The position numbers were made by a program, and so were the translations under genes. The notes below the pieces were generated by a model, which made no database searches, was not told the origin of the DNA, and was given only the letters and a program-made list of their open reading frames with translations. This document shows, in pieces, positions 1 through 64,000 of a stretch of DNA of 64,000 nt. This stretch comes from Allobosea sp. BK604 (GTDB lineage Bacteria; Pseudomonadota; Alphaproteobacteria; Rhizobiales; Beijerinckiaceae). The stretch's first letter is position 1. Every line of letters begins with the position of its first letter. The stretch spans positions 558,001-622,000 of the forward strand of contig NZ_SLZF01000003.1 of NCBI RefSeq assembly GCF_004341515.1. The letters are read 5' to 3'.

Positions 1-591
1 GATGAAGGGCAGGAAGAGCGAACGGTTGAGGCCGCCCTCATAAAGCCGTGACGGCTCGACATTCGAGGTCGCGACCACGGTAACGCCGTTCGCAAAGAGC
101 GCCGTGAACAGCCGGCCCAGGATCATCGCATCGGCGATATCGGTGACGGTGAACTCGTCGAAGCAGAGCAGCGTCGCCTCATGTGCGAGCTCGGCCGCGA
201 CCGGGCCTATCGGGTCCGGCTCCTTGACCTCGCCGGCCTTGAGGCGCTGGCGATAGGCATGGATGCGCGCATGGACATCGGCCATGAAGGCGTGGAAATG
301 CACGCGCCGGCGCTTTTGCAGCGGCACGGCGTCGTAGAACATGTCCATCAGCATGGTCTTGCCGCGGCCGACCGAGCCCCAGATATAGAGACCCTTCACG
401 GCCTCGGCCGAGGCGTGCTTGCTGCCGCCGAAGAGCCAGCCGAGCGCGCTGCTCTTCTTCGCCAGGCGTTTCGCCGCCAGCGCCTCGCTCAGCGCCGCCA
501 GTCGCTTGACCACGGCGACCTGAGCCGGATCGCGCTCGATGGCGCCGGCCTCGACCAGGGCGGCATAACGTTCGATGATGGTTGCGGGCAT
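1..591 (-). CDS. zapE: ZapE/AFG1-family ATPase (partial, C-terminus outside window)
   Basis: P-loop ATPase of the AFG1/ZapE family; E. coli ZapE acts at the division ring and mitochondrial AFG1 relatives act in protein quality control. The 197 visible residues start with MPATIIERYAALV. They contain a Walker A motif GSVGRGKT at about residues 72-79, followed by the family-typical MLMDMFYDAV and HFHAFM segments, and a Walker B motif LLCFDEF near residue 138. The ATG lies at 589-591. The gene runs off the left edge, so the arginine-finger region and C-terminus are not seen. The family assignment is firm; the cellular role is by homology only. Confidence 0.9.
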   Translation of the reverse strand, partial: MPATIIERYAALVEAGAIERDPAQVAVVKRLAALSEALAAKRLAKKSSALGWLFGGSKHASAEAVKGLYIWGSVGRGKTMLMDMFYDAVPLQKRRRVHFHAFMADVHARIHAYRQRLKAGEVKEPDPIGPVAAELAHEATLLCFDEFTVTDIADAMILGRLFTALFANGVTVVATSNVEPSRLYEGGLNRSLFLPFI

Positions 592-661
592 GGATCGCGG
601 CGGGAACTATCGAGCCTCGGGGTTACGGCAGGCGCGGGCCGACCGCAAGGCCGGGCAACGC

Positions 662-1567
662 TCAGGCCGCCTGACGCTGGCGCACCAGCCCGGCGCGGAT
701 ATGGCGGGCGAGTTCGAGCACTGGCGCATCGGCCTGCGAACGCGAGAGATGCAGGTTGATCGCGAAGGGCGGCAACTCGGGCAGGCCCTCCTCGGCACCG
801 AGAATGTCGAGATCGGCCGGCACGGTCGAAGCCAGCCAGGCGGTGACCGCGAGATCGGTCCGCACCGTCGCCGTCGTCGCCTCGATATTGCCGTTCTCGA
901 ACACGGTGCGCCATTGCTTGCCCTGCTCGCCGAGAGCGGAGAGCACGGCCGGACGAAAGGCGCAGGTATCGGCGACCATCGAGATCGGCAGGACCGGCTT
1001 GAGATGGGCGTTGCCCGCCCTGGCGCCGACCCAGACCAGCCGCTCGATGCCGAGGCACTCGCCCCGACTCTGCCCGAGCGGCTCCTCGATCACCGCGACA
1101 TCGATCTCGCCGCGCTCCAACGCCTCCAGCAGGCGCGGCGAGGAATTGCAGACCAGCGAGATTTCGACCTGCGGACAGGCCTCGGTATAGGCCTTCAGCA
1201 CGGGCGCGAGGCTGGTGCCGATCAGATCATAGGGGACGCCGAGCCGCACGCTGCCGCGTGTCACCTTGGCGGTCATCTCCGACCAGATCTCGTCATTGAG
1301 GCCGAGCAGCCGGCGCGCCTTGCCAAGCAGCCGCTCGCCGGCATCGGTGACGGCGAGCCCGCGCCGGCCGCGTGTGAACAAGGCGCCGCCGAGCACCTCC
1401 TCCAGCCGTTTCACCTGCTGGCTGACCGCGCTTTGCGTCAGGTTCAGCACATTGGCGGCTGCGGTCATGCTGGCATGGTCGGCGACCGCGACGAAGGTGC
1501 GGATCAGGGCGAGATCGAGATTGCGCATCTCGGCATTATGATCCCTAATATCTGACTTATCCAACAT
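662..1567 (-). CDS. LysR-family transcriptional regulator
   Basis: LysR-type regulator of 301 residues, normal length for the family. The N-terminal winged helix-turn-helix lies at about residues 15-75 (LIRTFVAVADHASMTAAA, then SAVSQQVKRLEE), followed by a periplasmic-binding-like effector domain (TRGSVRLGVPYDLIG onward). It is divergent from a LysE-type exporter 60 bp away, the usual arrangement in which a LysR protein controls an amino-acid exporter. The start at 1567 has a weak GGAAACG upstream; an internal ATG at 1528 (MRNLDLALIRTF) is a credible alternative because the HTH begins there. Effector unknown. Confidence 0.9.
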   Translation of the reverse strand: MLDKSDIRDHNAEMRNLDLALIRTFVAVADHASMTAAANVLNLTQSAVSQQVKRLEEVLGGALFTRGRRGLAVTDAGERLLGKARRLLGLNDEIWSEMTAKVTRGSVRLGVPYDLIGTSLAPVLKAYTEACPQVEISLVCNSSPRLLEALERGEIDVAVIEEPLGQSRGECLGIERLVWVGARAGNAHLKPVLPISMVADTCAFRPAVLSALGEQGKQWRTVFENGNIEATTATVRTDLAVTAWLASTVPADLDILGAEEGLPELPPFAINLHLSRSQADAPVLELARHIRAGLVRQRQAA

Positions 1568-1626
1568 TCGTTTCCATAATGGCCGTCATGCGCCTAGCAC
1601 TGCCCGCTCAGTTCGGGAGCAGGGCC

Positions 1627-2223
1627 ATGACAGTTGCAGAGTTTCTGCCGTTCTTTCTTTTCGCGGCGGTCTCCACCATCACGCCGGGCATGACGACGAC
1701 GCTCGCCACGGCGTCGGGCGCGCATTTCGGCTTCCGCCGCTCCCTGCCCTTCATGGCCGGCGTCTCCTTTGGACTCGCCGCCATGGCGGTCGCGGCGGCC
1801 GCCGGCCTCGCCAGCCTGCTGATGGCGCAGCCTTCGCTGCAATTCGCGATGAAGGCGGCCGGCACGCTCTACCTGCTCTGGCTCGCCTGGAAGATCGGTC
1901 GCAGCGGCCCGCCGCATCTTGGCGCCGAGATCGCGCGGCCGACCGGCTTCCTCGCGGCCATCGCAGTGCAGTTCCAGAATCCCAAGGGCTGGGCGATGGT
2001 GCTCGGCGCCGCCGCCTCCTTTGCCGCACTGGCGCGGGGGCCGGCCGAGCTCGCGACCCTGCTCGGCCTGACCTTCGGGCTGATGGCGGCAGCCTCGCTC
2101 ATGCTCTGGTGCGCCGCCGGGCTGCTGCTCGCCCGGCTGCTGCGCAGCGAGCGGCAATGGCGCCTGCTTAACGCCGCGCTCGGGCTCCTGCTCGCGGCCT
2201 CGATCGTGCCGATGTGGCTTTGA
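1627..2223 (+). CDS. LysE-family translocator (amino-acid exporter)
   Basis: Inner-membrane exporter of the LysE/RhtB family, 198 residues from the ATG at 1627. An upstream in-frame ATG at 1579 would add 16 residues without hydrophobic character, so I prefer 1627, where the protein begins MTVAEFLPFFLFAAVSTITPGM, the standard start of the family including the STITPGM motif. Five or six hydrophobic segments follow, with FQNPKGW at about residue 115, the conserved Asn-Pro-Lys segment. It lies divergently beside a LysR gene that probably regulates it. The exported substrate cannot be read from the sequence. Confidence 0.88.
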   Translation: MTVAEFLPFFLFAAVSTITPGMTTTLATASGAHFGFRRSLPFMAGVSFGLAAMAVAAAAGLASLLMAQPSLQFAMKAAGTLYLLWLAWKIGRSGPPHLGAEIARPTGFLAAIAVQFQNPKGWAMVLGAAASFAALARGPAELATLLGLTFGLMAAASLMLWCAAGLLLARLLRSERQWRLLNAALGLLLAASIVPMWL

Positions 2224-2308
2224 CCTGACAGAGCGCAGGGCATGCGCGAATGCCCGTCATTTCGCCCAGAATTGCCGCAGCTCGGCCTCTTGCATTCCAT
2301 GATTTGAA

Positions 2309-2342
2309 GCGCATCTTCCCGGCCGGGCTAGGGAAGATGCGC
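2309..2342. terminator. 12-bp perfect stem-loop between LysE exporter and GNAT gene
   Basis: GCGCATCTTCCC at 2309-2320 pairs exactly with GGGAAGATGCGC at 2331-2342 around a 10-nt loop. It lies 86 bp after the LysE stop and 47 bp before the GNAT start. There is no T-run, so it may be a terminator for the upstream gene or a 5' leader hairpin of the downstream gene. Confidence 0.5.
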
Positions 2343-2388
2343 CTCCTGGAGAGCAGCGCGGCAATCGCGCCGCTAACAGGAGAGAGAT

Positions 2389-3003
2389 ATGGCTCAATCG
2401 ACTAAAGCCGGCGCATCGACCGGCCAGGGCGAGATCCGCCGGCTCTGGCCAGCGGAGCGCGACCTCTTCACCGCTCATCTGCTGCGACTCGATGCGCTGA
2501 CGCGCCGCGAGCGCTTCGGCACGGCCGTGAGCGACGAGTTCCTCGCCAGCTATGCGACCACGACCTTCGGCGTCGGCGGGCTCGTCTATGCCTATATCGA
2601 GAATGGCGAGGTCCGCGGCGCCGCCGAATTGCGCGGGCTGGAAGACCTGATCGCACAGACCGGCGAAGCCGCCTTCAGCGTCGAGAAGGCCTGGCGCAGG
2701 CGCGGCATCGGCGAAGCCCTCTTTGGCCGCCTGATCACGGCCGCACGCAATCGCGGCATCCGCACGCTCTACATGACCTGCCTTCCCGAGAACGCGGCGA
2801 TGCGCAATCTCGCCCGCAAGTTCGAGGCGGAGCTGGTTGGCGGCTACAACGATGTCGAAGGCACGATCGCGACCGGCGGCCCGACCCCGTTCACCATTCT
2901 CGACGAGGCCTTCGACAATGCCCGCGGCTTCGCCACGCTGGCATTGTCGCTACAGCGCAAGTTCTGGCGCCCGGCCTTTTTCGGGCGGGCGCCATCGCGC
3001 TGA
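2389..3003 (+). CDS. GNAT-family N-acetyltransferase
   Basis: Acetyl-CoA-dependent acetyltransferase of the GNAT fold, 204 residues. The acetyl-CoA-binding loop is WRRRGIGEALFGRLITAA at about residues 102-119 (R/Q-x-x-G-x-G/A pattern), preceded by a beta-strand (EAAFSVEK) and followed by IRTLYMTCLPENAAMRNLARKF, the usual second half of the fold. A good ribosome-binding site, AGGAGAGAG, precedes the ATG. It appears to be a single-gene unit. The substrate (small molecule or protein) is not identifiable. Confidence 0.85.
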   Translation: MAQSTKAGASTGQGEIRRLWPAERDLFTAHLLRLDALTRRERFGTAVSDEFLASYATTTFGVGGLVYAYIENGEVRGAAELRGLEDLIAQTGEAAFSVEKAWRRRGIGEALFGRLITAARNRGIRTLYMTCLPENAAMRNLARKFEAELVGGYNDVEGTIATGGPTPFTILDEAFDNARGFATLALSLQRKFWRPAFFGRAPSR

Positions 3004-3058
3004 ACACGGCCCATTGTCCCGGACCGGCCGCGTAGCCGCAGCTCCGGGATCACGCGTG

Positions 3059-3124
3059 CTCTGTCGATGGTTTAGAGACGGGTTCACCGATCAGGTTGAT
3101 TCAACCTGATCGGATCCGGCTCTA
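3059..3124. repeat. Family-B intergenic palindromic repeat between convergent genes
   Basis: Contains a 13-bp perfect inverted repeat, CCGATCAGGTTGA (3087-3099) and TCAACCTGATCGG (3101-3113), preceded by CTCTGTCGATGGTTTAGAG. The same pattern (CTCTATCGAT, GGCGG-TTCACC, ATCAGG) recurs at 38932-38973 and 54334-54376. It sits between convergent genes, so it can also work as a bidirectional terminator. Its edge supplies the TAG stop (3122-3124) of the minus-strand lipoprotein. Confidence 0.65.
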
Positions 3125-3883
3125 GCGGCTCATCGAGAGGGCGGCACCGGACTTCGTCACGGCGCCGTTCATCGCACCGCCATCGCTGGCGCGCAGCCTC
3201 GCCACGACCGAGCCACCCGACTGGTAGAGATAGACCTCGCCGTCGCGATAATCCCAGGCATTGACCTTCTGCAGGTCGCGATTGGCGCAGCCCGAGGCAT
3301 TGGCCCGGTAGAGATCGAGCGATGGCGAGCTCGAGAGCTGGATGCGGCAGGAGGTGCCGGTCGCTTCCCGCGCCGTCCAGTTGCCGACGATGCCGTCTCG
3401 CGAGCTCACCGCGCCGCGCCCCGAACCAGCGCCGGCGCCAGCGCCCAGCGTCGCGATCTGGCCGCCGCCACCCTGCATCGGCTGCACGCCGGACGGGCTC
3501 CCGACTGGAGGCGGCGTGCTCGGAGCGCTCGGCTGCGGATTGGGCTGGTAGAACGGATCTCCCGGCGGCGGCAGCGAACCCCCGGACTGGCCCGGCGGCG
3601 GCGCCGAGGCCGAGGGATAGCCGCCCTGCGGATAACCACCCCCACCGCCCGGAGGATAACCCCCGCCACCCGGCGGATAGCCGCCCGGAGGCGGCAGCGG
3701 CTCGGAGATCACCGGCGCGGAGCTGATCGGCGGAGCCGACATCGGCGTAGCCGGCTCGCTATAAACCGGCCGGGCCGGTCCGCTGGCGAAGCGCTGCGAG
3801 CCGGCGCAGGCTGTCAAGGTCAGAAGGGGAAGCAGGCTGGCGGCTTTGAGCAGGCCCATCCGGTTCGCAGCTCCGGTCATCAT
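3122..3883 (-). CDS. AprI/Inh-family metalloprotease-inhibitor-like lipoprotein
   Basis: Secreted lipoprotein of 253 residues. The signal peptide ends in a lipobox LTAC at about residues 23-26, so the mature protein should be lipid-anchored at Cys26. A long low-complexity linker rich in Pro, Gly and Tyr (repeats of YPPGGG, about residues 65-125) leads to a C-terminal domain from GIVGNWTAREATGTSCRIQL, which matches the Inh/AprI fold with its two cysteines (SC near 179 and GC near 199). AprI proteins inhibit alkaline metalloproteases in the periplasm; no protease gene is nearby. An internal start at MGLLKAAS (residue 9) is possible. Confidence 0.78.
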   Translation of the reverse strand: MMTGAANRMGLLKAASLLPLLTLTACAGSQRFASGPARPVYSEPATPMSAPPISSAPVISEPLPPPGGYPPGGGGYPPGGGGGYPQGGYPSASAPPPGQSGGSLPPPGDPFYQPNPQPSAPSTPPPVGSPSGVQPMQGGGGQIATLGAGAGAGSGRGAVSSRDGIVGNWTAREATGTSCRIQLSSSPSLDLYRANASGCANRDLQKVNAWDYRDGEVYLYQSGGSVVARLRASDGGAMNGAVTKSGAALSMSR

Positions 3884-4073
3884 GCGGCGTCCACCCCTTT
3901 TCGTCGCTTGATCTGATTCGCAAGTTTAGCCCTGCCGCGTGAACGTGACATGAGCACGGCGGCCATCCAAATAGCCGAAATGCCGGAATGGCCGCCGCTC
4001 GCCAACCCCGCAGCGGGAGATTTGGTTCCGCTGCGGCTTGTGGCTAGATCAGGGAACGATCCGGAGAACCCGC

Positions 4074-4457
4074 ATGCAGCCGCTCAACCCGCCTTCAATC
4101 CGCCCGCCCTTCGCGCGCTACAGCCATGGCGTCGAGGTGCCGGCCGGGCAGCGCCTGGTCTATTGCTCGGGCCAGCTCGGCACGGCCGCCGACGGCACCA
4201 TCCCCGAAGATGCCCGCGCCCAGGCCGATCTCTGCTTCGCCAATATCGAGGCCATCCTGGCCGAGGCCGGCATGACGCTCGCCGATATCGTGCGCATCAA
4301 CGCCTATGTCACCGACCGCGCCCATATGAAGGCCTATATGGAGTCGCGCGACGCCCATGTCGGCACGCCGCCACCGGCCTCGACGCTGATGATCGTCTCG
4401 GGCTTCACCTTCCCGGAATTCAAGGTCGAGATCGAAGTGGTCGCAGCGGCGGTTTGA
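4074..4457 (+). CDS. RidA/YjgF/YER057c/UK114-family protein
   Basis: Small Rid-family protein of 127 residues; the family includes imine/enamine deaminases that clear reactive 2-aminoacrylate. The start at 4074 is chosen because GGAGAA lies 6 nt upstream; an ATG at 4038 would add 12 unrelated residues. Family features are YCSGQLGTAADGTIPEDARAQ (about residues 24-44), FANIEAILAEAGMTLADIV and the ending FPEFKVEIEVVAAAV. The Arg that follows Pro-Ala in imine-hydrolysing RidA proteins appears to be Ser here (PPPAST), so it may belong to a Rid subgroup without that activity. Confidence 0.85.
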   Translation: MQPLNPPSIRPPFARYSHGVEVPAGQRLVYCSGQLGTAADGTIPEDARAQADLCFANIEAILAEAGMTLADIVRINAYVTDRAHMKAYMESRDAHVGTPPPASTLMIVSGFTFPEFKVEIEVVAAAV

Positions 4458-4585
4458 GTTCCGTCCGAACACCGCACCGGAGCCGCTTGAGACTTCGCTG
4501 GCGTGAGTCGGCTGGCGTGGCGGTCGCGAACCGGGAGCACCGGAAGCGCAGGCCGTCGCATCAGATGGCCGCGCCAGTAGAATGA

Positions 4586-6178
4586 TCAGACGGCATCGCT
4601 ACGCCAGGGGTAGCTCCAGGTCTCGGTCAGTGTCTTCTCGCCACTCTTCAGGAAGGCGCGCATCTCCGCAAGCTGGCCGGGCTCGACGATGATGTCGATG
4701 AAGGCGCGGAACCCTTCCGTCTTGCGGTTCGGCACGATGAAGGCTCGGTTGATCTTGCCATAGGCGATCGATGGTACGATTTCGACCTTCTCGGGCTGCT
4801 GGAGATAGTAATCGAGGTCGCCGCCGGCGAAATCGACGATGAAGCGCCGCGCACCGTCCGTTACCGGCTCGCCGGACCCGAGCGCCTTGGGCTTGGCCTG
4901 ATAGGTATTGATCACGCGCCCGCCCGGATGCAGGTCCTGCGAATCCAGCATCGCGGTCAGCTTGTAGCTGAAGCTGAATTCGCGGCCCGCCTCGATCGGC
5001 GTCTTCGGCGCCCAGAGCGCGACGATATTGTCATTCGTCTCGTCGCTGGTCGGCAGTTCGATCAGCTCGACCATGCCCTCGCCCCAGTCGCCCTGCGGCT
5101 CGACCCAGTAGGACGGCCTGAGCTCATAGGCGAGGTCGAGATCCTGGTAATGCTCGAAGGACCGGTCGCGCTGCATCAGCCCGAACCCGCGCACATTCGG
5201 CTCGACGAAAGAGGAGACCGCCGGCTGGCGCGGATTGCGCAGCGGCCGCCAGATCCATTCGCCCGTGCGCGAATGGATCATCAGCCCGTCGGAATCATGC
5301 AGCTCGCTGCGGAAATCATCATGGAAGCGCCGGTCGTTCTCGCCGGTGAAGAACATCGAGGTCAGCGGCGCCAGGCCGAGCTTCTCGATCGTCCTGCGCG
5401 GGAAGAGCGTGACGCTGATATCGAGCACGCTGTCGACGTCAGGATAGATATTGAAGCGGTAGGCGCCTGAGACCGACGGTGAATCGAGCAGGGCGTAGAT
5501 CGTGATGCGCTCGGCATTGGCCGCCGGCGCCTCGACCCAGAATTCACGGAAGGCCGGGAATTCCTCGTTGCCGTTCTGGCCGGCGCCGATGGCGAGGCCG
5601 CGCGCCGAAAGTCCGTAGCGCTGGTCGCGGCCGAGGAAGCGGAAATAGCTCGCGCCGATGAAGGAGATCAGTTCGTCGAAGACGCGCGGATCGTTGAGCG
5701 GGTAGTGCAGGCGGAAGCCGGCAAAGCCGAGATTGACCGGCAGCGGCTTGTCGAACTTGGTCTTGCCGTAATCGAACAGATTGCCCGAATAGGGCACCGG
5801 CGTCGGCACGCCGTCGCGGATGACGTTGACCGCAACCGGACGCGTGAACAGGAAGCCGGGATGGAACATCTGCATCCGGAAGCCGGAGCCGGTCTGCGCC
5901 AGCAGCGCCCGGTCGGGGCGGAAGCGGATGTCGCGCCAGCTGTCGAAATCGAGTTTGGAGAGCGGTTCGGGCAGGCTCGGGCCTGGCTCATAGGCGGCGG
6001 CCGCGACCTCGCGCGCCCGGCGCACCACCTCCTCGAAGCCGAAACGCGGCTGCGGCGGCGCCGGGACCGGCGCAGGCTGCGCCTCCGGCTGCTGCGCGAA
6101 CAGGGCGGAGGGCGCCGCCGAGAGACTCAGGGCGGCGGTCAGGCCGGCCAGGATCTGGCGGCGGTCGGTCACGGTCAT
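4586..6178 (-). CDS. Periplasmic glucan biosynthesis protein, OpgG/OpgD (MdoG/MdoD) family
   Basis: Periplasmic protein of 530 residues for synthesis or tailoring of osmoregulated periplasmic glucans. The N-terminus MTVTDRRQILAGLTAALSLS has a twin-arginine-like signal (DRRQILAG), which favours the Tat-exported OpgD branch, but the sequence alone does not settle OpgG versus OpgD. Typical family segments are FGFEEVVRRAREVAAAAYEP (about 47-66), FRMQMFHPGFLFTRPVAVNVI, GASYFRFLGRDQRYGLSARGLA and the C-terminal half with SYWVEPQGDWGEGMVELIELPT. No glucosyltransferase opgH follows in the window, so the partner must be elsewhere. Monocistronic here. Confidence 0.9.
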   Translation of the reverse strand: MTVTDRRQILAGLTAALSLSAAPSALFAQQPEAQPAPVPAPPQPRFGFEEVVRRAREVAAAAYEPGPSLPEPLSKLDFDSWRDIRFRPDRALLAQTGSGFRMQMFHPGFLFTRPVAVNVIRDGVPTPVPYSGNLFDYGKTKFDKPLPVNLGFAGFRLHYPLNDPRVFDELISFIGASYFRFLGRDQRYGLSARGLAIGAGQNGNEEFPAFREFWVEAPAANAERITIYALLDSPSVSGAYRFNIYPDVDSVLDISVTLFPRRTIEKLGLAPLTSMFFTGENDRRFHDDFRSELHDSDGLMIHSRTGEWIWRPLRNPRQPAVSSFVEPNVRGFGLMQRDRSFEHYQDLDLAYELRPSYWVEPQGDWGEGMVELIELPTSDETNDNIVALWAPKTPIEAGREFSFSYKLTAMLDSQDLHPGGRVINTYQAKPKALGSGEPVTDGARRFIVDFAGGDLDYYLQQPEKVEIVPSIAYGKINRAFIVPNRKTEGFRAFIDIIVEPGQLAEMRAFLKSGEKTLTETWSYPWRSDAV

Positions 6179-6333
6179 GGTCGGATATAGCCCCGTCGAA
6201 CTGCCCTGAAAGCATGCGCGCCAACGACTTAGGCCACGAATTAGGGCCGGTCTAGGGCGCTGATGCGACAGGCCCGCTCAAGACCGTATCACAAGCTGGT
6301 CACCGCTCGGGATCCGCTCATTTCAGGGGCGTT

Positions 6334-6356
6334 CGCCGGCGTAACGAACGCCGGCG
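6334..6356 (-). terminator. 9-bp GC-rich hairpin after tetR
   Basis: CGCCGGCGT (6334-6342) and ACGCCGGCG (6348-6356) pair perfectly around AACGA, just downstream of the minus-strand TetR stop. There is no T-run, so this is a weak terminator call. Confidence 0.4.
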
Positions 6357-6365
6357 ATTCCCAGG

Positions 6366-6968
6366 TCAGGCTGTTGGGCGCGCGAAGCCGTCCAGGCCAC
6401 TGGCGAGCGCGGCGCCGTCGACATCGCCGAGGATCGCCGCCTGCACGACGAAGCCGAGGATGATCGACATCAGCGCCTTGGCCATATCCTGCTCAGGCAC
6501 CGATTCCCCGACCAGGCCCGAACGTCTCCAACTGCCCACGAGGTCCGCGAGCCGACCACGGAACGCCAGATAGAAACCGCGCATCGTCTCGCGCAGCCGC
6601 TCGTTGCGCTGCGCCTCGCTCCAGCCGAGCAGCGCGATCCGCTTCAGATCGTAGCCGTCCCGAGCCGTGAAGCCCGCTATCGTCGCAGTGACCTGCCGAA
6701 CAAAGTCGTCGGGCGATGGCGGCGGCTCGGCCTTCAGAATCGGCTCGATCAGCGCGCTCAGGCCCGAGAGCGAAGTCGTCACCGCCGCCATGATCAGCTT
6801 GTCCTTGCTCGGATAATAGGAATAGACCGCCCCCGCCGAGAGCCCGGAGGCGCGAATGATGTCGTCCATCGTCGTGGCATGCAGCCCTTCCCTCTGGAAG
6901 CATGACCAGGCGGCTTCGAGAATCTGGGCCCGGCGGGCGGCGCGCTTCTCATCTGAGATCTTCGGCAT
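6366..6968 (-). CDS. TetR/AcrR-family repressor
   Basis: TetR-type regulator, 200 residues from ATG 6968 (MPKISDEKRAARRAQILEAA); an upstream ATG at 7013 would add 15 residues before the HTH, which is unlikely. The HTH is REGLHATTMDDIIRASGLSAGAVYSYYPSKDKLI at about residues 25-58. The C-terminal ligand domain is of the type ending in a VVQAAILGDVD dimerisation helix. It is divergent from a metallo-hydrolase gene, and the 86-bp gap holds a near-palindrome at 7026-7037, so it most likely represses that hydrolase and itself. Ligand unknown. Confidence 0.88.
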   Translation of the reverse strand: MPKISDEKRAARRAQILEAAWSCFQREGLHATTMDDIIRASGLSAGAVYSYYPSKDKLIMAAVTTSLSGLSALIEPILKAEPPPSPDDFVRQVTATIAGFTARDGYDLKRIALLGWSEAQRNERLRETMRGFYLAFRGRLADLVGSWRRSGLVGESVPEQDMAKALMSIILGFVVQAAILGDVDGAALASGLDGFARPTA

Positions 6969-7025
6969 GATTCGAAATAAAACGAACGCTCCCTCTTTAC
7001 AAGCTCGCCGCATCCTTATTAAAAC

Positions 7026-7037
7026 GAATGACCGTTC
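7026..7037. promoter_or_regulatory. Candidate TetR operator
   Basis: GAATGACCGTTC is an imperfect palindrome (GAA and TTC arms, 8 of 12 positions symmetric) within an A/T-rich frame AAAAC...TTTT. A second AAAACGAACG half-site-like stretch lies at 6981-6990. Both fall in the divergent promoter region of the TetR and metallo-hydrolase genes. Assigned by position and symmetry only. Confidence 0.4.
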
Positions 7038-7054
7038 TTTTTAGGGAGGCCACG

Positions 7055-7888
7055 ATGATCAAGGTCACGGCGATCGAGACCGGCAAGGCGAGGATGAAGA
7101 CGGCACAGCGCACCGGCCGCGACGATCGCGGCCCGATCGGGCGCAAGCTCGACATCTTCCGCGACCGCGACTGGGTCGAGCCTCTGCCGATCCTCTGCTT
7201 CCTGATCGAGCATCCCGAGGGTCGCTTCCTCGTCGATACCGGCGATACCTGGCGCAATTCCGTGCCGGGCTACCTGCCGGGCTGGAACCCGTTCTACAGG
7301 CAAGTCTCGATCAAGGTCGCGCCGCATGAGGAAATCGGGCCGCGCCTGCTGGCCATGGGCATCGATCCCACCGGGATCGGCACCGTGATCCTGACCCATT
7401 TCCACCACGACCATACGGGCGGGCTCGACCATTTTCCGCATGCTCGCATCATCGGCCCGCGCGCGAACCACGCCGTCTCCACCGGCGTGAGGGGCATGAT
7501 GATGGGTTGCCTGCCGCAGCGCTGGCCGGTCTGGCTGGCGCCCGAACTTGTCGACATGGACGGACCGGCGCTCGGGCCGTTCCCGGCCTCACATCCCGTT
7601 ACCCGCGACGGCCGCATCGTCCTGGTGCCGACACCCGGCCATGTCGCAGGCCATGTCTCGGTCATCGTCCGCGCCGATGACGTGACCTATTTTCTGGCGG
7701 GCGACGCGACCTATTCGCAAGCCAATCTCGTGGCGGAGAAGACCGACGGCGTCACCAACGACCCCGCGGCATCGCTCGCGACCCTGAGGGCGATCAAGCG
7801 TTTCGCCGCCGATGAGCCGACCGTTCTGCTGCCGGCGCATGATCCCGAGGGTCCGCAGCGTCTCGCCGCGCGCCGGCCCCTCCTCTGA
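7055..7888 (+). CDS. MBL-fold metallo-hydrolase (AHL-lactonase-like)
   Basis: Metallo-beta-lactamase-fold hydrolase of 277 residues. The metal-binding motif is THFHHDHTGG at about residues 114-123 (H-x-H-x-D-H), with further ligands expected in PTPGHVAGHVSV (about 202-213) and FLAGDATYS (about 224-232), in the order seen in quorum-quenching N-acyl homoserine lactonases and related esterases. The start at 7055 is chosen for the GGGAGG 7 nt upstream; a GTG/ATG further 5' would add nine residues. It is divergent from a TetR regulator that probably controls it. Lactonase activity is an inference; many relatives hydrolyse other esters. Confidence 0.82.
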   Translation: MIKVTAIETGKARMKTAQRTGRDDRGPIGRKLDIFRDRDWVEPLPILCFLIEHPEGRFLVDTGDTWRNSVPGYLPGWNPFYRQVSIKVAPHEEIGPRLLAMGIDPTGIGTVILTHFHHDHTGGLDHFPHARIIGPRANHAVSTGVRGMMMGCLPQRWPVWLAPELVDMDGPALGPFPASHPVTRDGRIVLVPTPGHVAGHVSVIVRADDVTYFLAGDATYSQANLVAEKTDGVTNDPAASLATLRAIKRFAADEPTVLLPAHDPEGPQRLAARRPLL

Positions 7889-7964
7889 TCCCCTCGCCGA
7901 GCCCTTGCGCGCGAGCCGGGGCTCCGTCCATCCTGACCATCCGACCAGAGGGTTGAGACCGACG

Positions 7965-9074
7965 ATGAACGCAGAACGCTCCCTGGGCATGCCCAAGACG
8001 GCCTGGATCTACCCGCTCCTCGGCCTGCTCTTTTACGGCGCAGCCTCCGCGCTCGGCTTCGCCGATCGCCTGGCGCCGGGCATCACCGGGATCGTCTTCG
8101 CCGTCCTGCTGATCCCCGTGATCTTCGGCGCGATCTTCGCCGCCGTCTATCACGCGGAGGTGATCGCGCATTGGAGCGGCGAACCCTATGGCACGCTCGT
8201 GCTGACCGCCGCCGTCACCATCATCGAGGTGGCGCTGATCGCCTCGATCATGCTCTCGGGCAAGGATGGCAGCCCCGCCCTGGCGCGCGATACGGTCTAT
8301 GCCGTGGTGATGACGGTCTGCACCGGCCTGACCGGGCTGTGCATCCTTGCCGGCGGTTTGCGCTATCGCGAGCAGAGCTTCCGCGTCCCCGGCGCCAGCG
8401 CCTATCTCACCGTGCTGCTCGTGCTGGCGACGCTGACGCTGATCCTGCCGAACTACACCACGGAAACGCCAGGCCCGAGCTATTCCAAAAGCCAGCTCGC
8501 CTTCGCAGCCGTCGTCACCGTCGTGCTCTATGGCGCCTTTCTTTACATCCAGACCGTCCGCCATCGCGACTATTTCATCTTCATCGCGGGCGAGGGCGAA
8601 GACGACACCCATCACTCGCTGCGCCGCGTCGGCATCAGCGTCGCGTTGCTCCTCGTTTCGCTATTGGCCGTCATCCTGCTCTCGAAGAAATTCTCCGTCA
8701 TCGTCGAGCTCGGGCGCGAGGCGATCGGCGCCCCGCCTCCGGTCACCGGCCTCGTCGTCGCGATCCTGATCCTGCTCCCCGAGGGCATCGCGGCAGTGCA
8801 GGCTGCCCGCAAGGACGAGCTGCAGAAATCGCTCAACCTCGCGCTCGGCTCGGCTCTGGCGACGATCGGCATGACCTTCCCGGCCGTCGCCCTGGTCGCG
8901 CTCCATCTCGACAAGCCGCTGGTGCTCGGCCTCGACGCCTCCGACTCGGTGCTGCTGGCGCTCACGCTGCTGGTCAGCACGCTCACCTTCGCCACCGGCC
9001 GCACCAATATCCTCAACGGTTTCGTCTATCTGGTGATCTTCGCCACCTTCCTGTTCCTGACCTTCCAGCCCTGA
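7965..9074 (+). CDS. Ca2+/H+ antiporter (ChaA/CaCA-type ionic transporter)
   Basis: Inner-membrane cation/proton exchanger of 369 residues with about eleven hydrophobic segments. The two inverted CaCA repeats are visible: the first around VTIIEVALIASIMLSG (about residues 84-99), the second around LLPEGIAAVQAARKDELQKSLNLALGSALATIGMTFPAV (about 270-308), each with the acidic residue expected to bind the cation. The ATG at 7965 is preferred over in-frame upstream codons because the hydrophobic region begins shortly after it. It starts 76 bp after the metallo-hydrolase and may be co-transcribed. Ion specificity (Ca2+, Na+ or K+) is not fixed by sequence. Confidence 0.88.
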   Translation: MNAERSLGMPKTAWIYPLLGLLFYGAASALGFADRLAPGITGIVFAVLLIPVIFGAIFAAVYHAEVIAHWSGEPYGTLVLTAAVTIIEVALIASIMLSGKDGSPALARDTVYAVVMTVCTGLTGLCILAGGLRYREQSFRVPGASAYLTVLLVLATLTLILPNYTTETPGPSYSKSQLAFAAVVTVVLYGAFLYIQTVRHRDYFIFIAGEGEDDTHHSLRRVGISVALLLVSLLAVILLSKKFSVIVELGREAIGAPPPVTGLVVAILILLPEGIAAVQAARKDELQKSLNLALGSALATIGMTFPAVALVALHLDKPLVLGLDASDSVLLALTLLVSTLTFATGRTNILNGFVYLVIFATFLFLTFQP

Positions 9075-9259
9075 GCGTTGACAGCGGGAACAGCCCATCC
9101 CTAAGGTTGCGTCAGGCCGGATACAGCCTGCCGCTCGCGCCCGTCAGGGCATGGTGAATGTATCTCCTTGGCGCTCCCTCCCGATCCTGATCGATTCGGC
9201 GGATGCTTCAGCAATGCGAGCCCTGATCGCCTCGTCCGCCGTCGAGAAGGATTGTGATC

Positions 9260-9835
9260 ATGCGCACCTATCGCGATGCGAAACTGATGGCCAAGGCCCT
9301 GCGCGAAGCTCTGGCGCCGCAGGCCGCGCTCTCCCATGCCCAGACGCTGGAGATCGTCGCCCGCCAGTTCGGCTATGACGACTGGAACATCCTCGCCGCC
9401 AAGATCGGCAGGGCCGAGAAGGACAACAACGAGGCCGAGCTTCCGGCGATCCCCGCCGACGGTATCGGCCTCGCCATGGGCATCCCGGTCCTGCGGATCT
9501 TCGATGTCGAGAAGGCCAGGGAGTTCTATCTCGGCTTCCTCGGCTTCAGCATGGATTGGGACCATCGCTACGGCGAGAATTTCCCGATCTACATGCAGGT
9601 CTCACGCTCGGGCCTGAAGCTGCATCTCTCCGAGCATCATGGCGATGCCAGCCCGGGCTCGACCGTCTTCGTCTGGATGCAGGGCGTCGACGCCTATCGC
9701 GCCGAACTGATCGGCAAGAGCTACCCCTATTCCAAGCCCGGTATCCAGGAGCACGGGCCGGGCGGTCGCACGCTCGAAGTGCCGGATCCGTTCGGCAACC
9801 GCATCCGCTTCTGCGAGAAGCGCGCGGAGGGCTGA
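9260..9835 (+). CDS. VOC (glyoxalase/bleomycin-resistance) family protein with N-terminal helical extension
   Basis: Protein of 191 residues from ATG 9260 (GAGAAGG about 9 nt upstream; a GTG two codons earlier is possible). Residues 1-50 (MRTYRDAKLMAKALREALAP, then IVARQFGYDDWNILAAKI) form a helical domain often found fused to glyoxalase-like proteins. Residues about 70-190 form a VOC module: IPVLRIFDVEKAREFYLGFLGF, then HLSEHHGDASPGS and GRTLEVPDPFGNRIRFCEK, with the usual His and Glu metal-ligand positions. It stands alone between the antiporter and the ornithine decarboxylase leader. Substrate unknown. Confidence 0.83.
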   Translation: MRTYRDAKLMAKALREALAPQAALSHAQTLEIVARQFGYDDWNILAAKIGRAEKDNNEAELPAIPADGIGLAMGIPVLRIFDVEKAREFYLGFLGFSMDWDHRYGENFPIYMQVSRSGLKLHLSEHHGDASPGSTVFVWMQGVDAYRAELIGKSYPYSKPGIQEHGPGGRTLEVPDPFGNRIRFCEKRAEG

Positions 9836-9933
9836 TTCAGCCGGCTCATATCGGTCTGCGCCCTGGACTCCCCGGTCCGGGGCGTTTCCTTAGCCGCGTT
9901 CGCTAAAAAATCCGAACGTGGGTCAAAAAAAAC

Positions 9934-9962
9934 TTGAACCCCGGGGAACCCGTCCGTATATG
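9934..9962 (+). promoter_or_regulatory. Sigma-70-type promoter of the ornithine decarboxylase leader
   Basis: TTGAAC at 9934-9939 and TATATG at 9957-9962 are separated by exactly 17 bp, placing a start near 9969. Transcription from here would give a leader of about 440 nt before the ATG at 10408. Confidence 0.6.
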
Positions 9963-9968
9963 GGCCTT

Positions 9969-10407
9969 ACCCAATTCGCACGTGCCTGTGGCCGCGTGCC
10001 GGTCGGTGGGCATCCGGACAAGAGGCCGGACAGCCGCCAGGGGTTGGAAGACGGATGGAGGGGATGGACATCCCTCAAATCACGCTTCCCGGTTCTCGCA
10101 AGAGGATCGTTCCCCAACAGCGACCGGCAGCCGGAGGCGAAACCGGCGAACCCCGAATCTCCACGGGGGACGCAGCTTAAAGCAACGACGGAGCGGGCTT
10201 TTTTGGTCTCGTTGGTCCTCCAAAGGCCAACACCGAAGAGGCTTGTCCTTCATTGCCGGGCGTGCGGGGGCTTCCCCAATCGACGGTGTTTTCGGGTCCG
10301 GACGGTTCGTCCGCTGTTCTCGGCGTCTCCAACGCGCCGTGACCGCGTACGACTCACCCGGCGATACGTCGTATCGGCGCCGCTTGCGCCGGAGGGGAGT
10401 CGCGCCG
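9969..10407 (+). ncRNA. Long structured 5' leader of ornithine decarboxylase (speF-type RNA)
   Basis: About 440 nt of apparently non-coding sequence lie between a good promoter and the decarboxylase start. An RNA element named speF is established upstream of predicted ornithine decarboxylase genes in alphaproteobacteria (found with the SAM-II, serC, suhB and ybhL motifs), and position, size and downstream gene match. The stretch holds several complementary segments, such as GGGGATGGACATCCC near 10058-10072 and GGTCGGTGGGCATCCGGACAAGAGGCCGGAC near its start in two pieces. I did not fold it or align it to the Rfam model, so the exact boundaries are approximate. Confidence 0.65.
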
Positions 10408-11553
10408 ATGACCGAGCGCATCCGTGAGTTTCTTCGTAACCGCCGCGAGGACGGTCCCTGCGTCGTCATCGACCTCGATGTCGTGCGTGAGAACTATCAC
10501 GCCTTCTCCCGCGCCCTGCCGGACACCCGCGTCTTCTATGCCGTGAAGGCGAATCCGGGACCGGAAGTGCTCGCCCTGCTGGCCAAGCTCGGCTCCTGCT
10601 TCGATTGCGCCTCGGTCGTCGAGATCGAGCTCGCGCTCGCGGCCGGCGCCACGGCCGACCGCATCTCCTTCGGCAACACGATCAAGAAGGAGCGCGACGT
10701 CGCCCGCTCGATGGAGCTCGGCGTGCGCCTCTTCGCGGTCGACTGCATCGCCGAGGTCGAGAAGGTCGCCCGCGCCGCCAAGGCGACCGGTGCCAAGGAC
10801 GCGCGCATCTTCTGCCGCATCCTCTGCGACGGTGCCGGCGCCGACTGGCCGCTCTCGCGCAAGTTCGGCTGCGTGCCCGAGATGGCCGCGGACGTGCTCG
10901 AGCATGGCCATCGCCTCGGCCTGACCGCCTATGGCATCTCGTTCCATGTCGGCTCGCAGCAGGCCAATGTGAAGGCCTGGGATTCGGCGCTGGCCTCGGC
11001 CTCGGCCGTGTTCAAGGAATGCGCTGCCCGCGGCATCTCGCTGTCGATGGTCAATCTCGGCGGCGGTTTCCCGGCGCGCTACCTGCGTCCGATCCCGGGC
11101 GTCCCGGCCTATGGCGATGCGATCTTCCAGGCGCTGTCGAAGCATTTCGGCAACCGTCTGCCGGAGACGATCATCGAGCCGGGCCGCGGCATGGTCGGCG
11201 ATGCCGGCCTGATCGAGGCCGAAGTCGTGCTCGTCTCGAAGAAGAGCGAGGATGACCAGGTGCGCTGGGTCTATCTCGACATCGGCAAGTTCAACGGTCT
11301 CGCCGAGACCATGGACGAGGCGATCCGCTACCCGATCCGCACCACGCGGGACGGCGACGCGACCGTGCCCTGCATCCTGGCCGGCCCGACCTGCGACTCG
11401 GTCGATGTGCTCTACGAGAAGACCCCGTACATGCTGCCCTTCTCGCTCGAGATCGGCGACCGGGTGCTGATCGAGGGCACGGGCGCCTATACGACGACCT
11501 ACTCGGCCGTCGCCTTCAACGGCTTCCCGCCGCTGAAGCAGTACGTCATCTGA
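10408..11553 (+). CDS. speF: Ornithine/lysine-type decarboxylase, alanine-racemase fold (group IV)
   Basis: PLP-dependent decarboxylase of 381 residues that makes putrescine from ornithine. The PLP lysine is Lys47 in FYAVKANPGPEVL. HVGSQQ (about 180) and the glycine-rich phosphate loop VNLGGGFPARY (about 215-225) follow, EPGRGMVGDAG is near residue 255, and the catalytic-loop cysteine is in GPTCDSVDVLYE near 330. The start at 10408 has GGAGGGGA upstream; the frame is open for 158 more codons 5', but that part is the structured leader. It feeds the homospermidine synthase about 5 kb downstream. Specificity for ornithine over lysine is inferred from the leader and from family. Confidence 0.92.
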   Translation: MTERIREFLRNRREDGPCVVIDLDVVRENYHAFSRALPDTRVFYAVKANPGPEVLALLAKLGSCFDCASVVEIELALAAGATADRISFGNTIKKERDVARSMELGVRLFAVDCIAEVEKVARAAKATGAKDARIFCRILCDGAGADWPLSRKFGCVPEMAADVLEHGHRLGLTAYGISFHVGSQQANVKAWDSALASASAVFKECAARGISLSMVNLGGGFPARYLRPIPGVPAYGDAIFQALSKHFGNRLPETIIEPGRGMVGDAGLIEAEVVLVSKKSEDDQVRWVYLDIGKFNGLAETMDEAIRYPIRTTRDGDATVPCILAGPTCDSVDVLYEKTPYMLPFSLEIGDRVLIEGTGAYTTTYSAVAFNGFPPLKQYVI

Positions 11554-11562
11554 CGTAAGAAC

Positions 11563-11580
11563 GGGGGCTTTCCCGCCCCC
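11563..11580 (+). terminator. Hairpin after ornithine decarboxylase
   Basis: GGGGGC (11563-11568) pairs with GCCCCC (11575-11580) around TTTCCC, 10 bp after the stop codon. The following TGTGTATC is only moderately T-rich. Confidence 0.55.
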
Positions 11581-11783
11581 TGTGTATCGGGTCCGGCGAA
11601 GCGCCCTGTCAGGAGTCGGCAGGCCGCCCGGGAAACTGGGCGGAGCGTTCGCGCCTCCAAGAATGGAGGGCGCGGACGTGGCTCCCGCCGGACCCCTCTT
11701 CCACACATCCCAGTCGTTTGTGGCCGCGTTCGCGCGGCGCCGGGAAGGTCCATGAGGATGGGCGCTCCGGCCGGAGGTGCGTC

Positions 11784-12320
11784 ATGATCACGATTCGCGA
11801 CGAAATTGCTGCCGATATCCCGGCCCGTGAAACCTTGCTCGACATTTGCCTGGGCGAGCGCCGCACCGCCAAGTCGAGCGAGCGCCTGCGCGAGGGCCGC
11901 CTGCCGGCCGAAGGCCTGGCGTTGATCGCCGAGCGCGACGGCAAGCTCGCGGCGACCGTACGCCTCTGGCCTGTCGAAGCGAACGGTGTGAAGGCGCTGC
12001 TGCTCGGCCCGCTCGCGGTCTCCCCCGAGCTGCAGGGCGAGGGCCTGGGCAAGGCGATGATGCGCGAGGCGATCTGGCGCGCCGCCTGCCACGGCCATGG
12101 CGCGATCATCCTCGTCGGCGACGCTCCCTACTATTCGCGCTTCGGCTTCTCGACCGAGCCGACCCGGTCGCTCGCCATGCCGGGCCCGGTCGAGCGCGAG
12201 CGCTTCCTGGCGCTCGAGCTGCGCGACGGCGCGCTCGATGGCGCCAAGGGCGTGCTGGTCGCGGCCGGCCGTGCCGACGCCACTGCGCCGGCTGCTGCGT
12301 CTTTGCGCCGCGCCGCCTGA
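11784..12320 (+). CDS. GNAT-family N-acetyltransferase (YhbS-like)
   Basis: Predicted acetyltransferase of 178 residues in the YhbS/COG3153 group. Residues 1-20 (MITIRDEIAADIPARETLLD) lead to VRLWPVEANGVKALLLGPLAVSPELQGEGLGKAMMREA at about 63-100, where Q-G-E-G-L-G-K is the acetyl-CoA loop, followed by GAIILVGDAPYYSRFGFS (about 112-129), the group's conserved Tyr-Phe-Gly segment. ATG 11784 has GGAGGTG 7 nt upstream. It sits 230 bp after ornithine decarboxylase with a hairpin between. A polyamine substrate would fit the neighbourhood, but this is only a guess. Confidence 0.82.
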   Translation: MITIRDEIAADIPARETLLDICLGERRTAKSSERLREGRLPAEGLALIAERDGKLAATVRLWPVEANGVKALLLGPLAVSPELQGEGLGKAMMREAIWRAACHGHGAIILVGDAPYYSRFGFSTEPTRSLAMPGPVERERFLALELRDGALDGAKGVLVAAGRADATAPAAASLRRAA

Positions 12321-12431
12321 TATTCCGCCAGACGCGCCCGGCCTCGCGCCGGGCGCGTCACCGCTCCGTCATCGACCAGTCACCTAAACGTCGTTCGCTA
12401 TCGCCATCACCCCCGGCACAGGCAGGGGTTC

Positions 12432-13373
12432 ATGGCGAACGCGGTTCTCACAGGCGAAGCTGAGCTGGCTTCAGACGAGCGGAGGGCACCCTGGCGGGTG
12501 AACCGCCAGCTCCTGGTCGCGCTCGGCCTGCTCGCGCCTTCGCTGGTCTTCCTGGCGCTCTTCACCTACTGGCCCGTGCTCCAGGTCCTCTGGCAGGCGG
12601 CGCATAATCAGGTCCGTGCCGGCAGCCCGCAGGTCTTCGTCGGCTTCGACAATTTCACTGGCCTCTTCGCCGATTCGGCCTTCCGCAAGGCCTTCGCCAA
12701 CAACCTGATCTACGCATTCGGCACGGTGATCCCCAGCCTCGTGCTGGCGCTCGGCTTCGCCATGGCGCTGGCGAAATCGAACCGCGTCAATTCGCTGTTC
12801 CGCGCCCTGTTCTTCCTGCCGGTGCTGGTGCCGCTGGTCGCGGCCGCCTCGATCTTCCTCTTCATCTTCCTGCCCAATGTCGGCCTGCTCGACTATTATC
12901 TCGGCAAGCTGGCGCTGAGCGGCCCGAACTGGCTCGGCGATCCCGATATCGCGCTCTACGCGATCATGGGCCTGACCATCTGGAAGAATGCCGGCTACTA
13001 CATGCTGTTCTTCCTCGCCGGCCTTCAGGCCGTGCCGGCCGATGCCTATGAGGCGGCGATCCTCGACGGCGCGGGTCCATGGCAGCGCCTGCGCTATGTC
13101 ACCTTGCCCTATCTGAAGCCGACCATCGGCTTCGTGCTGGTGGTCGGCCTGATCAACGTGGTGACGCAGGTCGACCATGTCTTCGTCCTGACCAAGGGCG
13201 GCCCGTCGGATTCGACCAATCTCCTGCTCTTCTACGTCTACCAGCAGGCGGTCGAGAATTACGATCACGGCCGCGCCGCCGCCGGAACGCTGGTGATGCT
13301 GGCGCTGCTCTTCGCCATCACCTTCTCGTCGCTGCGCACGCTCGAGCGCTCCTTCGGGGAGCGCGAAGCATGA
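12432..13373 (+). CDS. Sugar/glycerol-phosphate-type ABC transporter permease (UgpA/MalF-like)
   Basis: Inner-membrane permease of 313 residues with six hydrophobic segments, starting near residue 29 (LLVALGLLAPSLVFLALFTYWPV). The cytoplasmic EAA loop that contacts the ATPase is EAAILDGAGPWQRLRYVTLPYLKP at about residues 208-231. It overlaps the next permease gene by 4 bp (ATGA), showing an operon. Close in layout to UgpA of the glycerol-3-phosphate importer; the GpdQ-like enzyme two genes on supports a glycerophosphodiester or glycerol-phosphate substrate, but sugar uptake remains possible. Confidence 0.88.
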   Translation: MANAVLTGEAELASDERRAPWRVNRQLLVALGLLAPSLVFLALFTYWPVLQVLWQAAHNQVRAGSPQVFVGFDNFTGLFADSAFRKAFANNLIYAFGTVIPSLVLALGFAMALAKSNRVNSLFRALFFLPVLVPLVAAASIFLFIFLPNVGLLDYYLGKLALSGPNWLGDPDIALYAIMGLTIWKNAGYYMLFFLAGLQAVPADAYEAAILDGAGPWQRLRYVTLPYLKPTIGFVLVVGLINVVTQVDHVFVLTKGGPSDSTNLLLFYVYQQAVENYDHGRAAAGTLVMLALLFAITFSSLRTLERSFGEREA

Positions 13374-14206
13374 GCGTCGCCACTCGCGAGATCACCCCGA
13401 CGCTCGGCTATGGCGCGACGCTGCTGCTCGCCGCGCTCTGGGTCATCCCCTTCGTCTGGATGCTGGTCGCGGCCTTCAATCCGCAGACCTATGGCGGCGC
13501 GGCGATGGCCTCGCTGCTGCCCTCCTATGTGCCGACGCTGAACAATTTCGCTGAAGCCTGGGCCTCGGCCGACTTCCCGCGCTACACGCTCAATACCGCG
13601 ATCATCAGCCTCGGCACGCTCGCGGTGCAGATCGTCACGATCACCTTGGCCGGCTATGCATTCGCCCGGATCGAGTTTCCCGGTCGCACCTTCGTCTTCT
13701 ATCTCTTCCTGCTCCAGCTCATGCTGGCGCCGGTCGCGCTGATCATCCCCAATCTGGTGACGATCGCCTCGCTCGGGCTCTACGACACGCTGCTCGGCGT
13801 GATGGCGCCTTATTTCGCCTCGGCCTTCGGCACCTTCCTGATGCGGCAGGCCTTCAAGGCGATCCCGCGCGAGCTCGAGGACGCCGCGCTGATCGACGGC
13901 GCCAGCATCTGGCAGCGCATCGGCTACATCTACCTGCCGCTCGCCAAACCCTCGCTGATCGCCTTCTCGATCATCTCCCTCACCAGCCACTGGAACGAGT
14001 TCCTCTGGCCGCTGATGGTGATCAACTCGCCGGACCTGCGTCCGCTCACAGTCGGCCTCGCCACCTTCACCCGCGGCGCCGAGGGCGCGCAGGCCTGGGG
14101 CGTCATCGCCGCCGGCACCCTGATGGTCAGCGCGCCGCTGCTGATCGCCTTCGCGCTGTTCCAGCGCAGCTTCGTCAACTCCTTCGTTTCCTCCGGCATC
14201 AAATGA
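13370..14206 (+). CDS. ABC transporter permease (UgpE/MalG-like)
   Basis: Second permease of the same importer, 278 residues. The start at 13370 overlaps the end of the first permease (ATGA); a longer reading upstream is only a shadow of that gene. Six membrane segments begin at LGYGATLLLAALWVIPFVWMLVAAFNP. The EAA loop reads EDAALIDGASIWQRIGYIYLPLAKP at about residues 168-192. Its stop overlaps the ribosome-binding site of the substrate-binding protein gene. Confidence 0.88.
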   Translation: MSVATREITPTLGYGATLLLAALWVIPFVWMLVAAFNPQTYGGAAMASLLPSYVPTLNNFAEAWASADFPRYTLNTAIISLGTLAVQIVTITLAGYAFARIEFPGRTFVFYLFLLQLMLAPVALIIPNLVTIASLGLYDTLLGVMAPYFASAFGTFLMRQAFKAIPRELEDAALIDGASIWQRIGYIYLPLAKPSLIAFSIISLTSHWNEFLWPLMVINSPDLRPLTVGLATFTRGAEGAQAWGVIAAGTLMVSAPLLIAFALFQRSFVNSFVSSGIK

Positions 14207-14214
14207 GGATTGCC

Positions 14215-15546
14215 ATGACCAGCACACGCCGATCCATCCTCGGCGCCGCGGCCCTCGCCGCCGCCCTCGCCTTCTCGCCCGCCTTCGCGCAGGCCCCGAC
14301 CGAGATCGAGCTCTTCTTCCCGGTTCCCGTCGACGGCCAGCTCGCCCGCGACATGGCGACCATGATCAAGCAGTTCAACGAGACCCATCCCGCGATCAAG
14401 GCGACGCCGGTCTATACCGGCTCCTATGACGAGACCCTGATCAAGACCCGCGCCGCGATGAAGGCCGGCAAGCCGCCCGCGGCCGCGATCATGTCCGCCA
14501 ACTTCTTGCTCGACCTCAAGATCGAGGGCGAGATCCAGAAGCTCGACGACCTGATCAAGACCGACGGCAAGAGCAACGACGCCTTCATGGGCCAGTTCTT
14601 CCCGGCGCTCTACGGCAATGCCGTGATTGATCGCTCGGTCTATGGCGTGCCCTTCCACAACTCGACGCCGATCCTCTACATCAACGCCGAGCACTTCAAG
14701 GAAGCCGGCCTCGATCCCGAGAACCCGCCCAGGACCTGGGACGAGTTCGCCGCCGCCGCCAAGAAGCTGACCAAGCGTGAAGGCGACCGCGTCACCCGCT
14801 GGGGCGTCGCGATCCCCTCGCAATACGACACCGGCGGCTGGCTCCTGCAGGCGCTGACCTATTCGAATGGCGGCCGCTGGTTCAACCTCGATTACGCCGG
14901 CGAGGTCTATTACGACGCGCCCTCGACCCTCGGCGCCCTGACCTTCTGGAACGACCTCGTCGTCAAGCAGAAGGCGCTGCAGCCCGGCGTGCAGCAGGGC
15001 GGCGCGGTCACCACCGCCTTCCTGTCCGGCCAGGCCTCGATGATGCTGAACTCGACGGGCTCGCTGACCTTCGTCCGCAACAACGCCAAGTTCCCGTTCA
15101 AGGTCGCCTTCGTGCCGAAGAACCTGCAGAATCAGGTTCCGATCGGCGGCGCCTCGCTGGTGATCCCGACCGGTGTCGACGGCGAGCGCAAGAGGGCTGC
15201 CTGGACCCTGATCAACTGGATGACCTCGCCGGAGAAGTCCGGCTGGTGGAGCCGCGCCACCGGCTATTTCGCGCCGAACATGCGGGCCTATGACCTGCCG
15301 GACATGAGGGCCTTCCTCGAGAAGAACCCCGACGCCAAGGTCGCCGTCGACCAGCTCGCCTATGCCAAGCCCTGGTTCGCCACCTACAAGACCGTCGTCG
15401 TCCGCAAGGCGATCGAGGACGAGCTGCAGGCCGTGCTCTCCGGCAAGAAGCAGCCGAAGGAGGCGCTCGTCGCCGCCCAGAAGACCGCCGACGAGGTCAT
15501 GAAGCCCTATGTCGAGCAGACCGCGCTGAAGCTGCCGACGCAGTAA
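14215..15546 (+). CDS. ABC transporter substrate-binding protein (UgpB-like, family 1)
   Basis: Periplasmic solute-binding protein of 443 residues. The signal peptide MTSTRRSILGAAALAAALAFSPAFAQ has an Arg-Arg pair before a hydrophobic core, so Tat or Sec export is possible. The mature protein has the family-1 pattern: TEIELFFPVPVDGQLARDMATMIKQFNETHP, then SVYGVPFHNSTPILYINAEHFKEAGLDPENPPRTWDEF in pieces, and GWWSRATGYFAPN near the C-terminus, a segment also seen in UgpB. The start at 14215 is chosen for GAGG 7 nt upstream; an ATG at 14203 is possible. Third gene of the importer operon. Confidence 0.88.
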   Translation: MTSTRRSILGAAALAAALAFSPAFAQAPTEIELFFPVPVDGQLARDMATMIKQFNETHPAIKATPVYTGSYDETLIKTRAAMKAGKPPAAAIMSANFLLDLKIEGEIQKLDDLIKTDGKSNDAFMGQFFPALYGNAVIDRSVYGVPFHNSTPILYINAEHFKEAGLDPENPPRTWDEFAAAAKKLTKREGDRVTRWGVAIPSQYDTGGWLLQALTYSNGGRWFNLDYAGEVYYDAPSTLGALTFWNDLVVKQKALQPGVQQGGAVTTAFLSGQASMMLNSTGSLTFVRNNAKFPFKVAFVPKNLQNQVPIGGASLVIPTGVDGERKRAAWTLINWMTSPEKSGWWSRATGYFAPNMRAYDLPDMRAFLEKNPDAKVAVDQLAYAKPWFATYKTVVVRKAIEDELQAVLSGKKQPKEALVAAQKTADEVMKPYVEQTALKLPTQ

Positions 15547-15562
15547 GGCCCCGGCCTCATCC

Positions 15563-15649
15563 GTCATGGCCGGGCTTGTCCCGGCCATCCACGTCCCACT
15601 GGCATCCGCGTCGCAAGGCGTGGATACCAGGCACAAGCCCGGGCATGAC
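15563..15649. repeat. Palindromic intergenic repeat (rhizobial REP-like)
   Basis: GTCATGGCCGGGCTTGT at the left end and ACAAGCCCGGGCATGAC at the right end are inverted copies about 50 bp apart, with further internal complementarity (ATCCACG and CGTGGAT). This kind of GTCATGGCCGGGC repeat is abundant between genes of Hyphomicrobiales. It separates the binding-protein gene from the phosphodiesterase gene. Confidence 0.7.
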
Positions 15650-15676
15650 GCTCGCGCCCGTCTACGGATCCCCGCC

Positions 15677-16507
15677 ATGCTCATCGCCCAGATCACCGAC
15701 CTGCATATCCGTCCGCTCGGCAAGCCGGCCTATCGCGTCTCGGAGACCAATGCGCTGACCGAGCGCGCGCTCGACGCCGTCGCCAATCTGCGCCCGCGCC
15801 CCGACGTCGTCGTCGTCACCGGCGACCTGACCGATTGCGGCCTCGCCGAGGAATATACGCTGCTGAAGCAGCTCTTGAGCCGGCTCGGAATTCCCACGCT
15901 GCTCCTGCCCGGCAACCATGATCGCAGGGAGACGCTGATCGATGGGCTCGATCTCGGCCCGCACGCCGTGCTCGAAGCCGGCTTCATCCAGTTCGTCGCC
16001 GATCTCGGCCCGATGCGCCTGATCGGCCTCGACACTCTGGTTCCCGGCCAGAGCTCCGGTGCGCTCTGCGAGGCCAGGCTCGCCCTTCTCGACAAGGCGC
16101 TCGATGGCGCCAACGGCAAGCCGGTCGCGATCTTCATGCATCACCCGCCGTTCAACTGCGGCATCCGCCATATGGACGCGATCCGCCTGCTCGACGGCGC
16201 CGAGGAATTCCGCGCCATCGTCGCCCGCCACCCCAACGTCGAACGCATCCTCTGCGGCCATCATCACCGGCCGATCCAGGCGCGCTATGCCGGCACCCTC
16301 GCGCAGATCGCGCCGAGCGTGACGCATCAGGTCACGCTCGACATCACCGATGACGGCGCCGCGACCTTCCACATGGAGCCGCCGGCCTATCTGCTGCATC
16401 ACTACAGCGAGGGCGCCGGGCTCGTCAGCCACATGGCCTATGTCGAGCGCTATCCCGGCCCCTATCCTTTCGTGCTCGATGCCGACTATCCCGGCGCACA
16501 TGCCTGA
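15677..16507 (+). CDS. GpdQ-like metallophosphodiesterase (class III PDE superfamily)
   Basis: Dinuclear metallophosphoesterase of 276 residues. The five family motifs are present: D-x-H in ITDLHI (about 6-11), GDLTDCG (GD-x-x-D, about 50-56), GNHDRRE (GNHD, about 80-86), MHHPP (about 155) and GHHHRP (GH-x-H, about 195). It resembles GpdQ and CpdA; the N-terminus MLIAQITDLHIRPLGKPAYR and the region HHPPFNCGIRHMDAI follow the glycerophosphodiesterase GpdQ closely in my memory of that family. Position directly after a Ugp-like importer fits hydrolysis of glycerophosphodiesters; a 3',5'-cyclic-nucleotide substrate is the alternative. The ATG at 15677 excludes a repeat-derived extension. Confidence 0.85.
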   Translation: MLIAQITDLHIRPLGKPAYRVSETNALTERALDAVANLRPRPDVVVVTGDLTDCGLAEEYTLLKQLLSRLGIPTLLLPGNHDRRETLIDGLDLGPHAVLEAGFIQFVADLGPMRLIGLDTLVPGQSSGALCEARLALLDKALDGANGKPVAIFMHHPPFNCGIRHMDAIRLLDGAEEFRAIVARHPNVERILCGHHHRPIQARYAGTLAQIAPSVTHQVTLDITDDGAATFHMEPPAYLLHHYSEGAGLVSHMAYVERYPGPYPFVLDADYPGAHA

Positions 16508-16648
16508 AGAGTGAAAGAAATTGACGGCGCCCGCCCTCAGCCATAGAGGCTAGCCGCCAGAAAGCCCTCATCCCGGGGAGCCGCTCAGGCGGCACCCCGG
16601 CATGGGGGCTGAACCGTTTCGGAAACGCGTGAAAAAAGGAGCGCGCCC

Positions 16649-18079
16649 ATGACCAGCTGGCCCATGCACGGCAAGATCACCGGTCCGATCGTGATGATCG
16701 GTTTCGGCTCCATCGGGCGCGGGACGCTGCCGCTGATCGAGCGCCATTTCGAGTACGATCGCAGCCGCTTCGTCGTGATCGATCCGCATGACAGCAACCG
16801 CGCCCTGCTCGACGAGCGCGGCATCCGCTTCATCCAGGAAGGCCTGACCAAGGAGAATTATCGCGCCGTGCTCGAGCCGCTGCTCACCGAGGGCGGTGGC
16901 CAGGGCTTCTGCGTCAACCTCTCGGTCGATACCGGCTCGCTCGACATCATGCAGCTCTGCTCGGAGCTCGGCGCGCTTTATATCGACACGGTCAACGAGC
17001 CCTGGCTCGGCTTCTATTTCGACCACAGCAAGGGCGCGGCCGAGCGTTCCAACTACGCGCTGCGCGAGATGACGATCGGTGCGAAGCACGCCCGCCCGGC
17101 CGGCACCACCACGGCGGTCTCCTGCTGCGGCGCCAATCCCGGCATGGTCTCCTGGTTCGTCAAGCAGGCCCTGCTGAACCTTGCCGCCGATCTCGGTCTG
17201 CAGACGCCCGAACCCAAGACCCGCGCCGAATGGGGCGCCTTGATGCAGCAGGTCGGCGTCAAGGGCATCCATATCGCCGAGCGCGACACCCAGCGCGCCA
17301 AGCATCCCAAGCCGCGCGACGTCTTCGTCAACACCTGGTCGGTCGAGGGCTTCGTCTCAGAGGGCATGCAGCCGGCCGAGCTCGGCTGGGGCACGCACGA
17401 GAACTGGATGCCTGAGAACGGTCGCACCCACGAGGCCGGCTGCCAGGCCGCGATCTACCTGCTCCAGCCCGGCGCCAACACCCGCGTCCGCACCTGGTGC
17501 CCGACTCCGGGAGCGCAATACGGCTTCCTCGTCACCCATAACGAGGCGATCTCGATCTCGGATTATTTCACCGTGCGCGACGGCAAAGCCGTCTACCGGC
17601 CGACCTGCCACTACGCCTACCACCCGGCCAACGACGCCGTGCTCTCGCTGCACGAGATGTTCGGCAATGGCGGCAATGTCCAGGAGCAGCAGCACATCCT
17701 CGAGGAGAACGAGATCGTCGACGGCATCGACGAGCTCGGCGTCCTGCTCTACGGCCACGGCAAGAATGCCTACTGGTACGGCTCGCAGCTCTCGGTCGAG
17801 GAGACCCGCCGCATCGCCCCCTACCAGAACGCGACTGGCATGCAGGTGACCTCGGCCGTGCTCGCCGGCATGGTCTGGGCCCTCGAGAACCCGAATGCCG
17901 GCATCGTCGAGGCCGACGAGATCGATTTCCGCCGCTGTCTCGAAGTGCAGTTGCCCTATCTCGGCCCGGTCGTCGGTGTCTACACCGACTGGACTCCGCT
18001 CGATGGCCGCCCCGGCTTCTTCCCGGAGGACCTCGACACCAGCGATCCCTGGCAGTTCAGGAACATCCTGGTGCGCTGA
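16649..18079 (+). CDS. hss: Homospermidine synthase
   Basis: NAD-dependent enzyme of 476 residues that joins two putrescines to sym-homospermidine, a major polyamine of alphaproteobacteria. The Rossmann nucleotide site is VMIGFGSIGRGTLPLIERH at about residues 16-34. Further hallmarks of bacterial HSS are NLSVDTGSLDIMQLCSELGALYIDTVNEPW (about 89-118, in pieces), CCGANPGMVSWFVKQAL and CHYAYHPANDAVLSLHEM. AAAAAAGGAG-type ribosome-binding site upstream. It uses the putrescine made by the decarboxylase at 10408, though they are separate transcription units with transporter genes between. Confidence 0.95.
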   Translation: MTSWPMHGKITGPIVMIGFGSIGRGTLPLIERHFEYDRSRFVVIDPHDSNRALLDERGIRFIQEGLTKENYRAVLEPLLTEGGGQGFCVNLSVDTGSLDIMQLCSELGALYIDTVNEPWLGFYFDHSKGAAERSNYALREMTIGAKHARPAGTTTAVSCCGANPGMVSWFVKQALLNLAADLGLQTPEPKTRAEWGALMQQVGVKGIHIAERDTQRAKHPKPRDVFVNTWSVEGFVSEGMQPAELGWGTHENWMPENGRTHEAGCQAAIYLLQPGANTRVRTWCPTPGAQYGFLVTHNEAISISDYFTVRDGKAVYRPTCHYAYHPANDAVLSLHEMFGNGGNVQEQQHILEENEIVDGIDELGVLLYGHGKNAYWYGSQLSVEETRRIAPYQNATGMQVTSAVLAGMVWALENPNAGIVEADEIDFRRCLEVQLPYLGPVVGVYTDWTPLDGRPGFFPEDLDTSDPWQFRNILVR

Positions 18080-18114
18080 GAGCGCGCGCGACTCCACGGA
18101 TCGTCCATTATCGG

Positions 18115-18150
18115 AAAGGGAGGGTTTGGCGCGGCCAGACCCTCCCTTTC
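18115..18150 (+). terminator. Rho-independent terminator after hss
   Basis: AAAGGGAGGGTTTGG (18115-18129) pairs with CCAGACCCTCCCTTT around a short GC loop with one mismatch, followed by CGTTATTTTGAT. It resembles the hairpin at 29952-29980, so it may also be a dispersed palindrome. Confidence 0.7.
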
Positions 18151-18178
18151 GTTATTTTGATCGATCGCCGGCGCCATC

Positions 18179-20530
18179 TCAGTCGCGCTGGTGAATCAGC
18201 CTCCAGATCGCCTGCGGGGTCGCCGGCATGTCGACATGCCGCACGCCATAGGGTGCGAGCGCATCGACGATCGCGTTCATCACCGAGGGCAGCGAGCCGG
18301 CGCAGCCGGCCTCGCCGCAGCCCTTGGCGCCGACCGGATTGGTCGCGGTCGGGATGCCCTGGCTCATGAACGAGAAGAACGGCACATCCGCAGCGCGCGG
18401 CATCGCGTAGTCCATGTAGGAGCCGGTCATGAGCTGGCCGGATTCGTCATAGGCCGTCATCTCATAGATCGCCTGGCCGATGCCCTGGACGACGCCGCCA
18501 TGGAGCTGGCCCTCGACGATCATCGGGTTCACCAGCGTCCCGAAATCATTGACCATGAAGTAGCTGGCGATCTCGATCTGTCCGGTCTCCGGATCGATCT
18601 CGACCTCAGCGACATGGCAGCCATTGGGATAGGCCGATGGCGCCGCCTTGAAGACATGGTCGACATCCAGCGTCTGCGGCAGCCCCTCGGGCAGGGCCGG
18701 CCCCGTCCGCAGCCTCGCGGCGAGTTCCATGATGCCGATCGAGCGGTCGGTCCCGGCGATGGTGAAGCGGCCCCGCAGGAATTCGATATCGGCGACAGCC
18801 GCTTCGAGAAGATGCGCAGCCGCGGCCTTGCCCTTCTCGATGACGCGGTCACCCGCTTCCATGATCGCCGAGCCGCTCGCCATGATCGATTTCGAGCCAC
18901 CCGTCCCGCCGCCGGCGATCAGCCGATCGCTATCGCCCTGCACGAGACGGATCTTGTCGAAGGGCACGCCGAGCTTGCTCGTCAGCACCTGCGCGAAGGG
19001 CGTCCAATGGCCCTGGCCATAATCGAGCGTGCCGGTGACGATGGTGACGCTGCCATCAGCCTCGAAATGCAGGCCGCCCATCTCGTTGCTCGGCGGCCCG
19101 GTCACCTCGAGATAGCAACCGATGCCGCGGCCGCGCAGCTTGCCGGCCTTCTGGCTGCCGCGAAGCCGCGTTCTGTAGCCGCCCCAATCGGCAACTTCGA
19201 GGGCCTGCGCGAGCAGCGCGGGGAAGTCGCCGCTGTCATATTTCGTGCCGACCGGGGTCGTCCAGGGCAGCTGCTTCGGCGCGATCAGGTTGCGCCGCCT
19301 GAGCGCCGCCTTGTCGATCCCCATTTCCGCGGCGGCGGTGTCGATCAGCCGCTCCATGAAGTAGTTCCCTTCCGGACGGCCGGCACCGCGATAGGCCGCG
19401 ATCGGCACCGTATTGGTAACCACGCATTTGGTCTGCACCTCGACCAGCGGCGTGCGGTACATGCCGACGCTGTTCTTGCCGAGATTCATCGTCGCCATCA
19501 TCGGCCCGAAGGGCGTGAGATAGCCGCCCATATTGCCGATGCCCGTAAAGCGTGTCGCCAGGAAGGTGCCGCGCGCGTCGAGCGCGAGCTCGGCCTCGAA
19601 GACCATGTCGCGACCGTGATAATCCGAAACGAAGCTCTCTGACCGCTGGTCGGTCCATTTCACCGGCTTCTTGAGAACACGCGCCGCATGCAGCAGCACG
19701 ACATATTCGGGGAACACCGAAGACTTCATGCCGAAGGAGCCGCCGACATGGCCGGTGACCAGGCGCATCCGCTCCTGCTGGACACCCATCGCCGCCGCGA
19801 GGTTGTTGCGCATGCCGAAAGCGCCCTGGCTCGCCGCGTGCAGCGTGTAGCGCTTGCTCTTGCGATCGTACGCGCCGACGGCGGAACGCGGCTCCATCGC
19901 GTTCACCACGACGCGGTTATTGACGATGCGGAGCCTGGTGACATGGGCGGCGCCGGCAAAGGCGGCCGCGACCTTCCCGGCATCGCCATAGTGGAAGTCG
20001 AGGATGACGTTATCGGGAACATCGTCATAGAGCTGTGGCGCGCCGGGAGCGATCGCCTCCTCCCCCGTCGTGACGGCGGGCAGGACCTCGATATCGAGCG
20101 CCACGGCCTCGGCGGCGTCGCGCGCCTGAACGGCGGTCCGGGCCACGACGGCCGCCACCGGATCACCGACGAAACGGACCTTGTCGGTCGCCAGCGCCTG
20201 GCGGACAGGCTTCTTGATCGGCGTGCCGTCGCGGTTGGGAAAGTCGATCTGGCATTTCAGCAGCCCATAGCCCTGGCCCTCGAGATCGGACGCCGTATAG
20301 ACCGCGACGACGCCCTTCATGGCTTTGGCGGCTGAGATATCGATGCCGCGGATCACGCCATGCGCATGCGGGCTGCGCACGAAGGCGGCGTAGAGCTGGC
20401 CCTCGAGTGACACGTCGTCGGTGTAGCGCCCCTCGCCGCGCACCAGGACCGGGTCCTCATTGCGCGGGACCGGCTGGCCGACACCGAATTTCATGATGGA
20501 GAGGTCGTCTGGGGACATGCGCATATTCAT
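18179..20530 (-). CDS. Xanthine-dehydrogenase-family molybdopterin-binding subunit (form II CoxL-like), orphan
   Basis: Large molybdenum-hydroxylase subunit of 783 residues, normal length for CoxL. The active-site loop reads AYRGAGRPEG (about residue 370), which marks the form II (putative, non-CO) branch; true CO dehydrogenase has AYRCSFR. The base glutamate is in GAKGCGEAGCAGSLPSV (about 735-751). Residues 14-120 form the aldehyde-oxidase a/b hammerhead (GQPVPRNEDPVLVRGEGRYTDD). No medium (FAD) or small (2Fe-2S) subunit gene adjoins, so its electron-transfer partners are missing here or encoded elsewhere. The start could be at MSPDD or MKFGVG a few codons in. Substrate unknown. Confidence 0.87.
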   Translation of the reverse strand: MNMRMSPDDLSIMKFGVGQPVPRNEDPVLVRGEGRYTDDVSLEGQLYAAFVRSPHAHGVIRGIDISAAKAMKGVVAVYTASDLEGQGYGLLKCQIDFPNRDGTPIKKPVRQALATDKVRFVGDPVAAVVARTAVQARDAAEAVALDIEVLPAVTTGEEAIAPGAPQLYDDVPDNVILDFHYGDAGKVAAAFAGAAHVTRLRIVNNRVVVNAMEPRSAVGAYDRKSKRYTLHAASQGAFGMRNNLAAAMGVQQERMRLVTGHVGGSFGMKSSVFPEYVVLLHAARVLKKPVKWTDQRSESFVSDYHGRDMVFEAELALDARGTFLATRFTGIGNMGGYLTPFGPMMATMNLGKNSVGMYRTPLVEVQTKCVVTNTVPIAAYRGAGRPEGNYFMERLIDTAAAEMGIDKAALRRRNLIAPKQLPWTTPVGTKYDSGDFPALLAQALEVADWGGYRTRLRGSQKAGKLRGRGIGCYLEVTGPPSNEMGGLHFEADGSVTIVTGTLDYGQGHWTPFAQVLTSKLGVPFDKIRLVQGDSDRLIAGGGTGGSKSIMASGSAIMEAGDRVIEKGKAAAAHLLEAAVADIEFLRGRFTIAGTDRSIGIMELAARLRTGPALPEGLPQTLDVDHVFKAAPSAYPNGCHVAEVEIDPETGQIEIASYFMVNDFGTLVNPMIVEGQLHGGVVQGIGQAIYEMTAYDESGQLMTGSYMDYAMPRAADVPFFSFMSQGIPTATNPVGAKGCGEAGCAGSLPSVMNAIVDALAPYGVRHVDMPATPQAIWRLIHQRD

Positions 20531-20651
20531 GACGAGGTACCGCGATCAAGGCCTGCACTGGTCGGCAGGCAATCACCCTATAGTGCCTCAAAAGGCTGGC
20601 GCCCCGCCTTGCGGATGTCGCATGGGCGATATCCTCATGGGGATCAGCGTC

Positions 20652-20753
20652 TACCGCATTTTCGAGCGAAATAGGCACCGGTTCGCGGAAGGAACGCGAT
20701 AAATCAAAAGCCTGGAGAATTTTCGCGCTTCGAGGAAACGCGGAAGTTCTCTA
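20652..20753. repeat. Family-A MITE-like element, diverged copy
   Basis: Starts TACCGCATTTTCGAGCG and ends GGAAGTTCTCTA. It shares its right-hand TA with the left end of the neighbouring full copy, so two elements lie head to tail. Confidence 0.65.
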
Positions 20754-20855
20754 GAGCATTTTCGAGCGAAGTGGATACCGGTTCGCGTGAAGAAAATGCG
20801 TCAAAACAAGTAGATAGAGAATTTTCGCGGTTCGAAGAAACGCGGAAATGCTCTA
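20752..20855. repeat. Family-A MITE-like element, full copy (104 bp)
   Basis: Begins TAGAGCATTTTCG and ends GGAAATGCTCTA, giving 10-bp inverted termini (TAGAGCATTT and AAATGCTCTA). The interior has GTTCGCGTGAAGAAAATGCG and a second palindromic arm. The same 104-bp layout recurs inverted at 56132-56235. Its right edge provides the TAG stop codon (20853-20855) of the minus-strand TPR gene. Confidence 0.75.
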
Positions 20856-23009
20856 GTAGCGATTGATCCGCATCACGTCATCGATCGCCGCCAGGCCTGA
20901 CTGCGCCTGCGCTGAGCCATTGGCGCGGTAGAGCGCGCGAAACACCTTGCGCGCGTCGCCATACCGCCCGAGGTTGAAGTAGGACCAGCCGCGCAGCATC
21001 ATCAGGTCCGTGGTCTCAGGCGCGTAGCGTGCGCGCTCCTCCAATGTCACCAGGGCCGCGTTGTAGTTCTTGGCGTCGTAGAGCGCGTAGAAGCGCTCGG
21101 ACAGAAGAAGTGCCGTCATGTCCTGGCGGCGCGCCGGGGCGATCGGCGCCAGTGTAGCCGAGGCGATGGCGTCTGCGGTGAGCCCCTGCTGCAGCTGCGC
21201 ATAGACCTTCCCCGCCGCTGCATCCTGGACGACAGCGGCCGAGCCTGTGCGCAAGGCCGCCTCGAACGCTTCGGCCGCCGCGGCCGGGCGCTTGAGATTG
21301 AGCAGGCACCACCCTCGCGCCAGGGCGGCCGCGCCGGTGCCGCCGCCACCGCAGGTTCCGCCGGCCACGCGAACACGTGGCGACTGCGCGGCAGCTCGCT
21401 CCGGAGCCCTGTCCGCGCTGCGCTCGACCGGCCTTGTCTCCTCTGCTCTCGCAACTGCTTCCCGCCTCGTGAGCGGCAAGGGCTCACGGCTGGCGATCGC
21501 CGGCGGCTCGGCGTCAGGACGAGGCGTCTCCGGCCGGGACAACGGAGCCTGGCGGGCGCCAGGCCGGAGAATATCGGCGATGCGCCGCGAGCGCGGCCCC
21601 CATTCGGCGACCAGCTCGCGCAATCCTGCCTGGTCGCGCAGACGCTGGCGCGTGAGTGCGAGCCCATAGGCGGCCTGCTCCAGCCCGCGATCCCAGGCGA
21701 GCGCGGTCTCGAACCAGGTCTTGGCCGCGGCGGTCTGGCCGGAATTATAGGCGTACCAGCCGAGCCCGCTCGCCCCCGAGGCGTAGCGCTCGGCACTCAC
21801 CGTCTTGGCGATACGGCCGAGGACAGTCGGGTCGAGACGGGGCGGCGGATCCTGCGCGATCAGGGACGTCGCCGCGTCGAGATAGGCCTTGCGATTGGCG
21901 GCCTCGGCCTGCAGCCATTGCGAGCCGAGCTCTTCCGCCTGTTGGTGATCCCTGGCCGCGCTGAGTGCGAGCACGGCGCCCTCTGCCGCCTTGGCCCCAC
22001 CATTGCGGGCGAGCGACGTCTTGAACCAGGTCGTCGCCTTGGCCGGGTCATTATGCCGGAGCGCATAGAAACCAAGCAGCGTCGCATCGTCAGGCGTGCT
22101 CGCAGCTCCGGCAAGCGCCTCGATCCGGGCGATTTCCTCGGGCGTGGCGCTGAGGGAAGGCTCCTCGGCCGCCTTGCCGATATGCCGGCGCGCGAGATCG
22201 TCGCGAATGCTGGAGAATTCACCTGAGCGCTCCTGCCCAAGCAGCGCGATCGTCATCTCCTCCGGCAATGCCAGCAGGGCCTTCTGCATCGTCGCCAGCC
22301 GGTCGGCCGGGTTGGGGCAGTTGGTGAGGACATAGGAATAGGCGTCGCGGGCGCGATCGGCGCGCTTGGTCTGGACGAATGCATCGGCCACGCGCCAGAG
22401 CGCGTCGACATTGGCACATGTCAGCAGCGCCGGCGTCTCGGTGCCGATCCGGATCACCTGCTCCCATTGCCGCGCATTCGAGGCGTTGACGAGCCGCTGC
22501 GCCGCCTCGGCCGTGTCGAGCTGCTGGACGAGGTCGGGGGGCGGCTGCCAGTTCGGATCGGCGGTGCTGCGCTGGGCGATCGCCGCTCTCGCCTCGCTGA
22601 ATTTGCCTTCGCCGAACAGGCTCCACATGCGTGCGAGCTCGGGATCGCCCGTCGACACGGGCGCGGTCAGGTCCGTCGGCGGCTTCCATTCCGGATAGAG
22701 CGCGCGCAGCCGCGCCATCTCCGCCTCAAGCCGTCTGGTATCGCCCTGCGTCGCGAAATAGCGCAGGGCGCTTTCATCGACCACGGGAGGCGGCGAGGGC
22801 TGCCCTGGCGCGCCGGCAGGCGGGCGTGGCGTCTGGGCCAGCTCGACCTCGGGCTGCGGCTTTTCGGCAGGCGGCTTTCCCTGCGCGAAGGCTGTCCTGA
22901 CAACCGCCTGGAATTCCGGCGAGACCAATTGCTCATGGCCATAGCGCCCGAGGGCGTAGAACAGGCCGCCCGAAGCTGCGGCAATGAGCAGGACCGCCTT
23001 CACATGCAT
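20853..23009 (-). CDS. Cellulose-cluster TPR protein with N-terminal membrane anchor
   Basis: Protein of 718 residues. One hydrophobic segment at residues 4-20 (AVLLIAAASGGLFYALGRYG) anchors it or acts as a signal. A Pro-rich stretch (about 45-75) is followed by many TPR-like helical repeats, for example DDATLLGFYALRHNDPAKATTWFKTSLARNGGAKAAEGAVL, and again after a second low-complexity, Arg/Pro-rich linker (about 490-550). It occupies the place of BcsC but is much shorter and shows no C-terminal beta-barrel. Last gene of the bcs operon, overlapping the end of bcsZ by 10 bp. Probably a periplasmic scaffold for cellulose export; function inferred from position. The stop codon is supplied by a repeat. 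Confidence 0.75.
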   Translation of the reverse strand: MHVKAVLLIAAASGGLFYALGRYGHEQLVSPEFQAVVRTAFAQGKPPAEKPQPEVELAQTPRPPAGAPGQPSPPPVVDESALRYFATQGDTRRLEAEMARLRALYPEWKPPTDLTAPVSTGDPELARMWSLFGEGKFSEARAAIAQRSTADPNWQPPPDLVQQLDTAEAAQRLVNASNARQWEQVIRIGTETPALLTCANVDALWRVADAFVQTKRADRARDAYSYVLTNCPNPADRLATMQKALLALPEEMTIALLGQERSGEFSSIRDDLARRHIGKAAEEPSLSATPEEIARIEALAGAASTPDDATLLGFYALRHNDPAKATTWFKTSLARNGGAKAAEGAVLALSAARDHQQAEELGSQWLQAEAANRKAYLDAATSLIAQDPPPRLDPTVLGRIAKTVSAERYASGASGLGWYAYNSGQTAAAKTWFETALAWDRGLEQAAYGLALTRQRLRDQAGLRELVAEWGPRSRRIADILRPGARQAPLSRPETPRPDAEPPAIASREPLPLTRREAVARAEETRPVERSADRAPERAAAQSPRVRVAGGTCGGGGTGAAALARGWCLLNLKRPAAAAEAFEAALRTGSAAVVQDAAAGKVYAQLQQGLTADAIASATLAPIAPARRQDMTALLLSERFYALYDAKNYNAALVTLEERARYAPETTDLMMLRGWSYFNLGRYGDARKVFRALYRANGSAQAQSGLAAIDDVMRINRY

Positions 23010-24025
23010 CGTGGATACCTCTCGGTCAGCAGCGAGAGGGCGAGCAAATGCAGCGTCGATGGATAATAGGCCGTCGGCTCGAACGTCTTGAGCTCGGCCG
23101 GGATTGCCGTCCCGTCGAGCGCGCAGGCGATGCTCGCGGCCAGAATGCGGTAGCCCGGATCAGGCAATTGCTCCACCGCCCGGCCGCTGCGGACATCGAT
23201 TGTGGCGGTACCGGAGGACCAGGCGCTGCGGATCGGCGCGAAACGCCCCGGCTCGGCGTGGCCCGCGCGCAGGAGATAGAGCGGAATCCTAATGGCGTTG
23301 TAGCTGAATTGCGCCGGAAAGCCCTCGGCTGGCTTGGGCTCCGCCTTGACCGAGAGCCAATCCGCCGGCGGCGTCTTGGTCTTCGCCACTGCATCGAGCA
23401 GCTTCAGGCCAGTGGCCTGGACCTGCAGCCAGCTGCCGTCTTCCGTGAGCTGCGCGAGGACGGGAAAGGCCTCGAAGATCCAGTAGGACGGGTTGACCAC
23501 GGGGCCGTCGGCACGCTCCTTCTCGCCAAAGCCCTGCGCGCCGGGCATCAGCCAGGTCTCACCCTTGCGCTTCAGCAGCCCGACCTTGGCCAGCGAGCGC
23601 GCGAGCTGGCGGGCTGCGGCGGTGTAGCTCGGCATGTTCCAGCCGGAGCCAGCGCGGGCCAGCGCATAGGCGATCAGCAGGTCGCCGTCGCTCGCATTGT
23701 TGATGTCGGTGATATGGGGCGATGCGCCCGGATCCCAGCGCCAGGCCGCGAGCCCATCGTCGCGGATCAGCAATTCGGTTCGGGTGAAGGCGAGGATGCG
23801 GGCGAAGGTGGTCCGGTCGCCGGCGAGATAGGCCAGCAGCAGGCCGTAGCCCTGGCTTTCGCTATGGCTGATATTGCCGTTGGCGTCGTCGACGACGCGG
23901 CCATCCGGCATGACGAATTTCTCTCGGTAGAGCTGCCAGGCTTCGGCGGGAACCGTCGCCTGCGCTGGTAGCGCCATCGCAAGAGCCAACATCGCTGCGA
24001 CGAAGGTTGCCAAAGCTCTGATCAT
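23000..24025 (-). CDS. bcsZ: Periplasmic endoglucanase, glycoside hydrolase family 8
   Basis: GH8 cellulase of 341 residues that trims nascent cellulose during export. The signal peptide is MIRALATFVAAMLALAMALPAQA. The catalytic acid lies in NGNISHSESQGYGLLLAYLAGD (Glu near residue 54), with DGLAAWRWDPG and DINNASDGDLLIAYALARAG (about 98-120) forming the substrate cleft and general-base region, and NPSYWIFEAFP near 160. ATG 24025 overlaps the bcsB stop by 4 bp; the open frame upstream of it lies inside bcsB and is discarded. Confidence 0.9.
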   Translation of the reverse strand: MIRALATFVAAMLALAMALPAQATVPAEAWQLYREKFVMPDGRVVDDANGNISHSESQGYGLLLAYLAGDRTTFARILAFTRTELLIRDDGLAAWRWDPGASPHITDINNASDGDLLIAYALARAGSGWNMPSYTAAARQLARSLAKVGLLKRKGETWLMPGAQGFGEKERADGPVVNPSYWIFEAFPVLAQLTEDGSWLQVQATGLKLLDAVAKTKTPPADWLSVKAEPKPAEGFPAQFSYNAIRIPLYLLRAGHAEPGRFAPIRSAWSSGTATIDVRSGRAVEQLPDPGYRILAASIACALDGTAIPAELKTFEPTAYYPSTLHLLALSLLTERYPRCM

Positions 24026-26532
24026 CGCTGTTGTCCCAACCGGCGCAGCACCAGGGAGGTTCCGATGCCGAGACAGATGCAGGCCATCAGCAGGGCCAAG
24101 GCATAGACGGCGATATTGCTCGACATCCAGTTCGCCAGGACGAGGCGCATATTGGCCAGGCTGAACGGCCTGGTCATGACGAAGGAGGTCGTGTCCGCGG
24201 CCTGGACCTGGAAACCCTGCGAGCCCTGATAGGCGGTGAGCTTTCCGGAGAGCGCGGCCCAATTGCCGGGCATGGTGAGGCGCGCCACCGTGCTTTCGAG
24301 CGCAGCCTCATGGCGTACGACGAAGGCGGTCCAGACCTGTCTCGTATCGGGATCGGCGGCCTGCGCCACGATCATGTCGGTTCCCGAGGCCGGCTCATAG
24401 AGCGTGGTCGAGGTGATCGGAACGCGCAGCTGCGCGAAGGACAGGTCGAAGGTTCGCTGCAGCCATTGGTCGAGCGACACGAAATACCCGGCGAAGGGCC
24501 CGCCCAACGAGCCGCGCCAGCGGTCGCGAAGCTCGTCCGTCGTGCGCGGAGCGGTGTCGGCGGTGGTGGACTGCGGCCGGCCCTGCCGCCCCTGGAAGCC
24601 CTTGATGACCGCATCGAACACGGCAGAGCCCTCGCTGTCCGGGCCAACGACGACATCGTCGGATCGTGACGGCCAGGTCGTGCGGACATTTTCGGCGATG
24701 CCGACCCGCGGCAGGATGCCGGATGGCAGCTGGCCGGCGGCACCGATCACCAGGGCCGGCTGTCCCGAGACGGCGCTCGGACTGGCCAGGGCATCGATGG
24801 CGAGCGGGCGGCTGGCCTGCTGGGCGAGGCGCGCCAGAAGCGTCGCGGCTGCGCCATAGTTCGCAGCATCGTGCCGCCCCAGGATCAGGGCGGTCCGCGG
24901 AGCGACCGAATAGGGGAAGGCTGTGCCCGCCGTCGCGGCCAGGTTGGGTCTGAGCCCGATCTTGGCGAAATCGGGAAATGCCAGCGCACTGGTGTCGAAC
25001 AGGGCGAAGCGGCTCCGTCCGGGCAGGGTCGCGCCAGGGCCGCAGGCGAGGTCCGAATTCGTCAGGGTCACGGCCTCCAGCCAGATCTCGTTGATGCCGG
25101 AGCGGAAATTGCGCAGCGGCACCTTGATCGGGAAATGCTGGAACAGGCTGCCGCCGGATTCATTCAACGGGACCGTGGCCGCGACATTGCCGTTGACGAA
25201 GACCTCGATATGGCTGTCGCCGGGCCGCACCTCGGCGGAATAGGCACCGTCGAGATAGAGCCTCGCCTCGCCATACGCCCTGGCATAGAAATCTCCGGGA
25301 AAGGCGACGACGGCGCGCACGCGCAACCTGCGGCCGGTCGATTCCTGGCTGGGTATGCCGAGCTCGGAAAAAGGCAGGACCTGCTCGTCCGAGATGAAGG
25401 GCGCATCGGGCAGGTGCCAGGTCGCCGTATCCATGACCTTGCGGCTGATATTGCTCGGCCGCGCCACGGTATTGGTCAGGTTGGTCTCGACGATGCTCTC
25501 GATGTCCTGCCAGCTGTTGCCGGTGATCAGCAATGTCGACGGACCGAGCTTGGAGCTGGAGATGAAGCCGAGGAAGCTGTTCCCTCTCGCTTGCTCGGGC
25601 ACCTCACCAAGCAGGTCGGGTAGTTCCGCACTGGTCGCCAGCACGATGGTGAGCGTCCCTGGGCGAGCCGGGCCGACAGGGCGCTCGGAGACCTGAACGA
25701 CCGGCTGGCTGAAGCGGCCGCGCAACGCAATGGCTTGGGCGACGGCGAAGATCGGATTGGCCGCAACGGTTCGGGGCACGCTCGGCGCGATGATCCTGAG
25801 CGTCGTCTGGCCGCTCTCGTCGGCGCCGACGGCCGGCAGGTCGTCGATGCTGCGCAGCCGCCGCAACGCAGCCGAAGGCGATTTGAACGAGAGCCCCGTG
25901 CCGGCGCCCTCGATCCGCGTCCAGAGCTCATAGGTCGACGCGACGCTGCAATCGGTCCGGTGCCGCTGGACGGCCTCGAAACGGATCGTGTTCTGGCCAG
26001 GCCGCAACAATCCCTTGCGAATCGTCGCGGACAGGCGGGCCTGCCGGACGGAGGAGGCGATCGGCGCTTCCAGCGCCCGTTCGCCATTGACGCGCACGGT
26101 TAGCCGGGACGCCTCGGGCATGACGACGAGAGCATTCTGATAGGCGACGTTGAGCTCGATATCGGCGCCGGCCTCGTCCTGGGTCAGATAGAACGCCCAG
26201 GTCCTGGCATCGGCCTCGCCTTCGAGGCTCACGCGTGCGGCCGGCAGCAAGGGCCTGAACGCGGAACCGGCTGCAGCCTCGCGTGGTGCGGCCGGTATCG
26301 GCTTGGCGAGCTCAGGCTTAGGCGGCTCAGGTTTGGGCGGCTGAGCCGGAGCCTGCACCGGCGGCGCGCCGAAAGGCGCGGCCCCGGAGGGACTGGGCTT
26401 TGGCGGCGCGATCGTGAATGGCGCGACCGGTTTGGGGGGGTCCTGCGCCGGCGCGGACGAGACCACTGCCGCAGCGGCCGGCAGCGCGACGGCGAACATC
26501 CTCAACACCCTGGACAGCGCCTGGCTCGTCAT
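24022..26532 (-). CDS. bcsB: Cellulose synthase periplasmic regulatory subunit BcsB
   Basis: Membrane-anchored periplasmic partner of BcsA, 836 residues. Signal peptide to about residue 29 (ending PAQD), then a Pro-rich linker (about 35-85). The body has the BcsB pattern of carbohydrate-binding and flavodoxin-like domains: LRVNGERALEAPIASSV-like strands, GFISSSKLGPSTLLITGNSWQDIE (about 322-345), VEVFVNG-type jelly-roll (HIEVFVNGNVAATVPLNES) and a C-terminal transmembrane helix WMSSNIAVYALALLMACICLGIGTSLVL that docks on BcsA. Start overlaps the bcsA stop by 4 bp. Confidence 0.92.
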   Translation of the reverse strand: MTSQALSRVLRMFAVALPAAAAVVSSAPAQDPPKPVAPFTIAPPKPSPSGAAPFGAPPVQAPAQPPKPEPPKPELAKPIPAAPREAAAGSAFRPLLPAARVSLEGEADARTWAFYLTQDEAGADIELNVAYQNALVVMPEASRLTVRVNGERALEAPIASSVRQARLSATIRKGLLRPGQNTIRFEAVQRHRTDCSVASTYELWTRIEGAGTGLSFKSPSAALRRLRSIDDLPAVGADESGQTTLRIIAPSVPRTVAANPIFAVAQAIALRGRFSQPVVQVSERPVGPARPGTLTIVLATSAELPDLLGEVPEQARGNSFLGFISSSKLGPSTLLITGNSWQDIESIVETNLTNTVARPSNISRKVMDTATWHLPDAPFISDEQVLPFSELGIPSQESTGRRLRVRAVVAFPGDFYARAYGEARLYLDGAYSAEVRPGDSHIEVFVNGNVAATVPLNESGGSLFQHFPIKVPLRNFRSGINEIWLEAVTLTNSDLACGPGATLPGRSRFALFDTSALAFPDFAKIGLRPNLAATAGTAFPYSVAPRTALILGRHDAANYGAAATLLARLAQQASRPLAIDALASPSAVSGQPALVIGAAGQLPSGILPRVGIAENVRTTWPSRSDDVVVGPDSEGSAVFDAVIKGFQGRQGRPQSTTADTAPRTTDELRDRWRGSLGGPFAGYFVSLDQWLQRTFDLSFAQLRVPITSTTLYEPASGTDMIVAQAADPDTRQVWTAFVVRHEAALESTVARLTMPGNWAALSGKLTAYQGSQGFQVQAADTTSFVMTRPFSLANMRLVLANWMSSNIAVYALALLMACICLGIGTSLVLRRLGQQR

Positions 26533-28724
26533 TCCGCGGGCTCCACCTTCGGCGGATTGGGCTGGGCGGGATGGCTGAAGCGGGTTAGCCCGAGGAAATA
26601 GGACAGGCCCCGGCTGGTCTGGAAGATCGCGATCCTGAGAAAGCGCAGCGTTCCGTAGATCACGCCCATATTCTGGCGCCGGCGCTCCTGGAAGCGGCGC
26701 CAGGTCTCCGAATTGGAGAAAACCAGATCCGCGATCATGCGGCTGTGCAGCGGCTCCGAGACCTCGTAGCGGCAGCCCAGCAGCACGCCCTTGTCGTCGC
26801 GCTGGACCCGCATGACCTTGATCGGCAATTCCCCGCGCGGCATGTCGATCGTGGTCTCGAAGGATATCAGCGCCTTGCTACCGACCGGCAGCCTGTCGAA
26901 GGCGGAGGACATCATCCTGATGCCGATACCGTCGACGGAGGCGTTCTCCGTCATCATCGGCGCGGTCTTGCCCTCGACCGTGATCTCTCCCGTCCGCTGG
27001 ACTGCGAAGCGCCGCGCTGCCCGGCCCTCGGGCCGCTCCGAAACGACGCCGAGCGCGCAGCCCGCCATCAGCAGGTTGAGGATATTCCAATAGCCGACGA
27101 CGAGCGTGGTGTCGGCATTGTAGGGCTGGACGATCGTGCGCCAGTAGGTGGCGATGAGCCCGAGCGTCAGCACGGCGAAGATGATGAAGAAGGGCTTGCC
27201 CAGCTCCGAGACGCGACGCGTGTCGAGCGACTCGTTCTTCGCCGTGACCTTGAAGGTCGGCTTGCTCGGATTGAGCATGACCGAGATCAGCGCAGGCAGC
27301 AGGTAGACCGACTGGATGAATTCGTAGAGCTCCGAGATCCACGGCCAGCGATAGCGGCCGTAGAGATAGTTCTGCATCATCAGGTTCACGACCATGTAGC
27401 TGAGGATGTAGGCGAGGAACTCCGCCCCTGAGGCGGTGAAGATCTCGAGCCCGAAGAACAGGTAGAACAGCGGCGAGATCAGGAAGATCAGCCGCGCGAA
27501 CGGGAACATCCAGAACAGCGCCGAGGACGTGTAGCAAAGGCGTTGCGGCAGCGAGAGCCCGCGCTTGAACAGCGGCCGCTGGTAGAACAGGATCTGCAGC
27601 ATCCCCTGCGCCCAGCGCGAGCGCTGGCCGATGAAGCTCGCGAAGGTAGCGGGCTGCAGCCCGGCGATCAGCGGCTTGTCGACATAGATGCTGTTCCAGC
27701 CCTTCGCATGCAACGTGATCGCCGTCTCGGCATCCTCGGTGATGCTCCGTCCGGCGAAGCCGCCGGCGGCATCGAGCGCCTCACGCCGGAGCACGGCGGC
27801 GGAGCCGCAGAAGAAGGCGGCGTTCCACTTGTCGAGGCCGCGCTGGATGATGCCGTAGAACATCTCGTTCTCGGACGGCATGTGTTTGAATGTCTTGAGG
27901 TTGCGCTCCAGCGGATCCGGATTGATGAAGAAATGCGGGGTCTGGACGAGGAAGAGCTTCGGGTCGCGGCCGAAATAGCCAATCGTCTCAGTGAGGAAGT
28001 CGCGCGCCGGCGCGTGATCGGCATCGAACACGACGATGAGGTCGCCGGTCGAGTTGGCGAGGCCGTTATTGAGATTGCCCGCCTTGGCGCTGAGATTGCG
28101 GGCCCGGGTGAGATAGGTCACGCCGAGCCCGGTGCAGAGCTCCTGCAATTGCGCCCTGCGCTCCCGCGCGGCCTTGGCGGAAAGGTAGTTGTCCGAGGCG
28201 CATTTCTCGTCGGTGCCGCCATCGTCCAGCAGATAGACCTGCATGCGCCCGGCCGGATAATCCATCGCCAGGGCGGCCGAAAGCGTGGTGGCGAGCAGTT
28301 CCGCATCCTCGTTATAGGACGGCACGAAGACGTCGACGGTCGGTGCGTTCTCCTGGTCGATCGGCGGAGCCTTGCGCGGCGGATGCGGCATCGCGACCAC
28401 GAACAGGCTCAGGAAGAGCATGCCGATATTGTAGAGCTCGGCGAGATAGAGGATCAGGCCGGGAATGAAATCCTCGATCTGATTGACCGGCGGCAGGGTG
28501 CTCGTCGTGCGCCAGTAGAGGTAGCGCAGCACGACTGCCGTCCCGAGGCCGAGCGCGATCAGGCGCCAGACCCCGAGCGGGCGCAGGAACTTCAGCAGGA
28601 TCATGGCGGAGACGACGATCGTCCCCGCGATCAGATGCGCCTGCAGGCTGATCGGCAAGGTGACGAGAGCGACGACGACGGCCGCAATGATGGCCCAGAC
28701 GATGACGTAGATCGCTATTCGCAT
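26529..28724 (-). CDS. bcsA: Cellulose synthase catalytic subunit (UDP-forming), GT2 with PilZ
   Basis: Processive inner-membrane glucosyltransferase of 731 residues that makes beta-1,4-glucan from UDP-glucose. Four N-terminal membrane helices precede the GT-A domain: DDGG 167-170, DAD 234-236, TED 329-331 (catalytic base) and QRSRW 367-371 (acceptor site), then further membrane helices to about 560. The C-terminal PilZ domain has RAARR at 568-572 and NASVDG at 594-599, the two motifs that bind cyclic di-GMP, so synthesis should be activated by that messenger. Second gene of the operon, 27 bp after bcsN. Confidence 0.96.
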   Translation of the reverse strand: MRIAIYVIVWAIIAAVVVALVTLPISLQAHLIAGTIVVSAMILLKFLRPLGVWRLIALGLGTAVVLRYLYWRTTSTLPPVNQIEDFIPGLILYLAELYNIGMLFLSLFVVAMPHPPRKAPPIDQENAPTVDVFVPSYNEDAELLATTLSAALAMDYPAGRMQVYLLDDGGTDEKCASDNYLSAKAARERRAQLQELCTGLGVTYLTRARNLSAKAGNLNNGLANSTGDLIVVFDADHAPARDFLTETIGYFGRDPKLFLVQTPHFFINPDPLERNLKTFKHMPSENEMFYGIIQRGLDKWNAAFFCGSAAVLRREALDAAGGFAGRSITEDAETAITLHAKGWNSIYVDKPLIAGLQPATFASFIGQRSRWAQGMLQILFYQRPLFKRGLSLPQRLCYTSSALFWMFPFARLIFLISPLFYLFFGLEIFTASGAEFLAYILSYMVVNLMMQNYLYGRYRWPWISELYEFIQSVYLLPALISVMLNPSKPTFKVTAKNESLDTRRVSELGKPFFIIFAVLTLGLIATYWRTIVQPYNADTTLVVGYWNILNLLMAGCALGVVSERPEGRAARRFAVQRTGEITVEGKTAPMMTENASVDGIGIRMMSSAFDRLPVGSKALISFETTIDMPRGELPIKVMRVQRDDKGVLLGCRYEVSEPLHSRMIADLVFSNSETWRRFQERRRQNMGVIYGTLRFLRIAIFQTSRGLSYFLGLTRFSHPAQPNPPKVEPAE

Positions 28725-28751
28725 CGATTCATCCAGCGGCGATGGCTGTCC

Positions 28752-29621
28752 TCATGGGTTGGCCGGCGGCGGAACGGTCGGATACCCTTCAAGACGCCGC
28801 TCCGGGGCCAAGGTTTCAGCGGGTTCGACGCGGCTCGGCGCTGGTCGCGGCCTCGCAGCCCTGGCGCGCGCAGCAGCCCGCGGCGGGAGCTCGGACACCC
28901 CTCCGGCACCGGGCTGGACGAACGGGTAGATCGGCGCGCCGGCCTTGCCGAGATTGGCCGGCGGTGGTGGCGCATTGCCGATCGGGTTCCAGCCGGAGCG
29001 GGCGAGCGAGCCATTGATCGAATAGTCATAGGCGAGGCGCAGGAGCGAGGCCTCCGTCGCGCGAGGATCGCAAACCCTGATCCTGATCGAGACCGCGCCT
29101 GATTTGGACCGGAATACGCTGTCGCCGGGCGAGAGCCCCTGCCATGCATAGAGGCAGGCCTCGCCGCCCACGCCATGGCCGAACGCATAGCTGAAGGGCC
29201 CGTACTTGTTCTGGACGAAGACCGCGGACGGTGCCATCGCCACGCCCGGCAACCGCTCCTCCATCTCACGCGAGACTGCATAATCCTCGAGCGACGGCAC
29301 CTTGAGCAGGTTGCCCTCGACGCCCTCGCTGTCGACGACATCGGCGGAGGTGAAGAAGGCGGCATAGATCGCGTTCTCGCCCGGCGTCGCGCCGCGCGTC
29401 GCGAGCCTGATCTCCTGTGAGACCGCATTGTCATAAGACCGCTGGGTGACGGCCACGATGGCGGGCCCGCCTGGCGGGGGCAGCACCAGGGAGCGGTCTG
29501 GTGGAACGGCTACGGCCCGTGTCGCCACCTCCACCTCCGAACGATCGAGCTTTTGCCCACCACATGCGGCGAGGATCGCGCACAGACCAGCGGTGGCGAG
29601 GACGCTGTTCGCTATAGTCAT
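28752..29621 (-). CDS. bcsN: Cellulose biosynthesis protein BcsN
   Basis: Lipoprotein-like protein of 289 residues, first gene of the cellulose operon; bcsN is typical of rhizobial cellulose clusters. The signal MTIANSVLATAGLCAILAACGG ends in a lipobox LAAC at residues 17-20. The central region (VAVTQRSYDNAVSQEIRLAT, then YGPFSYAFGHGVGGEACLYAWQ and VCDPRATEASLLRLAYDYSI) matches the BcsN family. The C-terminal 50 residues are Pro/Arg-rich. I prefer ATG 29621 over 29675, since the signal peptide begins there. Its exact role in fibril assembly is unsettled. Confidence 0.85.
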   Translation of the reverse strand: MTIANSVLATAGLCAILAACGGQKLDRSEVEVATRAVAVPPDRSLVLPPPGGPAIVAVTQRSYDNAVSQEIRLATRGATPGENAIYAAFFTSADVVDSEGVEGNLLKVPSLEDYAVSREMEERLPGVAMAPSAVFVQNKYGPFSYAFGHGVGGEACLYAWQGLSPGDSVFRSKSGAVSIRIRVCDPRATEASLLRLAYDYSINGSLARSGWNPIGNAPPPPANLGKAGAPIYPFVQPGAGGVSELPPRAAARARAARPRPAPSRVEPAETLAPERRLEGYPTVPPPANP

Positions 29622-30082
29622 CGTTCGATCAGCCGGTCTCCTAGTCGGCGGCTGGTGCCACCGGTGAAGGATCAATCATCGTAAAACGAGCCGGCGCATT
29701 AGTGCGCAACGGCTTTGGGGCATCACTTAAAAGAGGTTAACAAACGCAGACCTTTGAACGGCACGATGGCCTCGGTGCCCCCCGGCCCGTGCACTGTCGA
29801 TGATTCGCGCGACATGGCCAAGTCGAATGGTGATTTGATTGTGGGCGCAGCAAGCGGAGCGGTCCGATGCGGCAATCGCGCGGGGCGCATTCATGATCGA
29901 CCCGGTAGCGCGTCTTCGTGGATTCGGCGCGATGGGATCAGAAAAGCAAAAGGGAGGGCTTGGTCGCGCCAAGCCCTCCCTCGATATGAAATCCACAAAA
30001 ACTCGGCTGAGACCGACCGAGCTATCGGCCGATCCCGCGCCCGCTATGCACGGCCATCAAGCGCCCGTCGAACTGCCTGCCC
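29622..30082. other. Intergenic region upstream of the bcs operon
   Basis: Holds the presumed promoter of bcsN and the strong hairpin at 29952-29980. Short open frames here have no recognisable product or ribosome-binding site. Confidence 0.5.
29952..29980. terminator. 12-bp perfect hairpin
   Basis: GGGAGGGCTTGG (29952-29963) and CCAAGCCCTCCC (29969-29980) with loop TCGCG. Read on the minus strand it follows the small secreted-protein gene at 30083 and ends in CTTTTGCTTTTC, which suits rho-independent termination. Confidence 0.7.
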
Positions 30083-30388
30083 TCAGCGCGGCAGCTCGAT
30101 GATGTTGGCGAAGGGGTTGACGCCACCGCCGATGCGGGGCGGCAAGGTCGCGTCGCCATAAAACTCGGCCGTATTGCTATAGACCGGGCTCGCATAGAAG
30201 AACTGGCTGGCATAGCGGTTCATCGAATTGACCGGCACGACATTGCCCGGGTCGAGATAGCTGCGCTTCTGCACCGTGACGCGCAGCGGCTGCCGACGCG
30301 ACTGCGCCGCCTCGGCCAGGGAGACCATGACGGTCGACGCCGCCATCGCGACGGCAATAACGGCTGCAAGACGCTTGAGCGAACGCAT
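30083..30388 (-). CDS. Small secreted protein of unknown function
   Basis: Protein of 101 residues with a signal peptide (MRSLKRLAAVIAVAMAASTVMVSLAEAAQS). The mature part is rich in Asn, Tyr and Pro (DPGNVVPVNSMNRYASQFFYASPVYSNTAEFYG) and matches no family I can name. ATG 30388 is chosen because the signal begins there; an in-frame ATG at 30415 adds nine residues. It lies just upstream of the cellulose operon in the same direction, separated by a terminator, so any link to cellulose is speculative. Confidence 0.7.
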   Translation of the reverse strand: MRSLKRLAAVIAVAMAASTVMVSLAEAAQSRRQPLRVTVQKRSYLDPGNVVPVNSMNRYASQFFYASPVYSNTAEFYGDATLPPRIGGGVNPFANIIELPR

Positions 30389-30481
30389 GACGGCAACTCC
30401 AAAAAGATGCGGCACTACATAGGATATGGGGACGAAAGGACCGAGCAGAAGTATACCCTGGCGCAGTTAACGTTTTTGTTA

Positions 30482-30585
30482 GCGCATCGGCCCGAAAACT
30501 GGATTGCGGCTTTCGGAAAAGCCGATGCGAGAACGGGAAAATGGATCATCGCATCGGATACGGTATCCGGTAAGAGGACCTAGCG
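30482..30585. repeat. Intergenic palindromic repeat (GCATCGG...CCGATGC type)
   Basis: GCATCGGCCCGAAAACTGG at the left, TTTCGGAAAAGCCGATGCG in the middle and a further GCATCGGATACGGTATCCGG to the right give nested inverted repeats. This GCCGATGC-containing element is a common dispersed repeat in the order. It separates two minus-strand genes. Confidence 0.55.
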
Positions 30586-31377
30586 CGGCCAGAGCGGAAA
30601 CGCATCGCCGGCCTGGCCGCCGCGCAGGCGGACCACGCCGCCACTGCGATTGCGGACCGGATCGCGGGTTCCCGGCGGATAGAAGGTCGCGTTGCTGCAA
30701 AGCGGCGCAGCCCCGGCCCGCACCGTGAGGTAGGTCAGGGCGGGGGAGATCCGTTCCGTTTTCTGCAGCTGAAGCCGGTCGATCATGCAGGCCACCGGCC
30801 CGGCATCTGCGGTCTGCCGGCCGGCAGCGCAATAGAAGCCGCCAAGCGCGAATTCCGCCGTCTCGAACGCGTTGCGGAAGACGATGCAGGTCCGGTACTG
30901 CCCGTCATTCTCCCGATAGATCAGATCGCGTCCGGTGAAGCGGCCCCAGCGCGTCGTCATGTCGTAATGCGGCCCGCCAATCATCGGCCGGACGGCGCGG
31001 AGTGGCTCGAACTGCCAGAAGACCGGCGAATTCAGGCTGAACGGGCGGCCATCGTCGCTGCGCTCCGCCAGCACCATCGCCGCGAAAGCCTGTCCCGTAC
31101 CCGGACCACCGAAGAGCCAGCCCTCTTCGCGCCCGCGCGCCGGATGCGTCGTGATCAACGGCGAAGCGCTGACCGACGCGAGCGCGTCGACGCTCCAGGC
31201 TATCGCCGGCTTGCCGATCCCGATCGTCGGGATGTGGCGGATCAGCCACCACGCGACGAGCAGGATCAGCAGGAAGACCAGTGTCCCGAGCGCCAGGAAC
31301 ATGAAGCGCGCCGTGCCCATGGCAGCGCGCCCGGTTGCGCTCAGAACCGAGAGAGTCTGCGACGGTGCCTCGGACAT
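30580..31377 (-). CDS. Membrane-anchored four-cysteine protein of unknown function (paralogue 1)
   Basis: Protein of 265 residues with one transmembrane helix at about 27-46 (LGTLVFLLILLVAWWLI) and a periplasmic domain. Four cysteines at 164, 183, 197 and 227 sit in CIVFR, GGFYC, ACMIDR and LCSN. The neighbour at 31380 has cysteines in matching motifs with nearly identical spacing (19, 14 and 30 versus 19, 14 and 31 residues), so the two are paralogues. The two genes are 2 bp apart and form an operon. No known domain recognised; two disulfide bonds in the periplasm are likely. Confidence 0.75.
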   Translation of the reverse strand: MSEAPSQTLSVLSATGRAAMGTARFMFLALGTLVFLLILLVAWWLIRHIPTIGIGKPAIAWSVDALASVSASPLITTHPARGREEGWLFGGPGTGQAFAAMVLAERSDDGRPFSLNSPVFWQFEPLRAVRPMIGGPHYDMTTRWGRFTGRDLIYRENDGQYRTCIVFRNAFETAEFALGGFYCAAGRQTADAGPVACMIDRLQLQKTERISPALTYLTVRAGAAPLCSNATFYPPGTRDPVRNRSGGVVRLRGGQAGDAFPLWPR

Positions 31378-31379
31378 GG

Positions 31380-32468
31380 CTATTGCTTCGGATTGGCCTT
31401 GGGTCGCTCGGCGGAAGCACTGCGGGTGCGCAGGGCCGGCGCGGCGCCGTCACCGTCGAGCCAGGAGGTCTTGCGCCCCGTCGCGGACAGGCGCGGCGGC
31501 GAGCAGGCCGGCTGGCGCTTCAGTTCCGTGCGGGCGAAGACGGCATGCAAGGTGCGGTCGTCACCCGCGCTGAGCAGATCGACCCGGTCGAGCAGGCAGA
31601 TCAGCTGCTGCCGGTCGGCTGGCCGGTTGGCCGCGCCGCACCACCAGCCGCTCAGTGAAAGCTGCGCCTCGCTCATGCGGTGCCGGAAGCCGATGCAGGA
31701 GCGGCTCGTCTCGCCGTCACCGAGCGTCGTATCGGCGGTCTCGACCAGCCCGAACTTGGTCTCGATCCCGGTCGGCGTGCCGCTGCGCTGGACCGACATG
31801 CCGCGCCCGGCCGCCTCGCGAACCAGTGCGATCACGAAGGGTTGCGAGAGCTGCTCCTCCTTCGGATCGAGCAGCATGCGCAGCACCAGATGCGGCTTTG
31901 CCTCGGTGAAGCTGCCGAAGGCGAGCACATCCTCGCGCTTGGTTCCGTCCTGGCTGCGGCGCGCCTCATAGGCCGGCGCCTGTCGGTCGAGCTCGGCGGA
32001 ATCGAGGCCGAACATCGCGATCGGCTTGGCGATCCTGATCCAGCCCTCGTCGCCCAGCACAGGACGCGGCTCCTGGCGGACGTCCCGCACCAGCCGTGAT
32101 CCGACAGCTGGAATCTCGGTCAAGGTGGCGAGCCGCGGCTCGCTATCGTCGGAGGAGAGCGCGGTGACGAGCGCGGCGCTGAGGCCGATCCCGGTCAGCG
32201 CCGCAAGGCCGCGCCAGGCCAGGGCGGCGCTCAGCCCCAGGCTCCAGCGGCTCGGCCCGGAGGCGAGCAAGCGCAGGAGCGTGCGGCAAGCCGCCTCGAT
32301 GCGATCGGCTGCGCTGATCAGGGCGCCAACGCCATCGAAGGCTCCGAGCCTCGCCTTCGGCATGGCCGCCAATGACGGAGCGCGCTGCGCGACCGCCTCG
32401 CAAACCTGCCGCCAGGCAGGCAGTGCCTGCAGACGCTCCCTGAGAAGTGACGTGAACTGACCCGACAC
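31380..32468 (-). CDS. Membrane-anchored four-cysteine protein of unknown function (paralogue 2)
   Basis: Protein of 362 residues. An N-terminal cytoplasmic part of about 75 residues is followed by a hydrophobic stretch at about 78-104 and a periplasmic domain. The last 110 residues align with the downstream paralogue: CIGFR, GWWC, CLLDRVDL and a final AC give cysteines 258, 277, 291 and 322. First gene of a two-gene operon with 30580-31377. The role is unknown; the position upstream of the cellulose operon suggests, without proving, an envelope function. Confidence 0.75.
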   Translation of the reverse strand: MSGQFTSLLRERLQALPAWRQVCEAVAQRAPSLAAMPKARLGAFDGVGALISAADRIEAACRTLLRLLASGPSRWSLGLSAALAWRGLAALTGIGLSAALVTALSSDDSEPRLATLTEIPAVGSRLVRDVRQEPRPVLGDEGWIRIAKPIAMFGLDSAELDRQAPAYEARRSQDGTKREDVLAFGSFTEAKPHLVLRMLLDPKEEQLSQPFVIALVREAAGRGMSVQRSGTPTGIETKFGLVETADTTLGDGETSRSCIGFRHRMSEAQLSLSGWWCGAANRPADRQQLICLLDRVDLLSAGDDRTLHAVFARTELKRQPACSPPRLSATGRKTSWLDGDGAAPALRTRSASAERPKANPKQ

Positions 32469-32926
32469 GACCGAACCCGACCTGCGCGCGGGCGCTCTTC
32501 GAGCCCGCGCTATCCAACCCGGCCGGCAGCCTCTCTCAAGCCCGGTCAGCGCCCGGTTACCAGGCGAAAGTGATCCTGTTTCAGCGTGAATGCCGGGTTA
32601 GGGAGCAAGGTTAACGCCGCGCCGCATGGAAGGCCCGACCGAAACGGATTGACTTTTGACGGGCGGAGGTGTTCTCACATCCCGTCGTGCGGTCTATGCG
32701 CATGACCGCGAATGCTTGCAGCCCTTGGGATTGGTTGACGTGACCTTCCGTCTGACGACGAAACGCACGACCAAACCGGCGACCGGGACCACCCGGACGC
32801 TGCGCTGACGCTTTCGCCTCGGTTCCGGGCCCCTCCCCCCCGGCGGGGGCTAAGTCCGACCCGCCTCGATCGGCGGGCCGGCATTCCCCGGGGAGACAGA
32901 ACCGGTCACCCAAAAGGATCAAGATC
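32469..32926 (+). other. Long upstream region of asd with two hairpins
   Basis: No gene seen. Before asd lie CCCCC/GGGGG (32836-32849) and CCCGCC/GGCGGG (32860-32877) hairpins, 50-90 bp ahead of the start codon, so the asd transcript probably has a structured leader. No known riboswitch was recognised. Confidence 0.4.
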
Positions 32927-33961
32927 ATGAGCTTCAAGGTCGCGGTTGTCGGCGCCACAGGCAATGTGGGCCGCGAAATGCTGGATATCCTGGCCGAGCG
33001 CGCCTTCCCCGTAAGCGAGGTCGTCGCGCTCGCCTCCTCCCGCTCGGTCGGCACCGAAGTCTCCTTCGGCGACAAGACGCTGAAGGTGCGCGCGCTCGAG
33101 CATTACGATTTCTCTGACACCGATATCTGCCTGATGTCGGCCGGGGGCGAGATCTCCAAGCAGTGGTCGCCGAAGATCGGCCAGCAGGGCTGCGTCGTCA
33201 TCGACAATTCCTCGGCCTGGCGCATGCATCCCGACGTGCCGCTGGTCGTGCCGGAGGTGAATGCCGCCGCCACCGCCGGTTTCACCAAGATGAACATCAT
33301 CGCCAACCCGAACTGCTCGACCGCCCAGCTCGTCGTGGCGCTGAAGCCGCTGCATGAGCGCTTCAAGGTCAAGCGCGTCGTCGTCTCGACCTATCAATCG
33401 GTCTCCGGCGCCGGCAAGGAGGGCATGGACGAGCTCTTCAACCAGACCCGCGCCGTGTTCTCGGCCGGTGAGGTCGAGACCAAGAAGTTCCCCAAGCGCA
33501 TCTCCTTCAACCTCATCCCCCACATCGACGTCTTCATGGAGGACGGCTTCACCAAGGAAGAGTGGAAGATGATGGCGGAGACCAAGAAGATCCTCGATCC
33601 GAAGATCAAGCTGACCGCGACCTGCGTGCGCGTGCCGGTCTTCATCGGCCATTCCGAGAGCGTCAACATCGAATGCGAGGAGCCGATCACCGCCGACGAG
33701 GCGCGCGAGGTGCTGCGCACCGCTCCAGGCGTGCTGGTCATCGATAAGCACGAGCCGGGTGGCTACATCACCCCGCACGAGGCTGCCGGCGAAGACGCGA
33801 CCTATGTCTCGCGCATCCGCGAGGACAATACCGTCGAGAACGGCCTCGCCTTCTGGTGCGTCTCCGACAACCTGCGCAAGGGCGCGGCGCTGAACACGAT
33901 CCAGATCGCCGAAGTGCTAGTCAACCGCAAGCTGATCCAGCCGCGCAAGCAGGCAGCCTGA
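32927..33961 (+). CDS. asd: Aspartate-semialdehyde dehydrogenase
   Basis: NADP-dependent enzyme of 344 residues that converts aspartyl phosphate to aspartate semialdehyde, the branch point to lysine, diaminopimelate, methionine and threonine. The nucleotide motif VVGATGNVGREML is at about 7-19. The catalytic Cys130 is in ANPNCSTAQL. SGAGKEGMDEL (about 160) and the catalytic His segment VFIGHSESVNIE (about 240-251) follow. CAAAAGGATC precedes the ATG. Single gene, ended by a strong terminator. Confidence 0.97.
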   Translation: MSFKVAVVGATGNVGREMLDILAERAFPVSEVVALASSRSVGTEVSFGDKTLKVRALEHYDFSDTDICLMSAGGEISKQWSPKIGQQGCVVIDNSSAWRMHPDVPLVVPEVNAAATAGFTKMNIIANPNCSTAQLVVALKPLHERFKVKRVVVSTYQSVSGAGKEGMDELFNQTRAVFSAGEVETKKFPKRISFNLIPHIDVFMEDGFTKEEWKMMAETKKILDPKIKLTATCVRVPVFIGHSESVNIECEEPITADEAREVLRTAPGVLVIDKHEPGGYITPHEAAGEDATYVSRIREDNTVENGLAFWCVSDNLRKGAALNTIQIAEVLVNRKLIQPRKQAA

Positions 33962-33994
33962 GCCAATAGCCCGGGAATCTCAGGCAATAGCGAA

Positions 33995-34018
33995 GGCGGG
34001 CCGGGCGGCCCGCCTTTT
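33995..34018 (+). terminator. Rho-independent terminator of asd
   Basis: GGCGGGCC (33995-34002) pairs with GGCCCGCC (34007-34014), followed by TTTT. Confidence 0.85.
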
Positions 34019-34055
34019 CCTTAACGATTGGTGACTGGCCGGCTCGCGGAGATGC

Positions 34056-35093
34056 ATGGGTCCCGTGTCGCCTTTGCGTGCGGGATTTGGCGCGAACACT
34101 GTTAGCGTCACGTCTCCTCACGCATTGCCAGCCCCGTTGACCCTACCGCTCACCCCCGACAGGCCTGTGCCCCTGCTCGCCGCCAAGGCAGAGCCGGTGT
34201 CGCTGCGCCATGACGCACCGCTGCGCGGTATCGGCCTCGTCCTGCTCGCGGCGATGTTCTTCTCGTCCTCGGACGTGATCTCGAAATATCTCGCCGCGAG
34301 CCTGCCGGCGCTTCAGATCACCTGGATCCGCTACGCCACCTTCGCCGGCCTGATGCTGGCGGTCGTGGCGCATGGCGGCCACGTGCATCTGCGCACCAGG
34401 CGGCCGGTCCTGCACATCCTGCGCGGCTGCGGCCTGGTCTGTTCCTCGATCGTCTTCGTCACGGGGCTGCACTACCTGCCGGTCGCCGACGCGACGGCGA
34501 CCGGCTTCGTCACGCCGCTCTTCGTCACCGCCCTCTCGATTCCGCTGCTTGGCGAGCGCGTCGGCTGGCGGCGCTGGGCGGCGACACTGGTCGGCCTTGC
34601 CGGTGTGTTGATCGTGGTCCGGCCAGGCGGCCAAGGCTTCCAGCTCGCCTCGCTGCTGCCGATGGTCTCGGCGTTGAGCTGGGCCTTCGGCCTGATCTTC
34701 ACCCGCATGATGAGCGGGACCGAGAACCCGATCTCGACCATGACCTATTCGGCGCTGGTCGGCCTCGCCGTGGTCAGCCTGTTCGCACCGTTCTACTGGC
34801 AGCCGATGACGGCCGAAGAACTTGTGCTCTGCCTGCTGGTCGGCCTCATCTCGACCACCGGCCACTGGTTCATGATCCTGGCCTTCCGCCATGCCGACGC
34901 CTCGGTCCTGGCGCCCTTCACCTATTCGCAGCTGTTCTGGGCTTCGCTCTTCGGCTTCTTCCTGTTCAGCGCCCTGCCGGATGTCTGGACGATCGTCGGC
35001 TCGGTCGTCATCGCCTGCTCGGGCCTCTACACCGCCCATCGCGAGCGCATCCGCGCCCGCGAGATCATGGCCGCGAGGACCGGCGCGCGCTGA
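34056..35093 (+). CDS. DMT-superfamily (EamA) transporter
   Basis: Ten-helix drug/metabolite transporter of 345 residues with two EamA repeats: the first from GIGLVLLAAMFFSSSDVISKYLA (about 51-73), the second from LASLLPMVSALSWAFGLIFTRMM (about 195-217). It resembles RhaT/S-adenosylmethionine-type exporters in layout, but the substrate is not readable. The start is uncertain: ATG 34056 has CGGAG 6 nt upstream yet gives a 45-residue polar N-terminus; a GTG at 34167 (VPLLAAKAEPV) is an alternative. Convergent with a TetR gene 24 bp away. Confidence 0.85.
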   Translation: MGPVSPLRAGFGANTVSVTSPHALPAPLTLPLTPDRPVPLLAAKAEPVSLRHDAPLRGIGLVLLAAMFFSSSDVISKYLAASLPALQITWIRYATFAGLMLAVVAHGGHVHLRTRRPVLHILRGCGLVCSSIVFVTGLHYLPVADATATGFVTPLFVTALSIPLLGERVGWRRWAATLVGLAGVLIVVRPGGQGFQLASLLPMVSALSWAFGLIFTRMMSGTENPISTMTYSALVGLAVVSLFAPFYWQPMTAEELVLCLLVGLISTTGHWFMILAFRHADASVLAPFTYSQLFWASLFGFFLFSALPDVWTIVGSVVIACSGLYTAHRERIRAREIMAARTGAR

Positions 35094-35117
35094 TCTCGTC
35101 GGCAGGGGCGGCTGAGC

Positions 35118-35771
35118 TCAGGAGCCGGACTTGACCGCGTAACGCGCCATGAACATCTCGACGGCGGCCTTGACCACCCGCGCGATCTCTTCTTCCGAGG
35201 GTCGCTCGCGCACGGCATTGAACAGCCGCGGCCGCAGCAGGGTCGACTGGCTGAGGTCGAGGAACTGCGAGGCGGCGAGCGCCGTATCGTCGATCGCGAG
35301 CTTGCCCGCCCTGACCTGCGCCTCGAGATAGCCGGCAAGGCGCTTCGTACCCTGCAACGGGCCGTTCTCGTAGAACTCGCGACCGAGGTCGGGCATGCGC
35401 TCGGCGACACCGATCACGATGCGATGCGCGCTCACCGCGAAATCGCAGGCCAGCAACCGGATCAGCCGCTCGCCGAAGGTCGCAAGCGCATGGGCCGGAT
35501 CGGGATCATCCTCCAAGGCCTCATAAGCCCCGCGCTTCTGGCTTTCGCGCTCGCGCTCGATCAGGGCGAGGAAAAGGTGCTCCTTGTCCTCGAAATAGAC
35601 ATAGAGCGTGCCCTTCGAGACATTCGCCGCCGCGGCAATCTCGCTCATGCTTGCAATGTCGAAGCCGCGCGAAAGGAAAACTTCATGCGCTCCGTCCAAT
35701 ATCTGGCGGCGCTTCTCCGGGTCGGCCCCGGCAATCCGCCGCCGACGCGGCATCTCGATTGTGTCTGACAC
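35118..35771 (-). CDS. TetR-family repressor of the EmrAB-type pump
   Basis: TetR regulator of 217 residues with HTH at about residues 37-60 (FDIASMSEIAAAANVSKGTLYVYFEDKEHLF) and a C-terminal domain of the type common next to efflux pumps. It is divergent from the HlyD/DHA2 pump genes. The intergenic region contains two palindromes (35822-35839 and 35883-35900) that should be its operators, so it likely represses the pump and itself and is released by a toxic pump substrate. Confidence 0.9.
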   Translation of the reverse strand: MSDTIEMPRRRRIAGADPEKRRQILDGAHEVFLSRGFDIASMSEIAAAANVSKGTLYVYFEDKEHLFLALIERERESQKRGAYEALEDDPDPAHALATFGERLIRLLACDFAVSAHRIVIGVAERMPDLGREFYENGPLQGTKRLAGYLEAQVRAGKLAIDDTALAASQFLDLSQSTLLRPRLFNAVRERPSEEEIARVVKAAVEMFMARYAVKSGS

Positions 35772-35821
35772 CGTGCTCGTTCCATCCGGCAGCGCAGTTC
35801 GCGCTGCGCCGCAAAAATAAA

Positions 35822-35839
35822 TCGAACCGATCAGTTCGA
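35822..35839. promoter_or_regulatory. TetR operator candidate 1
   Basis: TCGAACCGATCAGTTCGA, an 18-bp palindrome with one mismatched pair. It shares the TCGAAC...GTTCGA arms with the second site, centred 61 bp away. Confidence 0.7.
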
Positions 35840-35882
35840 TTTCGCTTGATATGCATTATTGCCCGCGCTATTTCAACCGAAA

Positions 35883-35900
35883 TCGAACCAGCTGGTTCGA
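35883..35900. promoter_or_regulatory. TetR operator candidate 2
   Basis: TCGAACCAGCTGGTTCGA, a perfect 18-bp palindrome 24 bp before the pump start codon, so binding would block the emrA promoter or early transcript. Confidence 0.75.
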
Positions 35901-35924
35901 ATTATATCAGCGACAGGAATGTCC

Positions 35925-37139
35925 ATGTCTGCCGAAACCCTTTCCGACAAGCCGCAGGGTCAGGCCGGGGAACCGCGCCGCGACCGGTTGAAGCTCGTCG
36001 AGACCGTCGCCGAGACGGCCAATCCGCAGCCGCAGGCCCGCCAGACCGGCGAGGCTGCCGCCAAGGCCGAGGCTCCCGCGGCGCAGAAGCCGAAGCGCAA
36101 CACCGTGCGCAAGCTCGGCCTCACCCTGCTCGCCGGCGTGGCGCTGACGGCCGGCGCCTATTACGGCGTCGACTGGTGGCGCAACGGCCGCTTCATCGTC
36201 ACCACCGACGATGCCTATGTCGGCGTCGAGATGGCGACGATCTCGGCCAAGCTCTCGGCCAACGTGACCAATGTCGCGGTCGCCCGCAACGAGCAGGTCA
36301 AGACGGGACAGCTGCTGGTCGCGCTCGATGATGGCGACCAGCGCATCGCGCTCGAGAGCGCCAAGGCCAAGAGCGCCACGGCCGTCGCGACCCTCTCGCG
36401 CATCGACAGCCAGATCGACGCCGGCAGGGCGAGCCTGCTGCAGGCTCAGGCCCAGGCCAATTCGGCCGAGGCCGATCTCGTGCGCGCCGATGCCGATTTC
36501 GCGCGCGCCAGCAAGCTCGCGGCCAATTCCTTCGGCTCGCAGGCGACGCTCGACGCCGCCACCGCGACCCGCGACAAGGCCCGCGCCGCGATCGCCAGCA
36601 CGGCGGCCGGCGTCAGCGCCGCCGAGGCCAATATCAAGGTGCTGCAGGCGCAGCGCGTCGAGGCCGCCCGCCAGCTCGACGAGCTCAAGGTCGCCGAGGA
36701 CAAGGCCGCGCGCGACCTTTCCTTCACCAAGATCTATGCGCCGATCGATGGGCTCGTCGCCAATACCGGCGTCCAGCTTGGCGACCTCGTCAGCCCCGGC
36801 AAGCGGCTGATGTCGATCGTCCCGCTCGACCAGATCTATGTCGATGCGAATTTCAAGGAGACGCAGGTTCGCGAGCTCAAGATCGGCGACAAGGCGACGA
36901 TCAAGGTCGATGCCTTTGACGGCCACAGCTACACGGGCACGGTCAGCGGCATCGCCGGCGGCACCGGCTCTGTCTTCTCGCTGCTGCCGCCCGATAACGC
37001 CACCGGCAACTTCACCAAGATCGTGCAACGCCTGCCGATCCGCATCGCGCTCTCGCCCGAGACGGCCGCCCGCGGCGTGCTGCGGCCAGGCATGTCGGTC
37101 GTCGTCTCGATCGACCCGCGCACTGGCGCTAAGCATTAG
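35925..37139 (+). CDS. emrA: HlyD/EmrA-family membrane fusion protein
   Basis: Periplasmic adaptor of 404 residues for a drug-efflux pump. After a cytoplasmic tail of about 55 residues comes one transmembrane helix (LGLTLLAGVALTAGAYYGVDWW), then the barrel-sandwich half FIVTTDDAYVGVEMATISAKLSANV, a long coiled coil (about 135-250, rich in Ala, Lys and Glu) and the second half SFTKIYAPIDGLVANTGVQLGDLVSPGKRLMSIVP in pieces. ATG 35925 is chosen for AGGA 6 nt upstream. The last codon is directly followed by a TAG that belongs to a repeat element. Operon with the DHA2 permease. Confidence 0.9.
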   Translation: MSAETLSDKPQGQAGEPRRDRLKLVETVAETANPQPQARQTGEAAAKAEAPAAQKPKRNTVRKLGLTLLAGVALTAGAYYGVDWWRNGRFIVTTDDAYVGVEMATISAKLSANVTNVAVARNEQVKTGQLLVALDDGDQRIALESAKAKSATAVATLSRIDSQIDAGRASLLQAQAQANSAEADLVRADADFARASKLAANSFGSQATLDAATATRDKARAAIASTAAGVSAAEANIKVLQAQRVEAARQLDELKVAEDKAARDLSFTKIYAPIDGLVANTGVQLGDLVSPGKRLMSIVPLDQIYVDANFKETQVRELKIGDKATIKVDAFDGHSYTGTVSGIAGGTGSVFSLLPPDNATGNFTKIVQRLPIRIALSPETAARGVLRPGMSVVVSIDPRTGAKH

Positions 37140-37202
37140 AGCATTTTCGCGCGAAACGGGTACCGGTTCGCGTGAAGAAAACGCGTTAAACAAAGAGATA
37201 GT
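37137..37202. repeat. Family-A MITE-like element, left half only
   Basis: TAGAGCATTTTCGCGCGAA through GTTCGCGTGAAGAAAACGCG, matching the first 60 bp of the full copy at 20752; the right half is absent. Its first three bases are the stop codon of the HlyD gene. Confidence 0.7.
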
Positions 37203-37215
37203 CCGGATATCTCGG

Positions 37216-37320
37216 CCCTCATCCTGAGGAGGCGCCCAAGCGCCGTCCCGAAGGATGATCCAGCGCCCCCTTGAGCATCCTTCGAGTCGCGGGCTTGCGC
37301 CCGCTCCTCAGGCTGAGGGC
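37216..37320. repeat. Palindromic repeat CCCTCATCCTGAGG type
   Basis: CCCTCATCCTGAGGAG at the left and CTCCTCAGGCTGAGGG at the right are inverted, with GAAGGATG and CATCCTTC as an inner pair. This is a widespread intergenic repeat of the order. Together with the family-A fragment it fills the space between the two pump genes. Confidence 0.7.
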
Positions 37321-37347
37321 TGAGCATCCATCCCCACGGAGGCCATG

Positions 37348-38934
37348 ATGGCCGACACCACCATGAGCGCTGCAGGAGCGCCGCCGGCCTCGGATGCGTT
37401 GCCGCTGCGGCGCGTCTTCGCCTTCATCGCCATGGTCTTCGGCATGTTCATGGCGATCCTTGACATCCAGATCGTCTCCGCCTCGCTCGCCGAGATCCAG
37501 GCCGGCCTCTCCGCCTCCAGCGACGAGATCGCCTGGGTGCAGACTGCCTATCTGATCGCCGAAGTGATCATGATCCCGCTCTCCGGCTATCTCAGCCGGG
37601 CGCTGTCGACCCGCGTCTTCTTCACCATCGCCGCCGCCGGCTTCACGGTCGCCAGCGTGCTCTGCGCAATGTCGTCCTCGATCAACGAGATGATCCTGTG
37701 GCGCGCCATCCAGGGCTTCATCGGCGGCGGCATGATCCCCGGCGTCTTCGCCGCGGCCTTCTCGATCTTCCCGGCATCGAAGCGCCCGATCGTCTCGCCG
37801 CTGATCGGCCTCGTCGCCACGCTGGCGCCGACCATCGGCCCGACCGTCGGCGGCTATCTCAGCCACGCCTTCTCCTGGCACTGGCTCTTTCTGGTCAATG
37901 TCATCCCCGGCATCGGCGTCACCATCGCCGCCTGGATGCTGATCGACTTCGACCAGCCGCAGCGCGGCCTGCTCAGGCGCTTCGACTGGCTCGGCCTCGC
38001 CGGCATGGCCGCCTTCCTCGGCAGCATGGAATATGTGCTTGAGGAAGGCACGCGGCTCGACTGGTTCCAGGCGGAAGAGATCATCCTCTTCACCGGCCTG
38101 ATGATCGCCGGCGCCGTGCTGTTCTTCTGGCGGGCGCTGACGCGCGACGACCCGCTGGTCGATCTCTACGCCTTCAGGAACCGCAACTTCGCCTTCGGTT
38201 CGCTGTTCAGCTTCTGCATGGGCATCGGCCTCTACGGCCTGACCTATCTCTATCCGGTCTATCTCGGGCGCATTCGCGGCTATGATGCGCTGATGATCGG
38301 CGAGACCATGTTCGTCACTGGCTTGTGCATGTTCTTCACCGCGCCGATCGCCGGGCGGCTCTCGACCAAGCTCGACCCGCGCGTGATGATGATGATCGGC
38401 TTCGGCGGCTTCGCGCTCGGCACCTATATCGCCTCCTTCATCACCAAGGACTGGGACTTCTACGAACTCCTGGTCCCGCAGATCCTGCGCGGCTGCTCGC
38501 TGATGCTCTGCATGGTGCCGATCAACAACCTCGCCCTCGGCACCTTGCCGCCGGCCCAGCTCAAGAACGCGTCCGGCCTCTACAACCTGACCCGCAATCT
38601 CGGCGGCGCGGTCGGCCTCGCCGTGATCAACACCATGCTCAACACCCGCACCGACCTGCATATCGGCCGTCTGCACGAGGCCGTCGCCGCCGGCCGGCAG
38701 GTGGCGGAGGAACGCATCACTGCGATGACCGAGATGTTCAGCAATTACGGCGCGGACGCCCAGGCAATGGCGCTCGCCCAGATCAACGTGCTCGCAAAGC
38801 GCGAGGCGCTGGTCATGGCTTTCGGCGACGTCTTCCTGGCGCTCACGCTGATCTTCGCCAGCCTGGTCGTGCTTTCGCTGTTCATGCGCAAGCCGCCGGC
38901 CGCGGCTCCCGCAGGTGGCGGAGGCGGGCACTAG
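37348..38934 (+). CDS. emrB: DHA2-family MFS drug efflux permease (EmrB/QacA type)
   Basis: Proton-driven multidrug exporter of 528 residues with 14 hydrophobic segments. DHA2 features are FGMFMAILDIQIVSASLAEIQAG (helix 1 with the D-x-x-I/V motif, about 32-54), the loop GYLSRALSTRVFF (motif A region) and GGGMIPGVFAAAFSIFP near 130. ATG 37348 lies 5 nt after GGAGG; ATG 37345 is one codon earlier. It pairs with the HlyD gene despite 208 bp of repeats in between. Its TAG stop belongs to a family-B repeat. Confidence 0.92.
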   Translation: MADTTMSAAGAPPASDALPLRRVFAFIAMVFGMFMAILDIQIVSASLAEIQAGLSASSDEIAWVQTAYLIAEVIMIPLSGYLSRALSTRVFFTIAAAGFTVASVLCAMSSSINEMILWRAIQGFIGGGMIPGVFAAAFSIFPASKRPIVSPLIGLVATLAPTIGPTVGGYLSHAFSWHWLFLVNVIPGIGVTIAAWMLIDFDQPQRGLLRRFDWLGLAGMAAFLGSMEYVLEEGTRLDWFQAEEIILFTGLMIAGAVLFFWRALTRDDPLVDLYAFRNRNFAFGSLFSFCMGIGLYGLTYLYPVYLGRIRGYDALMIGETMFVTGLCMFFTAPIAGRLSTKLDPRVMMMIGFGGFALGTYIASFITKDWDFYELLVPQILRGCSLMLCMVPINNLALGTLPPAQLKNASGLYNLTRNLGGAVGLAVINTMLNTRTDLHIGRLHEAVAAGRQVAEERITAMTEMFSNYGADAQAMALAQINVLAKREALVMAFGDVFLALTLIFASLVVLSLFMRKPPAAAPAGGGGGH

Positions 38935-38973
38935 AACCTGATCGGTGAAGCCGCCTCAAAACGATCGATAGAG
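38932..38973. repeat. Family-B repeat fragment
   Basis: TAGAACCTGATCGGTGAAG, CCGCCTCAAAACGATCGATAGAG: the inverted complement of the elements at 3059 and 54334. The first TAG is the stop codon of the efflux permease. Confidence 0.6.
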
Positions 38974-39147
38974 TACGCGCCGACCCTCCTCGATTGCATA
39001 GCATTCTCTCTGAATCGGCAAGAATGCCGTCGAAAATCTCCGATTTTGCGAGATTCGACGATGCCTTGGCCGACCTGGTGCGAGATGTCGCAGCCGGCTC
39101 GCAATTGACTCCGGCGCCGGATTCAGACAAATATGATAGCAATATCA

Positions 39148-39172
39148 GTAGTTTAGATGTTTTCTAAACTAC
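39148..39172. promoter_or_regulatory. Irr-type iron control element upstream of irr
   Basis: GTAGTTTAG (39148-39156) and CTAAACTAC (39164-39172) are perfect 9-bp arms around 7 bp. The core TTTAG-N7-CTAAA fits the iron control element bound by Irr. TATGAT at 39132-39137 could be the -10 box, which would put the site at the transcription start and suggest autoregulation. Confidence 0.7.
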
Positions 39173-39208
39173 GAGCCTCTATACGGGGCGCGAGTGGAAG
39201 GCATTGCG

Positions 39209-39742
39209 ATGGGCGTTTCGACGGTGAAGGACCTTGGGGTTGCGCGCGCGGCGGCGGATCAGATTCCGTGGCCGCAGAAAAGCCCTGCCTCCTGCCCGAT
39301 CAGCGCCGTGAAGACCCGGCTGCGCAATGCGGGCCTGCGTCCGACCCGTCAGCGCATGGCGCTCGGCTGGCTGCTCTTCGCCAAGGGCGACCGCCATGTC
39401 AGCGCCGAGATGCTCTATGAGGAGGCGCTGCGCGCCCGCGAGCCGCTTTCGCTCGCGACCGTCTACAACACCCTGCGCCAATTCTCCGAGGCCGGCCTGC
39501 TGCGCCAGGTCTCGGTCTCCGGCCCCAAGACCTTCTTCGACACCAACGTCTCCGAGCATCACCATTTCTACAATGAGGATGACGAGACCGTCGTCGACAT
39601 CCCGGGCTCCGAGATTCAGGTCTCCGGCCTGCCGGTTGCGCCCGAGGGCATGATGATCTCCTCGGTCGAGGTCATCGTCCGCCTGCGCCGGGCCGATGGC
39701 GAGGAGGTCGTCACCAAGGTTGCGGCGGGCCATCACGCGTGA
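39209..39742 (+). CDS. irr: Iron response regulator Irr (Fur family)
   Basis: Fur-superfamily regulator of 177 residues that controls iron and haem genes in rhizobia. Irr hallmarks are NAGLRPTRQRMALGWLLFAKGDRHVSAEMLYEEA (about 40-73), SLATVYNTLRQFSEAGLLRQV recognition helix (about 81-101) and the histidine cluster EHHHFYNEDDE (about 116-126). The N-terminal haem motif GCPWHD of Bradyrhizobium is reduced to SCPISA at about 28-33: Cys-Pro is kept, Trp-His is lost. GGAAGG precedes ATG 39209. An Irr box lies just upstream; bfd overlaps its stop codon. Confidence 0.93.
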   Translation: MGVSTVKDLGVARAAADQIPWPQKSPASCPISAVKTRLRNAGLRPTRQRMALGWLLFAKGDRHVSAEMLYEEALRAREPLSLATVYNTLRQFSEAGLLRQVSVSGPKTFFDTNVSEHHHFYNEDDETVVDIPGSEIQVSGLPVAPEGMMISSVEVIVRLRRADGEEVVTKVAAGHHA

Positions 39743-40026
39743 TCGTCTGTTCCTGCAACGTCCTGTCCTGCAGTCAGATCAAGGGGACCATCGCTCCCGA
39801 TGGTTCCGGACCGCAGACGGCTGGCCAGGCCTATGATTGCCTCGGCTGCAGCCCGGATTGCGGACGCTGCGCCCGCCAGGTGCGTGCCATCCTCGCCGAG
39901 GCGCGCGCCGCCTGCGCCAGCCAGTGCCATTCCTGCGCCGACCGCGAGATCGAGTGCGCCGTGCATGTCTCGGTCAACCGGATGATGGACGGACTCGTCA
40001 TCGCCGACGAGCGCGACGCCGCCTGA
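39739..40026 (+). CDS. bfd: (2Fe-2S) bacterioferritin-associated ferredoxin-like protein
   Basis: Ferredoxin-like protein of 95 residues of the BFD family, which passes electrons to bacterioferritin to release stored iron. MIVCSCNVLS at the N-terminus and CLGCSPDCGRCARQVRAIL (about 34-52) give the Cys ligands. A further Cys-rich tail (CASQCHSCADREIECAV, about 60-76) goes beyond the roughly 64-residue standard protein. It starts at a GTG overlapping the irr stop (GTGA), so the two are translationally coupled, and bacterioferritin follows. Confidence 0.85.
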   Translation: MIVCSCNVLSCSQIKGTIAPDGSGPQTAGQAYDCLGCSPDCGRCARQVRAILAEARAACASQCHSCADREIECAVHVSVNRMMDGLVIADERDAA

Positions 40027-40083
40027 GCGGTAAAAAGCGCCAGGCACGCAAACTTGCCCTTCCAATCTGTCGCGGCTCCTTCT

Positions 40084-40104
40084 ACATTAGGATCATTCTA
40101 ATGT
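40084..40104. promoter_or_regulatory. Irr-type iron control element upstream of bfr
   Basis: ACATTAG (40084-40090) and CTAATGT (40098-40104), perfect 7-bp arms around 7 bp. The TTAG-N7-CTAA core and spacing are the same as at the irr site. It lies 20 bp before the bfr start codon. Confidence 0.68.
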
Positions 40105-40123
40105 GTGATTTGGGAGAGCGGCC

Positions 40124-40609
40124 ATGAAGGGTGACAAGAAGGTCATCGAATATCTCAACAAGGGGCTGCGCTCCGAGCTCACCGCCATCAACCAGTACTG
40201 GCTGCACTATCGCATGCTGGACAACTGGGGCCTGAAGGAGATGGCCAAGACCTGGAAGAAGGAATCGATCGAGGAGATGGTCCATGCCGACCGTTTCGTC
40301 GACCGCATCCTTTTCCTCGAAGGCTTCCCGAACCTGCAGACCCTCGACGCTCTGCGCATCGGCGAGAACGTCAAGGAGATCGTCGAGTGCGATCTCAAGG
40401 CCGAGCAGGAGGCTCGCGCCCTCTATCAGGAAGCCGCCACCTATTGCCGCGAGGTGCATGACTATCCGTCCGAGGAGCTTTTCCGCGCCCTGATGAAGGA
40501 TGAGGAAGGCCATATCGACTTCCTCGAGACCCAGCTCGACCTGATCGAGCGCATCGGTCTGGAGCTCTACACCCAGAAGCATGTCGGCCATCTCGAGGAA
40601 GATCACTGA
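40124..40609 (+). CDS. bfr: Bacterioferritin
   Basis: Iron-storage protein of 161 residues forming a 24-subunit haem-containing shell. All ferroxidase ligands are at the E. coli positions: Glu18, Glu51, His54, Glu94, Glu127 and His130; the haem axial ligand Met52 is present (IEEMVHADRF). GAGCGGCC precedes the ATG. It is probably transcribed from its own promoter under the Irr box at 40084 and ends in a strong terminator. Confidence 0.96.
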   Translation: MKGDKKVIEYLNKGLRSELTAINQYWLHYRMLDNWGLKEMAKTWKKESIEEMVHADRFVDRILFLEGFPNLQTLDALRIGENVKEIVECDLKAEQEARALYQEAATYCREVHDYPSEELFRALMKDEEGHIDFLETQLDLIERIGLELYTQKHVGHLEEDH

Positions 40610-40634
40610 TCCGCCAGAGCGGCTGAATCATCGA

Positions 40635-40664
40635 GCCGGACCTGCCTCGCAGGTCCGGCTTTTT
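40635..40664 (+). terminator. Rho-independent terminator of bfr
   Basis: GCCGGACCTGC (40635-40645) and GCAGGTCCGGC (40649-40659) with a CTC loop, followed by TTTTT. Confidence 0.92.
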
Positions 40665-40742
40665 CGTATGCGGCGCCTGCGCCGCTCGTCAGTGCCAGCA
40701 GCATGTCTCACATAGCCCGCGACTGACCAGACGGAGAGACGC

Positions 40743-41285
40743 ATGGGCCCTCGCGTGACCGCCGTTGCCCTTGATGCTGGCCATGCCTTCAGCAAGCCGC
40801 GGCAGGACAGCATTCGCCTCGTCGCCGGACTCGGGGTCGAAGGTGACGCCCATTGCGGCGTCACGGTGAAGCACCGCTCACGCGTCGCCGTCGACCCGAC
40901 GCAGCCCAACCTGCGCCAGGTTCACCTCATCCACGAGGAACTGCTCGACGAGCTCAACACTTCCGGCTTCGAGCTCGCACCCGGCCAGATGGGCGAGAAC
41001 GTCACCACGCGCGGCATCGACCTGCTCGGCCTGCCGGTCGGCGCGCGGCTGAAGCTCGGCGGGGATGCCGAGATCGAGATCACCGGCCTGCGCAACCCTT
41101 GTGGCCAGATCGAAGCCTTTCGTCCCGGCCTGCTCAAGGCCGTGCTCGGCCGCGGCGCGGATGGCAGCCTGATCCGCAAGGCCGGCATCATGGGCGTCGT
41201 GCTGACGGGCGGCGAGATCCGCCCGGGCGACGCAATCACGATCGCCTTGCCGCCGGAACCGCATCGCCAGCTGGATCGCGTCTAG
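40743..41285 (+). CDS. MOSC-domain protein
   Basis: MOSC-fold protein of 180 residues, related to YiiM and molybdenum-cofactor sulfurase C-terminal domains. Key features are LVAGLGVEGDAHCGVTVKHRS (about 27-47), QMGENVTTRGIDLLGLPVGARLKLG (about 83-107) and the conserved Cys in LRNPCGQIEAF (about 116-126), which may carry sulfur or bind the cofactor. Likely role: handling of molybdopterin-bound substrates such as N-hydroxylated compounds. The start is ATG 40743 with GGAGAGACGC upstream. Its TAG stop belongs to a repeat fragment. Confidence 0.87.
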   Translation: MGPRVTAVALDAGHAFSKPRQDSIRLVAGLGVEGDAHCGVTVKHRSRVAVDPTQPNLRQVHLIHEELLDELNTSGFELAPGQMGENVTTRGIDLLGLPVGARLKLGGDAEIEITGLRNPCGQIEAFRPGLLKAVLGRGADGSLIRKAGIMGVVLTGGEIRPGDAITIALPPEPHRQLDRV

Positions 41286-41334
41286 AGCCGCATTTTCTTC
41301 ACGCGAACCGGTGTCCGCTTCGCTCGAAAATGCT
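41283..41334. repeat. Family-A MITE-like element, right-to-left half
   Basis: TAGAGCCGCATTTTCTTCACGCG through CTTCGCTCGAAAATGCTC: the same half-element as at 37137 but inverted. The leading TAG ends the MOSC gene. Confidence 0.65.
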
Positions 41335-41344
41335 CCAAAACAAA

Positions 41345-41384
41345 ACGCCCCGGCACGCGGCCATCTGGCCGGGCGCCGGGGCGT
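41345..41384. terminator. Bidirectional terminator between MOSC and cold-shock genes
   Basis: ACGCCCCGGC (41345-41354) pairs with GCCGGGGCGT (41375-41384), with an inner GGCCA/TGGCC pair. On the minus strand it is followed by TTTTGTTTTGG, so it mainly serves the cold-shock gene. Confidence 0.8.
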
Positions 41385-41413
41385 CCTGGTAGAATGCTGG
41401 ACCGATGCGGACG

Positions 41414-42061
41414 TCAGATGAAGCTGACGTTAGCCGCCTCAGGACCTTTCTTGCCCGCGCGGATCGAGAAGCGCACGCGCTGCCCGTCCATCGGCGGCTG
41501 CAGGCCGCTGCGGCTCAGCGACGAGACATGCAGGAAGACGTCCGGCCCGCCCTTGTCCGGCGCAATGAAGCCGAAGCCGCGATCGGAATTGAAGAACTTC
41601 ACGGCACCGTCGAACGGACCTTCCATCGGCCCGCTGTCGCGGCTGCCGAAGCCGCCACGATCGCCGCGGTCGCTATAGCCACCGCCGCCGCCATAGCCGC
41701 CGCCACCGCCATATCCGCCGCCGCCGAAATCGTCACGGGGGGGACGCGGCGAGAACGGGCGCGGGCCGCGCTCGCTGCGCGGAGCGGCCGGAGCTGCGGT
41801 CGAGGCGTCGATCTCGTGCACGGCCACGACCTGAAGGCCGCGCCGTCCCTCGCCGAGATCGGCGATGATGGTCGCACCGGGCTGCAGATCCTGCGGATCG
41901 AGCGGTCCGATGGCCGAAACATGGAGGAAAACGTCGCCCGAACCATCGGCGGGCGACGCGAATCCGAATCCCTTCTCGGGATCGAACCACTTCACCTTGG
42001 CTTCGATATTCTCGTGGCTGACGAAGGGCTGGGCGGCAGGAGGCTTACGGCGATCGAACAT
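41414..42061 (-). CDS. Double cold-shock-domain protein with glycine-rich linker
   Basis: RNA/DNA-binding protein of 215 residues with two cold-shock domains: CSD1 at about 18-85 (KVKWFDPEKGFGFASP with RNP1 KGFGF, then VFLHVS as RNP2) and CSD2 at about 149-213 (AVKFFNSDRGFGFIAPDKGGPDVFLHVS in pieces). The linker at about 86-148 is rich in Arg and Gly with tandem GGYGGGG and DRGDRGGFGSRD, like an RGG box. Single CSPs are about 70 residues; the tandem form is usual in alphaproteobacteria, while the RGG-like linker is less usual. Probable RNA chaperone. Own terminator at 41345. Confidence 0.92.
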   Translation of the reverse strand: MFDRRKPPAAQPFVSHENIEAKVKWFDPEKGFGFASPADGSGDVFLHVSAIGPLDPQDLQPGATIIADLGEGRRGLQVVAVHEIDASTAAPAAPRSERGPRPFSPRPPRDDFGGGGYGGGGGYGGGGGYSDRGDRGGFGSRDSGPMEGPFDGAVKFFNSDRGFGFIAPDKGGPDVFLHVSSLSRSGLQPPMDGQRVRFSIRAGKKGPEAANVSFI

Positions 42062-42185
42062 GGAAGCTTCAAAGTGCAGTGACCGGGAGAACGCAATCTA
42101 GCGTAAGCCGACCCCGCCGTCATCGGGGCGGCAGCTATTTTATTGCACCCAAATTCCCCGACCGAAACCGGGGCCGTCACAGCCT

Positions 42186-42887
42186 CTATTCTACTTCGCT
42201 CGCGCGGATCATCTGGACCTTTTTCGGCATCTCGCCGACCGCCGGAATGAACTGCCCTGTCTGCGGATCGAGCAGCATCAGCACCCCGGTTGCAACCGCA
42301 AAATAGGCGCCATGCAGGTGAAGCCGGCCCTTTTCCTCAAGAATCTTGATGCAGGGGAAGGTCCTGAGATTTTCCAGGGATTGCTGGATCGAGGCGAGGG
42401 CCAGCCGCTCGACATAGCCGTCCAGGCTTTCATGCCGGCCGCGCCCGCCGGTGCGCCGCGCCGCCGGCTCGACCAGGGTGATCCACTTGCCAATGAAGTC
42501 GCCCGGCGAGAGCGGCCCCTGTGCATCGTCGGCGAAGGCGCGGATGCCGCCGCAGCGGCCATGGCCGAGCACGACGATATGCTCGACCTTGAGCGCCTGC
42601 ACGCCGTACTCGAGCGCGGCCGAGGTGCCGTGCAGCTGGTCATCCGGCGAAAAAGTCGGAATCAGGCTGGCCACGTTGCGGATGACGAACATCTCGCCCG
42701 GGCTCGCGTCGAAGATCACCTCCGGCGAGACGCGCGAGTCGCAGCAGCCGATCAGCATGATCTTCGGCGTCTGCCCGCTCTCGGCCAGTTCTTCGTAACG
42801 GCTCTTCTCGCGGATGAAACGGTCGTCGAGGAAAGCGCGGTAGCCTTCGGTCAGCCGTTCGGGAAAGGGGGGTATCGGCGTGTCCAT
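42186..42887 (-). CDS. Beta-class carbonic anhydrase
   Basis: Zinc enzyme of 233 residues interconverting CO2 and bicarbonate. Zinc ligands are in IGCCDSRVSPE (Cys at about 49, with the Asp50-Arg52 dyad) and in LGHGRCGGIRA (His109 and Cys112). The segment FVIRNVASLIP (about 68-78) is typical. ATG 42887 (MDTPIPPFPERL) is preferred; an ATG at 42950 would add 21 residues unlike the family N-terminus. Downstream of the DUF167/YggT pair on the same strand, gap about 60 bp. Confidence 0.93.
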   Translation of the reverse strand: MDTPIPPFPERLTEGYRAFLDDRFIREKSRYEELAESGQTPKIMLIGCCDSRVSPEVIFDASPGEMFVIRNVASLIPTFSPDDQLHGTSAALEYGVQALKVEHIVVLGHGRCGGIRAFADDAQGPLSPGDFIGKWITLVEPAARRTGGRGRHESLDGYVERLALASIQQSLENLRTFPCIKILEEKGRLHLHGAYFAVATGVLMLLDPQTGQFIPAVGEMPKKVQMIRASEVE

Positions 42888-42950
42888 GATCGCGAGAGGG
42901 ACACCCAACCGGGCACTCTCGTCAAGTCTCTTCTTGCCGCAGCGCAACAA

Positions 42951-43265
42951 TCACAGTGCCGGCAGCAGCTGCCGCAGGCGCGCCAGCAGGATCTCGCCAT
43001 CCCCCGAAACCGCGACGATCTTCAGCCGCGCCGTGGCTCCGGCGGCAAGCTCGACATGCGAGCGCGCGACGTTGAGCAGTTTCGCGATCAGCGCGATGAG
43101 CGCCGCGTTGGCCTCGCCCTCGCTCGGCGCGGCCCGCACTCTCGCTTTCAGCACCTCTCGGCCGTCAGCCAGCGCCTCGATCCCATCGAGCGCATCGCGA
43201 CCGCCGCGCGGCGTCAGCCTGATCGCGAGGCGCAGGCCTTCCGGCGTGGTCGTCCACGCCGCCAT
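42951..43265 (-). CDS. DUF167 (YggU) family protein
   Basis: Protein of 104 residues with the compact DUF167 pattern: LAIRLTPRGGRDALDGIE at about 15-32, LKARVRAAPSEGEANAALIALIAKLLNV (about 39-66) and RLKIVAVSG. It lies 6 bp after yggT; yggT-yggU pairing is conserved across many bacteria. Biochemical role unknown. Confidence 0.88.
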   Translation of the reverse strand: MAAWTTTPEGLRLAIRLTPRGGRDALDGIEALADGREVLKARVRAAPSEGEANAALIALIAKLLNVARSHVELAAGATARLKIVAVSGDGEILLARLRQLLPAL

Positions 43266-43271
43266 GCGAGC

Positions 43272-43562
43272 TCAGAAGACGTTGGGGTAGATATAGCGGA
43301 CGATCACGCTCTGGATGAAGAAGATCAGCAGCAGCAGGATGATCGGCGAGATGTCGATGCCGCCGAGATTGGGCAGCCGCTCGCGGATCGGCCGCAGCGC
43401 CGGCTCGGTCATCCGGTAGAGCATGTCCCAGACGGTGGAGACGAACTGGTTGCGGGTGTTGAGGACGTTGAAGGCGATCAGCCAGCTCAAAACGGCGGAG
43501 GCGATCAGGATCCAGACATAGATCTGCAGGGCCAACATCACCACATCCAGAACGGCGCGCAT
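43272..43562 (-). CDS. YggT-family membrane protein
   Basis: Integral membrane protein of 96 residues with two hydrophobic regions: [28 protein letters not shown] at the start and [24 protein letters not shown] at the end, separated by the signature [22 protein letters not shown] (about 56-77). ATG 43562 follows AAGAGGG at 6 nt spacing; the open frame extends upstream but without membrane character. Linked to osmotic tolerance, division-site and cofactor contexts in other bacteria; role here unknown. Confidence 0.88.
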
Positions 43563-43660
43563 CGACATCCCTCTTGTCGTCAAAGTCCGGTGGCGCGCGA
43601 CCGCCGGGCCGTCTTTGCCGAACACCCCCGATTTGGAGGCGAAAGCGTTGACGGAAGCGA

Positions 43661-43690
43661 TTGACATTCACGCGACGCAGGGCCTAGAAG
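43661..43690 (+). promoter_or_regulatory. Promoter of tRNA-Ala
   Basis: TTGACA (43661-43666), 18 bp, TAGAAG (43685-43690). The predicted start near 43697 is about 5 bp before the tRNA. Confidence 0.7.
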
Positions 43691-43701
43691 GCCAGCGCTT
43701 C

Positions 43702-44244
<543 letters not shown>

Positions 44245-44679
44245 ATGGGAAAGTTCAGCCTCGGCGACATCGCTGAGAAGATGAAGGATATCGATTTCTG
44301 TATGCTCACGACGGTCACGGAGGGCGGCAAGCTCTCGAGCCGTCCGATGAGCAATAATCGCGATGTCGAGTACGATGGTGACTCGTGGTTTTTCGCCTAT
44401 GACGACGCTCGTTTCGTGCGCGACATCGAGGCCGCCGATCAGGTCGGACTGACCTTTTCGGGCGATAAGAGTCTGCTCGGCAAACCCGGGGTTTTCATCG
44501 GCATAGAGGGAAAAGCCAGCCTCACCCGCGACCGGCTCGCCTTGGAGGAACACTGGGTCGATGATCTCGAGCGATGGTTCCCCCAGGGAATCGAGACACC
44601 CGGCATCGTCCTCCTCAAGGTGCACGGATCCCGGATCCATTACTGGGATGGGGAGGAAGAGGGCGAAGTCGCCCTCTAG
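44245..44679 (+). CDS. General-stress pyridoxamine 5'-phosphate oxidase-fold protein
   Basis: Split-barrel flavin-fold protein of 144 residues, like general stress protein 26. Start: ATG 44245, with AGGAGGAG about 8 nt upstream. Family segments are KMKDIDFCMLTTVTEGGKLSSRPMSNN (about 12-38), WFFAYDDARFVRDIEAADQVGLTFS (about 48-72) and EEHWVDDLERWFPQGIETPGIVLLKVHGSRIHYWD near the end (in pieces). Relatives bind FMN or FAD and are induced by stress. No partner gene adjoins. Confidence 0.87.
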   Translation: MGKFSLGDIAEKMKDIDFCMLTTVTEGGKLSSRPMSNNRDVEYDGDSWFFAYDDARFVRDIEAADQVGLTFSGDKSLLGKPGVFIGIEGKASLTRDRLALEEHWVDDLERWFPQGIETPGIVLLKVHGSRIHYWDGEEEGEVAL

Positions 44680-44746
44680 TTTTGCGGCTACGCGGCCGCT
44701 CCATCTGACGTCTCCCGGGTTCGGCCGTGGAGCGCGCCGCTCAGGC

Positions 44747-44844
44747 TAGAGTATTTCCGCGTTTCCCGCGAAAATTCTCTAGCCCTTTGCTTTAATGGAT
44801 TTTCTTCACGCGAACCGGAACTCACTTCGCTCGAGAATGCTCTA
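44747..44844. repeat. Family-A MITE-like element, full-length variant (98 bp)
   Basis: Starts TAGAGTATTTCCGCG and ends CTCGAGAATGCTCTA; inverted orientation relative to 20752. The CTA at 44842-44844 is the stop codon of the minus-strand amylo-glucosidase gene. Confidence 0.72.
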
Positions 44845-47046
44845 TTTCGAGATCAGAATTCTTGCGCTGCCGTGCCGCGAAAGAACATTGGCGGTGACAT
44901 CGAAACCGTAGCGATGCAGCCTCACATCGGCCGATGAAGTGCCAAGGCGCAGATTGCGGATCACGACCTCGTCGAGAAATTCCGGCATCACCGGCTCGTG
45001 GAACCGGATTTCATCCTGCTCATGATGGAGCTCGAGCCCCAGGCACGCGCCGAGCAGGCCGAAGACCGTGGCCGCCGACCAGGCCTGCGGCGCGCAGGCA
45101 ACCGGATAAGGCGTCGGTGCCCGATGCGGCCGCCGGTTGAACCCGCAAAACAGCTCCGGCAGGCGTGACATGTCCTGATGCCTGCCGGCGTCGAAGATGG
45201 CCGAGAAGACCCGGCTCGCTTCTGCTTTGAGGCCATAGCGGCCAAGCCCCAGGGCGATCAGCGCGTTGTCATGCGGCCATACCGAGCCGTTATGGTAGGA
45301 CATCGGGTTGTAGCGGGGCTGCCCGGCCGGGAGGGTGCGGATGCCCCAGCCGCTGAAGGCATCGGGCGTGAGCAGGTTCGCCGCGACCCGGGCCGCGCGA
45401 TCCGGGGCGGCGATGCCGGCAAACAGCGTATGGCCGGCATTGGACGCCGGCACGAGGCAGGGCCGCTTCTCGCCATCGAGCGCCAGCGCATAGGTCCCCA
45501 ATTCCTCGCTCCAGAATGCGCGCTCGAAATTGCAGCGCAGGCGCTCGGCCTCATCAGCCAAGGCCGAGGCCAGATCGGGCTGACCGAGCCTGCGCGCCAT
45601 GAAGGAGGCCTGCAGCTTGGCCGCATAGACGTAGGCCTGCACCTCACATAGCGCGATCGGTCCGACCGGGTCCGCGTTGTCGGCATGGAAGATCGCGTCG
45701 TGCGAATCCTTCCAGCCCTGGTTGGCCAGCCCGCTCGCACGGGCCCTCGCATATTCGACGAAGCCATCGCCATCGCGGTCGCCATAGTCGTCGATCCAAC
45801 GCAGCGCCGCGCAGATATTCGGCCATATCGCCCGGATGGTCTCGAGGTCGCCGGTGCGATGAAGGTAATGGCCGGCCAGCATGATGAAGAGCGGAGTGGC
45901 ATCGATCGTGCCGTAGTAGCGTCCGAAGGGGACCTCGCGCAGCCGCGCCATTTCGCCATGCCGCATCTCGTGCAGGATCTTGCCCGGCTGGGCATCGGCC
46001 TCCGGATCCACGGCCTGAGCCTGGGTGGCGGCGAGCGTGCGCAGGACCCCGCGCGCGATCGCGGGATCGATCCAGAGCATCAACAGCGCGGTGATGATGC
46101 CGTCCCGGCCGAACGTGGTGTTGAACCACGGGATGCCGGCATAGGGATAGGGGCCGTACTGGCCCCAGGTGAGCAGCGTATAGACGTCCGACGTCGCCCG
46201 GCAGAGCATGTCGTTGAACGCCTGGTTCGACGTCGAGACCGTCGCGATCTGCGCGGTCGCCGTGCGGTGCGCGCGCCGCGTATCGCGATAGGCAGCGAAG
46301 AAATTCACCGGCGGCAACGCTTTCACGGCGCCGTCGATGCAAGCGATCGTGAGGAATACCGAGCTTTGCTCATACGGCCCGAGCATGACCTCGACCGTCA
46401 TGCGGTGGGGGTCGAGCGCGATCGGCTCCGGGCTCATCTGAAGCACCGTCTTGCGTTCGATACGATCGAGACCGAGATAGCGGTACTCGACCCGATCGGG
46501 ACCGGTCACTTCGACCGTGCTCGTGCCGCGCCGCAGGCGCTGCGTGCCCCGCACCTCGAACATGTCGTGGAAGTCGGCCCCGAACAGAATGTCGATGCGC
46601 AACCGGCGCGGTACCGGACCGTAGTTCCTGATGCTGATGCGCTCGTAGCAGACCGCCCGCCACAGGAATTTGGTTCGGTGCAGGAAGATCGTGTCTCGCG
46701 CCATCCGCTCGTCGCCGAGGCGAAGATCCGGATTGGTGAGCTCGACCGAGAGCGCTGCCTTGTCCTCGTGCACCGACGAGCTCAGCAGCAACGGCCGCTT
46801 GCCCTCCACGCGGAGCTCCAGATGCGACAAGAAGCGGGTATCGCGATAATAGAGCCCCTCCGCCGTGTCGCTCAGCGTGCCAAGGTCGCCATGCGCGTCA
46901 AGCACGGCGAACGCGTCGCCGTGCTTGAGATTGCGCAGGACGTGATCGGTCAGCGAGGTCCTGGCCTCGATCTCGTATTCGGACCATAGGTTCGGTCCGT
47001 TCGGCTCAGGTGTCGGTCGCGCAAACGCGCGGATGTTCTCCGGCAT
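44842..47046 (-). CDS. Amylo-alpha-1,6-glucosidase / glycogen-debranching-type enzyme
   Basis: Protein of 734 residues. The N-terminal domain (about 30-240: FAVLDAHGDLGTLSDTAEGLYYRDTRFLSHLEL) is of the bacterial debranching-enzyme N-terminal type; the C-terminal (alpha/alpha)6 catalytic part has FGRDG at 312-316, FGRYYGTIDATPLFIMLAG (about 378-396) and YHNGSVWPHDNALIALGL (near 600), a GH-type active-site layout. Likely substrate: branched alpha-glucan or the product of the adjacent glycosyltransferase. It starts 15 bp after that gene's stop, so they form an operon. The TAG stop comes from the repeat at 44747. Confidence 0.88.
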   Translation of the reverse strand: MPENIRAFARPTPEPNGPNLWSEYEIEARTSLTDHVLRNLKHGDAFAVLDAHGDLGTLSDTAEGLYYRDTRFLSHLELRVEGKRPLLLSSSVHEDKAALSVELTNPDLRLGDERMARDTIFLHRTKFLWRAVCYERISIRNYGPVPRRLRIDILFGADFHDMFEVRGTQRLRRGTSTVEVTGPDRVEYRYLGLDRIERKTVLQMSPEPIALDPHRMTVEVMLGPYEQSSVFLTIACIDGAVKALPPVNFFAAYRDTRRAHRTATAQIATVSTSNQAFNDMLCRATSDVYTLLTWGQYGPYPYAGIPWFNTTFGRDGIITALLMLWIDPAIARGVLRTLAATQAQAVDPEADAQPGKILHEMRHGEMARLREVPFGRYYGTIDATPLFIMLAGHYLHRTGDLETIRAIWPNICAALRWIDDYGDRDGDGFVEYARARASGLANQGWKDSHDAIFHADNADPVGPIALCEVQAYVYAAKLQASFMARRLGQPDLASALADEAERLRCNFERAFWSEELGTYALALDGEKRPCLVPASNAGHTLFAGIAAPDRAARVAANLLTPDAFSGWGIRTLPAGQPRYNPMSYHNGSVWPHDNALIALGLGRYGLKAEASRVFSAIFDAGRHQDMSRLPELFCGFNRRPHRAPTPYPVACAPQAWSAATVFGLLGACLGLELHHEQDEIRFHEPVMPEFLDEVVIRNLRLGTSSADVRLHRYGFDVTANVLSRHGSARILISK

Positions 47047-47061
47047 GGCACATATCCTGGT

Positions 47062-48195
47062 TTAGGCCGAGTGCGGCTGGTTCTCGCCCCCACCTGGCAT
47101 CAGACCGGCTGCCTCATGGTAGGCCGGCGGCACGACCGTGGACAGAAGCCGTTCCGGCGCGGGCTGGCTGCGACGCTGGTGCAGCAATCTCTCGAAGGTC
47201 TCGACGTAATCGGCCGCCATGCGCGAGACCGTGAAGCGCCGTTCGAAGCGATCGCGCACGGCCCTTCGGTCCAGTCGGTCGATCCGTCCGACCGCCTCCA
47301 CCGCTTCCTCCAGCGAGGATACGATCAGGCCGGAAACGCCGTGGTCGATCACCTCGGGAACGGAGCCCTCGCGCCAGGCGATGACGGGCGTCCCGCTCGC
47401 CATGGCCTCGATCATGACGAGGCCAAAGGGCTCCGGCCAGTCGATCGGAAAGAGCAAGGCGGAGGCGCCTGCGAGAAAGTCACCCTTCCTTGCGTCATCG
47501 ATCTCGCCGATGAAATCGATCAGCGGGTGATCGAGCAACGGCTCGATCGTGGTGGCGAAATAGTCGCGGTCGACGGCATCGACCTTCGCCGCGATCTTCA
47601 ACGGTATTCCGCTGCGCTTGGCGATCTCGATGGCACGGTCCGGCCGCTTCTCAGGCGCGATACGGCCGAGAAAGGCGAGATAACCGCCGGCACCGCTTCC
47701 GAACCTGTAAAGGTCCCTGGGAAGACCGTGGTGGATCGTGGACGCCCAGTTCACGGGAGGCATTGGCAGGCGCTGATGATCGGAAATCGAGACCAGCGGC
47801 ATGCCCGGGAAGACCTGATGGATTGGATGAAAGTCAGGCAGATCGAGGCGCCCGTGCATTGTTGTGACGCACTTGAAGAAAATCTCCTCGAACATCGGGA
47901 ACTGCAGCATATCGACGTGGAAATGGATGATGTCGAACTCATCGGCGCGCCGTCGCACCTCGTCCAGCATCACCAGGGTGCTGGCGATGTGATCGCGGAT
48001 GCCGGAGAGCCGCAGCGCTTGCGGTACGACAGGCACAAGCCTGGCGTTGCTGCGGGAATCGCCGCTCGCGAACAGGGTGACGTCCTGCCCTTGGCGCACG
48101 AGCTCTTCCGTGAGCCACGACACCACTCTTTCGGTTCCACCGTAGAGTTTCGGAGGGACTGCCTCCGCCAACGGAGCGACCTGAGCGATCCTCAT
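47062..48195 (-). CDS. Glycosyltransferase family 4 protein
   Basis: GT-B retaining glycosyltransferase of 377 residues. The N-terminal acceptor half has YGGTERVVSWLTEELVRQGHDV-like sequence (residues 18-40), and the C-terminal donor half has FLGRIAPEKRPDRAIEIAKR (about 175-194) and EPFGLVMIEA at 255-264, the E-x7-E motif. The last 30 residues are variable. It is followed by an amylo-1,6-glucosidase gene, a pairing suggesting alpha-glucan or trehalose-related metabolism under stress. Donor and acceptor are not determinable. Confidence 0.9.
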   Translation of the reverse strand: MRIAQVAPLAEAVPPKLYGGTERVVSWLTEELVRQGQDVTLFASGDSRSNARLVPVVPQALRLSGIRDHIASTLVMLDEVRRRADEFDIIHFHVDMLQFPMFEEIFFKCVTTMHGRLDLPDFHPIHQVFPGMPLVSISDHQRLPMPPVNWASTIHHGLPRDLYRFGSGAGGYLAFLGRIAPEKRPDRAIEIAKRSGIPLKIAAKVDAVDRDYFATTIEPLLDHPLIDFIGEIDDARKGDFLAGASALLFPIDWPEPFGLVMIEAMASGTPVIAWREGSVPEVIDHGVSGLIVSSLEEAVEAVGRIDRLDRRAVRDRFERRFTVSRMAADYVETFERLLHQRRSQPAPERLLSTVVPPAYHEAAGLMPGGGENQPHSA

Positions 48196-48374
48196 TTCGA
48201 CTGTTCCTTCGACTACCAGGTTGTCCCCGTGCCGCTTCGCGAACTCGACAAACGCGGGAGACGGCGCTGGAGTTCAGTGGTGCCTCGCCGCCCAAGGATG
48301 ATTTCGCAGTCGACCGGTGCAGGTCCGACCGGCGTCGAGCAGATGGAACAGAAAGCCCGATTGCAGCAGCGTGC

Positions 48375-49583
48375 TCAGCCGGAGATCGCAGCTTGTCCCT
48401 GCCCTGCTGCGCGCAGGCGAAGACCTCGCGTCAAGGGCAGGGCAGCGGCGCACAGGCCGGCCATCGCGAAGAAGGCTGCGGCACCGAAGCGTGCGTAGAG
48501 CGCGCCTGCCGCGAGCGTCAGCAGCGCCGTCACCGCCGCGGCGACAAATGCGTAGATCGCCTGTCCTGTCGCAGCCAGCCGCGCGGGCACGATCTCGATC
48601 ATCAGCCGCATGCAGCCGAGATGCAGCAGCGCAAAGGTGAGGCCATGCAGTGGCTGCACCAGCGCGAGCGCAAGCGGATCGGTGCTGAGCGCCATGACGG
48701 ACCAGCGGAGCACACCCGCCACCGCAGCGATGGCCGCAGCCCCGGCCGGGCCGGCGCGTGCGACCAGGGGCGGCCCGATCAGGAAGAATACGATCACCTC
48801 GGCTGCGACCGACAGTGACCAGAGAAAACTCACCATGACCGGGCCGATGCCGGCCGCGTTCCAGCGGATGACGGCAAAAGCGTCATGCATGGCATGGCTG
48901 CCGAGGATCAGCGCCGCGACGAGCAGCAATCGCCGAAAGAGCGGGACGTGCAGCAGCGCGATCAAGCCTTTCAACGGCGACGCCTTGTGTTCCGTCACGG
49001 CCGCGTGGTCGACCGCCGCGCTGATGGACAGTGAAGCCACAAGAGTCGCGCCGGCGAGCAGCCCGGCATGCAGAAGAATGATCGATGTGAGCCCCACCGC
49101 GCTCACGACCTGTCCCGCGATCAGCGTCCCGACGACGAAGGCCGCCGAGCCGGCACCACGCACCCATCCGTATTCGAAGCGGCCCGCCATGGCGGTTGCG
49201 TCGCCCTGGCGCGTCGCCAGCGCATCCGCCAGCGTCGTGACCGGCGCCAGCACCGCTGCCTGGCAAAGGCTCGCCAGCAGCAGCGCTGGAAAGCCTCCCG
49301 GCAGCAGCAGGCCGAGCGCGGCAGTGCCGGACATGGCGATGCAGACTACGAGAACCGCGCGCCGCGCACCGAGCCGATCCGCCATCCAGCCTGCCAGCGG
49401 CCCCGAAACGAGGCGAACCGCCGTCCCTAGCGCCAGCAGCAGGCCAAGTTGCTCAGGCCCGACCCCGCGCTCTTCGAAGAAGAGCGGCCAGAAGGGTGAC
49501 GCCACGCCGAACGCCGCGTACATGAAGACGTAGAGCAGAACGAAACTCGACAGCGGATGGCGATCGAGGCGAAAGCGACCCAC
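48375..49583 (-). CDS. MFS transporter (PPP/nucleoside-symporter-like)
   Basis: Twelve-helix major-facilitator carrier, 402 residues from a GTG at 49583 (VGRFRLDRHPLSSFVLLYVFMYAAFGVASPFWPLFFEERG, in pieces) with AGGAG upstream; the longer open frame adds 79 basic, non-membrane residues. The first loop GWMADRLGARRA (about 68-79) is MFS motif A. Similar proteins are annotated as 3-phenylpropionate or nucleoside transporters; the substrate is open. Not clearly in an operon with the glycosyltransferase. Confidence 0.85.
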   Translation of the reverse strand: MGRFRLDRHPLSSFVLLYVFMYAAFGVASPFWPLFFEERGVGPEQLGLLLALGTAVRLVSGPLAGWMADRLGARRAVLVVCIAMSGTAALGLLLPGGFPALLLASLCQAAVLAPVTTLADALATRQGDATAMAGRFEYGWVRGAGSAAFVVGTLIAGQVVSAVGLTSIILLHAGLLAGATLVASLSISAAVDHAAVTEHKASPLKGLIALLHVPLFRRLLLVAALILGSHAMHDAFAVIRWNAAGIGPVMVSFLWSLSVAAEVIVFFLIGPPLVARAGPAGAAAIAAVAGVLRWSVMALSTDPLALALVQPLHGLTFALLHLGCMRLMIEIVPARLAATGQAIYAFVAAAVTALLTLAAGALYARFGAAAFFAMAGLCAAALPLTRGLRLRAAGQGQAAISG

Positions 49584-49678
49584 GGTTCCGAACTCCTGAG
49601 CCTCGCCGAGCGTCGGCGCACCCCACTTACTCAAGGGCCGACGGCTTGGTTCCGAAGGTCGCGGGCTGAGAAGCGAAG

Positions 49679-50593
49679 ATGGCGCGCGAGGCACAAAGCG
49701 GGGCAGCAGGTCTGGAATTGAACGAGCCTCGCCGAAGCGATGATGGCGAGGGTGCGACAGTCGCTTTTCCGTTCGATGCCGTTCTGGTCGAGCGCTTCCG
49801 CGAGACATTTCCGCGGGCACGGTGGCAAGATGAGACCGCGTGCTGGTTCGTCCCGGGCAAGACCGCCGACCGACGGATCGCCGCCTGGCTTCGGGACCAT
49901 ATTCCGTCCTCGCTTGCGCTGGCCGACCAGCGTGGGCGAGATGCCTTTGATTTCGAGCCGATCGAGAGCCCCTATCTCGAAGCCGCTGGCGACCTGCTCG
50001 TGCGGACGCCGTTCTCCAGGACCGTCATCGAAGAGCTTCGTGCCATTCCCTGGGCCGCGTGGGATCCCGACCTCCGGGTCTGGCATGTGCCATTCCGCTC
50101 AGTCGAACGACTGCGCGAGCGCTGGCTGAGCATTGAAGCAGCCGCACGGAGAGCGGAGCCGGCCGCGCGCCGGCGCCGCCAGGACGAGCTCAAGGCCTCG
50201 CCGGAATACGACCAGTACCGGCAGCGCGCGGCCGAGCGCCGGCGCAAGCGCTTTCCGGCGCCTTTGTCGGACCTGCCACCATTCGGCCGGGTGGTCATGA
50301 CGTCTTGGGGCGCCATCGTGCCCATCGGCACGGACGGGGAGCTCGCGCAGCCGGAACCAGCTTCAACGCACTATCCCGGCCTCGCCGCGGACGGTGAGCG
50401 GATCTGGATCGACTGGCGCTCCCCCTCGCTCGACGAACTGGTCCGCACCTGGCCGGCACGCACCGAACCTGACGCCCATGACATCGCCCGCGGCTGGTGG
50501 CAGCCGAGCCTGCGTGAGCTGCGCGCGGAGCGGCGCAAGGCCCGATCGGCCGAGAAGGCCGCGGCAACCCGCACGGCGAAACGCAGCACCTGA
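49679..50593 (+). CDS. Protein with two HARP-like repeats, no helicase domain
   Basis: Basic protein of 304 residues. Two repeats resemble the DNA-binding HARP motif known from SMARCAL1-type helicases: LVERFRETFPRARWQDETACWFVPG (about 35-59) and VIEELRAIPWAAWDPDLRVWHVPFRS (about 118-143), each with the W-D/Q-x-x...W-x-V-P pattern. A charged helical region (about 145-195, AARRRRQDELKASPEYDQYRQRAAERRRKRF) and a C-terminal domain (VMTSWGAIVPIGTDGEL onward) follow. No ATPase motifs are visible. The exonuclease III-like gene follows at 50935. Assignment of the repeats is by eye. Confidence 0.72.
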   Translation: MAREAQSGAAGLELNEPRRSDDGEGATVAFPFDAVLVERFRETFPRARWQDETACWFVPGKTADRRIAAWLRDHIPSSLALADQRGRDAFDFEPIESPYLEAAGDLLVRTPFSRTVIEELRAIPWAAWDPDLRVWHVPFRSVERLRERWLSIEAAARRAEPAARRRRQDELKASPEYDQYRQRAAERRRKRFPAPLSDLPPFGRVVMTSWGAIVPIGTDGELAQPEPASTHYPGLAADGERIWIDWRSPSLDELVRTWPARTEPDAHDIARGWWQPSLRELRAERRKARSAEKAAATRTAKRST

Positions 50594-50934
50594 TCCGCGC
50601 ATCGGAACCCGGTTCGGTCGCCACGGTTAAGTTGAGCACGCGGCAAGGAAAATCCTGTTGGCAGCCCTCGTTCACATCGCCGGACTGATTATCGGACATC
50701 GCATTGCAAACGGCCGATGTCCCAGCGCCGTTACTATTCCGTCGGGCCTGCTGATTTCGCGGCTGCGGACCCCGCCCCTGTTAACCGCCGTCGTTTGCGG
50801 CGCGCGATCATCGACAAACCAATAGCGAGCCCGAGCAAGTCGGACCGCAATGCCATCCATTGGCGTGAGGGATACTCGCACTCCATCGCACCCTCTCCGC
50901 CATCACCTGCTGCTTGCCAGGAAAGGGGGCCGGC
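50594..50934. other. Intergenic region before the exonuclease III homologue
   Basis: Short open frames only, none with a plausible ribosome-binding site or product. Presumably holds the promoter of the next gene. Confidence 0.4.
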
Positions 50935-51741
50935 ATGCCCAGGCCACGGTTGCGCCGGAATGGCTTCAGGATTGCGACCTTCAACATCAATAATGTCCGC
51001 AAGCGGCTGGGCAATCTGATTGCCTGGCTCGCCGAGACGAGGCCGGATGTCGTCTGCTTGCAGGAGCTGAAGGCGACCGACAAGGATTTCCCCGACGCCG
51101 AGCTAGAGGCAGCAGGCTACGGCTCGGTCTGGCATGGTCAGAAGACCTGGAACGGCGTCGCCATTCTCGCGAAGGACGCCGCGCCAATCCTGACAAGGAC
51201 CGAGCTTCCGGGCGACCCGACCGACCGGCAAGCGCGCTACATCGAGGCAGCGGTGAACGGGATCCTGATCGCGTCGATCTACCTGCCGAATGGAAATCCG
51301 CAACCGGGTCCGAAATTCGAGTACAAGCTTGCCTGGTTCGAGCGCTTGCGCGCGCATTCGGCGAGCCTGCTCGCGGCCGATGTGCCGGTTGTCCTGGCGG
51401 GCGACTATAATGTCGCCCCCACCGAGCTCGATATTTATCCGACCACGTCATGGGATGACGATGCGCTGATCCAGCCCGAAAGCCGCGCAGCCTATCGCCG
51501 CCTCGTCGACCAGGGTTGGAGCGACGCATTGCGAACGCTCAATCCCGACGAGCGCATCTACACATTCTGGCACTACATGCGGCATCGCTGGGAACGCAAT
51601 GCCGGTCTCCGCCTTGACCACCTGCTGCTCAGCCCCCAACTAGCGCCTCGACTGCAGGCGGCGGGCGTCGATCGTGCCGTGCGCGGGCGAGCCGGAGCCA
51701 GCGACCACGCGCCGGCCTGGATCGATCTCACGTCTGGATAG
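50935..51741 (+). CDS. xthA: Exodeoxyribonuclease III / AP endonuclease family
   Basis: DNA-repair nuclease of 268 residues of the EEP fold. Catalytic motifs are FNINNVRKRL (Asn, residues about 16-25), CLQELKATD (metal-binding Glu, about 44-52), YLPNGNPQPGPKFEYKLAWF (about 119-138), AGDYNVAPTELD (Asp-Asn, about 157-168) and GASDHAPAW (Asp-His, about 254-262). ATG 50935 follows AGGAAAGGGGG; a TTG seven codons upstream is less likely. Several copies of this family per genome are common, so this may not be the housekeeping one. Confidence 0.92.
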   Translation: MPRPRLRRNGFRIATFNINNVRKRLGNLIAWLAETRPDVVCLQELKATDKDFPDAELEAAGYGSVWHGQKTWNGVAILAKDAAPILTRTELPGDPTDRQARYIEAAVNGILIASIYLPNGNPQPGPKFEYKLAWFERLRAHSASLLAADVPVVLAGDYNVAPTELDIYPTTSWDDDALIQPESRAAYRRLVDQGWSDALRTLNPDERIYTFWHYMRHRWERNAGLRLDHLLLSPQLAPRLQAAGVDRAVRGRAGASDHAPAWIDLTSG

Positions 51742-51755
51742 GACCTCGGGCGCCG

Positions 51756-51839
51756 CTATTCCTCGCGTGAGATGATCGTGCCGTCGGACAACGCGAAGCA
51801 GCGCTCATCGATCATTTTGACCGCCTGGCCATCGGGAAA
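51756..51839 (-). pseudogene. Remnant of a small protein gene (C-terminal end only)
   Basis: On the minus strand, FPDGQAVKMIDERCFALSDGTIISREE ends in a TAG at 51756 and is preceded in frame by RY and a TAA at 51840-51842. The text before the TAA (NGHRY) would read on smoothly into YFPDGQ if the stop were absent, so this looks like a gene ended early by a point change. No start codon with a ribosome-binding site for an intact product. Confidence 0.35.
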
Positions 51840-51901
51840 TTAGTAGCGGTGCCCGTTCTGCCTTGTTGGAGCGTCGCAGCCACCTGCAATGGCGCGGCGC
51901 C

Positions 51902-52969
51902 TCACGCCTTGTTGTCGGCGGCATCCGCGCCACGAAGGCCGATCGGCTGGGGCGGCCCTTGCGTGGTGTCCCGAAAGGTCTGACGCTCGGCCTCGGAATT
52001 CAATTCCGCCCCGACCAGGATAATGGTCGCCGAGAGCCACATCCACATCAGCAGGGCGATAACCGCGCCGAGCGTGCCGTAGGTCTTGTTGTAGTCCTCG
52101 AAGCTGGCGACGTACCAGGAGAACAGGACCGATCCGAGCAGCCACGCGATGCCGGCGACGAGTGCGCCGGGACTGACCCATGTCCACTGCGCGTTGTCCC
52201 GGCTTGGTCCAAAGCGATAGAGCGCCGAAAGGCCGAGCATCATCACCAGGATCAGCACGGGCCAGCGGCCGAGCCAGAGCAGCCATTCGGTCGCCGCTCC
52301 AAGATAGAAGTAATCGAGAACCACAGGGATCGCGGCGATCGCGCCAATCGCCAGGATCGCGAAGAGCAGGATCGCCACGGTGAAGCTGAGCGAGATCAGG
52401 TTCAGGCGAACGAAGCTGCGCTTTTCATCCTCGCCATATGCGACGTTGAGCGCATCGAAGATCGCTTTGACCCCCGCATTCGCACTCCACGCCGATAAAG
52501 CCAGGCTGAGCAGGAACGCAAATCCGAGCTTTGTCTCGTCCCCGGTCGCAATCCGGCTGATCTGGTCACGAACAACCTCGATGGCGCCGCCAGGCAGCAG
52601 GCCTTCGGCAGCCGCGAGCTGATCTGCGACAGTCCCCGGATCGGCGATCAACCCATAGAGCGACACAAAAGCGGTGACGGCGGGAAAAAGCGCGAGCAGG
52701 CCATAGAACGTCACGCCCGCGGCGACGGCCAGCACCCGATCTCTGCTGACTTCAGCATAGGTGCGCCAGGCAATATCGCGCCATCCGGCGGCGGGAATTT
52801 CGGTCGGCAAGGACGCGCTTGCGCCCGGACGAGCAATCCCGCCCCTGTTCATTCGGCCCCGCTGTCGCGATCGGCCCGTGAGAGTTTCGACATTGGCTGC
52901 GATGAATGAGGCCGCCAGCCCGATGACGGCCGCAAGTGTCAGTTCCTTCAAAAGTCCTGGAGTGCGCAC
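51902..52969 (-). CDS. YihY/virulence-factor BrkB-family membrane protein
   Basis: Protein of 355 residues with six membrane segments. Family signature starts at GWRDIAWRTYAEVSRDRVLAVAAGVTFYGLLALFPAVTAFVSLYGL (about 62-107, in pieces), then ALSAWSANAGVKAIFDALNVAYGEDEKRSF (about 175-204) and PGALVAGIAWLLGSVLFSWYVASFEDYNKTYG (about 288-319). Start: GTG 52969 with GAGGCG upstream; a later ATG at 52852 (MNRGGIARPG) would remove the first hydrophobic segment. Function unproven despite the historical RNase BN name. Confidence 0.9.
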   Translation of the reverse strand: MRTPGLLKELTLAAVIGLAASFIAANVETLTGRSRQRGRMNRGGIARPGASASLPTEIPAAGWRDIAWRTYAEVSRDRVLAVAAGVTFYGLLALFPAVTAFVSLYGLIADPGTVADQLAAAEGLLPGGAIEVVRDQISRIATGDETKLGFAFLLSLALSAWSANAGVKAIFDALNVAYGEDEKRSFVRLNLISLSFTVAILLFAILAIGAIAAIPVVLDYFYLGAATEWLLWLGRWPVLILVMMLGLSALYRFGPSRDNAQWTWVSPGALVAGIAWLLGSVLFSWYVASFEDYNKTYGTLGAVIALLMWMWLSATIILVGAELNSEAERQTFRDTTQGPPQPIGLRGADAADNKA

Positions 52970-53273
52970 GCTGATCGCCTCTTTGAACGAGCGCGGCTAT
53001 GGCCTTTCCCGACGCTGTTTCATTGGCTTAACCGCGGCCGGCAGGCCAGGTTCCTTGCGGCGACGGCCCTTCCAAGGGTTGCTTCTCCAACCAGGATCCG
53101 AGGGGTACTGCGGCAAGATGATCCCGTTGCCCTGGCATATCGGTAAAGCGCCAACGCAAATAAGCTGGCCGCTCACCAGGGCATGTCGCTAACCTGCGAT
53201 ACCAAGGTGACCGTTAGCGCGAAGAGTTCGAGTGACTGTCGGAACCGTCCGCAATGCAGTGAATTGAAGCTTC
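52970..53273. other. Divergent intergenic region
   Basis: About 300 bp between the BrkB-type gene and the DUF6894 gene. No gene seen; promoters for both directions are expected here. Confidence 0.4.
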
Positions 53274-53555
53274 ATGGCGCGCTTTTTCATTGATTCCTCG
53301 GATGGCGAGACACCGTTCCTCGATGAGGAGGGTTTGGATCTTCCCGACCCCGAGGCCGCCCGCCGGGCTGCATTGGCGGGCCTTCCTGACATGGCCGCAG
53401 ACCGTATTCCCAATGGTGATCGTCGTGAGTTCGTCGTCCGCGTCCGCGATCACGACGGACGTTCCCTCTATTGCGCAACGATGGTGCTGACCGGTGGTTG
53501 GTGCACGGACGGTCAAGATCCGGCCGAGCACGTTTTTTCGCCCCGCCCTCGCTGA
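53274..53555 (+). CDS. DUF6894-type small protein
   Basis: Protein of 93 residues matching the small family common in Bosea, Methylobacterium and Bradyrhizobium: a start MARFFIDSSDGETPFLDEEGLDLPDPEAARRAAL, then RREFVVRVRDHDGRSLYCATMVL. It is an alpha/beta fold of unknown function, often present in many paralogues and induced by light or stress in relatives. GAAGCTTC precedes the ATG without a strong ribosome-binding site. Confidence 0.8.
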   Translation: MARFFIDSSDGETPFLDEEGLDLPDPEAARRAALAGLPDMAADRIPNGDRREFVVRVRDHDGRSLYCATMVLTGGWCTDGQDPAEHVFSPRPR

Positions 53556-54031
53556 GATCAACCACGGGGAACCATCCAACCCGCGTCAGGGCTTTCCTTT
53601 ATCACCGGTCAATATTCACAGGCGCCGGTGGCTAGGAGAGACGCGAGCTTCCGCCGGCGAGGTTCGGAATGCCGCATGGCACCCAGGATCGCGCCACCGA
53701 CGTCCGCGCTCGTGCCCAAGCTTTCCAAGATTTTCCCCCTTTCCGACGAAGCGCGGCAGATCATTCTCGGCTTGCCGGACAGGTTTCCGAGGCCGGCCGC
53801 AAGGGCGGCCAGCACCGGCCTTTCATGCCGAAAGACCTGGACAAAGGCCCGTCGCGTCCCCTTTCGCCATATGCGGCCGACCAGTGACCCCGGCCAATAA
53901 ACCGGGCGCCGCCGCTATCGCCAGCAAGGCAAATGAATTGCCCGCACAGCCCGCGGGAACCTTCTTCGCTTCGCGGTAGTTGTCGGAAGGCTGCCGCGCT
54001 TGGACCAGCCGTGAATCGCTGGAGGGGATCC
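53556..54031. other. Region without a convincing gene
   Basis: Two plus-strand open frames (53628-53900 and 53669-53887) occur, neither with a family match, a good ribosome-binding site or membrane features. The first contains LSDEARQIILGLPDRFPRP, which is protein-like, so a fast-evolving gene cannot be excluded. Confidence 0.35.
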
Positions 54032-54286
54032 ATGGGCTTCATCTGGACAATCATCATCGGCTTCGTCGCAGGCGTTATCGCCAAGTTCGTGATGCCGGGC
54101 TCGAACGAGCCTTCGGGCTTCGTCCTGACCACGATTCTCGGCATCATAGGCGCAATCGTAGCCACCTATCTGGGCCAGGCGATGGGTTTCTACAGCCCTG
54201 GCGAGGGAGCCGGCTTGATCGGCGCGGTTGTTGGCGCGGTCATTGTGCTCGTCGTGTGGTCAATGATCAGTCGTCGCAGCGCCTAG
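54032..54286 (+). CDS. GlsB/YeaQ/YmgE-family stress-response membrane protein
   Basis: Membrane protein of 84 residues with three hydrophobic helices: MGFIWTIIIGFVAGVIAKFVMPG, GFVLTTILGIIGAIVATYLG and GLIGAVVGAVIVLVVWSMI, the transglycosylase-associated protein pattern with the motif PGSNEPSGFVLT between helices 1 and 2. GGAGGGG lies 6 nt before ATG 54032. General stress induced in relatives; molecular role unknown. Confidence 0.9.
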   Translation: MGFIWTIIIGFVAGVIAKFVMPGSNEPSGFVLTTILGIIGAIVATYLGQAMGFYSPGEGAGLIGAVVGAVIVLVVWSMISRRSA

Positions 54287-54333
54287 ACCGCGCGCCGCTC
54301 TGATCGCGCGGCGATCAGAGCGGACCATGCGTT

Positions 54334-54428
54334 CTCTATCGATGATTGAGAGGCGGATTCCACCAATCAGGCTGTTAAATCAAAGGGATAGAGAATCTGT
54401 GCGATTCGGTGAAACGCGGAAATGCTCT
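54334..54428. repeat. Chimeric repeat: family-B left part fused to family-A right part
   Basis: CTCTATCGATGATTGAGAGG...ACCAATCAGGC matches family B (3059, 38932). From about 54377, GATAGAGAATCTGTGCGATTCGG and GAAACGCGGAAATGCTCT matches the right half of the family-A element at 20752. Confidence 0.6.
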
Positions 54429-54449
54429 GGTTGAAGAAGGAGATGGGTC

Positions 54450-54902
54450 ATGGGTAGCGACAATGGTTTTCCGTCGATGACGGCCTTGCTTGGGCTTCTG
54501 GCGGTCGCGGGCTATCAAAATCGCGACAAGCTCGCCGAATGGTTCGGTGGGATGCAGAAAGGCCAATCGCCACAGGATGCGCCCGCAGGCCTTGATCGCG
54601 TCTTGCACGGTTCGCAGACGGCGACTGCCGGTGGCATTGGCGGGCTTCTCGGCAACGGCATCCAGGAGATCATCGACCGCTTCAAGCAGAGCGGCCGTGG
54701 CGATGCGGCCGATTCCTGGGTCCGGACCGGGCCCAACCAGAAGATCGAGAGCCAGGACCTGGAGCAGGCCATCGGTCCAGATATCATCGATCGGATCACG
54801 GCTCAGACGGGCCTGACGCGTGAGGAAATCGTGGCACGGCTCTCGAGGCAACTCCCTGAGGCCGTGGACAAGTACACCCCCGACGGACGCGTCCCTGTTT
54901 AG
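54450..54902 (+). CDS. YidB-family (DUF937) protein
   Basis: Soluble helical protein of 150 residues of the YidB family: LLGLLAVAGYQNRDKLAEWFGGM near the N-terminus, a Gly-rich stretch GGIGGLLGNGIQEIIDRFKQSG (about 62-83), then SWVRTGPNQKIESQDLEQAIGPDIIDRITAQTGLTREEI (about 90-128), a conserved DUF937 signature. AAGAAGGAG precedes ATG 54450. Function unknown; often near stress genes. Confidence 0.88.
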   Translation: MGSDNGFPSMTALLGLLAVAGYQNRDKLAEWFGGMQKGQSPQDAPAGLDRVLHGSQTATAGGIGGLLGNGIQEIIDRFKQSGRGDAADSWVRTGPNQKIESQDLEQAIGPDIIDRITAQTGLTREEIVARLSRQLPEAVDKYTPDGRVPV

Positions 54903-55024
54903 ACGCCGCCGGCAGCCTTCGAAATGCGGCTGGACGCGGTCGAGCGAGGATTGGCCAAGCGAAGGTAAACCATGCCGGGACCCGCCCGCCTCCCGGCGCC
55001 GGCAAGGCCGCACTGCTCGCCGCC

Positions 55025-55177
55025 ATGATCGTCGGATTGATGATCATGGCGATATTCGTGGGCTTCAACCTGTATCACGCGGACAGTTTGCGGGAGGAAC
55101 TGTCCGGTCGCATCGACGAGCGGGATCAGCCCAAGAGCCCGACCGATCTGCAAGCGCCGCGCCCGGAGAGGCAATGA
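55025..55177 (+). CDS. Small single-pass membrane protein (unrecognised)
   Basis: Open frame of 50 residues: MIVGLMIMAIFVGFNLYHAD, a hydrophobic helix, followed by a charged tail SLREELSGRIDERDQPKSP. The frame stays open upstream without a clear start, and no strong ribosome-binding site is visible, so the true N-terminus is uncertain. The compact hydrophobic-then-charged layout supports a real gene. No family recognised. Confidence 0.45.
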   Translation: MIVGLMIMAIFVGFNLYHADSLREELSGRIDERDQPKSPTDLQAPRPERQ

Positions 55178-55374
55178 CGGCAGATGGACCGGGCGGCGCT
55201 CTCGGGATGGCCTCGTCACAATGGGTCAAACCGCTCCGTTCCGCTGGTTACTCACTCCGATTGTGCTTGCTAATTGCGTGACGATAGCGCCTCCTGTCGC
55301 GGCAGTTGTCTCCACACCGCGTCTGGAAATGACCGCGTGCGGCGCAGTTCGACGCCGCCAAGCGGAGAGACACT

Positions 55375-55635
55375 ATGAACATCGGCAAAGGTCGGCTGAT
55401 CCTGCGCGACGGGCGCGGGATTGCGGTCGAATACCAATTCGGCAGCGATTACGACGATAGCCGCACAGGCTATCTTCGCTGCGACACATCCTGCTTCGAC
55501 CCTGGCGAATTTAGTCACAAGCTGACCCTGCAATGCGAGGATGAAGCGACCGTGGTGCTCGCCGTCGTCCACTACAGCGACCGCTACCTGGCTGTGACGG
55601 GCCGGCTCCTGGCGGTGACAGAGGAAGCCGCCTGA
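55375..55635 (+). CDS. Hypothetical small protein with stop codon in a hairpin loop
   Basis: Protein of 86 residues (MNIGKGRLILRDGRGIAVEYQFGSDYDDSRTG), predicted mainly beta-strand, with three cysteines at about 36, 40 and 54 (CDTSC, LQC). GGAGAGAC lies 7 nt before the ATG, a good start. The last seven codons form one arm of a perfect 21-bp inverted repeat, whose loop holds the stop codon. No domain recognised. Confidence 0.72.
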   Translation: MNIGKGRLILRDGRGIAVEYQFGSDYDDSRTGYLRCDTSCFDPGEFSHKLTLQCEDEATVVLAVVHYSDRYLAVTGRLLAVTEEAA

Positions 55636-55658
55636 CCGGCGGCTTCCTCTGTCACCGC
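55612..55658 (+). terminator. 21-bp perfect inverted repeat spanning a stop codon
   Basis: Bases 55612-55632 are the exact reverse complement of 55638-55658, with loop TGACC at 55633-55637 containing the TGA stop. No T-run follows. It could act as a terminator, an mRNA-stabilising hairpin or an inserted palindrome. Confidence 0.75.
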
Positions 55659-55729
55659 GACCGCAATTGTCCCGTCGAATGCGTAGGTGCGGGTCGCCAT
55701 GCACTGCCCGCCACGCTCGGAGCAGCCGG

Positions 55730-55969
55730 ATGAAGTCAGCCGAGGATCGAGGGCGAAGCCGCCTCATGCTTCGCATGCCTGCATGGCGCGCCGAATTGCG
55801 GAAGGCCGCGACCCCGGAGTTCCTTGACGTTTGCGAAGCCTACGAAATCGCCTGGGAGGCGATAACGCTGTTTGGCAAACTGCGACTGCCACGCCGTGTC
55901 GAGGAGTTTCGGATTATCGCCGGCGACCTGGAGGGTGAGGCCTTAATTCAAGCGATCCAGACGCCTTGA
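55730..55969 (+). CDS. Hypothetical small protein
   Basis: Protein of 79 residues from ATG 55730 (MKSAEDRGRSRLMLRMPAWRAELRKAATPEFLDVCEAYE), with alternatives at 55667 and 55766. Amphipathic helices predominate (EFLDVCEAYEIAWEAITLFGKL, EEFRIIAGDLEGEALIQAIQ). GGAG lies 8-11 nt upstream of the chosen start. No family recognised; the helical, charged character resembles other small proteins in this region. Confidence 0.6.
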   Translation: MKSAEDRGRSRLMLRMPAWRAELRKAATPEFLDVCEAYEIAWEAITLFGKLRLPRRVEEFRIIAGDLEGEALIQAIQTP

Positions 55970-56131
55970 ACAGGGGGCTGCTTGCTACTGTGCCTCCCCC
56001 GACAGAACTGAACTAACCGTCGCCAGGCGCCTTCATTGGAATCGGCGCAGCGCCATCGCTCTCGATCGCGAGCTGCGTCAGGGACGGCACCGTCGCGCGG
56101 CTCCCCGGCCATGGAGAGCCAGCCACAGACC

Positions 56132-56235
56132 TAGAGCATTTCCGCGTTTCCTCGAATCGCCGAAACTCTCTATCTATTTGCTTTAACGCATTTTCTTCAC
56201 GCGAACCGGTGTCCACTTCGCTCGAAAATGCTCTA
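56132..56235. repeat. Family-A MITE-like element, full copy (104 bp)
   Basis: Starts TAGAGCATTTCCGCG and ends CTCGAAAATGCTCTA; the reverse complement of the copy at 20752-20855, also 104 bp. Both ends carry TA. Confidence 0.75.
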
Positions 56236-56424
56236 ATGGCTCGCTTCGCCGACCGGTGAACGCCCCCGGCTCTCTGATCTCAATATCGTAAAGGGCGATC
56301 GCCTCGGTAAGCATATCGAGCTCGCGCTCTTCGTCGCTGTCGACGGTGCAGCCGAACAGCAACGCTGCGCGATCGCGGTCCTGCGCTCGTCATCGTTCGT
56401 TATCGTCACGCAGATCGGTCCCAT
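56233..56424 (-). pseudogene. Frameshifted small antitoxin-like or helical protein gene
   Basis: The minus-strand frame starts MGPICVTITNDDERRTAIAQ. Shifting frame by one base after that gives AALLFGCTVDSDEERELDMLTEAIALYDIE, which has the E-L-D-x-L-x-x-A-I-x-x-Y pattern of small rhizobial proteins and HigA-like N-termini. The uninterrupted frame instead gives low-complexity RSPF/RGRSP sequence. The upstream neighbour at 56434 has a similar helical pattern. The downstream end runs into the repeat at 56132. Confidence 0.5.
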
Positions 56425-56433
56425 TCTTTTGCC

Positions 56434-56625
56434 CTAACCGTGCGGCGAAAGATGGTGCTGGCTCTCCCAGCGCGTGACAGCCGCACGCAGCGCGACGAGC
56501 TCGAGATAGCCGGGGCTTCTTATATGCGCATCGGAAAGCTCGCGGGCGCGCTTGACGGCGAGCTGATAGTCCTTCGGCGTCTGGAGGACCACGATCGGGG
56601 CCTCTGGTCGGGCTACGTCCCGCAT
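56434..56625 (-). CDS. Small helical protein (family with 59749)
   Basis: Protein of 63 residues from ATG 56625 (GGAAGGAAC upstream): MRDVARPEAPIVVLQTPKDY, then QLAVKRARELSDAHIRSPGYLELVALRAAVTRWESQHH. The same layout, hydrophobic strand, P-x-D/E-Y, then an A/R-rich helix, occurs in the protein at 59749. It lies 9 bp upstream of the frameshifted gene on the same strand. A short-lived antitoxin-like role is possible; no toxin partner is visible. Confidence 0.6.
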   Translation of the reverse strand: MRDVARPEAPIVVLQTPKDYQLAVKRARELSDAHIRSPGYLELVALRAAVTRWESQHHLSPHG

Positions 56626-56731
56626 TGCCGTTCCTTCCGATGGAAATTCGGACTCATGAATAGCGCGGTCCGGGCAGGTAACCTGTGTCAATTGATGTGG
56701 TTTGCGCGCGAAGCACACGGCATCATGAAGC

Positions 56732-56938
56732 ATGAGTTCAGCGCCATGCCCCGGCCAGATCGCATCCTTGCATCAGCTTTACGCGAGCCTTCGTGCCGCG
56801 GTGGACGACGCGACTGAGGCGCTTCGCCTGCTCGAAGCCATGCGGCCTGGGGAGGAGGTGCCGCTGGAACCCTTTCTCGCTGCCGAGCACAAGGTGTCGG
56901 CCCTTGCGCGCGAGATTTCAGCAATGCTCGACAGGTAG
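56732..56938 (+). CDS. Small helical hypothetical protein
   Basis: Protein of 68 residues: SLHQLYASLRAAVDDATEALRLLEAMRPGEEVPLEPFLAAEHKVSALAREISAMLDR in pieces, almost entirely amphipathic helix with heptad-like leucines (coiled-coil tendency). ATG 56732 lacks a strong ribosome-binding site. Divergent from the gene at 56434. No family named. Confidence 0.5.
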   Translation: MSSAPCPGQIASLHQLYASLRAAVDDATEALRLLEAMRPGEEVPLEPFLAAEHKVSALAREISAMLDR

Positions 56939-56999
56939 GACGAGGTGATCGCCCCCATCGGCAAAGGGAACCGGCCACAGACGGTCACGTTCGATTACC

Positions 57000-57749
57000 A
57001 TGAACGAAACACGCGACGATCACGTCATCGCCGTCGAAGCCCTGCTCCGCTACTTGCAGTGCCGGGATCGCGTCAGCACCGCCGAGCGTGAGCTCGTCGC
57101 TAGCCTGACGATGCGGTTTAAAACGTTCAGGCGGGGCGAAGACCTCGTCAGCGAGAACTCCAGGCCGAATGAAAGCTGCCTGGTTCTCAGCGGCTTTACC
57201 GGACGAGAAGTCCTGCTCAAGGACGGCTCGCGCCAGATCACCGCAATTCACATCCCCGGCGATTTCGTCGATCTGCATGCCCTATTGCTGAAGCTCATGG
57301 ATCATAGCGTGGTCGCGCTGACCGAGGCCCACGCCGCCTATGTCCCGCATGCCGAATTGGTCCGGATATCGGAGGCAGCACCGCATCTCAGCCGGCTCTT
57401 TTGGCTTTCCACCGTGGTTGACGGCGCCATTCAGCGGGCCTGGATCGCTTGCATCGGCCGCCGCAAACCCTTGCACCATCTTGGCCACCTGATCTGCGAG
57501 CTCAGCATGCGGCTCAACGCGGTCGGCCTCGCGCCCCGCCATTCATTCGACTTTCCGATCACGCAATCACAGCTTGCGGATGTGCTCGGCATGTCGCTCG
57601 TTCAGGTGAACCGGACGTTGCAGGCGCTACGTCGCACCGGGCTGATCGATTGGAAGGGCTCGACCATCACGATCCATGACTTCGACGCTCTCGCGGAGCT
57701 TTCCGATTTCGACCCGACCTATCTTAATCTGATGAACGAGCCCCGTTAG
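57000..57749 (+). CDS. Crp/Fnr-family transcriptional regulator
   Basis: Regulator of 249 residues. The cyclic-nucleotide-binding-like beta-roll is at about 25-145 (FKTFRRGEDLVSENSRPNESCLVLSGFTGREVLL, then IPGDFVDLHALL), with no Fnr-type N-terminal Cys cluster, so it should not carry an iron-sulfur cluster. A long dimerisation helix is followed by the winged HTH at about 180-225 (FPITQSQLADVLGMSLVQVNRTLQALRRTGLI). Similar rhizobial regulators take part in general stress control. Target genes unknown. Confidence 0.9.
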   Translation: MNETRDDHVIAVEALLRYLQCRDRVSTAERELVASLTMRFKTFRRGEDLVSENSRPNESCLVLSGFTGREVLLKDGSRQITAIHIPGDFVDLHALLLKLMDHSVVALTEAHAAYVPHAELVRISEAAPHLSRLFWLSTVVDGAIQRAWIACIGRRKPLHHLGHLICELSMRLNAVGLAPRHSFDFPITQSQLADVLGMSLVQVNRTLQALRRTGLIDWKGSTITIHDFDALAELSDFDPTYLNLMNEPR

Positions 57750-57801
57750 GCTCCGGTGTGCGCGCTACTTCGCCAGGCAGCCGTCTCCAGCAAGCAACCT
57801 G

Positions 57802-58698
57802 TCATCGGGTCGTTTCGCCATGGAACAACGGCCTCAGGGCATGGAACTCCCGCGCCAGGAAATCCGACAACCTCCGCAGTCGGGCGGTGTGACGGAGCTC
57901 GCTATGCGTGAGGAACCAGAGGTCGCTCGATAGCTCGTCGATTGGTGCTCCCAGGCGCACCAGGCGAGGATCGCGATCGGCGAGATAGCAGGGCAGGACG
58001 CCAAGGCCGATTCCGCTTGCGACGGCCAGGGCCAGCGTGTGCAAGCTGTTTGCGAAGAGGGTCGCGCGCAGCCAATACCCGCGGTCCTTCAGCCAGCGCG
58101 CGGACGCCAGATGGCTGAGCTCCTCGTCCGGAGCCACCCAGGGATGGCGATCAAATCCATTGGCATCGGCGCCCGCCATGGTCGTCGCGCCATAGACGGC
58201 CACGGCAATCCGGCACAGCTTCCGTCCGACGAGACTCTCGGGAGGTTCACCACCGGCTCGCAGCGCGGCATCGACCTCTCGCTGGCGCAGATCCGCCATG
58301 CCGACGCCCGAGCGTAGATCGAGCCGGATCGCAGGGTAGTCCTGCCGGAAGCGGGCGATCACCGGCATCAGCGGTCCGGCGATCAACGTGTCGACGGTGG
58401 CGAAGCGGATCGATCCGGCTGCTTCTGAATCCTCGTTGCCGACCCTGGCTTCCAGCGTGGCGATGTCCTCCTCGATCCGTTCGGCGAGCGCGGCAGCCTC
58501 CCTTCCGGCCGGGGTGAGCGACACCCCCGTATTGTCGCGTCTGAAGACCAGCGTCCCCAAACGCTCTTCCATGGCCTTGGCGTGGCGGAAGACTGTCGGC
58601 GTGCTCACCCTGAGTTGCGTTGCCGCCCCTGCGAACGAACCCGATCGTGCCACGGCGAGGACGAGGCGAAGGTCATTCCAGTCAAGTCGCTCGGTCAT
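57802..58698 (-). CDS. LysR-family transcriptional regulator
   Basis: LysR regulator of 298 residues: HTH at about 5-62 (LDWNDLRLVLAVARSGSFAGAATQLRVSTPTVFRHAKAMEERLG), then an effector domain. It resembles the subgroup often beside cupin or quinol-type detoxification genes. Divergent from cupin-DoxX, 78 bp away, which it likely controls. Its ATG overlaps a palindrome at 58697-58715. Confidence 0.9.
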   Translation of the reverse strand: MTERLDWNDLRLVLAVARSGSFAGAATQLRVSTPTVFRHAKAMEERLGTLVFRRDNTGVSLTPAGREAAALAERIEEDIATLEARVGNEDSEAAGSIRFATVDTLIAGPLMPVIARFRQDYPAIRLDLRSGVGMADLRQREVDAALRAGGEPPESLVGRKLCRIAVAVYGATTMAGADANGFDRHPWVAPDEELSHLASARWLKDRGYWLRATLFANSLHTLALAVASGIGLGVLPCYLADRDPRLVRLGAPIDELSSDLWFLTHSELRHTARLRRLSDFLAREFHALRPLFHGETTR

Positions 58699-58715
58699 GA
58701 AATCCGGCGTTTCAT
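58697..58715. promoter_or_regulatory. Candidate LysR binding site
   Basis: ATGAAA (58697-58702), 7 bp, TTTCAT (58710-58715), a perfect dyad between divergent genes. A further TTTCAT half-site occurs near 58733. LysR sites normally have T-N11-A spacing, which this dyad roughly fits. Confidence 0.4.
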
Positions 58716-58776
58716 ATTTGTTACTACCTGCATTTCATCGTACTCGCTAGCGTCCTCCCGGCAAATGGAGGCGACG

Positions 58777-59184
58777 ATGACAGCCAGGCACATCACATGG
58801 ACGCGGGATCAGGCGTCCGGGCGAGGTGAGTTCGAGGGTGCCGAGTTCGGCTCGGAGGTGTCGATCATCTTCACCCGGATCGACCGTCCCGGCGAAGGAC
58901 CGGAACTGCACCGCCATCCCTATTCCGAGACCTTCATCATTCGTCGGGGCACGGTCGTCTTCTCGGACGGGATATCGAGCTTCGAAGCCTCGGCGGGAGC
59001 GGTCGTCGTCGTTCCGGCAGGAGTTCCGCATCGGTTCACCAGCAAGAGCGAGCATCTCGAGATGATCGATATCCACGCCAGCGGCAACTTCGTCACCGAG
59101 TGGCTGGACCGGCCCACGGAATCCAGTCAGCAGGCCGAGCGAAGTCATGCCGGTCACGATGATTGGCCGCGCCAAAGAGCGTGA
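58777..59184 (+). CDS. Cupin-domain protein
   Basis: Single-domain cupin of 135 residues. Cupin motif 1 is HRHPYSETFIIRRGTVVF (about 43-60, G-x5-H-x-H-x-E-like) and motif 2 is PAGVPHRFTS (about 80-89), giving the metal-binding His/Glu set. ATG 58777 is used, with GGAGG upstream inside an earlier ATG at 58765. Probably an operon with the DoxX gene 30 bp downstream; both may serve quinone or redox stress handling. Substrate unknown. Confidence 0.85.
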   Translation: MTARHITWTRDQASGRGEFEGAEFGSEVSIIFTRIDRPGEGPELHRHPYSETFIIRRGTVVFSDGISSFEASAGAVVVVPAGVPHRFTSKSEHLEMIDIHASGNFVTEWLDRPTESSQQAERSHAGHDDWPRQRA

Positions 59185-59214
59185 GCGCATCCTTGATCTT
59201 CAAAGGAGAACAAA

Positions 59215-59658
59215 ATGAACACGCAAGCGACGCTTTGGGCGAGTCGCGCCCTGACATGGCTATTTGCGCTCTTCATGCTGGGTGCGTCCATCTCGCCCAA
59301 ATTGCTCGGTCTACCGGTTGCCGAAGAGACCATGGCGCAGCTTGGCTGGCCCCCAGGCTATGCCTTCACGATTGGCTTGATGGAACTGGGATGTCTCGCG
59401 CTTTATCTCATCCCCCGCACCGGCTTTCTTGGGGCCGTGCTGATGACGGCCCTCCTGGGCGGCGCGATGGCGACGCAGCTCAGGGTCGGAAGCCCGCTCT
59501 TCAGCCATGTCCTCTTCGGCATGTACCTGGGGCTTTTCATGTGGGGCGGACTCTGGCTTCGAGACAGGCGCCTGCGAGCGTTCTTCCCCGTCGACCAGGA
59601 ACCTGTGGCAAAGTCCGAAGCTGAAAAACCCGGCAAGCTGGAAGCGGCCAGACCGTAG
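59215..59658 (+). CDS. DoxX-family membrane protein
   Basis: Membrane protein of 147 residues with four helices: LTWLFALFMLGASISPKLLG, YAFTIGLMELGCLALYLIP, FLGAVLMTALLGGAMATQLRVG and HVLFGMYLGLFMWGGLWL, the DoxX/DUF417 pattern. AAAGGAG lies 9 nt before the ATG. Second gene of the cupin operon. Related to redox-associated membrane proteins; exact role unknown. Confidence 0.87.
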   Translation: MNTQATLWASRALTWLFALFMLGASISPKLLGLPVAEETMAQLGWPPGYAFTIGLMELGCLALYLIPRTGFLGAVLMTALLGGAMATQLRVGSPLFSHVLFGMYLGLFMWGGLWLRDRRLRAFFPVDQEPVAKSEAEKPGKLEAARP

Positions 59659-59748
59659 TGCACCGGGTCGGCACAGCTTCCCTCAAGGCCAGCGTTCCGC
59701 CGGCGCCGCGAATGGCGTGACATGGGGACTCGGAGCGCTGCTGCCTCG

Positions 59749-59949
59749 TCAGTTGGGGTCGGGGCGCGACTTGCGTACGCCCTCCTGCCGGGCTCTCCAG
59801 GCCTTGATCGCCGTTATCAATCCGACCCGAATAGCCTCTTCGACCGAGCCGCGTTTTGCGTGGTCGAGTTGAGCGAGTTGATCCCTTGCCCGGTCATATT
59901 CTTCGGGACTCGCAATCGTGAGCTGAGGCGGAGGAGGACGAACGATCAT
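59749..59949 (-). CDS. Small helical protein (family with 56434)
   Basis: Protein of 66 residues: MIVRPPPPQLTIASPEEYDRARDQLAQL, then AKRGSVEEAIRVGLITAIKAWRARQEG. It shares the strand, P-E-E-Y, A/R helix and ending A-x-x-A/W-x-A pattern with 56434-56625. ATG 59949 follows AGGGCCTTGCAATG-type sequence with GGCC only; start confidence is moderate. No named family. Confidence 0.55.
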   Translation of the reverse strand: MIVRPPPPQLTIASPEEYDRARDQLAQLDHAKRGSVEEAIRVGLITAIKAWRARQEGVRKSRPDPN

Positions 59950-60079
59950 TGCAAGGCCCTGAGGTCTGTTTCCTCAACCAAGCCTTTGGCGCCAGGTTCC
60001 TTCGCCCCATCACCTGGCTGATGCCTTCCTGACGCCGGAACGACTCCATGCCGGCCTCATTGCCAGCTCGGTTCCCGAA

Positions 60080-60337
60080 CTACCCTGGCTTATCGGGCTT
60101 TATCTTGCTCGGCCCAGCGGCATCGAAGCGCCTGATGGCCGATGCCACGAGCTCGCTGTCCGGCACCTGGGCTTGCCAAAGCTCCGCCAGAATATAGCCG
60201 AGCCGATCGTTCTCCGCCTGATAGTTCAGGGCACCGATCGGGGCTCTCGCCTCGATCTCTTGCCAGGCCTTCTGATGAGCCAAAATGATGCGGTCGCGAT
60301 GGATGCCTGGAATCCTACCTTGCCAGGACATGTTCAC
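60080..60337 (-). CDS. Small conserved protein (paralogue of 61274)
   Basis: Protein of 85 residues. Its core AWQEIEARAPIGALNYQAENDRLGYILAELWQAQVPDSELVASAIRRFDAAGPS aligns (in pieces) with the protein at 61274: AW-x5-8, R-L-x-Y-I-x-x-x-L-W, A-x-x-x-F-x-A-x-x-P-S. ATG could be 60337 or 60331. Helical, cytoplasmic; function unknown. Confidence 0.6.
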   Translation of the reverse strand: MNMSWQGRIPGIHRDRIILAHQKAWQEIEARAPIGALNYQAENDRLGYILAELWQAQVPDSELVASAIRRFDAAGPSKIKPDKPG

Positions 60338-60358
60338 CCCGCCGGCCAGCGGTACAGA

Positions 60359-60616
60359 TCATTCGAACGCGCTTCCTATGATGTGAACGACACGGCGCGT
60401 GGGCGGCCGGCTCGAGACTGTTTCGACCTGCTCCACGGCCGGATACGGGCTTCCGCCGATACGGATCGCGTTGAGAAGCCTCGCCGGAAGAATCCGGCCG
60501 AAACTCGCGCTCGGGTATGACATTCCCTTGATCGGGGAAGCCGAACCGGCCTGAGTCGAGAGCTCACCCGCTACGGTCGCGACGGCGATGGCGCCGCAGA
60601 GTGCGAACCATTTCAT
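60359..60616 (-). CDS. Small secreted hypothetical protein
   Basis: Protein of 85 residues with signal peptide MKWFALCGAIAVATVAGELSTQAGSAS. The mature part is short and without known domain (FGRILPARLLNAIRIGGSPYP). ATG 60616 follows GGGGAAATTCC. Overlapping minus-strand order with the gene at 60080 (gap about 20 bp) suggests co-transcription. Confidence 0.6.
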   Translation of the reverse strand: MKWFALCGAIAVATVAGELSTQAGSASPIKGMSYPSASFGRILPARLLNAIRIGGSPYPAVEQVETVSSRPPTRRVVHIIGSAFE

Positions 60617-60737
60617 TGGAATTTCCCCATCTCTCCCCCGAGGCATTCAACCCACGAGATTGGGAGGGAGTTCCGGGAACTGTTTACAAGGATTCTAAGT
60701 TTGCTGTCCGTCTGGGGGCAAACTGAAGATCGGATTG

Positions 60738-61151
60738 ATGAGGAAGATCTTGCTTGCAGCTGCCGTCGTGATGACTCCGATGGTGGCGTTCGCCCAGAAT
60801 CCCGAGGGCGCTCGGGGTGGCGCGGTGAGCGGTGGCACGGCCGGTGCGGTCGGGGGTGCCGTGGTCGGCGGCCCGGTGGGAGCCGTGGTCGGCGGCGTGG
60901 GTGGCGCAGTTGCCGGCGCGATCATCGGTGACCAGACCCCGCGCTTCAGGACCTATGTCTCCGAGCATGAGGTGCCCTCGTATCGCTACCGCGAGGAGGT
61001 GCGCGTCGGCGCCGTCCTTCCCGAAGCGGGCGTGACCTATCGCGAGGTGCCCGCTGAGTTCGGCACGAAGGGCTATCGCTACACCGTCGTCAACGATCGG
61101 ACCGTGATCGTGGAGCCGAAGACCCGCAAGATCATCCAGGTGATCGAATAA
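60738..61151 (+). CDS. DUF1236-family secreted protein
   Basis: Secreted protein of 137 residues. Signal peptide MRKILLAAAVVMTPMVAFAQ, a Gly/Val-rich central repeat (GGAVSGGTAGAVGGAVVGGP... about 25-60, membrane-like), then RFRTYVSEHEVPSYRYREEVRVGAVLPEAGVTYREVP (about 71-107) and YRYTVVNDRTVIVEPKTRKIIQVIE, the DUF1236 pattern. Common in Hyphomicrobiales; role unknown. ATG 60738 preferred over TTG 60735. Confidence 0.85.
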   Translation: MRKILLAAAVVMTPMVAFAQNPEGARGGAVSGGTAGAVGGAVVGGPVGAVVGGVGGAVAGAIIGDQTPRFRTYVSEHEVPSYRYREEVRVGAVLPEAGVTYREVPAEFGTKGYRYTVVNDRTVIVEPKTRKIIQVIE

Positions 61152-61273
61152 TCCATGCCCGGGCCCTGCGCTCCAGCGCGGGGCCCCCGCCGACGGCGCC
61201 GCGCCGACAGGTCATCACCATTGCTGCTTGCGGGGTGATAACCTTGGGTTATCCTCCCCGCGGAGGAGCCGAA

Positions 61274-61525
61274 ATGCCGTTCAGCTTTGCGACACCGGAA
61301 GACTTGGGGCTGCTGGAAGAATCGCTCGAACGGGCCTGGGCCATGGTTGTCGAGCGACACGGCCATGATCCGCTGAGCGCCCCGGGCGCGCGCGAGCGGC
61401 TTGCCTATATCGTGTCCGCCCTTTGGCGCAGCGGCCTACGCGAAGGCATGGCTGAGCAAGCCTTCGCTCAGTTCGAGGCAACGACGCCGAGCTTGACCCC
61501 AACGCAAGCGGCACGGTCTTCCTAG
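61274..61525 (+). CDS. Small conserved protein (paralogue of 60080)
   Basis: Protein of 83 residues: MPFSFATPEDLGLLEESLERAWAMVV, then ARERLAYIVSALWRSGLREGMAEQAFAQFEATTPS. GGAGGAGCC precedes the ATG at good spacing. It shares its core with the protein at 60080. No function known. Confidence 0.65.
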   Translation: MPFSFATPEDLGLLEESLERAWAMVVERHGHDPLSAPGARERLAYIVSALWRSGLREGMAEQAFAQFEATTPSLTPTQAARSS

Positions 61526-61790
61526 GCGAATGCGAGATCGACTCGCAGGTTTCGTCCGCCAGAAACGACCTCGCCCGGGTACCTCCAAGCCGCTGAAGTC
61601 CACATCGATCCGAGCGCACCGACCCGCTCAACAAATCCGCGTCTGCTGATGTCACGTCCCCTGGGCGTTCCCAAACGCGGCTGCGACGAAAAGCGTCCTC
61701 GAATACACCCGCCAGAACGGATTGATTCTTCTCGTCAGCCGGATGACAGAAGACTGCCCCTGGCGGCGTGACGATATGAGAGACCTGACC

Positions 61791-63242
61791 ATGCTGAAGC
61801 TCAACGACCCCTCGCTGCTGAAATCGCAATGCCATGTCGACGGCGGCTGGATCGGCGACGGCACGGACGCAGTCGACAATCCTGCGACCGGCGAGACCCT
61901 GGCAAAAGTGCCGCGCTTCGGCACGGAGGAGACCACCGCGGCGGTCGAGGCGGCCTCGCGCGCCTTCAAGCCTTGGGCGAAGAAGAGCGCCAAGGAGCGC
62001 TCGGCGATCCTGCGCAAATGGTTCGAGCTGATCATGGCGAACCAGGAGGACATCGCGCAGATCATGACGGCCGAGCAGGGCAAGCCGCTCAGCGAGGCCC
62101 GCGGCGAGGTCGCCTATGCCGCCTCCTTCGTCGAGTTCTACGCCGAGGAAGCCAAGCGCATCTATGGCGAGACCATCCCCTCGCCCTTCCCGAACTCACG
62201 CATCATCGTGCAGAAGCAGCCGGTCGGCGTCTGCGCCGCGATCACGCCCTGGAACTTCCCGGCCGCGATGATCACCCGTAAATGCGCGCCTGGCCTCGCC
62301 GCCGGCTGCACCTTCGTGGTCAAGCCCGCGCCCGATACCCCGCTCACCGCGCTCGCCCTGATGGAGCTTGCCGTCCGCGCCGGCTTCCCGGCCGGGGTGC
62401 TCAATATCGTCACTGGCGATGCGGTCGCAGTCGGCAAGGTCATGACCACGCATCCGGCGGTGCGCTTCGTCGGCTTCACCGGCTCGACCCCGGTCGGCAA
62501 GCTGCTGATGCAGCAGGCGGCCTCGACCGTGAAGAAGGTCGGGCTCGAGCTCGGCGGCAATGCCCCCTTCATCGTCTTCGACGATGCCGATCTCGACGCG
62601 GCCGTGCAGGGCGCGATCATCGCCAAGTACCGCAACATGGGCCAGACCTGTGTCTGCACCAACCGGCTCTTCGTGCAGGACGGCATCCATGATGATTTCG
62701 TCGCCAAGTTCGCCGGCGAGGTCGCGAAGATGAAGGTCGGCAACGGCGCCGAGGTCGGCGTGGTGCAGGGCCCGCTGATCAACGAGCGCGCCATCGAGAA
62801 GGTCGAGCGTCATGTCGCGGACGCTGTCGCGAATGGCGCCAAGGTCGTGGTCGGTGGCCATCGCCACGCGCTTGGCCGCACCTTCTTCGAGCCGACCGTG
62901 CTCTCGGGCGTCACGACGAAAATGCTGGTGACGAACGAGGAGACCTTTGGCCCGGTCGCGCCGGTCTACCGCTTCTCGACCGAGGAGGAAGTGGTGCGGA
63001 TGGCGAACGACACGCCCTTCGGCCTTGCCGCCTATTTCTATTCGAAGGATCTCGGCCGCGCCTTCCGCGTCGCCGAGGAGCTCGAATACGGCATGGTCGG
63101 CATCAACTCCGCCATTCTCGGCACCGAGGTCGCACCCTTCGGCGGCGTCAAGGAATCCGGGCTCGGCCGCGAGGGCTCGCTGCACGGCATGGATGAGTTC
63201 GTCGAGATCAAGTACATGCTCGTCGGCGGGCTCCAGGCCTAG
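61791..63242 (+). CDS. gabD: NAD(P)-dependent succinate-semialdehyde dehydrogenase
   Basis: Aldehyde dehydrogenase of 483 residues that oxidises succinate semialdehyde to succinate in 4-aminobutyrate use. MLKLNDPSLLKSQCHVDGGWI matches the start of E. coli GabD (482 residues), so 61791 is preferred over 61776 and 61722. The NAD site is GFTGSTPVGKLLM (about 226-238), the general base lies in LELGGNAPF (about 252-260), and the catalytic Cys is in GQTCVCTNR (about 284-292). It follows the accessory stretch and ends near a repeat fragment. Confidence 0.93.
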   Translation: MLKLNDPSLLKSQCHVDGGWIGDGTDAVDNPATGETLAKVPRFGTEETTAAVEAASRAFKPWAKKSAKERSAILRKWFELIMANQEDIAQIMTAEQGKPLSEARGEVAYAASFVEFYAEEAKRIYGETIPSPFPNSRIIVQKQPVGVCAAITPWNFPAAMITRKCAPGLAAGCTFVVKPAPDTPLTALALMELAVRAGFPAGVLNIVTGDAVAVGKVMTTHPAVRFVGFTGSTPVGKLLMQQAASTVKKVGLELGGNAPFIVFDDADLDAAVQGAIIAKYRNMGQTCVCTNRLFVQDGIHDDFVAKFAGEVAKMKVGNGAEVGVVQGPLINERAIEKVERHVADAVANGAKVVVGGHRHALGRTFFEPTVLSGVTTKMLVTNEETFGPVAPVYRFSTEEEVVRMANDTPFGLAAYFYSKDLGRAFRVAEELEYGMVGINSAILGTEVAPFGGVKESGLGREGSLHGMDEFVEIKYMLVGGLQA

Positions 63243-63248
63243 GCAGCC

Positions 63249-63310
63249 TAGAGCTTGTCAGCGAAGCGGGTACCGGTTCGCGTCGAGAAAATGCGATAAA
63301 ACAAAAGCCT
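63249..63310. repeat. Family-A MITE-like element, left half, diverged
   Basis: TAGAGCTTGTCAGCGAAGCGGG through GTTCGCGTCGAGAAAATGCG, nine bases after the dehydrogenase stop. The right half is missing. Confidence 0.6.
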
Positions 63311-63334
63311 AATCGCGCCGCCTCGCGGCGCCCC

Positions 63335-64000
63335 TCACTCCGGGAGGCCTGCCTTGCGCAGGCCGCTCGCGAGGAGCGCGATATCCTCCTCCCGCAGGAC
63401 CGGGAGCCAAGTCGTGATCTCCGAAATGCGCAGCGAGGGATGGAGCTGGAGCAGATGGTCGCGCGCCCGCTGCGCCTGCTCCATGCGCTGCGCCAGCGCG
63501 TGGCTTGCCACGACGATGCAGCCCACGAGCAGAAAGCTCGGCAGGTTCGTGAAGGCCTTCTCCGCCCATGACGAGGCGGCATCGAAGCGCCCGGCGAAGA
63601 GATGCGCCGCCGCCATCCCCGCCTGCATGCGATACATCTCCGGATCGAGCGGGCTCAGGCGCATGGCATGGCTGAAATGCGTGATCGCCGCATCTGCCTC
63701 GCCGTGCCAGACCCTGAGATAGCCACCCAGGAACCAGGCCGGGGCCAGGCTCGGATTGAGCATGACCGCGCGGTCGAGCAAGGCGATGCTGGCATCGAGA
63801 TCGCCGGTGAAATGGGAGAGCGCATGCCCGCCCCGCGTCAGCGCGACCGCATCGTCCCGGCCCTGCTCGATGGCCTTGCGCGCGAGCCGGATGCCCTCGG
63901 CATCCTCAGCGGGATCGGCCATCCAGCCATTGACCTTGCGCCAGAAATAGCACCAGGCCGCCATCCCGTAGGCCGACGCGAATGCCGGATCGAGCTCGAT
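63335..64000 (-). CDS. TPR-containing protein, C-terminal part (5' end outside window)
   Basis: The last 221 residues of a larger protein. Several TPR-like units appear: PAFASAYGMAAWCYFWRKVNGW, then NPSLAPAWFLGGYLRVWHGEADAAITHFSHAMRLSPLDPEMYRMQAGMAAAHLFAGRFDAASSWAEKA in pieces. This arrangement, with ending LREEDIALLASGLRKAGLPE, is typical of the C-terminus of adenylate-cyclase or CadC/winged-helix regulators with TPR tails. The N-terminal domain that would decide is not in the window. Frame is open to base 64000. Confidence 0.8.
   Translation of the reverse strand: MELDPAFASAYGMAAWCYFWRKVNGWMADPAEDAEGIRLARKAIEQGRDDAVALTRGGHALSHFTGDLDASIALLDRAVMLNPSLAPAWFLGGYLRVWHGEADAAITHFSHAMRLSPLDPEMYRMQAGMAAAHLFAGRFDAASSWAEKAFTNLPSFLLVGCIVVASHALAQRMEQAQRARDHLLQLHPSLRISEITTWLPVLREEDIALLASGLRKAGLPE

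Follow-up and report, generated by a model that had tools for sequence, protein, structure and literature searches.

A short TA-flanked two-hairpin repeat at the stop codons of genes in Allobosea sp. BK604

The repeat in the window and in the genome

In a 64-kb stretch of the Allobosea sp. BK604 genome (hereafter the window, which sits within a genome of 7.63 Mb), four genes end in a TAG codon that belongs to a short repeated element. A first-pass annotation of this DNA had proposed that the element supplies stop codons and may thereby have redefined the C-termini of the proteins. The question that the locus raises is, then, whether the element made these stops or entered stops that were already there.

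The four genes code for a TPR protein, an HlyD-family protein, a MOSC protein and a glycosidase of the glycogen-debranching type (44842-47046, minus strand), names that Pfam backs, and in all four the stop codon is indeed the TAG of the element. A full-length copy on the plus strand (20752-20855) provides with its right end the TAG of the TPR gene (20853-20855, minus strand), and a diverged copy lies in tandem with it (20652-20753, plus), the TA at 20752-20753 being common to both. The HlyD-family gene (35919-37139, plus) closes with the TAG at 37137-37139, which belongs to a left-unit copy (37137-37199, plus), while the glycosidase stop (44842-44844, minus) lies at the end of a full-length copy whose second hairpin has lost 6 nt (44747-44844, minus). 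The copy at the MOSC stop (TAG at 41283-41285, gene on the plus strand) is present as first described, but is better read as a rearranged remnant, composed of a right tip and a left unit, in reverse orientation (41283-41338, minus). Away from these genes we found a right-half intergenic fragment whose end TA has decayed to TG (54374-54430, plus), a full-length intergenic copy at a TTAG site away from stops (56132-56235, minus) and a decayed left-unit fragment (63249-63311, plus). The last of these was also reported in the right place, although its tip is not in a stop codon but 6 bp beyond the one that ends the gene at 61791-63242.

All the copies and partial copies first noted were thus recovered at their places, and their likeness is not due to chance: the left 23 nt of the element have 330 matches in the genome with at most three mismatches, against none for the reversed pattern, and the 45-nt left hairpin has 242 matches genome-wide, against none in the control. 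Within 1.99 Mb of the genome (G000, about one quarter of the total) there are 123 copies, 89 of them full-length and many of the partial ones retaining the left unit alone. The element measures 104 nt in 70 of the 89 full copies, both TAs counted, so that the net insertion is 102 bp. Its ends are the inverted repeats TAGAGCATTT and AAATGCTCTA with TA at the boundaries, which is kept at the left end of 71 of 117 copies and at the right end of 56 of 90, the remainder having mostly decayed to CA or TG.

A single strand of the element folds into two hairpins and a linker, the two strands of the copy at 20752-20855 giving fold z-scores of -5.1 and -4.5. When 20 copies from several genera are aligned (two rows being without some left-end letters), 93.2% of the hairpin cells are paired, a value that none of 500 shuffles attains. 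Covariation across the two hairpins involves 10 pairs changed on both sides and 57 such cells, against a shuffle mean of 22.1 and at most 8 in slid controls. At element position 78, in the apical part of hairpin 2, 41 of the 70 copies that are 104 nt long read GATTC, as do 14 of the 20 aligned copies (counted from the alignment list); the window copy at 20752 has GGTTC in place of GATTC. The more general motif GANTC occurs within 51 of the 89 full copies, where about 0.14 sites would be expected per copy. The element can be read through in one plus frame (77 of the 89 copies) and in one minus frame (81 of 89). No Rfam family overlapped the element at gathering score, and the sole match below threshold in 20600-20900, with 15 bits against a gathering score of 59.8 (E 0.5), concerned an sRNA family of Brucella. 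The element is a TA-flanked two-hairpin MITE of high copy number.

Among 41 genomes searched, matches to the element at E 0.001 are present in 23 of the 25 genomes of the genus (this one included) and in 1 of 16 genomes elsewhere in the order, where the match is weak. Copy number within the genus goes from none found, in 2 of the 25 genomes, to more than 300. Across the order, 4 of 397 genomes matched an exact-tip pattern, a search that decayed copies would probably have escaped. The best 20 of 94 matching plasmid records cover 84-100% of the element length at 73-83%, and are mostly from Rhizobium, Shinella and other Hyphomicrobiales; the phages searched with the element gave no match. In a genome of another family of the order (G425), two repeats of 105 nt (L310 and L315) have TAGAGCATTT tips and a different interior, and may represent a further MITE belonging to this IS630 group.

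Stop codons and the proteins that end in them

That the element supplies stop codons is a claim that extends well beyond the window. An element end falls on the stop of a called gene in 54 of the 123 copies (47 TAG and 7 TAA by count of the listing), 53 of them exactly and one within the tolerance of 1 nt; gene calls here and in the congener G019 come from our own codon-usage caller. The other 69 copies comprise 63 that are intergenic, 5 that overlap a gene and 1 inside a gene. In 400 kb of G019, 5 of 14 copies are at stops. Placement was also assessed against deposited annotation in plasmids, where 14 of the best 20 of the 94 records matched by blastn were examined and 10 had annotation. The start of the element lies exactly on a deposited stop in six of these 10 (Xanthobacter, Shinella and Rhizobium, two records being one locus); the four off-stop records include two of one locus, one in which the element overlaps a gene start and one in which it lies 5 bp past the stop.

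The presence of element bases within the stops of the four window genes is what the idea of new stops, with truncated or altered C-termini as the consequence, was founded on, and the ends of related proteins leave it next to no credence. The TPR protein terminates at the same residue in 28 of the 28 congeners with a match (29 foreign loci were given), the MOSC protein in 29 of 29 and the HlyD-family protein in 6 of 6 Bosea relatives, which are its six best named relatives (67-72%) and point to Bosea as the probable genus of the genome. For these three genes the congener C-termini rule the formation of new stops out. By a tip-string test that covered up to 140 nt, a nearby element is present in only 1 of the 28 TPR and 2 of the 29 MOSC congeners and in none of the others, so that ends at the same residue without the element are found within the genus. 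Two congeners have a copy of their own at the MOSC gene, one within the same stop codon (L293, G057) and one at, or just after, the stop (L290, G019). Across 80 HlyD loci from many genera the terminal residue is the same in only 8, an end too variable to permit judgement beyond the genus. For the glycosidase the comparison is mixed: three of eight relatives have the same end, whereas four are two residues longer and one is four residues longer, and here the protein with the element is the shorter one, as the formation of a new stop would have it.

A further observation again speaks against new stops: after the distal TA, 46 of the 47 full copies at stops have a purine, as they must if the stop was a native TAR. 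Because the element targets YTAR (see below), a site whose TA occupies codon positions 1-2 is almost always a TAR stop before the insertion.

Filled and empty sites could be compared in Rhizobium, in three cases. In the first, a length difference of 102 bp lies at a TAG stop, and filled and empty strains alike have a coding sequence of 198 nt in all those examined; outside the insert the sequences are identical at 577/601 and 585/602 positions. In the second, R. anhuiense has TAA where Rhizobium sp. BT04 has TAG plus the element, and the coding sequence is 1035 nt in both, the pair differing also by one extra A downstream. The third case is a FadR-type gene that ends in TAA in two relatives and in TAG in the filled R. 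lentis. The filled gene is 708 nt long against 705, that is, one codon longer, which would fit an altered C-terminus, in a comparison whose left flank aligns poorly. No empty site was found with the Shinella copy as start, nor for the Bosea copies. These pairs show that the TA target is duplicated on insertion and that coding sequence length is unchanged by the 102-bp insertion in two of the three cases, identical lengths that count once more against new stops. The element enters pre-existing stop codons and does not redefine the C-termini of the TPR, MOSC and HlyD proteins, contrary to what had been proposed.

The single copy inside a gene (1 of 123) lies in a peptide-type ABC transporter ATPase (L014:5429-7075; G000 C3:105429-107075), where the first ATPase domain is lengthened by 34 residues in frame. 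The domain profile continues from one side of the insert (positions 14-86) to the other (82-137). The insert is absent from all 11 relatives compared, the closest of which (about 90% identity) has 1 residue where this protein has 35.

Target site and transposase

In the 41 full copies that retain both TAs unchanged, the sites are 22 CTAG, 12 TTAG, 2 CTAA, 2 ATAG and one each of TTAA, CTAC and GTAA. Ten of the 41 are non-stop copies, and eight of these are also at CTAG or TTAG. The target of the element is YTAR, mostly CTAG.

The element had been taken for one mobilized by IS630/Tc1-type transposases, and the TA duplication in the Rhizobium pairs and the tips of an IS630 copy uphold this. A search with the DDE_3 profile found one IS630-type copy in the genome (L109:1396-2547), with two ORFs, bearing HTH and DDE_3 domains, whose overlap is close to a run of A, the arrangement of frameshifted IS630 elements. 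Its tips (TAGAGCGTTT) are identical to those of the element (TAGAGCATTT) at 9-10 of the first 11 bases; this is a likeness of the tip, and none was found past it. To the extent of these tip bases, the element has its ends in common with an IS630 element of this genome. A copy of the element abuts the IS630 copy, one TA being common to both. The string TAGAGC[AG]TTT is present in 10 of 30 IS630 loci of the genus, where it may belong to nearby elements. Copies of the element also lie next to each other, with 11 adjacent pairs no more than 12 bp apart in the 1.99 Mb, 5 of them spaced as if one TA were shared. A preference of IS630 for CTAG is stated in the accessible text of PMC6811581, which cites Tenzen and Ohtsubo 1991. 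Judging from target and tip sequences, we infer that the element is moved in trans by an IS630/Tc1-type transposase.

A YTAR target would also suit a transposase of the IS5/IS427 type, the family of which IS711 is a member, and the candidate would then be an IS427-group element of the genus having GAGCATTT ends. IS711 is described as duplicating TA at YTAR in Brucella, where it was found inserted at the repeat Bru-RS1 (PMC3163539), and a Pseudomonas MITE tentatively put with IS5 is said to use CTAG or YTAA (PMC3189936), but a search of our genome with DUF4096, a profile that omits some IS5 transposases, returned one degenerate copy with two stops, and it is the IS630 copy that has the TA-GAGC tip and abuts the element. 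We therefore regard a mover of the IS5/IS427 type as very improbable.

Placement at stops and relation to known repeats

The position of the element at stops far exceeds what non-coding TA sites would give: 47 of the 89 full copies have an end on a stop, whereas this is true of 6.5% of non-coding TAs in general (P 6e-32). When the null model takes into account the tetranucleotide and the orientation of the genes, 27.3 of 88 copies are expected at stops and 47 observed (P 2.8e-6; one full copy without two called neighbors was omitted). A narrower null was built on the availability of CTAG, CTAA and TTAA sites within 60 bp of a stop. In convergent gaps, which contain 44 of the 88 full copies, the observed 23 of 33 does not differ from the 79 of 108 of the null (P 0.82), whereas in tandem gaps an excess remains (20 of 26 against 113 of 225, P 0.012). 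Outside the elements, the 1.99 Mb contains 111 CTAG in coding sequence, 313 in intergenic DNA and 110 in stops, and the coding ones are about 45-fold rarer than base composition predicts (111 against some 5,000, in called coding sequences). Since CTAG is so rare in coding DNA, stops make up a large share of the CTAG sites at which an insertion is tolerated. Stop placement mostly follows from the preference for CTAG, the scarcity of coding CTAG and the avoidance of genes and their upstream regions. The 47 copies observed against 27.3 and the excess in tandem gaps mean that some bias is left unexplained.

Taken as a whole, we consider it very probable that the element is a 104-nt MITE (102 bp net plus a duplicated TA) which an IS630/Tc1-type transposase moves in trans, and that it inserts at YTAR, preferably CTAG, and duplicates the TA. 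Both ends read TA-GAGC, and insertion into a TAG or a TAA would therefore rebuild a TAG at the same codon and leave the protein unchanged. Selection against insertions in genes and their upstream regions would account for the rest of the distribution. An insertion at CTAG would leave CTAG at both junctions, from which tandem copies with one TA, and the IS630 copy abutting the element, could have arisen. The placement at stops would then be neutral rather than useful.

The residual excess over the tetranucleotide and orientation null and in tandem gaps could mean that the insertion machinery recognizes stops by something beyond DNA sequence, for instance through coupling to translation termination or to transcript ends. 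We give this very little weight, as there is no excess within 60 bp of the stop in convergent gaps and, in tandem gaps, purifying selection on the upstream region of the next gene would give the same pattern.

A use for the element at 3' ends, in forming transcript ends, protecting mRNA or presenting a CcrM-methylated loop, would have selection place it at stops. The hairpins kept across genera by two-sided changes, the GATTC and GANTC motifs in the loop and the half of the full copies that lie in convergent gaps all agree with such a function, but mobility alone can conserve hairpins, and site availability alone gives the observed fraction at stops in convergent gaps. Moreover, copy number varies from none found to more than 300 within the genus, and 20600-20900, the sole stretch scanned, has no terminator-like site. 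Overall, retention for a 3'-end function seems unlikely, and we return to neutral insertion by an IS630/Tc1-type transposase as the preferred explanation.

The element resembles the RIME, CIR and Bru-RS repeats of the Alphaproteobacteria, and MITEs or two-armed repeats of this kind are already known; its CIR-type layout, the matches in rhizobial plasmids and the status of RIME as rhizobial repeats place it among them. RIME1 reportedly is about 108 nt long with two palindromes (Osteras et al. 1995). The Rhizobium-specific intergenic mosaic elements (RIME) are described as repeated intergenic elements of rhizobia (PMC2245857, PMC2573895), beside which we set our element by description and by its rhizobial plasmid matches, not by RIME1 or RIME2 sequence; stop-codon placement is unmentioned in the accessible parts of these two accounts. 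The CcrM-associated repeats (CIR) of Caulobacter and Brucella have, according to the available text of a 2007 review (PMC2229807), about 110 bp in two arms and a linker, with TA termini and GANTC in the terminal loop, the same layout as here. In that text, however, CIR are tabulated without a terminal inverted repeat, have stops in all six frames and are never intragenic, whereas our element has inverted ends, two open frames in most copies and one copy inside a gene. Bru-RS1 and Bru-RS2 of Brucella are reported as palindromic intergenic repeats of 103-105 bp and, compared by description, are alike in size and in the association with an IS at YTAR, although the IS partner of our element appears to be an IS630. 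Partial accounts of RUP of S. pneumoniae, which goes with IS630-Spn1, and of MITEPlu5/ERIC give MITEs of 107 and 123 bp with a TA target and, as in our element, tips like those of IS630-family IS; RUP is said to be commoner than expected between convergent genes. Unlike what we find, those accounts, as far as they were available, contain no stop-codon placement. No report of MITE placement in stop codons was found in the open-licence literature, judged by titles and the openings of abstracts.

Stop codons might be the standing safe harbor of the whole RIME/CIR-like family of two-armed repeats, an extension on which we are evenly divided. A transposase that needs YTAR and ends that read TA-G from both sides would form a self-restoring pair, in which each insertion into TAG or TAA would rebuild a TAG at no cost to the protein sequence and regenerate two CTAG targets. 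If true, this would explain the hundreds of copies and give such repeats a mechanism of mobility, a matter that the accessible text of the 2007 review (PMC2229807) called unresolved and on which it asked for more information. The findings on the element themselves provide a simple, testable rule for where repeats of this common class accumulate and why they are tolerated, made of target preference, coding scarcity of the target and ends that rebuild a stop. For annotators, the consequence is that a repeat has not necessarily altered a protein whose stop codon lies within it.

The window holds other features. A second repeat of 45 nt occurs at 3053-3097 and 38935-38979, as an 87% inverted match, and has only five exact cores in the 1.99 Mb; in Bosea sp. 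Tri-44 (L200) the stop of the HlyD gene is followed by a string similar to it. Lastly, Rfam recognizes the speF leader and the alphaproteobacterial sRNA ar45 in the segments at 10210-10357 and 9969-10202.
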